64,000 bases of DNA from NCBI GenBank assembly GCA_023375675.1, contig JALQBC010000016.1:248001-312000 (forward strand), written 5' to 3'. Origin of the DNA: Cytospora piceicola (taxonomy: Eukaryota; Ascomycota; Sordariomycetes; Diaporthales; Cytosporaceae). The notes under the pieces were generated by a model, which saw nothing but the letters and a program-made list of their open reading frames with translations, was not told the DNA's origin and did not search any database. Below are positions 1-64,000 of this stretch, one piece after another (position 1 is the stretch's first letter; every line of letters starts with the position of its first letter). The translations under genes were made by a program, and so were the position numbers.

Positions 1-180
1 TATCAGGATAGACAGAATCTTTATAAAAGAGTTCCGGCTTACTAAAACACTTACTAAAATTAAGGTTATAAATATATAAGATATTATATATCTAATATAT
101 CTTTTAACTAAAGAGTTAAATATATAAAAGAGTTATTATTATTATTTAAATAGTTTTTATAGTTAGTTTTAACTATACTT

Positions 181-740
181 TTATTAAGAATGTTAATGTT
201 TATTTTATAAGGTAGGCGAGTGTATAGAAATTATTACCTTTAAGTTTTATACTACGTTTTTTTTTTAATTAGCTTTAAGTTATAATTATATAGATTCGCT
301 ATAGTACCTGTTTATAGGATTTTATAGGATTTAATTAGTAGCTGAAAGCAATGTTTCTAGCCGTTAAACGGTTAACAGAACTAGAAATTATAAAGCCTTC
401 TAATACCTGCCGGAAGGCTTACGGTTGCTTTAAGATATATAATAAAGCTTAAGCTTATAATAAGTCCGGCTGCTTATAGAAGACCTTACGACCTTAGATT
501 GAACTAAGATATACGTTTAAGTTTTAATCTAATTAAATAGAACTTATCTGAATCTGAATGCTAAGAAAACAGGCTATTAAACGTAATATTTAATTAAATC
601 GTAGCCTTTAAGATATGCTTACTATTAAAGCTAATAGCTTTAATTCTCTAGGTTCTTAAGGTTCTTAACTCGAACCTTAGCCCTTCCCTTCTTTCCTTTC
701 TATTAAAGGCTTATATAAGCCTTTAAATTCGAGCTAAGTA
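181..740 (+). repeat. R1 repeat, copy A
   Basis: Degraded copy of a dispersed repeat. It starts with TTAATGTTTATTTTATAAGG and ends with the palindrome AGGCTTATATAAGCCT, then runs into a TAAG array. It aligns by eye over its full length with the copies at 7908 (same orientation) and 11754 (inverted). Shared blocks include CCTGCCGGAAGGCTTACGG and TTAATTAAATCGTAGCC. It is more heavily C-to-T/G-to-A mutated than the copy at 7908, as expected from RIP. It could be an LTR or a terminal region of a larger element. Confidence 0.75.
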
Positions 741-3700
741 AGTAGGTAAGTAGGTATATAAGTAGCTAAATAAGTTAGCTAATAAATAAGTTAGCTAGTA
801 AGTAGATAAGTAAGTTAGTAATTAAGCTTATTAATAAGTAAATTAACTAATAAATAAATAAGTATATAAGTATATAATATAGCTATTAATTTAGTTAAAA
901 TATAAGCTAGCTAGTAAGTAAATACGTAAATAAGTAGTAATAATAGTATTATTTACGTTTATATATATATACTATATATATAGAATCTCTCTTATAAGGC
1001 GTTTTTAAACGGAGGAAATAATACTTTTTATAGTTATATAAATAAAAGTAAAAGTATATAAAAACTTTATTTATTAATTTTCGGTAAGGCCGGGATTGCT
1101 AATTAAAGGTTATATAAAAAAAAGAAAAGGAAATAAGAAAGGGTTATGTTACTCTGTATTGCATTTATCGTTTAAAAAGCTATTATAGGTACTAACGTCT
1201 ATACTAAGAGCTTAGAAGTACTCTTATATTAATTATCCTAGAATACGTTTAATTACTCGGCTTTATCTTCCTTAAAAAGAAATTATAGTATATAAGTACT
1301 TTAAATAGTAGCCGGCTTATTATAGTTGTTTATATCGGTATATAGTTAGCCTATACTTATATATTTAAATCGTGTATAATAAATAATAAAGTCATTATAA
1401 CTTAATCGTTTAATAAGATAATTAGAAAGTATTTTATAAGTGAATATAAATTTTAAAAGCAGGATTATAGGTTAAAAGCTTTACTTTTAATAGCTATTTA
1501 GTATATTTATATACTATTAATAATCGAAGTAAAGTTTTTATTTTTACTTGCTTTAGTTTTTTATTTAAAAGATAATTTTCGGCTTTTTAAGTATAGTACT
1601 TATAAAGTATAGTTTATTAAGCTTACTGAAATACTTAATTTATATAATTATTTTAACGATATAGTCCGCGTTTTTATTACTTTTAATATTAGTATAGCAT
1701 AGGCTTTAAATAATAATAACCGGGACTAAGATTAAAAAACCGATATTTCGAAAGTAAATAAACTTATATTAAAAGCTATTTAATATATAGTAATACTTTA
1801 AATAATCATAGTATTATCAATATAAATATTATATTATAAAGCTATAAGTATAGTAAAAAGATATATTATTAAAACTTAAAAGATAGCTTTAAAGGTATTA
1901 TAGATCTCGGCGTTAAAAACTTTTAAGTAAGGTAAACGGCTAGCGGTATAATAGATATATATATCGTTTTAATATAATATAAGAAAACCGAATTTTGTAA
2001 GCTAAAAAAAACTATATTATTATAATATAGTTTACTTTATAGCTTATTATATAATACAGATAGTAAAAGTATTATATAACGTATAAGTATTAAAGTAAGT
2101 TTAATATAAAGAAAGTTAATATTAAAAGCTATTATAAATAGATAATAGTTAAATAAAGGTAAAAGTAAAAAGCTAGTGTTTTTATTTTAATATAAATTAA
2201 AAGGTTATATAAATAAAAGGTAAGTAAGTAATTTTTATTAATAGTATAAAACTAGAGTCTAGCTTAAAGTCGGACTTATTAAATTATAAATTTAGCCGGA
2301 AGAAGCTTATTATTTTAATAAATTTAAATAGTAAGTATTATATATTAAATTAAAACTACTACTTTAATAATAACGTAAATAGTTTTATTAATATTATAAA
2401 AGTAATTTTACTATTATATAAAAACTATTTTATTAACGATATAAGTATTAAGGTTATATAAACCTTTTACTTAAACTTTTACTATAAAAACGTAAGCTTA
2501 AGCGGCTTTATATATTACTATAGGAATAGTTTTTATAGCAATATAGTTAAAGTTATAAAAATAAAAAGCTATATAATATACTTTAATAACGTAAATTGTA
2601 ATATATAGGTAAAAAGAAAGCCGGAGGTCGAAATAAACCTCGAGGTAATAAACTAGCTTAGTATTAAAAGTAATAACTTATAAGCTAGCTTAAACTTTAT
2701 ACCGGCTTAAGGTATTAACGTAAGTAAAGTATAACAGTTCGAACTTATTTAAAGTAAAAGCGATAATATTATTCTAACTTTATATAAAGGAGTTTCGAAG
2801 GTTATATTTAAAAAAGTATAATAAGTTATAGGTATATTATAGTTAGTTTATAAAAAGTCTACATTAGTATAATTATATTAAAAGGTAACGTTTTATTATA
2901 ATAATAAAAGGGAAAGGTATAATATGTATAAAATCGGAAAAGCTAAAGATTTTTATAATATATTATAAACTATAAGATATATAATAGTATAAACGCTTTT
3001 TAAGTATATCGATATAATATAGCTAATAATAAAAGAGTATATTTAATAAATAAGGTATAAAGGCTAGTTTTATTAATAAAAGCGTAATATAAGATAATTA
3101 AGTAAAATAGTATTTAAAACGTTTTAAACGTTTATAGTAAAAAAAGAAGTTATTAGTTTTTACTAAAAGGTAAATTCGATATTATATATAAGATAAGTAG
3201 CTAAATTTATAGCTAACCGTTTAAAAAGCAAGCCGAAATATTAAAAGTTAAGTAAATAATAATAAATAATAAACGTAAATATATATTAAGTAATAAGCTA
3301 CGTTAATCTTTTACCTAAGTAAGATAATAAAGCGATAAAGCGATAAAAGTAAAAGAATAGTCCGATTTACTTTATTTAAAAATTATAATAAGCTTTACTT
3401 ACCGAAAAGCGTTAAAGTAATATTTTATAGCGAAATAATGTATATACTTAGCCTTATCTATTAAGGTTATAATAAATAAATTATTTTATATAAAAAAGAA
3501 ATAGCGGAACTTATTTATAGATTTATACTATTTATAACTTAAAAGACTTAATTATTAACAGTTATAAAAGCGATTTAGTTCTATTAATATTAATTTATAA
3601 TATACTATAAAGTTAAAAAGAGTATTTATAGTTATTAAAAGCGAAATAATAAGTTATTTAGTAAGTTAAGTAAATTCTATATTTTATAAGAAGTTAAAAT

Positions 3701-6700
3701 AAAGTTAAAAAGCTTTATATCGATATAATACGCTAAGAAAAACTATAGTATATAAAGTATTATAATTAAACCTAGTATATAAAGAATAAAGTACTTAAAT
3801 AATAGCTTTAAAAGCGTTAAAAAAGATAAGATCGATAGTATTACTAAGGTTATAAGTAAAACCGAAAGGGTTAAAGGCTATAAAGTTAAGTTTATTAGCT
3901 TATATAATAATCCGGTTATTTAGTCTTATATAGTAACTATAATTAAACTATTAAGTTTAATAAATAGCGTTAAAACTACTTATAATAATAAAGCCGTGTA
4001 AAACTATATATTATTTTAATTAATTTAAAACTTAGTCGGTTTTTAACTATTAGCGGTATAAGCTTATAAATACAATACTATTAACAGACATAATATAATA
4101 GTATAATAAATCTAATAAACGTAGTTAGTAAACTAAGTAATAAAGAAGTTTTTTAATATAAGTAATAAAAAAAGCCTATATTTAGTTTTTTTATAAAAGT
4201 AAATATATTATAGTTTAAGTAAGTTTTAATAAAACGGCGTTACGTTTTAAGTTTAGCTTATAAGTTTTAAATAAAACCTATACTAGTATTAGCTTTAAAA
4301 ATAAAATTAAAGCTAATATTATAACTTACACCGAAAGCTTAAACGTTAGCTTAAAACGTAATAAGTTTTTTAAAACGGTATATATTATCTAGTTTAAGGT
4401 CTGGATTTATTAGTAAAGCGGTTATAGTAAGTTAAGGCAGATATAAAAGGCTAGCCTTTAAGTAGTTATAGGAAGGGTTCTTATTACTGTTTATAATCTT
4501 CTATAAGGGAAGATTTTAAGTAGCTACTATAATAGTACGCTAAGCAGAGATTATATTACTTTAAAGCCGTTATAGTGTAAATATAGCGTTATAACGTAGG
4601 CTTCGGCCTGTATATACCGAAGCTTTTATAAGCTTTACCTTATAATAGTAGATAATATTTATAATAAAAAGGTTAAAAACTAATATAATACTTAAGAAAA
4701 AGATAAAACAATATTTTAAACTAATTTTAATATAAGTTTAAAAAAGTTAATATAAATCGAGTCCGGTTTATTAATAATAACGTTAATTAATAGTACTTAC
4801 GTAGTTAAATATATAGCCTGAAATTTATTAGCTTTAAAAATAAATATAAAGTTTAAAGTTATTATATAATAAAATATAAACATTATCTGTTTTTATATTT
4901 AAAATAAGCTAAATAATTAAAAAAGATTTTAATATATAATTCTTAATAGTTAACGTATTATAAATAGTTTTTATATAGTAACTTATAATTAAGCTTATTA
5001 TAGTTAAACTTTTATTTTATATAATAGTTATTATATAAGTTATTAAGGTTTATATACTAAGTATATTATATAACTTATATTTTATATTTAAAATATTTAG
5101 TTAATAAGAAATTTAAAAGTTTAAAACTAGTTTAAATTAATTAAAGACAAATATTTATAGTTAAAAGATTTATTAAAATAATACTAAAAAAGTAATAGCT
5201 AATAAAAACTTATTTAATAGCTACTTTCACTTTAACTAAAAAGAAGCTATATATATTATATTTACTACTATTAAAACGGCAGAATATAATAGATATATAA
5301 CTTATAATTATTATATACTAATAGTATAAAGCGGTAAGCTTAATTTTAAAGTTATAGCTATTAAAAAATAGCTAAAGTATAAAAATATAAATATAAACCG
5401 ATTAATAGAAAAAGTATAATATAAAACTAATATAAAACCTTTTTACTTTTATAATTTTATATAAAGTAAAGCTTATAATAGTTTAAATAATAACTTTAAT
5501 TTTTATTAAGAAAATATTATACTACTTATATATATATAAGATTTATAAAAGAAATAATTATCGGTTTTAAAGTTAAACAGTTTAATTAAATAAATAAATA
5601 AAGTTAAAGTTTATTATAATAAACGTAATTAACGTATAATATTATTTAATAGAAGATTTATAAATCTTATAATTATACTAAAAATAAAAAGCGTAGTAAA
5701 GGTAATTATATATAGTTTTATAAAACGTAAAAGATATATAAAAGCTATAAATAAAGTAATTAATATATTAGTTTAAAGCTATTATAATTAGTCGGTAATA
5801 AACAGGTTAAGCTAATTATATAAATATATATTATAAAGGGTTATATATTTAAATAAGTTATTTTAGTTAAATATTAAAAGTAAATAAAAATAGTAAAATA
5901 TTATAATAATAGCTATAAACACTTTAATATAAGCTTATTTATTTTTCTTTTCTGCTTATAGTAAAATAGTAATAAATTATTAAAGTAATAGTTAAACTAG
6001 TTTTTAATATATATAAAAGTTAATAAAAAGAATAAATTCGATTTAATTATTTAAAATCTTAGCTATATATAAAGTAATATCGGTTATATAAAAGAAATAT
6101 AATATAAAGATAATAATAAGCCGAGTAGTTAATAATAAAGTATAAGCTATATTAATAAGATAAAGTAAAAAGGATATATATATTAAAAACTTAATTACTA
6201 TATAAAATCTTAATAAATTACTATAGTTTTTAAATAATTAAATAATATTTTAATTAAAAATATTATAAACTAATACCTTTTAAAGTATATATGTTTAGTT
6301 AGTAGTATATAAGATATTATTTAATATATTTTATTCTCTTAAATACTTAGCTTAAATATTTTCTCTTTTTTTTAAATAGCTTAAATAATACTTCTTTTAA
6401 GTATTTATTAAATTCTTAACTATAAGCTAGCTTTTTATATTTATTTAAGCTATTTGTTTAATCGGCTTTATTAAAAGTATACCGAAATTTATAGAAAAGC
6501 CGCTTTTATTTACTATAAAATTAAACTAATAAGTTCTTCCTTTTCTTAAATAGTTAATATACTATAAAAACCCTTAGTTATAGTTAGTTTTAATATATAC
6601 AAAGTTTATAATATATAAGAATATAATTAGAAGTTTTTAAACTTAGTTTTTTTTATATATTTAGTCGATTAAATAGTTTTTTATAAGTATTATTTTTATT

Positions 6701-7597
6701 ATACGTTTTATATATAATAAGCTTTAATAATTAGCTTACTACTTTTTTTTTAATATATAAATAAAACCTTAAGTAAACTTTACTAATAATAAAAAGTTAT
6801 ATTCTGTTTTATTATTAAGAAAATAAAATATAAATAAAATAAGTTTATATATAAATTAATAAAAGTAAACTATATTTAAAATTAAAGTTAAAACTTAGCT
6901 TAATAATTATAAAATTATTCTTTTAGTTATAAGTATATTATATATAATATATAATTAGTTAAAATAAAGGATATAGCTAAATACTTATTTTAAGTTTACT
7001 AACTGTTTATATAGCTTTAATAAAGTATTTTCTTTTTTTAACTTTTTTATATTAACTATTTTCGCTATTCTTAACTCGAACTACTTTAATCCGATATATA
7101 TTAATATTATATAAGTTAAATAAAATAGTATTATACTTATAGTAATATAAATTACCTTTAACGAAATTATTTAAAATAAAAGTAAAGCAGAATAAATATA
7201 TTTATAATAAAAAATATAAAAAGTAATAATTTTAATTTTAAATAATAGATTTAAATTAAGGCGTTATATATAAAAGGTAAAGTATAAACCGAAATTAAAC
7301 CGTTGTTATTTAAAGTATTATAAAAATTATACTATTTAACTAAAGTTTTATAGCTATATTATTAATAATATATAGCTTTATAATATATATAACGATTTAA
7401 TTAGCTAAGTAAAGTAAATACGTTTTTAACTTTTTAGTAAACGTATAGCGAAAGATATATATATATATTAGTTAAATAATCTTTAAATTAAAAAAGAAAG
7501 TACTTTATTTATACTAACTTAAAACTAAAACCGTTATTTTAACTAAAGAGCGTTTTATAGTATAATAAAAGACTATATATCTATAACGTTATTAAAA
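741..7597. repeat. RIP-degraded interior, origin unresolved
   Basis: About 6.9 kb of very AT-rich sequence lies between R1 copy A and R2 copy D. Stops interrupt every frame. The length would fit the inside of a mutated retroelement flanked by R1 copies A and B, but no reverse transcriptase, integrase or transposase motif could be read. A TAAG-like array occupies roughly 737-955. Nothing else specific is recognisable. Confidence 0.5.
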
Positions 7598-7770
7598 AAC
7601 AGTAGTAAAACTGTTTAACAAAAAGGCTTTTTATTAAGAAAGATCGGAAACTTAATAGCTATTTAGTTAAATAGTTAAATATACTATTAAAACTACTTTA
7701 GATCCGATAAAGTAACGCCTTTTAAACGTTACTTTATCGTTTGTTTTATAGCCTTAAGCGGTAAAATATT
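7598..7770 (-). repeat. R2 hairpin element, copy D
   Basis: Inverted, heavily mutated copy of the R2 element seen at 10659 and 12754. A 35-nt palindrome position is retained at 7705-7739 (CGATAAAGTAACG arms). The stretch 7598-7627 matches the reverse complement of the R2 right end base for base, except for G-to-A and C-to-T changes. It is followed by a degraded TTAC array up to 7907. Confidence 0.75.
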
Positions 7771-7907
7771 TATTTACTTTATAACTAACTAGTTTATTAG
7801 CTAATTTATATATTTACTTAGTTACTTACTTAATAGCTAATAGACTTATTAATTCATTTACTTACTAGCTAACCTATTAACTAATCTATTAGCTGATTTA
7901 CTTATTA

Positions 7908-8679
7908 ATGCCTTCTGTTAAGAAGGTTAATGTTTGTTTTATAAGGCGGGCGAGCATACAGAAATTATTACCCTTAAGATTTATACTACCTGTTTTTAAT
8001 TCTGATTAGCTCTGAATTACAATTATGCTGATTCGCTGTAGCACCCGTCTAAAGGATCTAATTCGCTGTGAAAAGCAGTGATTTTAGCCGTCGAACGGCT
8101 AAGAGAACTAGAGATTGTAAGACCTTTTAATGCCTGCCGGAAGGCTTACGGTTACTTTAAGGCCTGGATAAGGTTAGATTAGACCTACGATAAGGCTTTT
8201 TACAGTAGACCTTAGGTTTAAACTAAGATGCACGCTCGAGTTTTAATCCGATTAAGACATACTTACCTAAATCTAAATCTGTAAAAAAAGGGCTATTAAA
8301 CGGTATATTTAATTAAATCGTAGCTTTTAAGATAGGCTTACTATTAAAGCTAATAGTTCTAATTCTGTAGGTTCTTAAGGTTCTTAACCCGAACCCTAGC
8401 CTTTCCCTTCCTCTTTACTTACCTAGGCCTTTAGGTTTACACTAAGATGCACGCTCGAGTTTTAATCCGGTTAAATAAAACTAACTTAAATCTGAATCTG
8501 TAGAAAAAGGGCTATTAAACGGTATATTTAATTAAATCGTAGCCCTTAAGGTAGGCTTACTATTAAAGCTAATAGTCTTAATTCCTTAGGTTTCTAAAGT
8601 TCTTAACCCGAACCCTAGCCTTTCCCTTCCTTTTTCTTTACCGAAGGCTTATATAAGCCTTTAGATTCGAATTAAGTAA
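7908..8679 (+). repeat. R1 repeat, copy B, with internal duplication
   Basis: The best preserved long R1 copy. It begins with the hairpin CCTTCTGTTAAGAAGG, continues through GCGGGCGAGC and GCCGTCGAACGGC, and ends with AAGGCTTATATAAGCCTT next to the TAAG array. The segment that begins ACTAAGATGCACGCTCGAG is present twice in tandem (about 8225-8440 and 8437-8679), so this copy is longer than A or C. Confidence 0.8.
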
Positions 8680-8777
8680 NNNNNNNNNNNNNNNNNNNNN
8701 NNNNNNNNNNNNNNNNNNNNNNNNNNNNNNNNNNNNNNNNNNNNNNNNNNNNNNNNNNNNNNNNNNNNNNNNNNNNN
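8680..8777. other. Assembly gap (98 N)
   Basis: A run of 98 N lies inside the TAAG array just after R1 copy B. The real array length here is unknown. Confidence 1.
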
Positions 8778-9211
8778 AAGTAACTAAGTAACTAAGTAAC
8801 TAAGTAACTAAGTAACTAAGTAACTAAGTAACTAAGTAACTAAGTAACTAAGTAACTAAGTAACTAAGTAACTAAGTAACTAAGTAACTAAGTAACTAAG
8901 TAATTAAGTAACTAAGTAATTAAGTAACTAAGTAAGTAACTAAGTAGGTTAGCTAGTAGGTTAGCTAGTAAAGTAGCTAGTAAGTTAGCTAGTTAATTAT
9001 TAAGTAATTAAGTAAGTTAGTAAGTAAGTTAGTAAGTAAGTAAGTAAGTAAGTAAGTAGGTAGGTAAGTAAGTAAGTAGGTAAGTAAGTAAGTAGGTAAG
9101 TAAGTAAGTAGGTAAGTAAGTAAGTAGGTAAGTAAGTAAGTAGGTAAGTAAGTAAGTAAGTAGGTTAGTTAGTAAGTTAGTTAGTAAGTTAGCTAGTAAG
9201 TAAGTAAGTAG

Positions 9212-9246
<35 letters not shown>

Positions 9247-9328
9247 GGTAAGTAAGTAAGTAAGTAAGTAAGTAGGTAAGTTTATTAGTAAATTAGTTAG
9301 TAAGTAAATTAACTATTAAGTAAGTAAC

Positions 9329-9365
<37 letters not shown>

Positions 9366-10658
9366 TAATAAGTTAGCTAGTAAGTTAGTTAGTAGCTTAG
9401 CTAGTACGTTAGCTAGTAAAGTAGTTAATAAAGTAGCTAGTAATTTAGTTATTTAATTATTAAGTAATTAATTAACTAAGTAACTAAGTAGGTTAGTTAT
9501 TAAGTAAGTAGGTAAGTAAGTAAGTAAGTTAGCTAGTAAAGTAGTTAGTAAAGTAGTTAGTAATTTAAGTATTTAATTATTAAGTAAGTAAGTAAATAAG
9601 TAAGTAAGTAGGTAAGTAAGTACATAAGCTATTTAGTAAGTTAACTATTAACTAAGTAAGTAAGTAAGTAAGTAAGTAGGTAAGTAGGTTAGCTAGTAAG
9701 TTAGCTAGTAAGTTAGCTAGTAAGTTAGCTAGTAAGTTAGCTAGTAAGTTAGCTAGTAAGTTAACTAGTAAATAAATTAGCTATTAAGTAAGTAAATAAG
9801 TAAGTAGGTAAGTAAGTAAATAAGTAGGTAAGTAGGTAAGTAAGTAAGTTAGTTAGTTAGTAAGTTAGCTAGTAAGTTAGTAAGTAAGTAAGTAAGTTAA
9901 TAAGTAAGTAAGTAGATAACTAAGTACTTAACTAAGTAGGTAAGTAAGTAGGTAGGTAAGTTAGTTAGTAAGTTAGTTAGTAAGTTAGTTAGTAAGTTAG
10001 TTAGTAAGTTAGTTAGTAAGTTAGTTAGTAAGTTAGTTAGTAAGTTAGCTAGTAAGTAAATTCGCTATTAAATAAGTAAATAAGTAAGTAAGTAAGTAAG
10101 TAAGTAAGGAAGTAAGTAAGTAAGTAAGTTAGTAAGTAAGTAGGTAAGTAAGTAGGTAAGTAAGTAAGTAAGTAAGTAGGTAAGTTCGCTAGTAAATTAT
10201 CTATTAATTAAGTTAGCTATTAAGTAAGTTAATAAGTAAGTAAGTAGGTAAGTTAGTAAGTTAGCTAGTAAGTTAGTTAGTAAGTTAACTAGTAAATTAG
10301 CTATTTAGTAAGTTAATAAGTAAGTAAGTAGATAAGTAAGTAAGTAAGCTATTTAGTAAGTTAGCTATTAAGTAAGTAAGTAAGTAAATAAGTAGGTAAG
10401 TGAGTAAGTTAGTTAGTAAGTTAGCTAGTAAGTTAGCTAGTAAATTAGCTATTAACTTAACTAGTAAGTAAGTAAATAAATAAGTAAGTAAGTAAGTAAG
10501 TAGGTAACTAAGTAAGTAGGTAAATAAGTAGGTTAGCTAATATATTAGCTATTAAAGTAGCTAGTAAGCTAGTTACTTTGTTATTAAGTAAGTAAGTTAG
10601 TAAGTAAGTAAGTAAATATATAAATTAGCTAATAAAGTATTTAGTTATAAAGTAAATA
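8778..10658 (+). repeat. TAAG simple-repeat array
   Basis: About 1.9 kb of TAAG-based repeats. It begins as a clean 8-mer (TAAGTAAC) array up to about 8930. It then mixes TAAG, TAGG and the 12-mer GTTAGCTAGTAA or GTTAGTTAGTAA. The strand polarity is GTAA throughout. It ends at R2 copy F. Confidence 0.95.
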
Positions 10659-10826
10659 AATAAATATTTCGCCGCTTAAGGCCGCGGAGGAGACGATAGA
10701 GTAACGCCCGAAGGGCGTTACTCTATCGGATCTAGAGCAGCCTAAGCGGCGTATCTAGTTATTAAGATTCCGACCCTTCTTAACGGAAGGCCTTCTCGGC
10801 AGGCGGTCCTACCGCCGTTCCCTAGT
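10659..10826 (+). repeat. R2 hairpin element, copy F (intact palindrome)
   Basis: The best R2 copy. The outer arms CGCCGCTTAAGG and CCTAAGCGGCG enclose a perfect 35-nt palindrome at 10694-10728 (16-nt arm CGATAGAGTAACGCCC, loop GAA, then its exact complement). Two further hairpins follow: CCTTC-TTAAC-GGAAGG-like, and GGCGGT-CCT-ACCGCC. Unlike its surroundings it is GC-rich and almost free of RIP changes. It sits at the polarity switch between the TAAG array to its left and the TTAC array to its right. The element family is not recognised. Confidence 0.8.
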
Positions 10827-11663
10827 TAACTTACTTACTAGTTAACTTATTTATTAATTTACTTATTTACTAGTTAACTAACTTACTAGCTACTTTAATA
10901 GTTAACTTATTAACTAACTTACTTATCTACTTACTTACTTACGTTTTTATTTACTTACTTATATATTTATTTAACTAATAGCTAATTTATTTATTAGCTA
11001 ATTTACTAAATAATTTACTTATTAACTTATTTACTTACTTATCTACTTACTTACCTGCTTATATATTTACTTAATACTTACTAGCTAATTTACTTATTAG
11101 TTAATTTATTAGCTAAGTTACTTATATACTTACTTATATACTTATTTACTTACTTAATAGCTAACTTACTAGTTAGCTTATATACTTACTTACCTACCTA
11201 CTTATTTATTTACTTACTTAATAGCTAATTTACTTACTAGCTAATTTACTTACTAGCTAATTTACTTACTAGCTAATTTAAATTTTAAATTTAATAGCTA
11301 TATTATATACTTATTTACTTCCTTAGTTATTACTTAACGTATTTACTAATAAACTTTACTTTTAAGTTATTATACTTACTAACGTATTCACTAACTTATT
11401 TACTAACTTATATACTAATTAACTAACTTATTTATTTACTTACTTACTTTTAATTTAACTACTTTTTAATTTACTTACTTAGTTACTTATAAATTTCTTA
11501 CTTACTTAATAATTAACTAGCTAACTTACTTACTTACTTACTTACCTACCTACTTACTTACTTACTTACTTACTTACCTACTTACTTACTTACTTACTAA
11601 CTTATTTAATAACTTATTTACTTATTTAATAGCGAATTTACTTACTAGTTAACTTATTAACTA

Positions 11664-11753
<90 letters not shown>
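10827..11753 (-). repeat. TTAC simple-repeat array (inverted polarity)
   Basis: About 0.9 kb of TTAC/CTTA repeats, the reverse complement of the TAAG array left of R2 copy F. It becomes a clean tetranucleotide run at about 11660-11750 and ends at R1 copy C. Confidence 0.95.
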
Positions 11754-11756
<3 letters not shown>

Positions 11757-12307
11757 ATTCGAATCTAAAGGCTTATATAAGCCTTCGGTAAAGAAGAAAG
11801 GAAAGAAAGGCTAGGGTTCAGGTTAAGAACCTAAGAAACCTAAGAAACTTAAGAAACTTAAGGAATTAGAACTATTAGCTTTAATAGTAAGCCTACCTTA
11901 AGGGCTACGATTGAATTAAATATACCGTTTAATAGCCCTTTTTCTACAGATTCAGATCTAGGTAACTACGTTTTAATCGGATTAAAACTCAGATGTGCAT
12001 CTTAGTTCTTCTGTAGAAGGTCTTATTATAGGCCTTATCGTAAGCTAGGTTTTAAAGTGACTGTAAGTCTTCCGGCAGGCACTGAATAGCCTTATAATCT
12101 CTAGTTCTCTTAGCCGTTCGACGGCTAAAATCACTGCTTTTCACAGCTAATCAGATCTTTTAGACGGGTGTTATAGCGAATTAGCATAATTGTAATTCAG
12201 AGCTAATCAGAATTAAAAACAGGTAACATAAATCTTAAAGGTAACAATATTTCTATATATTCGCCCGCCTTATAAAACAAACATTAACCTTCTTAACAGA
12301 AGGCATT
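11754..12307 (-). repeat. R1 repeat, copy C (inverted)
   Basis: Reverse complement of the R1 copies A and B. It opens with ATTCGAATCTAAAGGC and the palindrome GGCTTATATAAGCC, passes through GCCGTTCGACGGC, and closes with CCTTCTTAACAGAAGGCAT. It lacks the internal duplication of copy B. Moderately RIP-mutated. Confidence 0.8.
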
Positions 12308-12330
12308 TAATTATTAAGTAAGTAAGTAAG

Positions 12331-12383
<53 letters not shown>

Positions 12384-12437
12384 GGTAAGTAAGTAGGTAA
12401 GTAAGTAGGTAAGTAAGGTAATAAGTAAGTAAGGTAA

Positions 12438-12517
<80 letters not shown>

Positions 12518-12753
12518 TAAGTAAGTTAGTTAGTTAATAACTAAGCTATTAACTAAATAAATAAATAAGTAACTAAGTAAGTAAGTAACTAAGTAAGTAG
12601 GTAAGTAAGTAGGTTAGCTAATAGGTTAGCTAATAAGTTAGCTAATAAGTTAGCTATAAATGTAGTTAATAAATTAGTTACTTAGTTATTAAGTAAGTAA
12701 GTAAGTAAGTATATATATAAATTAGCTAATAAATTAGTTAGTTATAACGTAGA
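12308..12753 (+). repeat. TAAG simple-repeat array
   Basis: A clean TAAG tetranucleotide array, grading into GTTAGCTAATAA-type units. It lies between R1 copy C and R2 copy G. Its polarity mirrors the TTAC stretch at 7771-7907 that joins R2 copy D to R1 copy B. Confidence 0.95.
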
Positions 12754-12934
12754 TAAATATTTCGCCGCTTAAGGCTGCGGAGGAGACGATAGAGTAACGT
12801 TTAGAGGGCGTTACTTTATCGGATCTAGAGCAGCTTAAGCGGCGTATCTAACTATCTAACTAAATAGCTATTAAGTTTCCGATCCTTCTTAACGGAAGGC
12901 CTTCTCGGCAGGCGGTCCTACCGCCGTTCCCCAG
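12754..12934 (+). repeat. R2 hairpin element, copy G
   Basis: Third R2 copy. The 35-nt palindrome site is at 12787-12821, but its arms are broken by C-to-T changes (GTAACGTTT against GGGCGTTAC). The right end, with TACCGCCGTTCCCC, is intact. It is followed directly by a non-mutated R1 end fragment. Confidence 0.8.
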
Positions 12935-13011
12935 TATAAATCTCAAGGGCATAATTTCTGTGTGCCCGCCCGCCTTGTAAAACAAACATCAACCTTCCTA
13001 ACGGAAGGCAT
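12935..13011 (-). repeat. R1 terminal fragment without RIP changes
   Basis: About 77 bp in the same orientation as R1 copy C. It reads GCCCGCCCGCCTTGTAAAAC then CCTTCCTAACGGAAGG. Where copies A-C have T or A, this piece keeps C or G, so it is the closest thing here to the original R1 end. It forms the boundary with ordinary DNA. Confidence 0.75.
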
Positions 13012-16000
13012 TTGTCCCTTGAAAGTCTCTGTATCATATCTCGCACACGACGCTATCAACTGGTCTTGAACGGCCGACGTGCTCGTATCGCGAGTTGCTC
13101 GAACAAGTCGCAAGATCGTTCAATAGGTCGAAGCCTACGTGTGTACGCTCGAAGACCGGGTCTGACATCGGTATCGTGTCCTCCGTCTCCGTATTGAAGA
13201 CACTATGTAACATCCACGTTCGTGATGAAGGATGCCGTATTGGTGATCAATGGATAACTCACCCTCGATTCAATGTTTCCTCGACGAGGACCTAACAAGA
13301 ACAGGCGGAAGCGACTCCCGACAGCGTGTTATCGGCAGCCCTGTTGTGGCCCTCGTGGGCTTTCTTCGTCCTTTTGGTGCCCAATATGCTACTGCCATCC
13401 CCAAATTTTCTGCGCTTCGGCTTGGCTCGTTTTTGTCTCGCGGCTTGCGAACTTTGGTACAATTTAAGATACTGGAGAGATCGTGGTTAAGACACGTTGT
13501 GGTACGCGCCACGGTCGTAAGGCTCAGGAAGCGGTCCTTCTCCGGGTGGGGGAGAATGTCAGGGGGCAACACGCAGCGGCTGCCGCGAATTTGTGGGTTT
13601 GGATGAGTCTCGACAAGATTCAGTGACAAGCGAACATATTGCAGAAGAGAGCAGGCGTGCGGCTGATTCGCGGCCGTCCTATTTCCGAGTGGACTGCAAT
13701 GCGTGAGAGCAGGTGGACTGACCTTTTGTACGGCTTTGCGACATAACATCGAGTCTCTGCCATGGTGTCTGCACTGCTATCACCGATCCCCCAGCTCCCA
13801 CATATGATATTCGTGTGCTCGTCCAAGACGAACCAATTTCGTCAGCGCCCCGAGGTTTGCGTTGTCCCTTTTGTGACGTCTTCTTCTTCTACTGACAACC
13901 GCGTCGTAGTCAACCAGAATGATGGCGCTAGCCCCTTCGGCGGTATACATGATGGCATCCGATGTCCAGATTCCGTCGTGGGGATGTCCAGACGTCGTCG
14001 GGCATCATTGTCGACAGACAGCATAGCCGGCTTGGGGACTACGGCCCGTTACATATCCTCTCATCCTTCATCAAGCCACGACCTGTCGCATTGTCGAATA
14101 ACGGCAAGTGGACGTAAGGTATTTCTATTCTTGTTATCCCGTCGCCCGGTTTCATATATGTCCCCTTAAGCCGCCACCACTGGAACGCAGGCAAGCCATC
14201 CGTGAATGACTTCATCACTTGGGAGTATTGCAGAAGTATTTGTCCCGTCATTCGTCCAATGTTACTGCTCTTGCAGTTTTTAACGTTGATGGCTACTCAT
14301 TGGAGGAAGTAAATAGGCCTCGGGTATTGAAACTGCAACTACATAGCATGTCAGTGTGGTGTCACGGCCGACATTGAACGAGCGGCGTATTTTGGGTAGC
14401 TATGGCTTCGACAAAGGTGCAGATATCGCCCCAAGCCACGCAGTAAGTCAGTGCATGTAGGAAAAGTAATGCAGATCATGTCATGCCTGCTGCCCCCCCT
14501 ATCCTACTGCTTACTACTGTGTAGATAAGATGGGGTGCCTCATCATACAGTCCCAACTAAGCCTTGGGATGAGGAGACTCGCTCGTATCCTCGGGAGTAC
14601 GTTACATGTATTGGCCAATGATCTCATCTCATCATCTCGTCATCAGTAAATGTATCAACGGGCAAGCTTGCTTCTGCCGCGAGCTCTGTACGAATCATCA
14701 GTACACAGTCTGGTAATCAACTCGCTCGGGTTCATCTCAGGGGGAAGCCGTCTCTTATGCAGTGTCGATGCGAGGAGCCTTGCTGCTGTTCAGCCCGGCT
14801 CTGCGCATGCAACATCTCATCCGCTCAAGAACGGCCAAACGAACCAGTCTTGCTCGGATTGGTTTTGTTTACTTACAATTTCAAAGAGTTCCGATACTAC
14901 CCTCTAGGCCGGGACCACAATCGCCAGATCGCGGAGTGCCTTATTCCGGGTAATGACATCTGGGACTCAACACCTTTCTTGTCCCTCTCCGCGGTCATCC
15001 ACTGGCATTGCGAGAACCTCCCGAGCCTGTCTCACTGCCCTTGTGCTCATACTTTCAACCTGAGCAAGCCCCTGGAGTGAGTCGAGAGAGCCTCCTCAAC
15101 CTCCTCACCGCGATATGCAACGTCCCGGGGGTCTCGGTCATGCTCGAGTCTGCAACTGGCCCAAAGGGTGCTCAACGGGCAGCAGTTTTGCCTCGTGAAG
15201 ATGGGCGAGTCTGTGTTCATCGGATTCTATTCATTGGATGCCATTCATCGGACGCCACCGTGTACATATTCAAGGCTTCCGACACCCATCCAGATCGGGT
15301 GCTCACGGTCCAGACAAACTGGTTCCTGTTGGCGGCATATCGATCCCACTGGCTCCTGTGGCAAGCCTCACTCTCCACAAGCGACGCACAGCAGCTGGCT
15401 TACCCAGCATATGCAGTCTCAGCGCATGGCCAGATCAGAGTATGCCACACTGCCCTGCTACGAGGTCCCTACATGAGACATACTTCAGCAAAGATGCGTG
15501 CATGCATGGTGTCTAGCCAATTGCCCAGCCTTTCCGACACATTCTGGCCTTGGTCCGCGACCCATTGTACCGGAGTTAATCACCTTGTGCCACCTCGCTT
15601 GACCCCTCATCATCTTCTGCGCCCAGGACGAGACTTCAGATATGTTACTTGTGCAACTCCAAGATAACGGCTTCATAAGTGGCTATCCGACCATCTCGAA
15701 CCAATGCAGTTACTCATCACTCACCGTCTGACCAACACAGGGTTACCTAGACTTTATAATCTGACAGACTGAAAGGATGTTGATTTTTCGCAGGGACCAG
15801 CGCCGCCATCCGTTTTTCGCGGAGCCAGCCTTGCCATACCTGTTGTCTGTGCTGTCACTCTGTCTATCGTTCCTGTCACTTCATGCGTCCAGACTTGAGT
15901 GTAACGTGTACCTCTGACTCGGCTACCTGCTGCCTGTGTCCCTGGGGTGATGTCAAGGACTCAGGTCGGTTGCAAGCGGTCTCGTCTCGTATGGCGAAAC

Positions 16001-17147
16001 CTCGAAGAAGCAAGTACGTTACGAGACGAGCATCCTTGGGCTCATAGTGCGTTGGGTTGGGTTTTGCCACAACCTCGAAGGCTCTTGGTGGGCAGCCTTT
16101 AAATCGGGGACCTCTCACCAAAGCAGGGCGAAGCTGCCGCAGGTACTGAGAAGCGTCAGCCCAAGAACTTCTGAAATGCGTCTAGAGCATCTAGAGCACC
16201 TAGAAGGCAATGGGGGGCTGGCTGAACATGCGGTTCGATGGCAGTGGCCCCTCGCCGTCGGCCTTACTCCCGGGCCCGGGGTATCAGCTTTCCTGCAGGT
16301 CATAGAGATGACGCTGTTTGATTGATCAATGGCAGGCCTGGTTTCAGCCCTCCTACCAGGTGTGGACTGGCGTTTAGGCCAAGTAGGGAAAAGAAAAGGA
16401 AAGATTTTGTGCAGCTCGGGGTTTGCCACTTGTACCTATGGTTGCAGCAAAACCCTTCATGGTACCTTTCAGTATCGGCACGCGAGATCAAGGACGATCC
16501 GTCAATCACTTACCCTTGTACTTCACACGTTCGAGTCTGAGGGCTTGTACGACCCCTGTGCCACACCAGGACTTTGCATGAGATGAGCTGCAGAAGACTC
16601 GCCCGGCTTGTGCCACCCAGCATACACGGCAGTCTGACTGTCAGCACGTTGTTTGCCCGGCTGGTATATGCGTGTGTGCCGTACCTGCAAGTGCAGGAAG
16701 GAAAAGATTGATCTTCCCCCAGAGCCGGCACTGATCTACACAAATAAATTGCTGTGCCCTCCGTCCTGATGTTTGCCCCGGGGCGTCCACCTTTCTGTCC
16801 CATGTCGCCTCGTCTTGTCCCCTCTTCTACCGTTTCTTGCATCCATGACAAGCCTCGTGACAGTGGCAGCCAGTTCGGTCATACCCGGTGCTTGAGTTGA
16901 GTAGGACGCCTTCAAGCAAACACCGTTGAGCCCCGCCACGCAGGACTACTATTGCATTTCTGTGTCATCGCCCTTCACCCCGCGAACAGTATCCATAATC
17001 CTCCAGCCTCAGTTGCCCCGCTCCGTCCGGTGACCTTGCCCTAAGACAACTGTCCTGGGTTTTGCTCAGCTCCAGAGGAGCCCAAAACAGTCACACTGTC
17101 ATATAGCCAACAACAAACAGCCCCTGCCCCCCTCCCACACATACAAG
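13012..17147. other. Gene-poor region of normal composition
   Basis: About 4.1 kb with ordinary base composition and no supported gene. Open frames are short or depend on TTG/CTG starts. The longest (15008-15667, 219 codons, TTG start) has no motif and no recognisable family. No tRNA or clear repeat was seen. A C/CT-rich stretch just before 17148 is probably the 5' leader of the next gene. Confidence 0.6.
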
Positions 17148-18026
17148 ATGTCCGTCTACTCACGCCGATCCTCCTCGTCTTCTTCCGGCCGGTCCAACGG
17201 CTCCACCATCAGCGTCAAGTCCACAGACCTCAACGTGCCCCGCAGCAAGTCCCTCTCGGTCGTGACCTACCTCGCGGGCGGCGACCCCCGGCGGCACAAG
17301 AACCTCCGGCGGCAGAAGATCACGACCGAGTACGACAACGGCACCTACGACGTCCGCGAGCAGCTGTTCTGGGTCCGCGACCCCTACGAGGCCACATACT
17401 ACTGGGCCAGCAGCGGCTACGACGACTACGACGACCGGTCGAGCGTCTACAGCGGCGGCAGCTCGAGGGCGAGCTCACGCCGGAGCGGCGGCAAGCACGG
17501 CGGCCACAGGTCCCGCGGGGGAGCGCCCGCTGCCGTGCCGGTGCAGCCGATGCCGCCGCCACCGCAGCAGGGGCAGCACATGCCGATGGGTATGTGTGGT
17601 GGAATGCCCATGGGTGTGCCTATGGGTATGCCCATGGGTGGTGGTGGTATGCCTCCACAGATGGGTGGAATGCCGCCTATGATGGGGGGAGGGGGGCAGG
17701 GCCCTATGATGGGTGATGAGATGGTAGAAGACGACGACTACTCGAGCGTCTGCAGTACGGAGAGCTACTCGAGCAGCGGTAGCGGCTCGTACGGCTCTCC
17801 TCACCCCGGTGCCATGCCGCCTCACATGATGAGTGGTGGTGGGATGCCGGGTATGGTACCGCCTGCACACATGGGAGGGATGGGAGGGCCTCCGATGCAG
17901 ATGCCGATGCCACATATGGGAGGCCAGCCCCCGATGACGAGCAGCCATCCGCCAGAACCGTCTGTTCACCATGGTGTTGACAATGGTGGTGGGGATGATA
18001 TTCCCGAGTTCTTCCAGATTTCATGA
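17148..18026 (+). CDS. Hypothetical Ser-rich, Met/Gly/Pro-rich protein
   Basis: Single-exon gene of 292 residues starting at an ATG after a CA/CT-rich leader. The N-terminus (about 1-35) is Ser/Arg-rich. Residues about 36-90 form the only globular-looking part, with LSVVTYLAGGDPRRHKNLRR followed by a Tyr/Asp-rich stretch containing LFWVRDPYEATYYW. From about 130 to 260 the protein is low-complexity Met-Gly-Pro (MGMPMGG-type repeats), interrupted by an acidic Ser segment (DDDYSSVCSTES). There is no signal peptide or membrane segment. The strongly GC-rich third codon positions support real coding. Function unknown; the tail is probably disordered. Confidence 0.75.
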   Translation: MSVYSRRSSSSSSGRSNGSTISVKSTDLNVPRSKSLSVVTYLAGGDPRRHKNLRRQKITTEYDNGTYDVREQLFWVRDPYEATYYWASSGYDDYDDRSSVYSGGSSRASSRRSGGKHGGHRSRGGAPAAVPVQPMPPPPQQGQHMPMGMCGGMPMGVPMGMPMGGGGMPPQMGGMPPMMGGGGQGPMMGDEMVEDDDYSSVCSTESYSSSGSGSYGSPHPGAMPPHMMSGGGMPGMVPPAHMGGMGGPPMQMPMPHMGGQPPMTSSHPPEPSVHHGVDNGGGDDIPEFFQIS

Positions 18027-18921
18027 GGACAATGATGTTACGATTCCATGGCTGTATGGGTGAAAATGGGTTGATGACCATCATGATTCTGATGTTTTGC
18101 ATTTAGGAGTTATCGTGGGCTTTGTGTGTCACAAATAGTTGCAAAACAGTGAGCTGCTATGGAATAGCAGGATCACTTGGGAGTAGGGAGGGGCGTTTGG
18201 CGTTTGGGATCAGGGGGCGGAACAGAACTCCTGTGTAGCTAGCTGAACAGACGTTTTCAGGGCAATCAATGTACATGATCTATCTGCTCTACACTTGTGC
18301 AAAAAGCTCCATGCAGTGCTCTAAGCATTTGGCCATTCTATCATGATTATTGTACTGTAGTATACTTGTACTTCCTACCGTATCTCACTCAACCTTCATT
18401 GTAACATACTTGTACAGACCATCTCTCGATCATGAGGTTTCATTTACGAACTGTCCGGGACCATCTGATAGTCTGCCCCTTGGCACAAGTGGCATCCTGA
18501 AGTACACGTCTGACCTGATACCACGTAATCCTTTAATAGCCAGAGGCCACAGAAGATATACAGTCCGATATGCCGAGCATTCGCCCAAGAAGTGTAACTA
18601 TCGTGTGTCGGTTAGGCACCGATGCTGTGTCCGGGTTTCTGGTACAAGCACGCACTTCGTGGCACGAGGCTACACGTGTCAGTCGACATCGCACGCTCAA
18701 TTCTTGTGAGCTCGGCAGATCGCGTCGAGTACTGGTATCGGCGGTACGTTGCAAGCCGCATATACTTGGAGCCACGGGGAAGAGGCACATGGCGGCGTGC
18801 CATGTTGCCAACGAACTCAGCTTAGCGTCGGACTGAGTCGACAACAAATGACCACATAATATGTATGTGTTTGAATATACTTCACATCTGACTCTAGCCA
18901 CGGGTTTTTGCTGCTGTTCTA
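18027..18921. other. Convergent intergenic region
   Basis: Lies between two convergent genes and presumably holds both 3' ends. No gene, RNA or repeat recognised. Confidence 0.6.
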
Positions 18922-20378
18922 TCATAATTTTGGTTTCACTTCGTTTACAGATTCGTCCCTCCGCTGATTCGCCTCCGGCCCGACGCCCTTGATCAACGCC
19001 ATGAAGTCCTCATCCATCACCGTCTTCATCCTATCATCCACGTTGTCGACCCACTGTCTATATTCCTCCTCCTCCTTCCTCCATAGTTCAACTTCGGCTC
19101 TGATGAATCCAGCCGCGTTGCTAGCCACAACCCCAGGCTTCTCCATAGCCACAAGATGTCCCGCCCCTTCCACCACAAACTCCTTGACCCTCCCCGCTTT
19201 CGCACCACCGCTCCCACCAAGACCGTTACCCGTCAACTCTATCTTCTCCTTCCTCGTCTCTGGTGGACACACAGCGCTGTTCTCACCAGTAAGCCACAGC
19301 ACACCGGGCCTCAGCTCAGGCAGCCTCCCCGCCGTCACGGGAGACGGCGGCTGGTAGAATGGGAAGTTGGGGTACATATCAACGTCCTCAGTCGCATCAG
19401 GAACCAAACTCCTATCAAACGTCCTCTTCCCCGTCCCCGGATCCTTAGGACCCAAATGAGTAGGTCTATAATACGTAAAACACTCCATGTGCTTCGTAGA
19501 AGTCAGCGTGACCTCGCCGCCCCGCCTATCCGGGTACACCACCGTCGGGCACTCCCGAAACCCAAACTCGACGAGCCTGTCCACGGCGCGCGGGTCCCAC
19601 GTCGAGTAGAACTTGTTCCTGCGGACCCCCTTCTCGGCCTCGTCCCGGCTGGGCCAGAGGTCGCGCCGGCCTGCGGACGCGCGCATGGTACCGAAGCCGT
19701 ATAGGGGGCCGACCTTGATGTTGCGGGTGATGACGGGGTCGATCATGACCAGGGAGGTGAATAGCCGCGGGTGCAGGAGGCTCAGGTTTACAATGATGTT
19801 GCCGCCGAAGGAGTGCCCGATGCCGATAAGGGGGCGGGGCATTTGTGTCCGGAACACGTTGGTTAGGTGGAGGAGGTCGCGGGCGTGGTCCATCCAAGAG
19901 GCTGAGGGGGGAGGGGGAGAGAAGGAGGTTAGTTATGTGATTGGACTTGGTGTGTGTTTCTGTGTGAATGTGGTGACTAACGGTCATTGCCGAGTTTATC
20001 TTCGTTGAGCACGCCGCTCTGGCCTTGCCAGGCGATGTCTGCTATCCAGATGCTGCGGATGTTTAGGCCGTTCTGACGACAGGATCGGTAGAGGTCCTCC
20101 CACAGGGGCTCATAGAGCTCCTACGATGACTTGTATGTAAGCATGAGATACTTGGGATGAGTTGTTCTACTCGGGGTGGAAGTCACCTTTACAAAACCGT
20201 TGGCATGAGATGCGATAACAGTGATATCGCCCGGTTTCGGGTTTGGGTTGTCTTTGGGGATATACTGTTTCACTGCCAACCGAAGCACCTCCTCTTGTGA
20301 ATGGGCTGTTGCTCGAGCATGTTCGCGAATGTGTTGAGCGTCGACAACATGTTCCTTGATATCGAAGACGGCTGACAT
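18922..20378 (-). CDS. Alpha/beta hydrolase, Lpx1/AKT2-like, possible PTS1
   Basis: Three exons: 20378-20187, 20120-19982 and 19901-18922. Introns of 66 and 80 bp (GTGACT..TAG, GTTAGT..CAG) give 436 residues. The nucleophile elbow GHSFGG places the serine at about residue 141, and GAGHLVAME places the catalytic histidine at about 359: a standard alpha/beta-hydrolase layout. It resembles the fungal group that includes yeast Lpx1 and the Alternaria toxin-cluster hydrolases of the AKT2 type (family assignment from memory, no search run). The protein ends in PKL, which fits the peroxisomal PTS1 consensus. The start is the ATG at 20378; a longer frame upstream would need GTG. It shares a 785-bp divergent promoter region with the next gene. 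Substrate unknown. Confidence 0.8.
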
Positions 20379-21163
20379 GGTGGGTGAGTTTTGTGCCACG
20401 GTGCCAGTGTACCTACCTAGGTAGCTAAGTCAATTAGCTACTTGAACATATGCGCCCAGCCAGGAGCTTTGAGTTATGTACAATATATATACCTAGGTAT
20501 ATATTACAATATTACAATGTAGACAGGTGTAGACAAGAAGAACCTTGGAAGATGCGGAGTGCCGTTATCCAACCTCGGCGGGAACGAACCCCACAGGGCA
20601 ATGAACCCTAACTAAGACCGACCAGCCCACCTAAACACCCGCCTAGCCCGCCTATCGTCCGGGCACTGCCGGGCACTGCCGGGCACCCCGGACCACCAGG
20701 ATATAAGGATACCAGGGCTGCAGGGTATACACAGTAAGTGCTATACTTAGTAGTGGCGGGTAGGCCCTAACCCTCTAATTAAGCTCTGGCATCCCCACTG
20801 ATGACATCACCCCCTGAATGCCCAAAGAAACGGCCCAAGATAGAAGGGAAATTAAAAGCAATGAAACAACCTTGGAAATTCCAGCCAAGGCCACCATGCC
20901 TGAAGACGACTCATTTGATTCACATGTAGATATATGCCTCCACAATGGGGTATTCTATACCTACTTCCAAGTAGATCCCCATAAATGACACGTGGATCCG
21001 TATACATACATACAGGCTGAACCCTCCCTCCTTCTTTCGTCTTGCAGTAGTGTACTTCTTCCCACTCGGCTCACCTCAGCTCAGCTCTGCTCTGCCACTC
21101 GTTGTTGCCTCCTTTTTCCCTTGTGGCATTCGCAACTGATCCGGAGCTTGGAGGAGCTTCAAC
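20379..21163. promoter_or_regulatory. Divergent intergenic/promoter region
   Basis: Separates two head-to-head hydrolase genes. It contains a perfect 20-nt palindrome, ATATATACCTAGGTATATAT (20485-20504), a second ACCTAGGT nearby (20415), a tandem GGGCACTGCC repeat (about 20660-20690), and CT-rich sequence before the start at 21164. No TATA box can be assigned with confidence. Confidence 0.4.
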
Positions 21164-24084
21164 ATGAACAAGATGAACACGGCGACCGTTGGGCTGGCTG
21201 TGACGCCTACCGTGCTTTCGACATTTATATCACATGTAAGTTCCTACCGTGAGATCCGGGGGAGGGGGAGGGGAAGGGTCCCATCAGACGGAAGAACAAA
21301 GGAAACAATAAGACGGCAAACGGACAGAAGAGCAGACGGACAGAACTAACATTTGCCCTGTCACCACCGGGTAGTATCTCAAACGCAAGCCGCTCCACCA
21401 ACGGCCGACCGCGCACTTGTCCTACGATGAAGGGCTACACCTGATCCGATCGTTCCTCCAATATGTCTCCCACCACACCGTCGAGGAAGTCCAGGCCTTC
21501 ACGGCGCAGTGGGTCCCACACCCGCAATGGATCAAGGTCGACGACGTGACTGTCCCCGCCGACCACCTCGACCACGCCGCGCGGCTCCTCGAGGCGCAGC
21601 TCGGACCGGAGGGCGTCCGCAAGGTTGGCGGGCGCAAGTGGTGGCAGTGGCGCCATCCCCACGCCAGCGCCCTCGCCGCCGAGTGGATCGAGATGCGGTC
21701 CGACTACCACGAGCGCAAGAACAGCGGCGACCCGGGCAAGAGGGTCATGCTATACGTCCACGGCGGCGCCTACTTCTTCGGCAGCGTCGACATGCACCGG
21801 TACCAGCTGCAGCGCCACGCGCGCAAGCTCAAGGCGAGGGTCTTCGCGCCGGATTACCGGCTCTCCCCGCAGTTCCCCTTCCCCTGCGGCCTCCAGGATT
21901 GCCTGGCGGCGTACTTGTATCTCCTTACCTTCCAGGAGCCGAATACGATCGTGCTGGCGGGGGATTCCGCGGGCGGTGGTATGGTGTTGTCTATACTGGT
22001 CACGCTAAGGGATCAGGGAATACCCCTTCCTGCTGGTGCCGTGCTCATCAGCCCGTGGTGTGATCTGACGCACTCCTTCCCGTCCGTTGCTGGCGACGCC
22101 CCCCTCGATTATATACCACAGTCTGGGTTCCATCAGAAGCCCTCTCCGGCATGGCCACCTCCCGGAGATAATGAGTTGAAGGAGTTGAAGAGGATGGCTA
22201 TGTTGGAAAAACAGAAGAAGCAATGTGCGTATAATGAGAGACGAACGTGGCTTGAGGTCCATGGGGCTGACAATACTCAAAGCTTCGTCGAAGGGCAAAG
22301 AGCCGGATACCGATGAGACTCCTACGGAAAACGATATTGCCAACGCCTCTCCGACACACTTGTCCGTTGTCATTGACGGGAAGAATGTCGAAATAGAGGA
22401 GCAAATACAGGTGAGAGAATCAGTTCACAGGCTGCAGGTGTTCTTGACTGACCATACCGCAGATGTATGCCACTAATGAACTACTATCTCACCCCCTTGT
22501 CAGTCCTGTCATGCAGCCGACTCTGGGCGGCTTGCCTCCTCTTCTTATTATGGTTGGTGGAGGGGAGATCTTGCGAGATGAGCAGATCTATGTCGCCCAT
22601 AAATGCGCCAATCCGTCCAAATACCTACCCCCGGAGTCGACCCTAAACGATAAGGCTCGCCACCAAATCGACACCTACAGGCCGACAGATGTACAACTAC
22701 AAGTCTGGGACGACCTCTGCCATGTCGCACCGACACTCAGTTTCACCAGGCCTGCGAAGTACATGTACCGATCAGTCTCACAGTTTAGTGCATGGGCGTT
22801 GGCCAGGGCACAGAAGACGGAGATTGAGGTCCTGGACGACAGTGACATCTCATTCATCTCGACTACGACGTCTGATTCCGATAAAGAGGAAAACACCAAG
22901 GTGAGTGATATTGTTCCGGTTGATACAGACAGATGGCTGATTTTATAATTTTTTCTTAGCGAGATGAACAGGCCATCATGGCAGAGTCAAAGGGCCAGAT
23001 CGGTAAAGCAGGCGAGGTGTTGCCCCCATTCCAGAACCATATGATCCGGCAACGAGTTACAAGGCACGGCATCATCTTCCCGTTGGCACCATCATCCCAG
23101 CTTCCTGGGTGCACCATGGCATCTGAGCTCGTTGGCGTAGTGAAGGAAGGGCCCGTCAAGAAATGGCTCGCACAGAAGAACGAATGGGACAAGCGTTTCG
23201 CGTCCACCAAGAAAAAGAACCAGAAGAAATTCTTACAAGATCTTATCATCGGATACGAAGGATTCGGGGAGGGAGAACTCCCGCCGCCAAGCGCCCTTGC
23301 TGGCCGGAGGTTGAAGGGAGGTAACGAAGTTATGGGCACGAAGAAGCGCGTCAGGAGCATGGGAATGGCAATGTGGTCGGGCTGGGGATCCAAACACGAC
23401 AGGAACACCATGGTAAGAGAGGAGAAGGCAGACAGGGTCGGGGACAGATCTGTAGAGACGACGGCTGCCACAGGGGAGGACGGACAGGGGGCGAGATCGT
23501 ACGGGGACATCAAGCGGCAGTCCACTGCGAAACCGTCATCCCCACCCGGCAACCAGAGGAGCCGATCACGAAGGGTGAGTGTACGGGACGAAAGGCAAAC
23601 GGGAGAGGGTGACTTTGACGTCGACGAGGATACGCCCGTGGCCGAGCTCCTCTCCAGGAGGGAAGAGAGGGAGACGGGACTGCAGCCACCGCCACCGCTA
23701 CCACAAATCCTCACATCAGCAGCGCACACGCCCGACGTCGGCATAGGCTCGACGGGGAAGCGGCCGTACGTGGACGGCATAGCGGTGCCGTTCTCGATCA
23801 AGAAGGACGGCGCCGAGACGGCGAGCATGATGACCCTGACGAGCAACATGAGCCAGGGCGGCGGCCCCGCGTCGCGGACTATCAGCCCTAGCCTCTGGAC
23901 GGGCCGGGACTCGGGCGAGGTTGTCGGCGGGTGGCGCAACTCGGATGTGGATGGGGACGGCGACGAGCAGTATGTTGATGGTGGTATCACGCCTGCTTTT
24001 GAGACGCCTGCCATGGAGAGGCCGGGGCTGGAGACGTTTAGTACTGCTGCGGAGAATCTGCCCACTAGTAAGACGGGCGTATGA
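21164..24084 (+). CDS. HSL-type alpha/beta hydrolase with long tail
   Basis: Five exons: 21164-21235, 21375-22224, 22283-22410, 22463-22900 and 22960-24084. Introns are 139, 58, 52 and 59 bp, and the product is 870 residues. The oxyanion motif HGGAY (about 153) and GDSAGG (Ser about 222) are those of the hormone-sensitive-lipase/GDXG family. GGGEILRDEQ and WDDLCHVAP further on should carry the catalytic Asp and His. The last ~370 residues are charged and Ser/Pro-rich and look disordered. The second intron (GTGCGT..GGCTGAC..AAG) is inferred from a frame change and a good branch site; without it the frame would be broken. Similar multi-exon hydrolases are common in filamentous fungi. Likely a lipase or esterase; substrate unknown. 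Confidence 0.85.
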
Positions 24085-24863
24085 GGCGGCTCATGTGGAT
24101 GGAGGGAGGGGAGGCTGTGGGCACGAGGGCGTTGTGGGTAATGCTCTTTTTTGGATTACCAATATACCGAATGCTTTTTGGGTAGGTACTTGTTTACGTA
24201 GCCTCGGAGACAGATGCGCATATACGGTGTGCGAGATAGAATGTAGCCAGGGAGAGAATCAACACAACCCACACACCCCTTCTTTGCAGTGGTGTATGTG
24301 CTGACCAGCCTTCCCTTTCCCGTCTTTCAAACCTCTCTACGTCTATATCTGGACTCGGTTTCAATACCACTAGGCTTACAAGAGGGTCTCGGGAGCGGCC
24401 CAATTCTGTGTGATCTTCGGCCGATGTACTCTACTCTATTGGAGTCGATTTGAAATCGCCTTGTCGGTGTCGAGGAGGAGACGGCGATGGGAAGGACATG
24501 TGACAGACATGTGGGTGAGACAGATACAGACCTACTTAAAGTATCTGAGTATGTATGACAGATCAACCTCACTAAACCGGGATCATCGTGGCCGTCAGCC
24601 AGACAGCAAAGGCAAGCAGCCCGGGATGGCGGGAGCTACGGAGTGGGTCACATCGGATCGTATCACGGTTGGCCATTGTTGCTTTCAAATCAAAAAGATA
24701 GAACATGATTCACCTACGTATGAACACATACATGACATAGGTATACAATACATAACTAAACCTGAAAGGCACCGAACGACAAAAAGAAGGACGCCTTTTT
24801 TTTTTTTTTGGAGTCATGACCCCTCACTGCAAATTAATCACGTAATTCGTACACGGGTCAATC
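24085..24863. other. Intergenic region upstream of GST
   Basis: Contains the 3' end of the hydrolase gene and the promoter of the GST. A run of T (about 24795-24810) is the only notable tract. No gene seen. Confidence 0.5.
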
Positions 24864-26015
24864 ATGGCTACTGCTGCCGCCGCCGTCGCAAGGATAAAAG
24901 GAGGAGCTTTCCCTCCTCCCTTAAGACGTGTTGCCTATTTAACCTCACGTCATATATCATCAGCAACAGGTTACTCCTCTGCCTCTTCAAGACCAACATC
25001 AAGTCTTATACCGAGTCAACCGAGCCAACCGTTCAGCTCACCCACCATCAAACTCACGCCCCCATCTCGCCCCTACAGCAGCAGTAAACCCTCAACAAAC
25101 AACAACAACAATACCGACAGAATGGCCGACCAGTCCGAGCCAACCGGATGTATCGCCAAGGAAGGCATCGAGCTGTTCACGCTGCAGACGCCCAACGGCT
25201 ACAAGGCCTCCATCTTGCTCGAGGAGCTCAAGGAGGCGTACGGTGACAGGGCGCCCAAGGTGACGTACCAGACCATCAACATCGGGAAGAACACGCAGAA
25301 GGAGAAGTGGTTCACCGACATCTGCCCCAACGGCCGCATCCCGGCCATCGTCGACCACGACAGGGGGGACTTTGCCGTCTTCGAGGGCCTGGCCATCCTG
25401 TCCTACCTGACCAAGCACTATGACCCGGACAACAAGATCAGCTTCCCGTACGAGTCGGATGATCACTCGGTCGCGGAGCAGTGGACTAGCTGGCAGCATG
25501 GTGGTGTGGGACCCATGTAAGTTTTGACCTGACATGCAATCAAGTGAGTACAACACCAGTACTGACACCCATGATACAGGCAAGGACAAGCGAACCACTT
25601 CCTCCACGCCGCCAAGGAGAAGATCCCCTACGGGATCCAGCGCTACGTCGGCGAGTCGGAGCGGCTGTACGGCATCCTGGACGCCCGGCTCAAGGACCGC
25701 GACTTCGTCGCCGGCGCCGGCAAGGGCCGGTTCTCCATCGCCGACATCTCGCTGGTGGGCTGGGCCAACGTCGCAAAGTTCAGCGGCGTGGACCTCCCCG
25801 GGCTGTTCCCCAACGTCGCCGCCTGGGTCGACAGGTGCCTGGCGAGGCCGGGCGTCCAGAGGGGGTTCTCTATCCCTGTGTCGTCGTCCATAAGCAACGA
25901 GGCCCTTACGGAGAAGATCAAGGAGGACTCGGAGGCTAAGCAGAAGTCGGAGGAGACGAAGAAGCTTATTGACAACGCTAAGACGCAGTATGGATATAAG
26001 TTCGCCTCGCCGTAG
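24864..26015 (+). CDS. Glutathione S-transferase, Ure2-like, with presequence
   Basis: Two exons, 24864-25516 and 25580-26015, with a 63-bp intron (GTAAGT..ACAG), encode 362 residues. The thioredoxin-like N-domain shows NGYKASILLEELKE and CPNGRIPAIVDH, then AVFEGLAILSYL. The all-helical C-domain follows, with ADISLVGWANVAKF. This is the pattern of fungal Ure2p/GstA-class GSTs, which conjugate glutathione to electrophiles. Residues 1 to about 85 precede the family's usual start. They are rich in Arg, Ser and Ala with almost no acidic residues, as in mitochondrial presequences. A second in-frame ATG at 25122 (context ACAGAATGGCC) would give the usual cytosolic length. The C-terminus is Lys/Glu-rich and helical. 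Confidence 0.9.
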
Positions 26016-26648
26016 AGGTCTGGGGTTGGTGTGGGTGGTAAGACGGAGTGTGGAGAGCCATGAGCACTCGGATGTTAACCGTCGCTGCTAAATTGAGGAA
26101 ACCTACTTCAAAAGCACCTAACCACATGAGCCACACGAGTGAGATGCATATACAGTCCATGTACAGTCCATGAAACTGGGCTGAACCTTGTTTTGCAGAA
26201 TTCGTGAGGTGGAGGTGGCGTTCTCGGCCACCCAGTTCAAACAGACATATTGTGCTGACATCGGATTGGAGAAGCTTAATGCCTCGTATAGAAGGAAAAC
26301 GGCTGAATTCTGAGCCCGAAAGGCCGGTCCATGATCAGCAATCCTTCCGAGTTCTGAGTGAGTGAGTTGCATGCTCCACGAGGTGACAATGTGACATTGT
26401 GCTGGCGACATCATCCCGCAATCCGAGTGAAGGCTAGACTGGAACTGACTCTTTTTCTGACTTAGCCCTCCTTCTCGGACTTAATACTGCAATTTCTTGC
26501 ACAATAACTCCGAAGACTCCAAGACACACAGGCTAGACTGACTGGCTTTTGGTTCGCTATCTAATAAATCGGCAGACCGAATTCCCCTTCTACGTCTTAC
26601 TCCAAATAAGTCCCGTGAATGCTCGCATAAGAGCTGGAATCTTTTCTC
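26016..26648. other. Intergenic region
   Basis: No gene seen. It includes a directly repeated CAGTCCATGTACAGTCCATG near 26152-26171 and the presumed promoter of the next gene. Confidence 0.5.
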
Positions 26649-28112
26649 ATGCTTCTTCCGTCACGTACCCTTTTACGGGCACGAGCTACTACTCGCTTCT
26701 CACACACAAGTTTTGGTTTTCTTCCCACATCTGCATTCAACAACACACCAAGGACAATGCCATACTCAATACAGATCGGCAAGCCCTCTCTTGGTGCTGT
26801 CCCTGATGCTGCAAGGGACTCACCCCACCACGTCAAAGACAAGTCTGGCAACCGATCACACTTCAAGAATCCACACCCCTCCTGGAACTCGGATCTCAAG
26901 CCCTGGCAGTTGGGATATAAACTGATGAGGTACCCACCCACCTTGCACCCATGAAAGCCCCAGAGGACGGCGTGGTGTTCAGGCATAATGTCCAGGAATA
27001 TGAGTTACTAATGTGCTCATATCATCATCATCAGGGGGAGATTAAGCGGCACGATCCCCTCGTTCCCAGCCCCCAAGGAAGAACCAGTCCCCTGCCAGGC
27101 TCCCGAGTTCCTCGCCACCCGCCTCGCATCCCAGGACCTCCGGACCACCTGGCTCGGCCACGCGTGCCACTACGTCGAGTTCCCCTCGGGGCTGCGCGTG
27201 CTCTTCGACCCTGTCCTTGAGGACCGCTGCTCGCCTTTCACCTTTTTGGGCCCAAAGCGGTACACGCGCCGGGCGTGTCCCATCGCGGACCTGCCGTTCC
27301 TGGACGCCGTGGTCATCTCGCACAGCCACTATGACCACCTGTCCCTACCTACGGTCCGGGAGATCCAGAGGCGTTTCCCCGACGCGCACTTCTTTGTCGG
27401 TTTGGGGCTGGCGAGCTGGTTTCGGGATTCGGGGCTGGCAAATGTTACCGAGTTGGACTGGTGGGAGGATGTGGAGATGACGGTCAAGCTGGGAGGGGAG
27501 GAGGGTGGTAAGGGTAAGGGTGAGGGTGAGGGTGAGAGTGAAGGCGCCGAGGAGACTACTACCATCACGGCGACCATCTCCTGTCTCCCCTCGCAGCACA
27601 CCTCGTCCCGGTTCGGTCTCGACCAAGACAAGACGCTATGGTGTTCCTGGGGCGTGAAATCTACAGGACAACCATCTCCCGCCTCGCCATCCTCACCGCC
27701 AGCAGTAACAAAGTCAGTCTACTTCGGCGGCGACACCGGCTACCGCTGGGTCCCAGACCTCCCCCCCACCGAGGACGACCACTCGGAGAAATACGACCAC
27801 CTCCCCTCCAACCCAGACTTCAAGCAGATCGGCGACCTCCGGGGACCCTTCGACCTGGGCCTGCTCCCCATCGGGGCGTACGCGCCGCGCACAATGATGA
27901 GCCACATGCACGCCGACCCGTTCGACGCCGTGGACATTTTCTGCGACACAAGGTGCAGGCGCGCCATGGCGATTCACTGGGGAACGTGGGTGCTTACTAC
28001 CGAGCCGGTCATGGAGCCGCCGGAAAAGCTGAAGGAGGCGCTGAGACGGAAGGGGTTGGACGAGGTGGGGCTGTTTGATATCTGTGATATTGGGGAGAGT
28101 CGAACGTTTTGA
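26649..28112 (+). CDS. NAPE-hydrolysing phospholipase D-like protein (Fmp30 type)
   Basis: Two exons, 26649-26929 and 27035-28112, joined across a 105-bp intron (AG|GTACCC..CATCAG), give 452 residues. The metallo-beta-lactamase fold is shown by HSHYDHL (zinc site HxHxDH), PSQHTSSR, GDTGYRW and AIHWGTW, in the order found in NAPE-PLD. That enzyme releases N-acylethanolamines from N-acyl-phosphatidylethanolamine. The family hallmark TTWLGHACHYVEFPSG precedes the zinc motif. The start at 26649 adds MLLPSRTLLRARATTRFSHT, a basic, acid-free helix typical of mitochondrial import; yeast Fmp30 is mitochondrial. An ATG at 26758 would give a form without it. A GKGKGEGEGESEG insert (about 27508-27550) replaces a family loop. 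Confidence 0.88.
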
Positions 28113-29110
28113 GTGTGTGGTGTAATGTAATCAACTATCCGGTGCTTTTCTGGCATGTGAAGGAAATCCAGCTCGGTGTGTGAAAGGAAGTATCAGAGCA
28201 GCATTGTAACATGGCGTTTTTCAGCCAGGAAAAGCATGGCCTGGCTGGCATGTCTGCTTCACGGAGCTGCAGCATTCGTGGTCGGGAGGAAAATGGGTAG
28301 ACTTTGCACTAAGTATACTGAATACTTAGAAATACCTCAAGGGTAGTAAAGCTGTACTTACTAGCAATCAGAACCAACACATCACAACTTTTTATTGTTA
28401 GTGGATGCGTTGATCTTCGACATGTCTGTCACTTCCAACAGCCGTGGTAGTCATTAACGGAGAGTACCTCTGGAATAGCCGTTGTCACGGCATAGACTCA
28501 AGTATCTCCAGATAAGACCTCCGGTGGTTAGATACCAGACATGGGAATTCGTGTAATATACTAGGTATTTATTCATTGAAACGCTGTAACGACTGCATTG
28601 AAGATGTTGACCCTATCTACTGGCAACTACAAATTGCAGTGGTTTCATACGTCTCTGTGACTAAGGATATGTCGGCTTTTCCATTTATTTCTATTCCGAA
28701 GGCCTCCCAAAGTCACTTTCATTTTTTCGCCACTCCGGCCAGTCATCTATTTATCTAAACTAATTCACTGCAACGCGTCACTCCCATACATAATTAATAC
28801 CAATATACTTGCTTCTGTTTCTTCTACCATTCACCCACCCCCCTTCTACATCTCGCTACCTCTCACTCACCATACTCCCGCAAGCTTTCATATCTGAGCA
28901 GGAACCGCATTCAAATTTACGCCATACTCCACCTGCGTTAGTAATTATATCCCAAAACACACCCGGGACTGAAACCCCCTCCGTCTTTCTCAACCTATCC
29001 GTACCTGAAGTCACCCGTAACCTCCCCCGAGCAACAGTGCTAACGCCGTATCAACTCCAGAATATTAAATTAGCGTCTCACATTTCTGCGCTCCTCGGAA
29101 GTCGGCGAAC
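28113..29110. other. Intergenic region
   Basis: About 1 kb without a supported gene. The last 300 bases are CT/CA-rich and likely form the leader of the small gene at 29111. Confidence 0.5.
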
Positions 29111-29323
29111 ATGCCTATTCCAAACTTCAAGCCGAGTTCCGTGGCCGACGAGCCCCGGGCCCAGCAGCAGCAAGGGGGTGAGGACCAGGGGCGCCCAACC
29201 GGAGCAGGCGTGGACACGGGCGCCGGTGTGACGCGGGAGAAGACGGCGGTCGAGCTTGAGGCCGATCGGCTCTACGAGGAGGCCATGGAGGAGGAATATG
29301 CGAAGAGGGACGGCGGCTCTTGA
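29111..29323 (+). CDS. Small acidic hypothetical protein, 70 residues
   Basis: ATG to TGA, single exon. Residues 1-40 are Gln/Gly/Pro-rich; residues 42-70 look like a charged amphipathic helix (AVELEADRLYEEAMEEEYAK) and end DGGS. The split into a flexible N-part and a regular helix is unlike the shadow frames around it. It resembles small conserved proteins of filamentous fungi that end in a similar EEEYAKR-type helix (impression from memory). Function unknown; no signal peptide or membrane segment. Confidence 0.6.
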   Translation: MPIPNFKPSSVADEPRAQQQQGGEDQGRPTGAGVDTGAGVTREKTAVELEADRLYEEAMEEEYAKRDGGS

Positions 29324-29570
29324 TGTGGTCGGTCCATCCTGGCTTGAAGGGGGCCTCAACGACAGTCATCCCGGATTGCTCACTTTGAATTTCATACAGC
29401 AGAATGGCGGGGAAAACACTCATTTCCCCTCCTTCAAAAGCAAATCTCTCCACTCATAATGAATACAATGAAACCATATAACTCAAAACTGCATGAGATG
29501 ACCTCTATAGTTGTATGTTGTATACTCTTTAGATGTATGAATGCCCATGTTTATGCTCACTCAGAATCGC

Positions 29571-31856
29571 TTAGGACGTGCTTTCACCGCCAGGGATCTT
29601 GACCGGGTGTGCCTCCGTGTTGAAGACGAACTCGTTGGTGTGGTCCGCCTTGACTTGGTAAGGAGCGTCCTGTATAATCGTCAGCATATATTTCCCTCGG
29701 CTGACGGTTCGTCCTCCATGGTACAGAAGCATACCCCCACGAGGGAGACGTAAAAGAACGGGAAAATAAGAAAGGTTGTCTCACCTCAGAATGGATCAGA
29801 TAACTATACTTCAAGACCTCCGCAAACCAGAAACTCTCCTGGAAGTTCTGCCACCCCCCACCCCCCTCCACATTCACATCATTCACGGAGCTATACCCGC
29901 TGCCCACGCGACACGTCTTGTTGATGGCCACGTACGCCTCCCACGCCCACTCCTGGTAGACGGGGTCCCCCGTCGCGCGGTAAGCGTAGTAGTAGCTCTC
30001 GATCACCTCCGGACGCAGGATGTACCCCGCCGAGTCGATCCAGAAGCCCGCCCGTTTGTAGAAGGCCTCGTCGCCTGCGGGCACGCTGGCGTTGGGGCTC
30101 GACGCCTCGCCCAGCCACCGGAACGTCTCGGGCCCGATGTGCGTCACCGTCTGCTTGTACGTGTCGCGGCATGCCGCCACCAGCTCCAGCCCGAAGTCGA
30201 TGTACCGGGGCTCGTCGAGGGTCAGCCCTCCGAGGATGAAGTTTCCGCCGTCGAAGCAGGCCACTGTTGGGAGGGGCGGGGGTTGCTATTTGTCAGCCTT
30301 CTTTTTCTTTTTTTGCTTGTCTTTGTTTTGCGTGACGACTCCTTTTTTGCTATTTCTGGAATACGGTATATGCCGTGACATGACAGTGCTTTGGATTTCT
30401 TTTCTTTTTCCTCGGTACGACATATACGGACGGTTGGACACCGCCTCGTAGCCCCGTCGCGCCGCATGTGCTCCTCATGTCGCGTGCCTTGTCCCCCACC
30501 CTCCACAGTCTTCAGGGCCGTACAACCTGACGTATCCCCAACTGCCCAAACACCAAGCTTTTGTCGAAGATCGAAATCGAAACAAGCAACAAACAAGTAG
30601 GTAGCCAGGCAGCCAGCCAGGCAGCCAGCCAGGGAGGCAAACAAACAGAGAGAATAATGAGTCGGGGTCGACTTACGATGCTCCGAATAATAAACAAGGC
30701 CCTCTTCCGTCCCATTGTAATAGTAGCTCAGAAACGTCAAGTCAGGCCTACTCGTCGGGTGGCTTGCCAGGTATTGGATACTGCTGTCCACGGCTTTGAC
30801 CCAGCTGTCCTTGTATGAAGAGAAGCGAATCGGGTCGTACAGGTACATCTTGATGAGATACTCGTAGTAGCTGTCCGTGCCTCCGGTCCAGCCTCCCTGG
30901 GAGTCCGTAAAGGATCCGTTGGCGATGCTGACATCGGAGCCCAGGAGGCCGGGGTATGGCTCGCCAACCTCCGGGTTCAGCGGGTCTATCAGGTAGGACT
31001 CGGCCTTCGCCGCCAGTTCGGCGTAGGTTTGATTCCCCGTGAGGTCCGAGAGGCGGGTCCATTCCATAATCAGAGTGCCGATGGTGGCTAGGCCGTTGGT
31101 GGAGGAGTTGGCAATCTGCGGCGGGTTGAGCCAGAGATTGTTGTCAGGGATTCCTGTGGGTGTGTCGAACGCGAAGCTGAGGTTGTTGCCCAGGTTCCTG
31201 GCTTGGTCCAGGAGGGGTTCGACCTTGCTAGAGTCATTGGCCAGGTTCGAGAGTGGCCCCTTGAGAAGATCATAGGCTTTGATTTTATGTCAAGTCAGTC
31301 TTATATCATGTTGGTGTTTCCCATTTGTCGGGGTCAGGGCTTGTGTCCCCATTTTCATACCAGACAGTAGGCCTCCTAGGTAGCGAATGGTTGTCTCGAA
31401 GAGCGAAACCTGAGTGTCATCGAAGCTGACACTGAAGTCGATGCTGGGAACAAAGTCCAGGATCTGATTGACCACTTGCTGGTTGCCCTGGATCAGCGCT
31501 GTGCTAAGAGCATCAATGGCACTCGCACCCCAGCCGTTCCTAGTTCCTGGTCAGCCGGCTACCTCAAAGCTGAGTGTTTCCAGCATGCCGTATACTCACC
31601 GGTCATTTTCAAAGGTGTTTGTGACAGGCAGCAGGGAGTCACCGGGAAAAGCATATGTGTAATATCCATCCCAAGAGATCTGGAATGTCTGCTTCACCGC
31701 ATCTGCACGAGCTTGGTTGTAAATGTAGTCCGAGACAAGCCCCGAGTACCGTTTGGCTGGGGCATAACTGCCTCCTCGCACATGGGACACATGAGGAATT
31801 GCTGCCACTTGAGATACCGTGGCCAAGACGACGAGGGCGTAGTCGAATGAAAACAT
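29571..31856 (-). CDS. Secreted class I alpha-1,2-mannosidase (GH47)
   Basis: Five exons: 31856-31600, 31539-31361, 31276-30677, 30263-29785 and 29669-29571. Introns are 60, 84, 413 and 115 bp; the product is 537 residues. A signal peptide ([20 protein letters not shown]) opens the protein. GH47 motifs appear in order: [29 protein letters not shown] (conserved Glu), [17 protein letters not shown] (conserved Asp), [19 protein letters not shown] (conserved Glu), [16 protein letters not shown] and FNTEAHPVK (calcium-binding Thr). It trims alpha-1,2-mannose from N-glycans; the signal peptide and absence of a membrane anchor point to a secreted enzyme like the Penicillium/Aspergillus msdC/msdS group. 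Oddities: the motif usually read DxLDT is DALST here, and intron 3 is long for this genome. Confidence 0.93.
30264..30676 (-). other. Unusually long intron of the GH47 gene
   Basis: 413 bp with good ends (C|GTAAGT and CCAACAG). On the plus strand it contains a short CAGCCAGG repeat (about 30604-30632) and T-rich tracts. Other introns in the window are 50-140 bp. No open frame or RNA gene recognised in it. Confidence 0.7.
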
Positions 31857-34084
31857 TGAATCGAAGTGGAAACTGGATACTAGCAGCTTAAAAGGAAGGA
31901 AACCTCCAGGCCAGAGGTGGATATCTAAAGAGGCAGGAGGTGAGGGACACAGACCACGGTGGTCTCCATTCCTGGGGAGTGTGTTTACTTTTAAGTCCTC
32001 TGCCCAGGGAATGCGCATGCAGATCATAAGTTCGGAGGAACTGACCATACCGCATATACGGCTGTTCGATGGGCGGTGTGGTATCATGAACCATGCCTAC
32101 TAATACCCCCATCTCAGGTCTAGCTCACTGCTCTTGCAGGCTCAAGGGAAGTTGGGTGCGCACAGAAAACGATGATACCATCGAGAGAGTCAGGGGATGA
32201 CATAGGGGAGCATTGGAGATGCTGCAGGTCCAAGCAGGAGACAGGGAGACGTATTTAACCGGCAACTCTTATAGGGTAAGAGCAGATGCCGATCTTATAG
32301 GACGCACAGGATTAGAAGGAGAGGCTCGGCGGGCTGGCTCACTTGAGCACCAGAGAACAGTTGGAGGGTACCGTGAGTTTGCCAAGTGATACAATAATTG
32401 GGCAAATTGCTTGCCTGGCATTCCAAATTAGATAGCTTGGAGATAGGCTGGAATGTGTGCGTGTCGGAGAAGCGTGAATAGTTATCTGGTGCTGCTTGCA
32501 AGACATTGTTGTTTATACCCGGGCGGAAGAGGCGGCTGCTTATGCACAAGCCCAATGTGATGTGACCATGATGGAAGACCTGCTCCGCGTTATACAAGAC
32601 CAAGACAATACTTCTGCACGGTCGGTGGAGACCGTCGTGTTGAGTAGAGTCTGCGAATATATTGCACATGAATGAGGGGTGCTGACAGAGGAGGAAGACA
32701 AGGATGTTGGGTGTCGATGGACAAGGGAGTAAGCCCCTGGAGATAATCCCCTATATTGGATAGACTTTGCTCCACGGCATGGGTTGGATGTGAAAAACCT
32801 GGGAACCCTGTAAGCACCCACCGCTTTTGAAACCATGCGCAGCTGGAGGCGTACGCGATCCACCTGGAATTCCTGAACTGGAACAAGAACCGCCAGCAGG
32901 TTGGAATCCCAAGAGGTTGGCAGGATCGCAAAATCGAGAAATCCATGGAGCAAACGCGGCAGAATGTCGGCCACGAAGGTTGGCGAGCTGTATCCGAGAG
33001 ACATCTCCAACGTCATCTGCCAGGTATCATGGGTATTCTTCGATGCTGCTCCCAAGGCTGGTAGATCGCCAATAGCTCGTCTACCATTGATCAGCAGGCC
33101 CATCCGGAAAGGAAGCCGCATGGGGAGTTTTCCGCTCTGCCGATACCGGAAATCCTTGAGGGACATGGATTCGTTTGCTCCTCGTATGAAGCCAGGTAGA
33201 GAGAAAGTCGCGGCGGCTGGATTGCATGTACTGCAGTGGCACGAGATGCTTGTCTCGGGCTGTTGTGACCAGAAGGCAGAAAAGTTCCCGAACATGGACA
33301 GGCTTGGGAGGCAGCTGGGACGAACAGCTGTTCGCCCTGTATCTCGTGCTGACGTCCTTGGTATCATGGTGACCACATACTTCAGCAAGCTAGGATTGGC
33401 GGCTCTTGCAAACACCCTCTTTTGCGGGGAAAGTGTTCCCCGACGCCGACATCTGCCGCTATGGGTGTTGTTAGAGCTGCAGGTGGCCGGCCCATTGGGA
33501 CGCACGCGTGAGTTGCTGTGTAAGCGCAGACATTCCGTCTTCAAGTGCTGCGAAGGACTAAAGCCTATCAACCAAGTTCATCTCCCCCCGGGGGAAGGAT
33601 AACACCTCTTTCGTAAGTCGGAGCCTCGAGGTCTATATCGGCTCGAATTCCATTCAGCCCGGATCTGGCATACTCCGAGATGCATGTCAGAAACAGTATC
33701 TGCAAGTGATCTCTCGTGCCATATGGTGGTCGTTGGTTGACTACAAGCACTGTCCGTACTCAAGTATGCAGTAAAGATACCTTGACGTACTTAGCCAAGT
33801 ACGTAGGATGAGAGGGGTGTCAGGTCAGTGAAGATAGGATGGAGGTTGTGATATGAGCTGGATGAGAGAGCCTCTCTGACTGTTATGAACGAATATTTCT
33901 GAATAAGGTTGGGAAGGAGGATGAAATGGTGTGCACGGGTCAACAACTGCCGCCTGCTGATCCGCCCGTTTATTTCCTTCCGTCTGGGGATCGACCGCAC
34001 GTGCATTACCTTTCTCCTGCATGGCTGGATCAGTTTAGTGGGTAACGCTAGTCAAAGGCTAACACGCCATTGGCCACCGTTTCG
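31857..34084. other. 2.2-kb region without a resolved gene
   Basis: Upstream of the GH47 gene. It has long open frames on both strands around 32540-33602, but none with a recognisable motif or normal exon structure. One stretch (32834-33060) reads like a decayed exon and is listed separately. Confidence 0.5.
32834..33061 (+). pseudogene. Possible gene remnant
   Basis: One frame reads as about 70 balanced, charged residues (LEAYAIHLEFLNWNKNRQQ ... GWQDRKIEKSMEQTRQNVG ...) bounded by a TGA just upstream and a TAG downstream. It has no start codon and no convincing splice sites. Its composition looks more protein-like than the overlapping long frames (plus 32901-33602, minus 33571-32540), which are Ser/Arg-rich like antisense frames. 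Possibly an isolated exon or a fragment of a degraded gene. Family not recognised. Confidence 0.3.
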
Positions 34085-34098
34085 TTATCAGTACTGTG
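34085..34098. repeat. Target-site duplication, left copy
   Basis: TTATCAGTACTGTG, identical to 34626-34639. The last bases merge with the (TG)n tail of the adjacent element, so the true length is about 12-14 bp. Confidence 0.75.
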
Positions 34099-34390
34099 TG
34101 TGTGTGTGTGTGTGTGTAGTATTTAACCGCCGTGAGGCCGTAGGCCGGCGGGGCTTCCTCAAGTGCTTAAGCACTGACTAACAGATTCCCGCTCGGTAGT
34201 TCCTACGGCCAGAAAAACCTCCCTGGGGGTATATGGCGTGGCTACGTACAGTGCTAAGATACAAGACCCTGACTCTGCCTAGCCATTCCTTAGGCGTAAA
34301 GCGCGAATGTCATCCCAAACTTCCATCGCCCTGTCCAATCGGGCACAATCGAAGTGTAACTCAGCTCCCGAGAGAGAGTTACGTAAGTTG

Positions 34391-34476
34391 TCTCCGTAAA
34401 GGAGATTTCTTTCCAAGGCCTTCCTTATCCAAGGGAAGGCCGGGGTTTTAAGTCCCCCTTATCCAAGGGGGGACTT
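34391..34476 (-). other. Cluster of stem-loops in the SINE body
   Basis: Three hairpins in 86 nt (plus-strand notation): TCTCC-gtaaa-GGAGA (34391-34405); GGCCTTCC-ttatccaag-GGAAGGCC (34417-34441); AAGTCCCCC-ttatccaag-GGGGGACTT (34450-34476). The last two have different stems but the identical 9-nt loop. In the minus-strand RNA the loop reads CTTGGATAA. Confidence 0.75.
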
Positions 34477-34536
34477 CCGTTATGAGAGCAACGGATCCCT
34501 ATCGTTGAGGATGATAAGCCCGGCATGGTTATGTCG

Positions 34537-34625
34537 AGGTCGGGGCAGGATTCGAACCTACGACCTTAGAGTTTTGTCCATTCTCCAAGGTAGCCAAGTG
34601 TAGTAACCAATTACACCACCCGACC
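34537..34625 (-). ncRNA. tRNA-related head with Pol III promoter
   Basis: Clover-leaf ends are intact: a 7-bp acceptor stem, and a T arm GTAGG-TTCGAAT-CCTGC. The D arm can form GTGT/ACAC with an 11-nt loop. The anticodon arm does not fit a normal 7-nt loop, even if a 13-nt intron is allowed, so no isotype can be given. It is interpreted as the promoter-bearing head of the SINE-like element and not as a working tRNA gene. Confidence 0.65.
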
Positions 34626-34639
34626 TTATCAGTACTGTG
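34626..34639. repeat. Target-site duplication, right copy
   Basis: TTATCAGTACTGTG, immediately next to base 1 of the tRNA-like head. Matches 34085-34098. Confidence 0.75.
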
Positions 34640-34840
34640 GTACGGCACGGGAGAGACGGAGGTGTCAGGGGAACCCCCTGAATGCCCCCTCCGTTTAGCC
34701 ATGGCACCACAAGCTGGTGGACTACAACAAACAGTCTTCATCTTCATCTTCAACTTCGTATTACATTATGCTCATATATTCCATTCCGTTGTCCCATTTT
34801 GATGTTCATACCTCACGCGTCTCCCAGCACAGCTGGCTTA

Positions 34841-37275
34841 TTACCCCGTCAAGGTAAACTCGTTGCTCGTCCCATTGAACGCCGTAATCGTCCCTCCGAT
34901 GCTCTTCCAATCGCCATAATACACAGTCCTATACGTCCCCTCCTCTGCATAGCTCTCCGTCTCCCAGCTGATGGTAACGTGGCTGTACCCTAGCATGCTG
35001 TTCGTCCTCTCCCACGTGTAGACAAGGTGCCAGTCGTAGTCGCTTCGCACTTGCGTCCACGTGTTGTCCGGCCCCAACTGCTCGATGGCGGCAAAGGTAT
35101 CTTCTAATCGGAGGTTGTTGCGCGGGTTGGCACCGAGGAAGGTCGTGTTCACCACATCCCCGATCGAATACGAGGAGCTGGGCTGCGTGATTACGTCGCC
35201 GAAATCCGAGCCGAGGGGCGTGCCGTCGTATACGACGCCGGCGATGAAGTCAAGGGATACGGTGCGGTGGTCAGGGGGGCTTGGCCCTGCTGCTGGGGAG
35301 CCAGTGGCTGTAGGAGCAAGGTATTGCAAGTTGCTGACCGTCAGGTTGATGTACGCGTTTAATTCGTTCTGTCCGAAAAGCGTTGATGCGCCCTCGTACC
35401 GTTGGATGGCGTACTCCTCTGGGGTGGTCACATAGTGAGCGTAAGTGTTGGCCGGTCCACCCAGCACGACTATAGGCTCCGTATCGCTGCTGTATGTCGC
35501 AGAAGCCTCTTCTTTCACAGCGTTGCGCCATCTTCGACCAGCCATGGTCGTCGCCTCGCTCGGAGTGACGATGATATGTAGCTGGCCCACGCGGAAGGAC
35601 TGCACATCCACGATATTAGGAGCCCACGCATATGGAAGTTCTGCCTGTCCGACATCCAAAAGGATGGGTTTCGGCCATTGGCATGCGATTTGTTTGGGTC
35701 CAGGAAGAGCGATCAGATCAGATACCAGATTCCATAGAGGATTGTTGGCCAGACCAGAATCGGCTTGGGTAAAATCAAATGCGCCAGGCCAGTCTGCGAG
35801 ATGAAGGTTAGTATATACTCGTTTAAACGAGGGATAAATGAAAGCCTTACCAGTGGTACCGGCTGCAAAAGATGCCCCTAGAGCAGCAGGGCATGTTTCG
35901 ACTGTTGTGCCGTTGGGGAGTGTGAACTCGAAGTAGGACATGTCCTGGTAGAAGTGGAACGACTTCACAGTAGTGCCAACCACCGGTGTAGACTGTGTGT
36001 CAAACGCATCGTACAGATCCTTGGCACCCTGAAACTGACGCCTGCCCATCTCGTAGCAAGAACTAACTCCAAGGTCGAGAGCCTCGAACATAGGCCCTCG
36101 ACCGTGACACGACTGGGACTTTCCGTCCGCGCAGGTGCTGTTTTCGTAGCTGCACATGTCCCCCGAACCATCATCGCAATAGGCTCCGAGGACGTTAGGC
36201 GTGGTGTCTCCTACGTTGGCCTGGGAAAATCCAGCCACAAAGCCTCCAGCGGCTGTGTCGTCAGATGCCATGGCCTGCTCGAACAGGTAGGCTGCCACCC
36301 CCTTGTTGTCGCCAGCCACGTGGGTGTTGTTCCCGTACATGGACGTTCCGTGGACGGGGTACCATGATAGAACTCCCATGTTTAGGCCATCAGAGGCACG
36401 CTGGAACCGGAGCATGGTCATGGTCGTGTCGGTGGTGGTGTCGTACAGGGCACGCTCCTCGGCCGGGTTGTTCATGTAGGAATACAGACTGCGGCTGAGG
36501 TTTCCATCGGTAATATTCACAGTGCCAACGTCGAGATAGCCAGTCGTAAGGCTCTCGTGGGCTCTCTTGATGGACAGGACGGCCCCGTCAATGATGGCAT
36601 TAAGAGACTGTGCATCTAAGCCGGTACTCGTGATCTGGGGGAGCAAGTAGTTCCACCAGGCGCCGGGCCCATTGTGCTGATGTGTGCCTGTTACGGCTAT
36701 ATTCGACTGCCCATAGACAGAGTACTCTTCCCCGAGAGCAGCAAGACTTTCGAGGATACCATAGCGCTGAGCAGTGTCGCCTGATGCAGCATCCAGGACC
36801 AAGTAAACAAAGCGATCTTCCGGGTTGTCGACATCGCCAATAATGAAAGCTCGCGAATACACACGTTGGCGAAGACCGGTTCCGATCTGGCTCAGGTCGG
36901 CGTATCCGGCGAATTCAACTTCAACGACAGGTCCAGTAATATCAGCCTTGCCGACTCCGATCCTGTTTGATAAGGACCATGGTAAGCATACGGGACCGAG
37001 GAACATGACAACACTCCCAGGAAAACAACTCACAGATACTGGTCGCCTGTTGCTGAACCCCTGACTTTGGAGGTTAACAGTTTTCTAACTTCTTCGGCAT
37101 CGTCAAAGTTGACATCTCCAACCTCCTCGGAACCAGTCGCAGGTACCTTCGGCGTCTGGTTGCTGCTAAGCACAGAGATGGTGAGAAGTCCAAGGGCGAT
37201 GACAGAGAAGAGAGCAAGAATGCTGAAGATCCCCCTTCGAGGCGCGTCGCGCTCTTTAGATATAGTTTGGTTCAT
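34841..37275 (-). CDS. Neutral ceramidase-like protein, divergent active site
   Basis: Exons 37275-37034, 36962-35851 and 35793-34841; introns of 71 and 57 bp; 768 residues. A single N-terminal membrane anchor (about 15-36, FSILALFSVIALGLLTISVL) suggests a type II or secreted protein. The neutral/alkaline ceramidase domain starts at IGVGKADITGPV. It includes GTHQHNGPGAWW, WYPVHGTSM..AGDNKG and ANVGDTTPNVLG, and the C-terminal beta domain ends the protein. The family hydrolyses ceramide to sphingosine and fatty acid with a zinc ion. The family motif is NxGDxSPN; here the serine position is Thr (about residue 335), and THTHSGPG-type sequence reads THQHNGPG. The second intron (GTAAGG..TACTAAC..CGCAG) keeps frame and has no stop, so it could be overlooked. 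Spliced sequence AGTTDWPGAFDFTQ matches the family better. Confidence 0.88.
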
Positions 37276-39664
37276 AACTTATTGCGACTGGTTGATTTTC
37301 CAAGCACTGCATATGACGATGAGCTGAAATTTGAGATGTTTGCCCTAGGTCCCAACGAGGTTGTACAAGAACCTGTCACTAATTCTGAGGCAAGAGACTT
37401 TGATGGATTAGGGCAGTATAGATCTAGACGCGACGTGGATGCGAACAAGTTTTATATCGTGGAAATTCCTTCCCACATCAAGATCCTGGCCAGCAAGAGC
37501 AACCCACCAGCCATTTCCGTTGCGGGTTCCTATCATGCTTTTTCTTGGCCTGAGTGGGTTTCCACGAGGGTCGAATCTGGATGTCTCCATCTTGAATGGG
37601 TGTGTATCGCGTACTGGATCAGTACCCTTGGTGGCTGCATCATTTCCAGAGGTGCGGTTCCAATTCCTTCACATTGGCGTTACCTTGTTGTGCTCCCTCT
37701 TTCGATGCAGAGGCACGAGAACCCTGAAGCGATGGCATTCCAATGGTCCCCATTGGAGAAGGTGAGGACCGAAGGGCTGCATTGGCACCCGATAGTGGTG
37801 CTCTATATCGTTCAATGAGACGTCGAGGATGATGAAGGTCATTCCGAGTCTGACCTGGTACGTCTTGTGGACATTGGAGCCGCCAATGGGATGGCTGTTC
37901 CTGGCGAGAAACCAAGTATGGCGGAGCTTGGACGTTGATATTCTAGGCATCACATGGCCAATGTGTGTGGAGATCTGCGCCGGGAGAGCAGCCACTACAG
38001 TAGTTCAAGGGGACCACTCGACATCTGGAGCGAACTTGCGGGGAACTCGCTTGACTGACAGCCGTTGACATGAACTATGTGGATCTTCAGCCTACTGACA
38101 GGTAACACCCGTCTTCGTCCTCCTTGGCTCGAACATCGATTTTCTTTGACTTCGTCTTCGTTCAGAACCTCTATAGTGTTGAAGCTGATCAGCCAGGCTT
38201 GAAGACTTGATGATGTCCAACAAAACCATACTGTAGATTTCTACCCTGGCCGGCAGTTGCCCCTGGCAAGATCGAAGAGACCCCGAAGCAAATGATACTT
38301 CATCGTTGATCCATACCTACCTTCGGCCGAACAGGGTCGAAACAAGGAATGGTCGAAGATAAGCTTGACCCACTAGACGGGGGGGCCCGCGGGGGCGGGT
38401 GGCGGGACAGGATCCCATCTGTCACTTGCATGTGTGCTATGGAGCCTATGTGGTCTCGAACCCCATGCCCTCGCTTTCTTCGCCAGACTCAGGTGGACCT
38501 CCGTCGGTAGATTCGGGTCTCTGCTCCATAATGATAGCCAGTATGCCGGTGTCATTGGGCGGCTGCTCCCCGAGTCCTCCTGGACGTCATCTCGGGTTTC
38601 CAAAACTGCCGTTAATAGCCATTACGGAAATGTCGTATTTCCCCCCTTTCATGCGATGCATACGATACCACATGCAATCAATTGATTATGTACTATGATC
38701 CACAGCTGCTTGAAGGACTCGGCAGCGACTTCCGAGTGGTTGTGCACTGAGTTGGTTGTGCTGTGAGGTTGCCTTGGTCGTTAAAGCCCCCACGACGATT
38801 ACTGAGTTCCCGAGCTCCGGATCTGTATAACCTTTCTCCCACGGTCCCTTAAGCGAGCAGGATTATAGTTCCCTATCTAGATCCTGTAAGTATAGTTTCA
38901 AACCGTCTCGGGCCACTGCTAGTGCTAGACATATCGCCTGTGAGGTAGGTGAACATACTCCTCTTATCTGAGGATTCCTGGAATGTTTCTCCGGCAGTGT
39001 GTCCACATCTGTTCCTCTCATTTGTTTGTTGGTCTTATTTGACGACCGAGGCATCTCTATCACAAGAACAGTGGCTAAGCCTCCTTGACCCCGGTAGTTG
39101 AGTATCAGGGATGATGTCGAGTCCTAGTATCGCGTGAATGGCAGAGACTCCTTTACGAGATCGGAGATATGAAGACGCGTCATTACATAGTGCAATCTAC
39201 GCTGCGGGTCGCTCTCAAGGATCCCCCCCCTGCATTGAGTGCGACCCCACTACGGCCCGTTGCTGAAGTCGCAGACGGTGAACTGAGGATGTTGAACGTT
39301 GTGGACTTGACCAGCATCGTTATGCCCGGCCGGGAGACTCCTGCTCTTTACACAACAACCTCGGGTCGTAGATCTCTTTCCTCCCCGTCCAGGGCGCGAG
39401 AGCACTCAGTGGTACAAAAGATGGCGCGTAGCAAGGGTTTGTGGTGAGCCATGTGGAGTAGACAACTTGAACTGACTTTGATTGCTGCAGATATATTGGA
39501 CTGGGTCATCAGATAGGATCATGAGGCCTTGCTTTTGCCACGCATGGCCACGTTAGGCTTCTTCGCAACTCCGGCTCCAAACATTGCACTGACGGCGCGC
39601 GCGAGTGTGGAAACCTTCCGGGAACAGATCAAATGTCTCGGTCAGCGGCCACCTGAACTTGCCG
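37276..39664. other. 2.4-kb region without a resolved gene
   Basis: Open frames at 37267-37818 (TTG start) and 39169-39447 have no recognised family. It includes the ceramidase promoter at the left and the srs2 3' flank at the right. No RNA gene seen. Confidence 0.5.
39169..39447 (+). CDS. Unrecognised ORF, 92 codons
   Basis: ATG to TGA. Balanced composition with ALYTTTSGRRSLSSPSRARE and a basic end MARSKGLW. A GTGAGC..CTGAC..GCAG intron-like stretch follows directly (about 39448-39491), but joining it yields an early stop. It may be part of a longer or decayed gene. No family recognised. Confidence 0.25.
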   Translation: MKTRHYIVQSTLRVALKDPPPALSATPLRPVAEVADGELRMLNVVDLTSIVMPGRETPALYTTTSGRRSLSSPSRAREHSVVQKMARSKGLW

Positions 39665-42607
39665 TTACTGTCTATTCATCGTCAGGGGCCGGAATGGTTT
39701 TCGAAGCTTTTGCAAAGCCGTAGCTTCGTCGCGAGGAGCTGCTAAGCCCGGAGGTCTTCTGATGCTCGTCTTCTGCATAGTTGTATTGTGAAAGCTCACA
39801 GCAGGCCCAGCTGATCGAGCTGGCACAGGGGTATTCTCCTCGGCTGTTTCTTGGTCACCGGTTCCAGCCGCATCCTCTGGCGTCGGTTGCCGGGGTGGTG
39901 AGCTCGAGAAGTGCATATATTGCTTTCCCAACTTTGACACTTCTGTTTTCGGCAGCGACGGTTTGATTGTCATTGGCTTCGAGGCAGTGACTTTGTGGCG
40001 GGCAAGCTCCGGATGGATTACAGGGCGTCTGGGGGCGCTCATTGAGGTTGGGAGTGCTGCACTAAGACCGCCATCACCTCTTTGATCCTCCGCCATGGGC
40101 TTTGAATCTTTCTTAAGAAAGCCCAAGAGCGTGCCTTGTCCCACTGGACGCATTGTCTTTACTTTCTTCACGGCGGGACTAGATATTATGCTTGCAGCGC
40201 TTTTCGTCGAAAGTAGCGCTGCTTGATGTGCCCCTGCCGAAATGAATCCTGGCTGCGAGCCCATCGTAAAGGTAGACGTCTGCTCCATTGTGGTCGAGTA
40301 CCCTTGCGCCCACTGCGGCTCCTCGCCGGACTCGTGGCTTTGACTCGGGCCAGCGAGCCGGGTGCGTTTCCGTTTAAGCCTTTCAGGTGGAAGGTCTTCC
40401 CAGGCTGATCTAGAGTCAACGGCAATCTGGTTCGTACTGGGGTCCTCAGGGAACAAGTCGTCGTTTGGACTGTAACCTTCCGGAAGGCTATCATAGATAG
40501 CTTGCTGGGTTGGGACCATGCGCCGTAGGATCTTGCCAATTGTTTCCAGCCTGTGGCTTTCGAAGTTTGGCCCAATCTTGCCGAATGACCTTGCCACAGG
40601 TTCGACAAACTTCGACAATTCAACTTCAGACTGTCCACCGCCATGTGATGAAGTGAATAGCGGGCAACTGATGTAGAGCAAAGCCTTTGCCCGCGTCATA
40701 GCGACATAGAGAAGCCGACGCTCTTCATCGTCATCCTCCGAGCGCATGTGTGGAATGGAACCATTATAGGCTGCCGGTATAAAAACAACCGGCCATTCAA
40801 GACCCTTGGCAGCGTGAATGGTCGAGATGGTGACCATGGGCGTCGCCGGTTGATTCTGGTCTTTGTGAGCATCGGACGCTAACGCAATGTTGGCAAGGAA
40901 CCGGGCAAGAACGTCTGAGTCTTTTGACTGCTCCAGACCTTCAATCTCCGGGAGCTCTTCATCTGATTCCGCTTCCAAGTCTTTGGTAAAGTCGTTTCCA
41001 AGACTGCGGAACTCCTGTACATTGGCCCATCTTTGCTCGTGATCTTCCTGTTCGCGATATGTGTCTTCAAGATACTTCTCAAAGCTGATTCTACTGATGA
41101 CTTCATCAATAACTTCGACCAGTCCGTAGGGTGTACCATCTGGTGGGTTCACCGCCTTCTTTCGAATGTCTAGTATCATACGAATCACCTCGCCACTGAT
41201 CCTCTGTTCCGCCAGTTTCTTAATGTTTGTTTTGGCTGTACGGTCGCCTCGGCAGTGTTTGACCAGCAGAGTCCACAGACTCAGGGATGACCGCTCTGCT
41301 TCTTCAACCAGGGCCTTGATTGTAGTCTCGCCCACGCCTCGCTTGGGAACGTTGAGAATCCTCGCGAGAGCGTCATTGTTATCTGGCTGATGGACAACCC
41401 TCAGGTAATCAAGAATGACCTTGATTTCCGCTCGTTCGTAAAACTTGAGGCCACCAACCATCTTGTAGGCGATTCCGGCCTGGACGAGAGCTGACTCAAT
41501 GTTCCTTGAAAGAAACGCTGAGCGAATGAGTATAGCAACATCCTCATGTCCCAACAGTTGTCCGGACATCAGCTGTAAGCGGATAATCTCCTTCACTATC
41601 CACTGGGCCTCCTTGCCAGAATTCTTGAGTCGCCGCAGTGTCGGTCTTGTTCCTTTATCATGGATGGGTTTCAGAACCTTCTCGTACCGCTTCGAATCCT
41701 GCTGTATGACGCTAAGAGCCGTGTCCAAGATGGCCTGGGACGATCGGTAATTCTCTTCCAGAGAGATTTGGTCCGTCTTGGGGAAGTCTTCAAACAGTCG
41801 CTGGAGGTTCCTGATCTCTGCGGAACGCCACCCGTAAATGCTCTGATCAGGATCGCCGACAATAGTTATCCTGTTCCGCTTCCGTGCAAGCAGCCGCATG
41901 AGTTCATATTGTATCCCATTTGTGTCTTGATACTCGTCGATCAGCACGGCCTCGACATTAGAAACACAGGCGGGATGGCTCTGTAGAAGCTGAACACAGC
42001 GTACGAGAAGGTCGTCATAGTCGAGCAGATTGGATCTCTCGAGTTGGTCCTGATACTCCCTGTAGCACAACTCGAAGGACCTCGCTCCTTCGGCAGCCTC
42101 GCCACTGTGTTTTCGCTGCAAGGGGCTAGGCTTCCATTCCATGCCTTTTGATTTCCTCTTGCTGATCCAGGCCCGGGCTTGGACCGGATCGATGCTCAGT
42201 TGCAACCGTTTGCAGATTCGGTTGATTATCGCCCTCGAATCTCCATCGTCTGCAATAGCAAACTTCTGGTCCAGGCCAATGTGTTTTCCGTAGGCTGCAA
42301 GATAACGACGGGCGATACTGTGGAAAGTGCCTAGGACCATCTTGTTCTCGCGTCCGTCACCAAGGGCCTTACCAATCCGGTGCCGCATCTCACGGGCCGC
42401 CTTGACAGTGAAAGTCGCAACGATGACGTTCTGGGGCTGGTAGCCGATGGTGTTGATCAGCCAGACAACACGCGACGTGAGAGTGTGGGTTTTCCCACTG
42501 CCAGGTCCAGCCATTATGGCTACGGTAGCCGCCTCGGAACAGACTGCCCTGCATTGTGCCTCGTTCAGTGTGTCAAGAATCGAGGAAGAGTGCCGTGTTG
42601 TGGCCAT
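39665..42607 (-). CDS. srs2: ATP-dependent 3'-5' DNA helicase, Srs2/UvrD type
   Basis: Single exon, 980 residues, start at the ATG at 42607 (MATTRHSSS). Upstream in-frame codons give an unlikely leader. UvrD/Rep SF1A motifs are all present: AGPGSGKT (33-40), VATFTVKAA, DEYQDTN, GDPDQSIYGWR, ENYRSS, TIHAAKGLEWPVVF and RRLLYVAMTRA. The family unwinds DNA 3' to 5' and, in yeast Srs2, strips Rad51 filaments to restrain recombination; it acts in the nucleus. The C-terminal third is Ser/Pro-rich and disordered and carries QGTLLGFLKK, a degenerate PCNA-binding (PIP-like) motif that fits Srs2. The Neurospora counterpart is called mus-50 (from memory). No intron seen. Confidence 0.95.
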   Translation of the reverse strand: MATTRHSSSILDTLNEAQCRAVCSEAATVAIMAGPGSGKTHTLTSRVVWLINTIGYQPQNVIVATFTVKAAREMRHRIGKALGDGRENKMVLGTFHSIARRYLAAYGKHIGLDQKFAIADDGDSRAIINRICKRLQLSIDPVQARAWISKRKSKGMEWKPSPLQRKHSGEAAEGARSFELCYREYQDQLERSNLLDYDDLLVRCVQLLQSHPACVSNVEAVLIDEYQDTNGIQYELMRLLARKRNRITIVGDPDQSIYGWRSAEIRNLQRLFEDFPKTDQISLEENYRSSQAILDTALSVIQQDSKRYEKVLKPIHDKGTRPTLRRLKNSGKEAQWIVKEIIRLQLMSGQLLGHEDVAILIRSAFLSRNIESALVQAGIAYKMVGGLKFYERAEIKVILDYLRVVHQPDNNDALARILNVPKRGVGETTIKALVEEAERSSLSLWTLLVKHCRGDRTAKTNIKKLAEQRISGEVIRMILDIRKKAVNPPDGTPYGLVEVIDEVISRISFEKYLEDTYREQEDHEQRWANVQEFRSLGNDFTKDLEAESDEELPEIEGLEQSKDSDVLARFLANIALASDAHKDQNQPATPMVTISTIHAAKGLEWPVVFIPAAYNGSIPHMRSEDDDEERRLLYVAMTRAKALLYISCPLFTSSHGGGQSEVELSKFVEPVARSFGKIGPNFESHRLETIGKILRRMVPTQQAIYDSLPEGYSPNDDLFPEDPSTNQIAVDSRSAWEDLPPERLKRKRTRLAGPSQSHESGEEPQWAQGYSTTMEQTSTFTMGSQPGFISAGAHQAALLSTKSAASIISSPAVKKVKTMRPVGQGTLLGFLKKDSKPMAEDQRGDGGLSAALPTSMSAPRRPVIHPELARHKVTASKPMTIKPSLPKTEVSKLGKQYMHFSSSPPRQPTPEDAAGTGDQETAEENTPVPARSAGPAVSFHNTTMQKTSIRRPPGLAAPRDEATALQKLRKPFRPLTMNRQ

Positions 42608-44379
42608 GATGGTTGCGACAGTACTGAGTAAACAGACCCAGACGCCACCAACCCCCAGTGGATATTGGATGATTGATGAATGCAGCAACAAAGTGTAAAA
42701 GACAAATCTCAAACCATGGCGAACAAATGAGATACGTCGCAATCCAGGGCCACACCGATGTCAGAGTGATACAGTGTTCTATGTTTAGGTGATGGTGTCG
42801 AGACGCGTCGACTGGGCTTCAAAGAAGGCGCGACCCACAGCCATTTCTGACACCAGTTAACGCCAGGCATCGCGCAGTCACCTGGGCATCTGTCCGTCTT
42901 ACGTAAGCAAAGCAGCACTGAGATGAAAGCTTGTACCATGCTCTAACGTTACGCGTTCCCGCACTCATTCTCTTGTGAAGACAGACTTCCTTCAAATGGG
43001 TTCTGTCGACAGCCAGCATCATTTAGCCGGTCGTCTACAAAATGACCGTATTGTTATGTTGATGCTCCTCATGACCCATCACGCTACACTCAACCCCGTC
43101 ACGACATATGCGGAACAGCTTCACTCTTTACGATAGGTCGAGGTCAGTCAAGGCCGGTCGAGTCTCATTGGAACCACGAGGCATGGAGCGCTTCTCCTGT
43201 CTCGATTCTCTGGTTCAGAACTTCAGACTAGGAAAGAGGATCAATCCTATGGATTCTCACCTTTTAGCCAGTCACCTGCTAATGCAATGTGATTTGTTGG
43301 TGCTGATGATCTTTTGACTCCACGCAGCCTCCTCTCTCACTGGAGAAGGCCGATCAAACCAGCAAAGTCGTTCAGAGGAGAGCAGTCCACGCTCGTTCTC
43401 ACATATGTATACACGACATGACGACGTCAAGTTAAGCCTGCAAGAGAACCTGATCGTACATGAAACATACAGTCGGCACGAGCATCGCCTTTTCCCTTCT
43501 CGCCGCCCGCATCGCAGCATCGCAGCATCGCAGCATCGCAAACATCCTGACAGGGGCTGAGGGGCACTGCAGTGGCACTCTATCTTGCAGATCGCCATCC
43601 AAACCCCTTCCGGAGGAGCCATGTGTCAAGCTGCAAACCTACCTGCCCAGGCTGCCTTGGTAACGAGCAAAAGCACCCAATGAAGCAAAGAATTCCACAT
43701 GGGAAGAAATGCTTCAATATCAAAATAGCAGGGAACATGATGGTGTGCCAATCTGCCAATCAAGCAAAATCCGCCCCTGTGTCCTCGGCGCTTAAAGGCC
43801 CCTTGGCCCCTGCTAATCCCGACCCGTCCGGCCAACCACATTGCAGGGCGGGGAACCCACCTGCAAGTTCGTCCAACAGTCACCATGTGTGGCCCCCTTC
43901 AAACCACTTGGGCATACTATTCGAGAAAAGGCACAGCCAGTCACAGCCAGTCACAGCCAGTCACAGCCAGTGCAGCAGCCGCCGTGCTCTGGTGCCTTGT
44001 ACCTGGATTTGGGGTTCCAGCAAGTGAGAGGCCATTTCACACGTGCAAAAAGTCGGCATTGGGTCCTTGAATCCTTGGGTCCCAAGTGGGCTTCCATACG
44101 GATCCGTAAATCCCACTTCTTTCTGTACCCTCGCCCTCTGCAACACCGCCGTATCAACAGCCGCTATATACTTACCCATTCGACTCTTCTTTCGACCCTT
44201 TTCGGACGTTGATCTTTCCTGCAAGCCCATACTCAATCTCTATCACGATGCGTTCCGGTTTGTGATACGATACATTGATCCATAACTAAATAAACAAAGA
44301 CCCTCTACTCTTGTTCCCTGGTGGAGATAGATGGCCTGGGTATCATCTACTTGAAATACACATTCGCCCCAACCTCACC
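42608..44379. other. 1.8-kb divergent intergenic region
   Basis: Lies between srs2 (-) and the membrane-protein gene (+). It contains an 8-bp tandem repeat AGCATCGC (about 43508-43540) and a 10-bp tandem repeat CACAGCCAGT in four copies (43932-43971). A TATATA lies at 44165, about 215 bp before the next start. No gene supported. Confidence 0.5.
43932..43971 (+). repeat. 10-bp tandem repeat, four units
   Basis: CACAGCCAGT repeated four times without change, in the upstream region of the gene at 44380. Confidence 0.9.
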
Positions 44380-46125
44380 ATGATCATTTTTCCTCACGGG
44401 ATCTCAAACTGTCTTATGCTACTTTCGTTATCTACAAGATCTAGTCACGCCTTGGCAGTCGCTGCCATCGAAGCACCACCACTGCCCAGTGACCAGGTGG
44501 AGAAGAGGAACAACAACAACCCGCTTAACATCGACTGGAGTCCAGCTCCCCCAGCAGACCAAGGTCCCCCTGGAGCAGCCAACGCCCTCCGGAATCCAGC
44601 ATACCTACCGGTTCAAATCGGTGGCATCGTCGGCTCATACGCCCTCTCCTTGGTGGTCGTCGCTATTGTCCTCCTGAGCCTGTCTAAGAAGCGACGAGAC
44701 CGCATTCGAGCAGCGGAGGACTTTGACCAGTGGGGAGAAACTCCATTGCAACTACAGTACCCAGAAGCCTTCCCCGACTTCCAATCGCAGGACGGCTTCC
44801 AACTTCACCTCGACTCGCCGAAGGGCCACGATCAGGACCACGTCCGGGGAAGCTATCAGAACTTTTCCCTTCCCTCACCGGGGTTTTCGACTAAAGAGCA
44901 AACCCAATACGTCTTCCCTTCACCACAAGGCAGTAATCGAGGCCAGCCAGGGGTTGACCAATACGTGGACCAGTCCATTGTCCAGCACGACAAAGCCATG
45001 GCGCAGTCACAGCTGGAGGAGATGTACAAGTATGTGATGGAGCAGGAGGCCGCCAAGGAAGCCGGTGTAGACTTCAGGGCTCCGGCGTACCCTGCATTTT
45101 CGCAGCAGAGGAGTGTTTCATCACCGGGAGGCATTCTGAAGAAGGGCAAAGCCAAGCCAGCAAACCTTAACCTGGCGGATGATAAATCGGAGAAATCGCA
45201 GTCCCGGGCCTCGTCTTTTCTGTCAGCACTCAAGTCGCCCCTGGGCAAGAAGAAAGACAAGGTGCAGGCTCTCAGCATCTCGTCTCCCATCATGACGCCT
45301 ATGTCTGGTACCTTCCCTCAGTACGTTGGCGAGGAAATGAGTGCCATCCCGCCGAGACATTATGCGCCGGCCATGCCGCCCCCGGTCCCGGCCAATCAGC
45401 TCCCATATCACATGCGCCAGGACGTTGATGCAGCTCCCCTGACGCCCCCAGACCTATCGCCGGAGAGCACACAGAGCATCGACGAGAGGCTGCGTGCTAT
45501 GTCAATCAAAGGCAAGGACAAGGATGTCCGGTTCGAAGAGACCGAGGAGGAGGAGGAAGAGGAGCCACAAGCGCGGGACAGCCACTACCGCCACAACTAC
45601 CATGAAACTGCTTCAATGGCAGAGCCGGATCCCGTTTCCGCGGTATCGGAGTCTTCCACGGCGCCCCTGTTCAGGAGCGACAAACGAAGCGACAGAATGT
45701 CTGGCCTGTCCGTTGGCCTCCCCTCATCGCCCAAGCCAGGCGTCACCCGCTTCCCCCTGGGCTCCCTGCCATCGACACCCAAGCCCGGGGCCACCTTCTC
45801 CAGGCCCAACGCGCCCTCGGCCGTCCGCACGGGCGGCACGCTGCCTCTCCGTGCCTACGAGCCTCCTCTGATGTCCCCCAACACGTACGACCGGACCGTC
45901 AAGCAGACCGTCTTTGAGCGGAACATGCCTCAGACGCCCGGTCTGGGCACGGCACGGACGCCCCGCACCGGCGCGCCTGTGCCATACTCGCCTTACCAGC
46001 CGTTCTCGCCCGTCATACCCGTCACGCCCAGCCTTGTCACCAAGGCTGACAGGAAGATGATGAGGAGGATGGTGCCAAAGACGCCTACGCTTGACCTGGT
46101 CAAGGACGACGACGAGCTTTGGTGA
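44380..46125 (+). CDS. Single-pass membrane protein with long cytosolic tail
   Basis: 581 residues, single exon. The ATG at 44380 (CACCATG) is chosen; the frame opens further upstream only with TTG. Residues 1 to about 30 look like a signal peptide. A short exposed segment with the dibasic VEKR follows. Then comes one membrane helix (about 85-107, IGGIVGSYALSLVVVAIVLL) and a basic stop-transfer KKRRDRIR. The remaining ~470 residues are Ser/Pro-rich with little regular structure, and include an acidic run EETEEEEEEE, repeats of PSSPKPGVTRF/PSTPKPGATF type, and many SP/TP sites. The topology is type I, with the long tail in the cytosol. It looks like a scaffold or sensor of the plasma membrane. 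No known domain; function unknown. Confidence 0.8.
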   Translation: MIIFPHGISNCLMLLSLSTRSSHALAVAAIEAPPLPSDQVEKRNNNNPLNIDWSPAPPADQGPPGAANALRNPAYLPVQIGGIVGSYALSLVVVAIVLLSLSKKRRDRIRAAEDFDQWGETPLQLQYPEAFPDFQSQDGFQLHLDSPKGHDQDHVRGSYQNFSLPSPGFSTKEQTQYVFPSPQGSNRGQPGVDQYVDQSIVQHDKAMAQSQLEEMYKYVMEQEAAKEAGVDFRAPAYPAFSQQRSVSSPGGILKKGKAKPANLNLADDKSEKSQSRASSFLSALKSPLGKKKDKVQALSISSPIMTPMSGTFPQYVGEEMSAIPPRHYAPAMPPPVPANQLPYHMRQDVDAAPLTPPDLSPESTQSIDERLRAMSIKGKDKDVRFEETEEEEEEEPQARDSHYRHNYHETASMAEPDPVSAVSESSTAPLFRSDKRSDRMSGLSVGLPSSPKPGVTRFPLGSLPSTPKPGATFSRPNAPSAVRTGGTLPLRAYEPPLMSPNTYDRTVKQTVFERNMPQTPGLGTARTPRTGAPVPYSPYQPFSPVIPVTPSLVTKADRKMMRRMVPKTPTLDLVKDDDELW

Positions 46126-49100
46126 TCTGCCCACGCAATGGGTGTGGTGAAGACGGGGTGGGGTGTACACTGTACATATTTAGTTCTTGTTTGTCTAGTA
46201 GAAACCTTGCGGTGTTTTCGCCCTTATCAAGATTGCATTCCTGATTTGAGTTCGATGGTCTGTTGGGCACCTCCCGGTGTACCTCAGTACCTAACATGGC
46301 TGGCTGTACTGCAGGAGAAATGGCCGAAAAGGGCTGGGCAGTACCAAGCCATCGCGGCATTGCATCTATGATGCAGGTGGTTCCTCTGGCAGGATATGGT
46401 GTCGACAGAGCCGCAGCGGCGATGACGATGACAACGCCACAAGTGTTGACATTTTCGGGGCGCGAGCTGGACTTGTTTCGAATTTATTACTTTGCATGAT
46501 ACCAATAGTTCCAAGATCCTATCGCCATGGGTGAAGTGAATTAAACTCCACAAAGGCAGCCTGCCGGCGCGCCTTGGCCTGTCCGCGTGACGAAGGTCAA
46601 TATGCGACGAGAGATTGGCCGAATCCTTACTGGTAGTAGTACACAGACCCAGACACGTAGGGAGTAGCCGTTTTGCATTCGGGTTACACAGCGTGGGACA
46701 CGCCATCTCGGAGCCGGGAATATTGGCCAAGTGTGTACGCCCACCCAGCTTCAAAGTTGCTAGCCACAGCGTCATCTGGCCCGAATGAGGGCTTTGCTTG
46801 CTGTCCGGCAGGCCTCGACAGGCGAAAGACGACGCTGCCCGTTCCTGTTTCTTCAGCTCGACAATGATGGTTCCAGATCCTTCCGGGCTAGGGCGGTAAT
46901 TAGACGGCTTCAACAAGCCCGGCCGGCTTGTGTAACGCCAGCAGGCGTGCGGAACTGATGCGCACTAGTGAAGGTATCGTAGATCAGTGATTGTCGAGGG
47001 GGGGCTTTTACAGATGCAACCTCTCGTGGAGTGAATGACGACGTCCGGAAACCTTTCCCACCTGAGGGTATTCCCGCATATTAGATGCCTAGGATATACT
47101 GCGAGTGTGGATGTCTATATGTATGTCTTACTGCGTGTACATGATAAACACCTTGGCAGGCAGGGCAGACTGGCGCATCTTGGTGTGTGATAGGTGAAGT
47201 TATGCCTTTCCCCGTAGCATTACGCTCAGGCCTCCGTTTGTAGTGTAAGACATGTCCTTCGAGACTCAAATCGACCTCATGTTGGGCCTCGTTCGGTTCC
47301 GAGTGCCCTCCTAGAGCATGTCTCAGTGGGGGGGGGGGGATTTCAGCTGTCAGTCAATGGTCGGTGATGAGGCGTCTACTGTAGATGGTCAAGTCTCAAA
47401 GGCGGGGGGGAGGGTGGTTGGACAGGAGGAGCGACAGTGATCTACGATCGCACGTGTGCGGGTTACCCAGATTGGAATATGTCGAAGGGATGTCCACATC
47501 TTGCCACAGCTGAGTCTATCGGCATTTTCCCCCATTTCATGGAGGGCGGTTGGGAGATTGGGTTGGCTATTCATTATGGGGAGAAGACGAAGACTCGATC
47601 AAATCAAAGGACACATTGGCAAGAACCCTGCATTAATTCGTCTGATTTAGGTAAGTAGAGTACCAAGTGGTCGAGGGGTCAAGAAGTTGGAGTTGGAAAT
47701 ATGAGCCGTCAACCAGCAAGACGTCGTCACATCCGAAGGAGAAGGGTGACTGGGTGATGAAGTGGCAGAAGTGGCAGATGTTGCAGTGTGTCAAATGTGT
47801 GTCAATGTGCGTCAATGTGTGTACCCAGCGCCCAGTCAGCTACTTCTGCCAGTCAGCCAGTTCTGCCAGTATGCAACACATGGTGGGCGATAGTGTAGTG
47901 GGCGCAGTTCGCAGTCGGTGGAAAGTGAGGAGTAACAAGAGTGGCAGAGTGGATGAAGTGATCATCTCGCAGTCTTGATCGCTCCCGAGGTCTCGCTCCC
48001 AGCGACATCTGGTAGTGGCTGCTGGGAACTAGCGGACCCGTAGGGCCCACAAAGACCCGTGCAGATCCCCAGCTGGAAAGGGCACTGATCCAATCGGAGG
48101 CATAGATGCCCAAGTACGGATCCGTAGACGTCACAGAGCCCTTGACTGGTCTGGATGGGCCACTGATGGGGAACTTTTTCTTGGCCCTCAGGCCCTCTGG
48201 CCCTTTGGGCTTTCGTAGAAAACCTAGGGACCCAGGTAGCCCAGGGACCCAGGGACCCCCCCCCTCTTTCCTTCTTAGCCCCCAGCAACCCCCTGTAAAC
48301 ACCTTCCAGTGGCACCTCCCAAATAGCCTGCCGGCCAGCCGGTTATCTACTTACCCACCTGCCCTAGGTACTCAGGTACTGCCACCTGGGCATTTCTGCC
48401 AGTCTTGCCCAAGGTTTTTAGACAGGGAAGTACCCAAGTCGGAAGACTCCGCGGTGGCATGATGTTCTTCTCTGAAACTTCGACCTTCTTCCACTCTTTC
48501 CTGTCATTCTGGAATCTGGTCTTCGTCCGTCCCTCTTACGATCGATCGAACCACCTCCATTCCCCACGACCACACACAACCAATCCGCCCCTCATTGCCT
48601 TGTCGCATCACTGCGGATAAGCAGCACAATTCAAAAAAGTTTACGGTCGAGAATACGTCACCTTTCGATTAAACGGAACCGTTCGCATTACGCTCACGCT
48701 CAATCGCTCAACTGACTGACTGATTGACTGCCGGATCTCGCCCACCGTTCCGTACCCGTCCGTTGTTCGCCGAGAGGAGACCCAAACCACAGCACAGTCC
48801 AAACACAACCACACGCACAACGGTGATCCGTCGTTTCGGGTGCTTAGCCGAGCCAGTTCAGACTCTGCCTCTCATGAATCAGTAATTCTGATTCTGAGTG
48901 CACTCTTCCGTATCGAACACCTCTCCATCTAGGTGATTGTTGTTCTGCCTGCCTGTCTGTCTGCCTGTCGGGTCTCTAGTTTCGAGCCCGAGGTTAGGAA
49001 CCGACTCGAAATTCGACTCGGGTTCTCAAAAGACGGCAAGAAGGGAAGAGGAAGTCAGCCGACAACTCGTGACCGTGAAGGCAAAGAAAAGAAAAGAAAA

Positions 49101-49568
49101 AAAGAAAGAAGAAGAAAGAAAGAAAGAAAAAAAAAAACGACTGCACAGCACACCAATTGTTGCTTTATGCCGTCTGTCTGTCTGTCTGTCTGTGCTCGAG
49201 ACTAATAGGTTGTGTTTGATTGCTTGCATTTGAATTCACCAATTGCAATTGCGGGCAGGAAAGAACTAAAACGTCACCGTGTTTTCTCCTCTTGCATCTT
49301 CACCCTCTCAACAATTCACATTTCTGGCCTACGGGCGACCTCGGTTGGGAACCGACCACAACTGAGACGGTGCTACGGTGCTACGGTAGGAACGCGGCAA
49401 AGCATTTTGCCCTGGGACCCCCCCCTCGTCTTGCACCGGCCCATCTCCATATCTCTCGCCTGGGTCTGTCACGCGTTCATGTCGAACCACTCCTGCAGCG
49501 TCGGAACGGTCTAAGCATTTCTCCCGCATCGCGTGTCCAGGGCTGACGGCCCTCCGTTTCGACCCAAA
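46126..49568. other. 3.4-kb region upstream of the SREBP gene
   Basis: No supported gene. It includes a G-run (about 47327-47339), GGGACCCA repeats (about 48224-48256), a purine tract of GAAA type (49083-49139), and (GTCT)n at 49169-49191. The last kilobase is CT- and CA-rich and likely a long 5' leader. Short upstream ATGs occur in it. Confidence 0.5.
49083..49139 (+). repeat. Purine (GAAA) tract
   Basis: An almost pure A/G stretch, followed 30 bp later by five GTCT units, inside the presumed leader of the SREBP gene. Confidence 0.85.
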
Positions 49569-52500
49569 ATGGCAGACCAACAACAGCGTGATTCCCAGCA
49601 ATCCTGGAACGCTGGTCTCGACAACTTCGATTATCGGTCAAATAATACCCACTCATCCTCTGTATCTGCATCAGCTTCCGCATCAGCATCGCCCTCTGAG
49701 TACCAGTACACCAACGGCACTACCGCACCGGCCCCGAACAGCGATACCATCACTTCAGGCCCCGAGTCTGGCTTCGCCGACTATCCTACGAACGCTGCAT
49801 GGGCCGAACCAAGCCAATTCACCCCTCCGTTGGCTCCGAATGAAGGCAATCCCTTCGACGCATTGAACCTTTTCCCCGACAACTGGAACGTCCCGACAGC
49901 CTCCTTCCCCAACCAATCACTCCAATACCGACCGCGAACAGACGGCCTCCCCGCGTCGCACGAGACCCATAACCTCCAGAACTCAACCAGTCAACTGTTC
50001 GCCGCCTTCATGAACGGTGCTGGTGGCAACCCTTCTGGCGACTCGTCCCGTTCCGGCCCCAACCCCAACGCTATGCCGACATTGACGCCGGCCCAGCAAC
50101 AGCAGCTCAGAAACATCGCCATGCCACCCAGTCTCCAGTACCAGTCCCCAAAGAGTGAGCTCAGTCAACCGAGCCCCTCATCGAGCAATGGCGATGGCCT
50201 CAAGGCAGGATCCCCCGATCCGTCTAAGCTGGGTAGCCGCAAGCGGAAGTCTTCAGCCGACGATGACGACCTGGACGACGACGACGACGATGATTCTCAA
50301 CACCCGGTCAAGAAGACCGCTCACAACATGATCGAGAAGCGGTACCGGACGAACCTGAATGATAAGATCGCGGCACTGCGGGATAGTGTTCCTAGTTTGC
50401 GAGTCCTGTCCAAGAGCGCCAGGGGCGAAGATACAACTGAGGACAGGGAGGAGCTCCATGGTCTGACGCCAGCCCATAAGCTCAATAAGGCGACGGTACG
50501 TTTGGCAAGGGCGGCTACGTTATCGTCGCAATGACTGACATATTGTCATAGGTATTGAGCAAAGCGACAGAGTACATTCGACATCTCGAGAAGAGGAACA
50601 ACCGCCTCACTGACGAGAACGGTGTCATGCAGCAGAGGATTTCAGCCTTCGAGAAGCTGTTCATGGCGAGTGCCATGAATGGCACCATGAGCCCGATTCA
50701 GAATGCGAACACGCCACTACAGTTCGGACAAGATACGTCGCAGTTCATGAGCACGCCAGTGGGCACCCCTCGAGGGATGGATCCACAAGGAATGATTCCA
50801 GTACCGGAGGACATGAAGCGCATCATCAGTGCGCAACTAGCTTCTGGACGACCATATCCCGTACCACAACAACAGTTCCAGCAGAACCCCGCCATTATGC
50901 GACAGCAACAGATTCAGCAGCAGCAACAGATGCAGGCCAACCGCTGGCAGAATGCAAGCCCATATTTCGGCAAGTTCATGGTTGGTTCTCTCGCTGGCCT
51001 GATGGTCCTCGAAGCAGTTCGCGAGAACGAGCAGAGCACCGACTCGCCCGAGGGTCGCGGTCTTTTCTCAATTCCTCTACAGCTCCTCGGCCCCTTGGTC
51101 TCGCGATCACATGTCAGCATCGCAGGATACCAGTTCTCCCCTTTCCAAATCATCTCTACTCTCAAATCCCTGCTACTTCTGGGCGCGCTCCTCTATGTCT
51201 TCGTACCATCATTATTCGTACCTAGGCCACCAAAGACGGAGAAGACCGCACAAGCCAGCAGCACAAACCTCCAGAAAGTGCCCTCGTTGGCTTCTCCGAT
51301 TCACGTCAGGAGACAGGCCTGGCTCACTGCGATTCAAACCGTCTGGGTGCCTCGGCACAACTTCTTCCTCGAGGCAGCTGCACTGATGCTGAAGACGATG
51401 AAACTCAGCCTGCGAAACACCATTGGTATCCATGGTTACCAGATGCTCACAGGGCTTACCGAGGAGCAAGAGACGGCAAGGGTCAAGGCATGGACAATCG
51501 CGTTGGATGCGCAGCTGGCCGGAGGTGACGTTGAAATTAACAAGAGCCGCCTGACATTGACGCTACTTGCGTCTCAGACCCTACCAGATACGCCTTTGCG
51601 ATTGATGCTCAACGCTCTCCACATACGCGTCCTGCTTTGGCAACTCGGCAAGCAGGGTCTCCACAACATCTTGGCCGCTAAGCTGGCTAGATCGATGTGG
51701 AATCAGGCGAGACAGCTGCACCGGTTGAACAACTCACTCCGCCGAAGCGGACCCGCATGCGCTGATGAGGAGCTGCCAGAGCATCTCGCTCTTCTGCTCG
51801 AGCAAGATTGCGACGATGTTCTAAACGCAGATATTGTACAACGAGCGAACAACTTGGCCTGGAACCGCCCTACGACACACGATGTCGACGTTGATATTGA
51901 TGGAATGAACGCGGTAGTGGAGGATCCAGCCGTCCGGTCGCCCATGGACGCTGTCGCGGCTTGGTGGTCAAGTCTGATGGTACAGCGGGTCCTGTCTGCC
52001 AGCCTGGACGAATCAGAGGACAAGGGCGAACAGGCCAGTGCTATGAGCGATAGCCTGAACCTGGCAGTGAAGGTCGCACCTGTTGGCTCAAACGCTGGTG
52101 TGCGTGCCCTTGTTGCCAAGGCCGTCCTCATCGAAGAGAAGCGGGGCTCGAACATCGCCATTGCCTTGAAAGCCATGGGCCCGAGCATCAACCCCGACAA
52201 GCATCCTCAAATTAGCCGAGGAGTACCGCCGCTTCTTGACTCGCCTATATCATTTATCGTGCCCGACCCAGACGTGCAAATGGCACTCCGCTGTGGCATG
52301 GCCATCGCACACCTCCAGCGTTACGAAACCCCACCAAGCAGCGCTCTCTCGATCATCGACGGCATCCTGCCTGGCTCATCCGAGGGCCTATCGCTTTTGG
52401 GATGCACCGCTGCCTTCCATCTCATGAGGCGTCTCCATCAACACGCCGTTGCGGCTGAGGCCTGCGCCACATCTCTGGAGAGGCTGGCAGGTACCCTGAG

Positions 52501-52672
52501 GATATGGATCGGCAGCGCAGAGGGTGACAGGCCGGGGCTGGAACGTGATGTCCGCCAGAAGATGGTAGAGCGCTGTCTGGCTATTACCAAGAGCACCGTC
52601 GGCATGGTCGAAGACCAGGGATATGTAACGATGAGTGATTGTGACAGCGAGGACAACCGTGTTGTCGCATGA
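49569..52672 (+). CDS. srbA: SREBP-type bHLH membrane-bound transcription factor
   Basis: Exons 49569-50495 and 50552-52672; 56-bp intron (ACG|GTACGT..CATAG); 1015 residues. The Ser/Gln/Pro-rich N-terminal activation region is followed by an acidic run and a bHLH-zipper beginning [13 protein letters not shown] at about 248. The Tyr in EKRYR is the SREBP signature that allows binding to sterol regulatory elements. The loop is long, and the intron splits it before [15 protein letters not shown]. Two membrane helices follow (about 448-465 and 509-531), then a DUF2014-type C-terminal domain. By family knowledge the protein sits in the ER membrane, is cleaved when sterol or oxygen is low, and activates ergosterol and hypoxia genes (Aspergillus SrbA, fission-yeast Sre1). 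Gln runs occur after the zipper. Confidence 0.95.
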
Positions 52673-53962
52673 GACGTGTTTTTGCTCATCCAATACGACA
52701 CAATCCAACTCCATTTTCTTATTTTCTACTTTTCGTCTCAAGGCGCGTATTGCTGTATATATGCATGCCTACTGTAATTTCTTACGTTGTACATAATTGC
52801 ATCTCGAGTACCCCTTAGCATGCATCCACTGCAGTGGCTTGCTCTATGGCTTTTTTTTTATCCGTTGAGGGAGATCGCTCGGGCGAGGTCGAAGTCGGCC
52901 CCTTCAGGTGTCTGGTGTATGAAGGGTTCGGAGGAGAAAGGGGGCGGAAGGATCATCTGAACTTCAGCAACGAGGTGTGATATGGTGTTCTGAGAGGGAG
53001 GTCATATTGGGGGGGGGGGAGGTGGGTCATATCATGAGGGCCAAAAAGGAGTGCTTTTGGTGTTTTTAATGTCACAGTATCCAGAGGGGGGGGAGGGGGA
53101 TCGAATTAGGAGTTATATAATGTCTTCATGCTATTTTTTTTCTAGTTGCTTTGCCGGATCGCTTCCAGAGTCCTGTGGCTTGTGGCCTGTGCTGTGTTGT
53201 GCTTTGCTCGGGGAAGGGGTATTGATTGTCGTTAACGGGTAGCATCGCGGCGAGTAGTCTGGCTTTCGGACCAGGTAAGTTCTCGTGGGGACACAAATGT
53301 CTACTTAGATATGTGACGCAGTGGATATTCCGGGTTTCGGCTCGTGGGACTGTGGAAAGGAGTACCGCCGGCCTGGGATGCCGTGGCTACAACCCTTACA
53401 GACAAGTTGCCGTGCCTCCTGAGCGGTGCTTCAACGGTCTAGATCGCGAACTTTGTAGGAAAGAGAAGAGCTTCTGGCCTATATTCTATTGAGATGCCTG
53501 TGGGCGAGCGACACGTTGGAGCGATGTTCCTTCAGAAGCTACTTCATCTAGGTGAGACGGCGAGTGGCATCTTGGAAGAGACAATAAGGCACGTAGTGCG
53601 TTGTGCTGATTCTTCCCCTGGCTTGTGGATAAGTCGCTCATGAGAGCCCGTATAGTTGGGAGTATCCTCATCTCCTGGAACCATGTCATATGTGGTGCAC
53701 CCTTTACATGGTGGTGTCGATGGACGAAGGACGAGTTTGCCAATGGGAGATGGACTGGTGAGAGCCTTCTGGTTTCCGCCTGGTGCTGTGTCCATCAGCC
53801 CAGACGAAAGCCAAAAGCCTAATCCGTCTAATGTACGCACACTCCCCGGAAGAGTATATTTTGGGTTTATGAATAGTCGACTCGGTTTCAAAATCACTCT
53901 TTAGACTATAGCTCGCAGCTCTACCGTCAGCCCGGCTTTGCCCACCCACATCACCTCGCCCT
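52673..53962. other. Convergent intergenic region
   Basis: Lies between the SREBP gene and the GH3 gene. Several G-runs occur (53010-53025, 53084-53098). No gene supported. Confidence 0.5.
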
Positions 53963-56379
53963 TTAAACCACCGTTAACGTAGCATTTACAGGCAAATCTC
54001 CACTCGAGCTGCCGACAAACACAGTGAAGTTCCCAGGCTCGACGACGTAGTTCATCCTCAGATCCCACAGCCCCAAGTCCGCGACGTCGATGTCCACACT
54101 GACCGTCTCGGTCTCGCCGGCGGCGATGGGAACCTTGGCGAAGCCCCTGAGCTGCTTGTTGGGAACCACGACTGAGGAAACCTCGTCTTTGATGTAGACC
54201 TGGACGACCTCGGTTCCGTCCACGGTGGAGTTGTTGGTCACGTCTACCGAGACGGTGATGGTGTCTGTGGCTGAGGCTGTGGTCTGGGAGAGGGTTACAG
54301 GGGAGTAGCTAAATGTCGAGTAGGAGAGACCATATCCAAACTGCATATTCTTGTGAGTATATGCCCGCATGTCGACGTGGGCATGCCCATGACCCCGGAG
54401 AAGAGGAGGGGGCGGGGGCGACTTACTTCATAAAGCGGCAGCGGCGTCTGCAGCACATAGCTCGACCCATACACCAACGTCCCGTTGGGATAAACATGCC
54501 CAGGATTTGGCCACGCCCTCGCCGAGTTCAGATAATCATAATAGATCGGCGTCGCGCCCACATCGTAGGGGAAGCTCACGCTCAACCGCCCGCTCGGGTT
54601 GTAATCCCCAAACAAGACATCAGCAAGCGCGTACCCGCCCTGCTCGGACGGGTAAAACTGCTGCACCAGCGCCGACGCGTCCGTGCTGATCCACGGCTCC
54701 GTGACGGGCTTCCCGGAGCTGAAGACCACCACGGTCGGCCTCCCCGTCGCCATGACGGCCCGGACCAGCCCGGGCATCGCGCCCACGAGCCCGAGGTTCG
54801 CCACGTCGATGTGCTCCCCCGTCGTGGCGTTGAGCCCCGCCCACAGCTCCCCCTGGTCGCGCGACCACGTCCCCACCACCACGACGGCGACGTCCGCCGC
54901 CTGCGCCGCGGCCACGGCGTCGGGGAAGCCGGACTCGTCCGTGGACCAGCGCTCGCAGCCCTGCGCGTACGTCACCGTGCCCTGGCTCGTGGCCTTGATG
55001 CCGTCGAGGGGCGTGACGCCGCGGTAGTCCGACTTGTAGGGGACGTAGTCGCCGTAGTTCATGAGGCCCGCGGCCATGGGCCCGATGACGGCCACGCTGG
55101 CCGACTTGCTCAGGGGGAGCACGCCGTCGTGGTTCTCCAGAAGGACGATGGACTCGGTGTCGAGCTGGCGCGCGAGCTGCCGTGTGGCGTTGGTGTTGAT
55201 GTGCCGGCCGAACTCGTCCTCCGGGACGCCGGGGAAGGGGTTCTCGAAGAGGCCGAGCCTGAACTTGGCGCGGAGGAGGCGCGACACGGCGAGGTCGACG
55301 AGGGCCTCGTCGAGCTTGCCGGCGGAGACCATGGCGGGGATCTCCTCGAAGTTGTACGACCCGCCGCCCATCTCCAGATCGTTCCCGGACGGCAGCACGA
55401 GGCTCACGACGGCCTCGGAGTCGATGGGGTCGGCCCGGCACAGCCCGAAGGAGGTGCAGACGCGGTCGGTGGCGCCGGAGTCCGACATGACGAAGTAGTC
55501 GTACCCCCACGACTCCCGGAGGATCTCGGTGAGGAGGTGGTAGTCCGCCACTGCCGGGACGCCATCGTAGCAGTGATAGGCGGACATGATGCTCACTGCG
55601 CCGCCGTCGATGATGGCGCGTTTGTAAGGGGGCAGGTATGTCGTTCGGAGTTCTCGCTCGCCACCGTGGACGGGGGCGGTGTTGATGCCTTGTTCTGGCG
55701 AGGCGTAGGCGGCGAAGTGCTTGACCATGGCTGCGACGTTGCCGGACTGTAGCCCTTTGACGTAGGAATATGCCATCTCCCCGGCGAGGTACGAGTCTTC
55801 ACCGTATGTCTCCTCGACGCGGCCGTACCGGAGCTCACGAGCCAGGTCTCCCAGAGGCCCGAAGATGTTGTTGACCCCCAAAGCCAGGGCTTCCTGCGCG
55901 ATGGCCACCCCCATCTTTTCGACAAGGCCCGGGTTCCACGAACACGCCTGAGCGATGGGCGAGTTGAAGATGGTGGCGTTGGGCGCCAGGAAGCCATGTA
56001 TGCCCTCGGACTGGACCCATGCCGGGATTCCTAAGGTTGTGTTCTGGGCCAGGTATTCCTGGCCGATCTTGATGCCATTGCTCAGAGTTTTCCAGTTGGT
56101 GTAGTACCCGACGTAGACTGAGCCAGCCCGGGTTTCCATGTTCCACTCCAAGCCACTCGCATTGAAGGTCCCGTCTGTGACGTTGATCCAGTTTGATATG
56201 TCTCCCTGAACCAGTTGGGCCGTCTTGTCTTGTATCGTCATGCGGCCCAGGAGGTCGGCCACTCGGTCGTCGATGGTGGCATTGGGGTTCTTGTAGGTTG
56301 GCACAGAGCCATTGTATCCAGCCGCACTGGCGACATGGGCTAGGGCCAGCGAGGCCAATAAGGGAGATAATATCCTCAT
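53963..56379 (-). CDS. Secreted glycoside hydrolase family 3 (beta-glucosidase/xylosidase)
   Basis: Exons 56379-54427 and 54340-53963; 86-bp intron; 776 residues. A signal peptide (MRILSPLLASLALAHVASAA) opens the protein. The GH3 N-domain shows MTIQDKTAQLVQGD, WVQSEGIHGF, GPLGDLARELRYGRVEETYG and VKHFAAYASPEQG. The nucleophile is the Asp of VMSDSGATDR (about 300). The second domain has SIVLLENHDGVLPL, and the C-terminal fibronectin-III-like domain includes LYEFGYGLSYSTF and ends at the stop. The last motif is restored by splicing to the ATGCAG acceptor; an upstream CACAAG acceptor would insert three residues. It releases terminal beta-linked sugars outside the cell; whether glucose or xylose is preferred cannot be told. 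Start at 56379 is the ATG just before the signal peptide. Confidence 0.92.
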
Positions 56380-57740
56380 CTTTGGCTTTGGTTTTCGCCT
56401 AAAGGGGCAGACACCTGTTCCGGCGTTCGCAGACAAACAGACTGACTGACTGATAGACAGACAGACACTCGTACCGCCTAGTCAACCACTAAAGGAGGGC
56501 TTCGTCCTTGATATATGGCCAAATGACCAACATCCCTTGGCACCGGCATGACGGCGACTCGAGAGGATGTCATAATGCTGCTGGCACCAGGGTCTGCATA
56601 TCTCCATGAGCTCACCTTCCCGGCAGGACCTGAGCTAGTCACTCCTTGTGTCTGAGGCCGTGGTGTCGGTCATGTGCCTCGTCGAGCATCATGTATAATC
56701 TTACTTGCGGGAACACGAAGTATTGGGGAAACCATGTCTTCGCATGGTCTAGACGGGGACAAGACCAATAGGTATCAGCGGCACAAGCCACTACCGGTAA
56801 TCCGGGGAAGCTGAGCAAGAGGCAGCTAAGCAGAAGGTATCTGACCTAGGTCGAGTTTTGGTTGAGGTAGCTTCCGTAGGCCAAGCATGGAAACAACGGC
56901 CTAACATGACCGGATGAGGTACTCAACTTCGGATGGCAACATACAGTTAGTTGGCTAGTTGGCTTGTCTTCCCCCGGCGACCACTACTACATCTCAGAGG
57001 AGCCGTTCAAATAATGGCGAGGTCGAAGAAGCGGTTGAAAGAGGAGCCCCTGTAGATTCTGGAGGAGGGGATGTGATCGGCATAGCCCGATATTCCCTCT
57101 CGTTTGCAGCGAGATATTGGGGAATTGCGTATGTCGAAATCCGACTCGTGGAAAAAGGAGGCTCGCGATGAGGGGATCGTGACGCTACTGCTGTGACTGT
57201 TGGAGAAGCAAATATGATAGTGGACGACAACGGTAGAATACTGCTCCGGGTACCGAACTACCTTCCTAAGTACTAAGTACTAAGTACTAGGTAGGTAATC
57301 AGAACTGCTTTGGGCATTGGACCCCCTGAAAGAAATGTACTTACAGCACCCCAACGCAATGTCATCACCCGCAACACAATCAATGCTGGGCAAAGGTATT
57401 GGTTCACTTGCAGTCGGTGTATATCTCCATCTCCAACCGAACATCTCTCCCATCGTCAAGCCGTATCGAGCTGTTATTGACCGAGAATGGCCTGTGTCGG
57501 GCCGCCTCGCCGTCTCCAAATCACATGGGCATCGACGTTTGCAATTCGATCACGTAACGTAGACGTTGCAGTCTCTCACTTCCCCCCTTCTCTCATCTTT
57601 GAAAGGATCCTCGAAGTCGAGGACTGGGTCACCTATTTACTCAAGCTTTTCTCAATCCATCTCATCACTACACCATCTCACCTGTCTCTGTCGTCTAATA
57701 ACCCCTTATATCCCGGTTAGACTCCTGACTGGTTCCAATC
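56380..57740. promoter_or_regulatory. Divergent promoter region of the GH3/GH31 pair
   Basis: 1.36 kb between two head-to-head glycoside hydrolase genes. Two matches to the CreA consensus SYGGRG are seen: CCGGGG at 56802-56807 and its complement at 56974-56979. This is weak evidence for carbon-catabolite control. An AGTACTAAGTACTAAGTACT repeat lies at about 57269-57289. No gene supported inside. Confidence 0.4.
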
Positions 57741-60124
57741 ATGAAGTTCCGTGATGGCATGTGGCTAACGGCCGAGGGGCTGAGAGTGGAATATGCCGAG
57801 GAGGTCTATGGCATAAAAAAGACAGAGAGAGGCCTGAGTCTCCTCTGCCCGACCAAGAAGATCCGGTCTCGCGGCGACTCCTTGAACTTGAGCACTCTTA
57901 CCATTGTATGACATGACCGCCTGAAAAGTACTGACATCAACTGATATCCCTCCAGGACGTTGAGGCTCAAAGCGATGGTATCATATCCGTCGAGACTACT
58001 CACTGGGATGGAGAAGTCAGGAGAGGTCCTCATTTTGACTTATATCCTGCTGGCAGACCCGCTGTCGAGGCTAAAGTCTCGGAGGGAAGCAAAGGGACAA
58101 CTCTGACTTCCGGCTCCCTATCGGCCACCATCCAGCCCGGCACTTTCGACATCAGCTTTGATGCTGCAGATGGCTCGAAGCACCTAACTTCTCTCCTGAG
58201 TAGGAGCGTCGGCCTGGCCTACAGCCCTGCCCCTACTAATCCCTTGCAGACGGGAGATATTCGTGACTTCAAACACTATATCTTTACCCAGACATCACTG
58301 GCAGTAGGTGAGTCTGTGCACGGCTTGGGCGAGAGATTCGGCGCCTTCAATAAGATTGGCCAGTCCGTCACCCTCTGGAACGCCGACGGCGGTACTTCGA
58401 GCGACCAGGCGTACAAGAACATCTCATTCTGGCTTAGCAGCCGCGGGTACGGCATCTTCATCGATCACCCCGGAAAGGTGGAACTGGAAGTTGGCAGCGA
58501 GCGGGCCAGCCGTGTGCAGACTAGCATTCAGGGCCAGAGACTAAAATGGTACATCATCTACGGGAGGACGCCCAAGGAAGTGCTCTACCGGTACTCCATC
58601 CTGACAGGAAAGCCGGGCAAGGTGCCCAGCTGGAGCTTTGGGCTATGGCTGAGCACCAGCTTCACGACCGACTACGACGAGAAGACGGTCAACTCCTTCC
58701 TCGAGGGGATGAAGGAGCGCGACATCGCGGTCGACGTGTTCCATTACGACTGCTTCTGGATGCCCGCGTTCAAGTGGACGGACTTCGTCTTCGACGCGGA
58801 GCGCTTCCCAGACCCGAAGGCCCAGATCAACCGCCTGAAAGCCTCGGGGCTCGTCAAGAAAGTCTGCGTCTGGATCAACCCGTACATCGCCCAGCACGGC
58901 GAGGCCTTCAAGGAGGCCGCCGAGAAGGGCTACCTGCTCAAGCGCAAGAACGGCGACGTCTGGCAGTGGGACCTCTGGCAGGCCGGCATGGGCCTCGTGG
59001 ACTTCACCAACCCCGCCGCGTGCGAGTGGTACGCCGCCTGCCTGGACACGCTCTTCGACAAGGGCGTGGACGCCATCAAGACGGACTTTGGCGAGCGGGT
59101 GCCCACGCTCGACGTGGCGTGGCACGACAGCTCGGCCGACCCGGACAAGATGCACAACTTCTACGCGTTCCTGTACAACAGGGTCGTCTACTCGGCGCTG
59201 CAGCGGCGCTTCGGGGCCGGCCAGGCCGTCCTCTTCGCGCGGTCCGCCTGCGCCGGCACGCAGCGCTTCCCGCTGCAGTGGGGCGGCGACTGCGAGTCGA
59301 CGCCCGAGGCCATGGCCGAGTCGGTCCGCGGCGGGCTGGGGCTGGGGCTGGCGGGGTTCGCCTTCTGGAGCGTCGACATCGGCGGGTTCGAGGGGAGCCC
59401 GCCCGCGTGGGTCTACAAGCGGTGGGTGGCCTTCGGCCTGCTGTGCAGCCACTCGCGGCTGCACGGGAGCAGCTCGTACCGCGTGCCGTGGGCGGTCGAC
59501 GGCGGGGACGGCGGCGAGGAGGGGTGCACGCGGACGCTGGCCAGGTGGGCCGCGCTCAAGAACAGGCTCATGCCGTACCTGTACGCGCAGGCGGCGGGGG
59601 CCGTCGAGGGGGGCGCCCCGCTGAGCCTGAGGGCTGTCTTCCTCGAGTTCCCCGACGACCCGACGGCGTGGCACCTCGACAGGCAGTTCATGGTCGGCGA
59701 CAGCCTCCTGGCGGCGCCCGTCTTCGAGGAGAGCGGCGAGGTGGAGTTCTACCTGCCCCGTGGCAAGTGGACGTCCTTCTTCACGAACGAGGTGCGCGCG
59801 GGGCCCGGCTGGTTCAGGGAGAGGCACGGGTTTGGGACGCTGCCGCTGTACGTGAGGGAGAACTCGATCCTGTTGCTGGGCAGGGAGGGGGTCAGGGGTG
59901 CGGTCTACGACTATGCGGAGGATCTGGAGGTTTGCCTGTATCATGTTGGGGAGGGCGCGACGGCGAGGTTGGTGGATAGCGGGGGTGAGGAGCTGGGGGA
60001 GCTGGGTGTGGGTGCTGATGGGGAGTTGAAGGGTAAGGAGATCCTGAAGGGGGAGCATACAGTGAGTAGGGATGGGAGGAGGGTCGATGAGGCTGCAGGC
60101 AAGGGTATCGAGCTGCTATCTTGA
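57741..60124 (+). CDS. Intracellular alpha-xylosidase, GH31 (YicI type)
   Basis: Exons 57741-57905 and 57956-60124; 50-bp intron (ATT|GTATGA..CCAG); 777 residues, close to E. coli YicI (772). There is no signal peptide: the protein starts MKFRDGMWLTAEGL, like the bacterial enzyme. Motifs in order: GLGERFGAFN, WNADGGTSSDQAYKN, SWSFGLWLSTSFTTDYDE, FHYDCFWM, KTDFGERVP (nucleophile Asp about 432), ARSACAGTQRFPLQWGGDC (acid/base Asp about 500) and FWSVDIGGFEG. KTDFGE marks alpha-xylosidases, which remove alpha-1,6-xylose from xyloglucan oligosaccharides. It is divergent from the secreted GH3 gene, so outside cleavage and inside de-xylosylation may be linked. The spacing of the two catalytic Asp residues (68) is near that of YicI (66). 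Confidence 0.93.
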
Positions 60125-60912
60125 AAGAATGCGTCTCGGGTATCACTCGAAAGGCAATGATAGTCAACGGTGTACTGAGGTATCTTCATCTCTCTTGAAA
60201 TCACTTGATCACTTAAAAACCTCATTTACTGCTCATGGTCGAGATCCAGGACATGGTGCAGGCTGTCTCTCACAGTCTTTAGCCTTGGCCCCTGCCATAT
60301 TCTTTCCATATATCTGAAAGAAATGATGGTGCAATGCCTCATGACCATTCAAGCCGGGAAGGGAAGCGGACTGCTCAAGAACCTGCCGTGGTTTATGAAA
60401 GCCCACGTTCACTGCAGTAAATTAATAGCTATTTGCTACACACTGGGAGAAGATCTCGATTGCTTCTTGAAGGGGGGCAGTACATAATAAAAAGAAAGAA
60501 AAAACCCTAGAGTGTTACTGTGTCGATAGATTATAATGGTAAATACCAACGGATGTGTGCTGCACCAGGGGAAAGGGGCAATGGACAAAACCCAGGCGTG
60601 CAATATTCGACACGATAAACCCCGTTTTCATGTAGTTTGTGATCTTTTCAAATCGCTATGTACACGACATAACTTCTAAATGCTACTCTTGTCTAACGAG
60701 CCACTCTGGTTTATCTAATGCCCTGTCCACTCTATAACGCTGGGTCATTCTAGTTATGGAAAAATCGCTTCCAGCGAGGGTCTTATCTACAGGTATACAC
60801 CAGCACCCACAACGTCGTCCATTGGCCGTTGCCCATCGTCTTACCCATCTGTCATCCTGTTGGTTGATAACAATCCACCGCCATAGCCCGTGTGGTCTCC
60901 AGTAACTCACCC
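60125..60912. other. Convergent intergenic region
   Basis: Holds the 3' ends of the GH31 and NagA genes. No gene or repeat recognised. Confidence 0.6.
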
Positions 60913-62378
60913 TTACAACGCAAACTCAGGCTCGGGCGAAGAGCTGATCGGGGAGCTGTCGGCTGAAGTGTAGACTGGCGAGAAGGGGTCACTCTTGTGG
61001 TAGACCCTGCTACCAAACTTCCAGACCTCGTCGATGACGAGGCGGTTCGCACCGTCCGCGTCTTGTTCTTCCGAGAAGATGACGAGATCGGCATCAGCAC
61101 CGGCGTCCAGAGAGCCCTTGACTCCCTTCAGGCCCAGCATCTCGGCCGGTGTCGACGTCACAGCTCTGAGGGCATTGGGTATGCTCGAGCCGGTCCATTT
61201 GAGGAAGTTGTTGGCGCACTCGATGAGTGTGATGGAGCTACAAATCCTGTCATCAGCACTGGTAGTCTCAGTCCGGGGGGGGGGGGTGGGGGGAAGCCCC
61301 GATAGTGTTGGTCCCCGTGGATTACTCACCTCCCAGCTATACTGTCAGTCCCTTCAAGCGTGAGCACAAAGCCCTTCTTGATAATGAAATGCTCGCCCTC
61401 GCCATTCGTCCACGGGTACCGCCCGTCCGGCAGCCCGACCATGTGCATGGCGTCCGTGACGAGGATGAAGCCGTCGGGGTGGGCGTTGTACGCGATCTTG
61501 ACGGTCGTGGGGTGCAGGTGGATGCCGTCCGAGATGATGCCAAAGTACGGCCGCGGCAGGCTCTCGGCGTGGCCCAGCACGCCGAAGATGCCCGGGTTGC
61601 GGTGGTGCAGCGGCCGCATGGCGTTGAACAGGTGCGTGATCATGGTGGTGCCCGCGGCCACCGCCGCCGACGCCTCCTCGTACGTCGCCTCCGAGTGGCC
61701 CATGGAGAAGATGACGCCGCGCGACTGGAGCGCCGGGATGAGCTGCGTCATGTTGCCCAGCTCGGGCGCCGCCGTGACCATCCGCACGGGCAGCGGGCCC
61801 CGCGACAGCTCCGGGTTGATGTTCTCCGCGCCGTACATGTCCTCCAGGTCCTCGAAGGTGTACGCCTCCCGGAGGACCTCGACGTTGTGGATGCCGTGCT
61901 TGCCTGGGTTGAGGAACGGGCCCTCGCAGTGCGCGCCCAGCGACTCGGCGCCGTCCTCGGCTATCCTCTTGGACCCTGACGGGCCCAGGTATGGCAGGAC
62001 CTGGCGGTATAGGTCGCTGGTCTGGCTTGTGACGGTGGGCACGTAGGACGTGACGCCGGTCTGGACGAGTCTCCGGTTGAGGTCCCGTACTGACTTGCCA
62101 TACTGTGACACGTCTGAGGCGACCATGGAGAAGTTGACGCCGAAGGCGCCGTTGAGCTGGACGTCGATGAGGCCTGGTGAGAGGATGCGGCCGCCAAGGT
62201 CGATGGTCCGGTCTGGGAGGACGAAGTCGTCATAGAAAGCTTGTTGTGTCTCCAAGATCTTTCCTGTTGCTGAGCTGACCCAGAGATCCTCATTCACGAA
62301 GGCATCGCCCTTGGCTATGCGACAGTTTGTGAATTTGGTGATGCCATTTCTGGGACTCCCTGTAATAAGGGCCGGCAT
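60913..62378 (-). CDS. nagA: N-acetylglucosamine-6-phosphate deacetylase
   Basis: Exons 62378-61330 and 61237-60913; 92-bp intron (AG|GTGAGT..GTAG); 457 residues. Amidohydrolase motifs in order: GRILSPGLIDVQLNGAFG, GAHCEGPFLNP (metal-binding Glu), SMGHSEATY and THLFNAM (metal His residues), SDGIHLHP, LVTDAM (catalytic Asp) and, across the splice, DSIAGSSITL. The enzyme converts GlcNAc-6-P to glucosamine-6-P and acetate in the cytosol during chitin/GlcNAc recycling. The last ~20 residues are a Ser/Pro extension. The intron carries a pure C run (coding strand). The gene is not next to a GlcNAc kinase or deaminase here, unlike the NAG cluster of Candida. Confidence 0.94.
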
Positions 62379-64000
62379 TTTTAGTGTGTGTGGATGCGGA
62401 TAAGGATGAGGAATGTCTAGTCTTATTGTTTGAAGGGATGGGTATATTTCAAGTTAAAGAGGCAATGATGATGATTTAGATGATGATGATGATGATGAGA
62501 CTCCCATGAACAAAGGGAAGATACGACGGCAGGACCCAGACTGAGAGCATATACTTAACTAACCCAACCTACCAGCAAGTTTTGGCTGACCAACGTCAAC
62601 CGTTACAAGGCAGTATCTTTCTCCGGTAATGACGATAGAGCTTGCACCGATAGCTCTCCGAGCAGGAGGTACGTGAACAAGTAAGTATCACGTTGCCGGC
62701 ACCAGTCCGGGTCATGGTCAAGCAGAGTACGTACTGTACCGGTAGTATCAGCCAGTATCTCCAGCCAGCAGTAGTTCGAGGTTTGGAGGCTAGCATATGG
62801 CAGCTCGGATGGTCGGGCCCGTCTAGGACAACTTAGTCATTGGGAAGTAGACCAAATGGGTTGTGAATGGAACGGTGCAAGATAAGTGAGTGAGTGAGTG
62901 ACTCGAGTGCTGCGGCAGCATAACGATGAACCATGGGGGGAGGGGCACAGTGCAGCACAGTAAGCCAGTCGTTTGGTATGTGATAGTCCACATGGTCGAA
63001 GTTACTGGCTGTCATGGGATGTGTGTGCACTTTTCTCTTTTTGCCTGTGAGAAACACTTGCACCTATCCATCACACTTTGACCTGGAACGTCAGAAGCGC
63101 GTATGGAGCCCGAGGATCTGCCGGATCACACAGTAACAGTGGATTATTTATTTCTTGGTGCCGAGAGGATGTCATCATCATCATGTTGCCGCATGCGAGT
63201 GTTCCGGCAGTCCGGTTACAGGAGGATGCGCGATGGGTCCAGACTGGCAGGCTGGGCTGACTGGCCGTCGTCCTTGATGTGAAGCATGTCTGCATGTTAA
63301 GGAGGGGTGCCTGGGGTGCAAGGCGACGTTGAAGTCGATAGAACGTGTGCTGTGGTTGTAGTGGAACTTGTCCTAGACCCCGCTGTCACATTAGCGAGAT
63401 GCTGCTGACACAATGAAGATCAGATGTCAGGATGTCTGTCCCATGTCAGCGGGGTGATGAAGCGAGAAGGGAGCCGAGCGAGGGCAACTTTTGAACCTTG
63501 CGTGACGTTACATCTAGAGTGTGTACTGATGTACTTATGTACTTATGTACTTATGTACTTATGTACTTATGTAGCTTTCTGTAGCTCTATCGCACTACCG
63601 ACTTAAGTACCTAGGTACTTAAGTACCCAGATAGTTACTGTAGTTATCTAGATAGACTAACACCCACAACGGACTAGCGGAGAGTGGGGGGCCTTCCGGA
63701 AATAAAGGAGGATGCTACCCCCCCCCTCCAGCTCATATGTAGAAACCCCAACCCTTCCCGGGCCGAGAACCAACAAGAGTTTTGGAAGTCTCATCGACCA
63801 CATATGCGACCATACTTAGGTATATATGCAAGTCAAAGCCGGTACAGATCCATTAACGCAGGACGCGGAGAAGTATTTGCATACAGACTGCCAGCCAGAC
63901 AAGGAAGGGGGCTCAACACCTCCCACTACCACCACTATCACGATATGCGTTGGCAGTCAAGTCGAGGCGTCGAGTTGGGCTGCAGTAGCAATATCATGTA
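62379..64000. other. Intergenic region to window end
   Basis: About 1.6 kb upstream of nagA. It contains a GAT triplet run (62465-62498) and an 8-bp tandem repeat (63522-63573) followed by ACCTAGGT/AGTAC palindromic sequence. No gene supported; a gene could start beyond the window. Confidence 0.5.
63522..63573 (+). repeat. 8-bp tandem repeat TGTACTTA
   Basis: About six units of TGTACTTA (the first with one change, TGTACTGA), followed by AAGTACCTAGGTACTT, itself palindromic. Confidence 0.9.

Follow-up and report, generated by a model that had tools for sequence, protein, structure and literature searches.

What is the tRNA-headed sequence that lies between two copies of a 14-bp repeat in the window (the whole 64,000-nt stretch of DNA analysed, C10:248001-312000 in a genome of 99 contigs and 43.6 Mb), and, if it is a mobile element, what moves it? 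We conclude that it almost certainly belongs to a tRNA-derived SINE family with a LINE-like 3′ end. The SINE identity, proposed by a sequence-only reading of this DNA, is confirmed by the head, by 3′ blocks resembling those of a LINE, by four dispersed copies that each carry their own target-site duplication (TSD), and by a LINE with the same 3′ end in the same genome.

The SINE runs from 34625 to 34099 on the minus strand, an orientation that the sequence-only reading had left unstated, and is 527 bp long (Table 1). In order along it come a tRNA-like head, a hairpin-rich stretch, LINE-like blocks, a terminal hairpin, TTAAATA and (AC)n. The arrangement of its ends is as the sequence-only reading described it: the 14-bp TSD, TTATCAGTACTGTG, is present in exact copies at both ends, the head abuts one of them and the (AC)n tail meets the other. 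The head begins at tRNA base 1, and the tail continues into the TSD. Abutting direct repeats of at least 14 bases, with up to 3 bases of slack allowed per junction and low-complexity places counted in, turned up in 233 (0.12%) of 200,000 intervals of 527 bp drawn at random from the window. What is decisive is the separate duplication in each of the four copies found. No minus-strand ORF of at least 90 aa overlaps 34085-34639, and a plus-strand ORF of 90 aa (33909-34181) extends into the SINE region. A ceramidase gene on the same strand has its stop about 200 bp upstream of the SINE. The ceramidase shares 88% identity with its best match, 86% with the Cytospora mali enzyme and 80% with the Diaporthe eres enzyme; this one protein points to a host within the Diaporthales, probably Cytospora or a near relative. 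Between the ceramidase gene and the SINE lies a TCTTCA microsatellite of 3.8 copies (34735-34757). Elsewhere in the window, an ORF at 30222-31067 matches positions 154-280 of the 455 positions of Glyco_hydro_47 (E 1.2e-24) and probably represents a single exon belonging to a GH47 gene.

Table 1. Features of the SINE and its neighbourhood, in window coordinates.
Feature	Position	Strand	Basis or remark
TSD copy, tail (3′) side	34085-34098	.	
(AC)n tail	34099-34117	-	sequence
LINE 3′ UTR block 2	34119-34258	-	SINE 368-507 = about nt 5918-6022 of LINE C11
LINE 3′ UTR block 1	34277-34361	-	SINE 265-349 = about nt 5657-5741 of LINE C11
Hairpin-rich body	34362-34536	-	hairpins at 34450-34476, 34417-34441, 34391-34405
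tRNA-derived head	34537-34625	-	Rfam RF00005, 38.1 bits (cut-off 29)
B box GGTTCGAATCC	34548-34558	-	within tRNA-like head
Anticodon-like arm, 9 bp	34563-34591	-	predicted cloverleaf of SINE head
A box TGGTGTAATTGG	34607-34618	-	within tRNA-like head
TSD copy, head (5′) side	34626-34639	.	exact 14-bp match to 34085-34098
Neutral/alkaline ceramidase gene	34841-37033	-	Pfam PF04734/PF17048

The prediction of a multicopy family with a common head, 3′ region and (AC)n tail, each member between its own TSDs, was borne out. Full copies occur at four places on four contigs, C10 (the window), C25, C90 and C36, a count that is a lower bound for searches with the SINE and a divergent copy as queries. 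The copies fall into subfamily A (C10 and C25) and subfamily B (C90 and C36). With the tail excluded, a single substitution in 506 bases separates the two A copies, of which C25 has the longer tail, and 11 substitutions in 496 bases separate the two B copies. Between the subfamilies, identity over nt 1-125 is 82% (C90) or 78% (C36), and in the 3′ part it is about 70%. All four TSDs are exact, 14, 16, 14 and 13 bp long, and no two are alike (CACAGTACTGATAA, ACACACCTGGGCACAG, CATGTGCATGTCGA and ACCGTGCCCACCA, in SINE sense). The head begins at tRNA base 1 directly after the TSD in three of the four copies, and C90 has one additional T. The repeat aside, the flanks of C10 and C25 are unlike each other over 40 nt before the element and about 35-50 nt after it.

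Each part of the SINE was then compared with its possible sources. In the head, the perfect acceptor pairing and the two promoter boxes noted earlier are all present: the predicted fold of the window copy pairs 7 of 7 acceptor positions, and the boxes were placed with the A-box and B-box consensus. Where a tRNA would have its anticodon arm, a 9-bp stem closed by a loop of 11 nt is predicted. ARAGORN reported no tRNA in the window (bacterial mode) and none in any of the four SINE copies when introns were allowed. A normal tRNA gene was rejected on this result and on the unusual arm, and an ordinary tRNA gene, alone or together with an ncRNA, on the TSD in every copy and the LINE-like 3′ blocks; the earlier judgement that this is not a plain tRNA gene stands. 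Among 54 distinct tRNA sequences compared (scoring covered 63 of the 1659 candidates of a first look, and 50 of 58 listed places were taken), the nearest to the head is tRNA-Val(AAC), which scored 67.5 against the subfamily B head, with the runner-up at 55.5. It is at most a candidate source of the head, and a genome search with the subfamily B head returned the four SINEs only. Between A and B, the head has three double changes, two in the extended arm and one in the T arm. As many arose in 67 of 500 shuffles and the comparison covers 3 distinct sequences, so the double changes are suggestive only as support for the predicted pairing.

The sequence-only reading placed a single body of about 400 nt behind the head. 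The hairpin-rich character of the first part stands; the body is a composite, in which a subfamily-specific hairpin-rich stretch is followed by LINE 3′ UTR blocks. Body nt 1-36 (34501-34536) can still be aligned to subfamily B, and the remainder is specific to subfamily A: the alignment score of the A and B bodies is 15.0, shuffled sequences average 14.5, and 212 of 500 shuffles score as high. A 35-base pattern of the body hairpins, searched with up to 3 mismatches, has 2 genomic sites, both in subfamily A. The stretch 34375-34520 folds with a z-score of -2.45, and none of 100 shuffles folds as well as the full-length RNA of 527 nt (z -3.97). The neighbouring subfamily A hairpins at 34450-34476 and 34417-34441 have a common core, CCCTTGGATAAGG, as if one were a copy of the other.

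Comparing the 3′ end with LINEs of the species, as the sequence-only reading had suggested, showed that much of the SINE's 3′ half corresponds to 3′ UTR sequence from a LINE in the same genome. Block 1 is 82% identical to LINE C11 over 85 nt, and block 2, which contains a SINE-only insert and ends in a hairpin (34127-34151) and TTAAATA, is 74% identical over 140 aligned columns. The matching SINE segments are 265-349, 374-437 and 472-507; over the last of these, subfamily A and C11 agree in 35 of 36 bases. A search with the hairpin pattern GGCCTACGGCCNCACGGCGGTTAAATA, allowing up to 3 mismatches, found 10 genomic sites, namely the 4 SINEs and 6 LINEs, and the reversed control found none. On its own, the 3′ hairpin is unexceptional in stability (z -0.63, with 51 of 200 shuffles as stable), and its alignment, with 91.7% of cells paired, contains no compensatory change or covariation. 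From the C-terminus of related proteins, ORF2 of the C11 LINE probably ends at about nt 5470; the matched blocks lie beyond this point, and hence within the 3′ UTR.

Six LINE places match the 3′-terminal 1.9 kb (C11, C68, C82, C69, C79 and C9), and C67 has two further short partial matches. C11, C68 and C82 match the SINE in its 3′ half only and sit in 6.0-kb elements that are collinear throughout, with pairwise identities of 83%, 73% and 77%. Exact 14-bp duplications flank the LINEs at C11, C82 and C79, and duplications with 2 mismatches those at C68 (14 bp) and C9 (15 bp); for C69, the 5′ end was not found in the stretch examined. All six places are riddled with stops and show the marks of repeat-induced point mutation (RIP) where read, three of them whole and three over 1.9 kb: stops number 118-187 per forward frame in the whole copies, and 41-62 in the last 1.9 kb of the others. 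Accordingly, no working partner LINE was seen among them. The broken C11 frame, with X at stops, matched only RVT_1 in Pfam, and that weakly (E 4.7e-4; 20.4 bits, below the cut-off of 29.6), and a 5′ piece of this LINE had no Pfam match. The 751 residues of the frame that were searched, a stretch outside the RNase H part, match EN-RT-RNase H proteins, with 77 matches at E ≤1e-10 among 7993 candidates. The best has E 2.2e-128 at 36% identity and the best named one, from Metarhizium hybridum, E 5.5e-121 at 35%, and the leading named matches come from Metarhizium, Fusarium and Hirsutella. Two of these relatives, P0121 and P0124, align over the 751 residues and carry PF03372, PF14529, PF00078 and PF00075. 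The EN-RT-RNase H make-up is thus read from the protein relatives, and from their domain order and fungal hosts we infer that the LINE is Tad1-like. Other reverse transcriptase matches were seen elsewhere. Two stop-bearing remnants lie to the left of the window (C10:226769-227218 and 246121-246573). At C58:36130-36612 a match falls inside a stop-free open frame of 1476 aa, possibly an intact retroelement, and C58 is absent from the 10 hairpin sites. C65, which combines a dense tRNA cluster with two matches containing in-frame TGA, is probably the mitochondrial genome.

All 12 substitutions between SINE copies are CpA/TpA transitions on either strand (11 of 11 in the B pair, 1 of 1 in the A pair); were transitions random, 11 of 11 in the B pair would have a chance of about 3e-7. 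RIP targets CpA/TpG (PMC12543289), and we read these transitions as its footprint. Composition indices agree with the substitution pattern. TpA/ApT is 1.66-2.07 in the LINE places, 1.79-2.12 in SINE B and 1.35-1.39 in SINE A, compared with 1.14 in the whole window and 0.80 in the ceramidase gene. (CpA+TpG)/(ApC+GpT) is 0.03-0.23, 0.46-0.58 and about 0.8, respectively, compared with 0.97 and 1.07. Mutation of the SINE is light, and that of all six LINE places, where read, is heavy. In length, the SINE is close to the minimum on which RIP acts in Neurospora. Block 1 bears the same mark: its mismatches pair a SINE C/G with a LINE T/A in 10 of 15 cases for C11, 20 of 25 for C68 and 19 of 24 for C82, an excess expected if RIP struck the LINE later.

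The tails do not follow the rest of the 3′ end. All four SINE copies end in (AC)n, and all six LINEs in ATCT/ATCC repeats, so the simple-repeat tails of SINE and LINE are not the same; a common tail is usual for a SINE and its partner LINE, although not required. In the window, the dinucleotide repeat spans 34095-34117 (11.5 copies) and reaches 4 bp into the TSD, where CACA could be assigned to either. Counted by eye in the four copies, the first 4, 6, 2 and 2 nt of the TSD continue the AC repeat, a total overlap of 14 where about 1.3 is expected (a chance of about 1e-6 for random junction bases). This overlap fits priming in which the RNA tail base-pairs with the nicked target, and an endonuclease preference for sites with such bases would give it as well.

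Together, the anatomy is most likely that of a SINE that moves by borrowing the reverse transcriptase of this LINE. Pol III would transcribe the element from the A and B boxes of its tRNA-like head, giving an RNA that would end in a copy of the LINE 3′ UTR. The LINE reverse transcriptase would recognise the hairpin near its end (CCGCC-GGCC-UAC-GGCC-UCA-CGGCGG, with UUAAAUA after it). At the target, the (AC)n tail would then pair with the nicked end and prime reverse transcription there, and a duplication of 13-16 bp would be left. Internal T runs (T5 in subfamily A; T6/T7, T5 and T4 in subfamily B) could stop pol III early.

Two other accounts would deny that this is a SINE family at all. A structured ncRNA gene that adjoins an ordinary tRNA gene, or is fused with one, might explain why the full RNA folds so well and why the head exceeds the Rfam tRNA cut-off; no second Rfam family matches in the window, and an undescribed RNA would be compatible with that. 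It is nevertheless hardly credible, given that the four copies are dispersed, differ in their flanks and have exact TSDs, that 3′ blocks are common to the SINE and a LINE 3′ UTR, and that ARAGORN reports no tRNA. The 3′ part does look like a LINE 3′ UTR with an internal deletion, and the copies are only four, as they might be if the element were a one-off chimera, made by template switching of the reverse transcriptase onto a tRNA or by internal deletion of a LINE, and not a self-propagating family. Yet the same head start and tail recur in full copies at four places, which fall into two diverged subfamilies, and such a distribution means that the composite was copied repeatedly. We therefore consider a one-off chimera very unlikely, while template switching is a fair account of how the SINE family first arose.

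A further alternative concerns the partner and is compatible with the tRNA-derived SINE identity. The SINE could owe its movement to an (AC)n-tailed LINE that escaped detection, in which case the six LINEs with ATC tails would be no more than cousins of the true partner. The mismatch of tails in every SINE and every LINE speaks for it, as does the nearly unmutated state of subfamily A beside six LINE places that are heavily mutated where read. On the other side, the hairpin scan with up to 3 mismatches disclosed no other LINE, and subfamily A is nearly identical to LINE C11 at the hairpin end. We regard a different partner as unlikely, though worth keeping in view. A further proposal, which we make tentatively and hold to be rather improbable as a whole, is that the SINE kept the LINE hairpin, swapped the tail so that (AC)n picks the targets, and, being only lightly hit by RIP, outlives its LINE. 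If this were true, (AC)n and not ATCT/ATCC would choose targets by pairing with the nicked end; a SINE barely above the length that RIP detects would be lightly mutated while the LINE was destroyed; and the SINE would depend on an intact LINE brought in by mating.

SINEs with LINE-derived tails are an established class, for which PMC3747384 tables the fungal pairs Mg-SINE/MGR583 and SINE2-1_BG/Tad1-24_BG, and PMC5063351 names seven fungal SINEs. The expectation that few SINE families are described in filamentous fungi holds in number, and the present SINE is less unusual than had been supposed, since LINE-tailed SINEs were already known. Mg-SINE of Magnaporthe is likewise tRNA-derived and of similar length (472 bp; PMC5063351) and is likewise paired with a LINE, MGR583 or MgL (PMC3747384); likened by description only, it has about 100 copies (PMC5063351) compared with the 4 found here. 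In Blumeria graminis, SINE2-1_BG is again a tRNA-derived SINE with a Tad1 LINE, Tad1-24_BG (PMC3747384); by description, barley powdery mildew is said to be without RIP (PMC10648671), whereas the present SINE and LINE bear changes of RIP type. AfuSINE2-1a of Aspergillus fumigatus, listed with I-1_AF, is tRNA-derived, and between positions 210 and 335 it is similar to a Tad-clade LINE's 3′ UTR; AfuSINEs are not abundant, like the present SINE, and AfuSINE2-1a is described as ending in ACT repeats where ours ends in AC (PMC5063351). Foxy of Fusarium oxysporum is a fungal SINE family described as active, with ca. 160 copies by that description compared with 4 found here (PMC5063351). A literature search with Repbase and most subscription journals outside its reach found no paper on a Cytospora SINE retrotransposon, and none with a Valsa mali SINE in its title or abstract. 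Set beside the named fungal SINEs by description, the element appears to be a new family of a known kind, and as far as its anatomy shows it would work like the known LINE-tailed ones. What distinguishes it is a very low copy number, unrelated subfamily bodies, light RIP and an (AC)n tail unlike that of the LINE.

With this finding, the few fungal SINE/LINE pairs named in the papers cited above are joined by one from a Diaporthales-like fungus. Since SINE and LINE have the hairpin in common and the tail not, the pair makes it testable whether fungal LINEs read a 3′ hairpin or a tail repeat. With 12 of 12 SINE changes of RIP type beside six LINE places heavily mutated where read, it also makes testable the fate of a short parasite under RIP.
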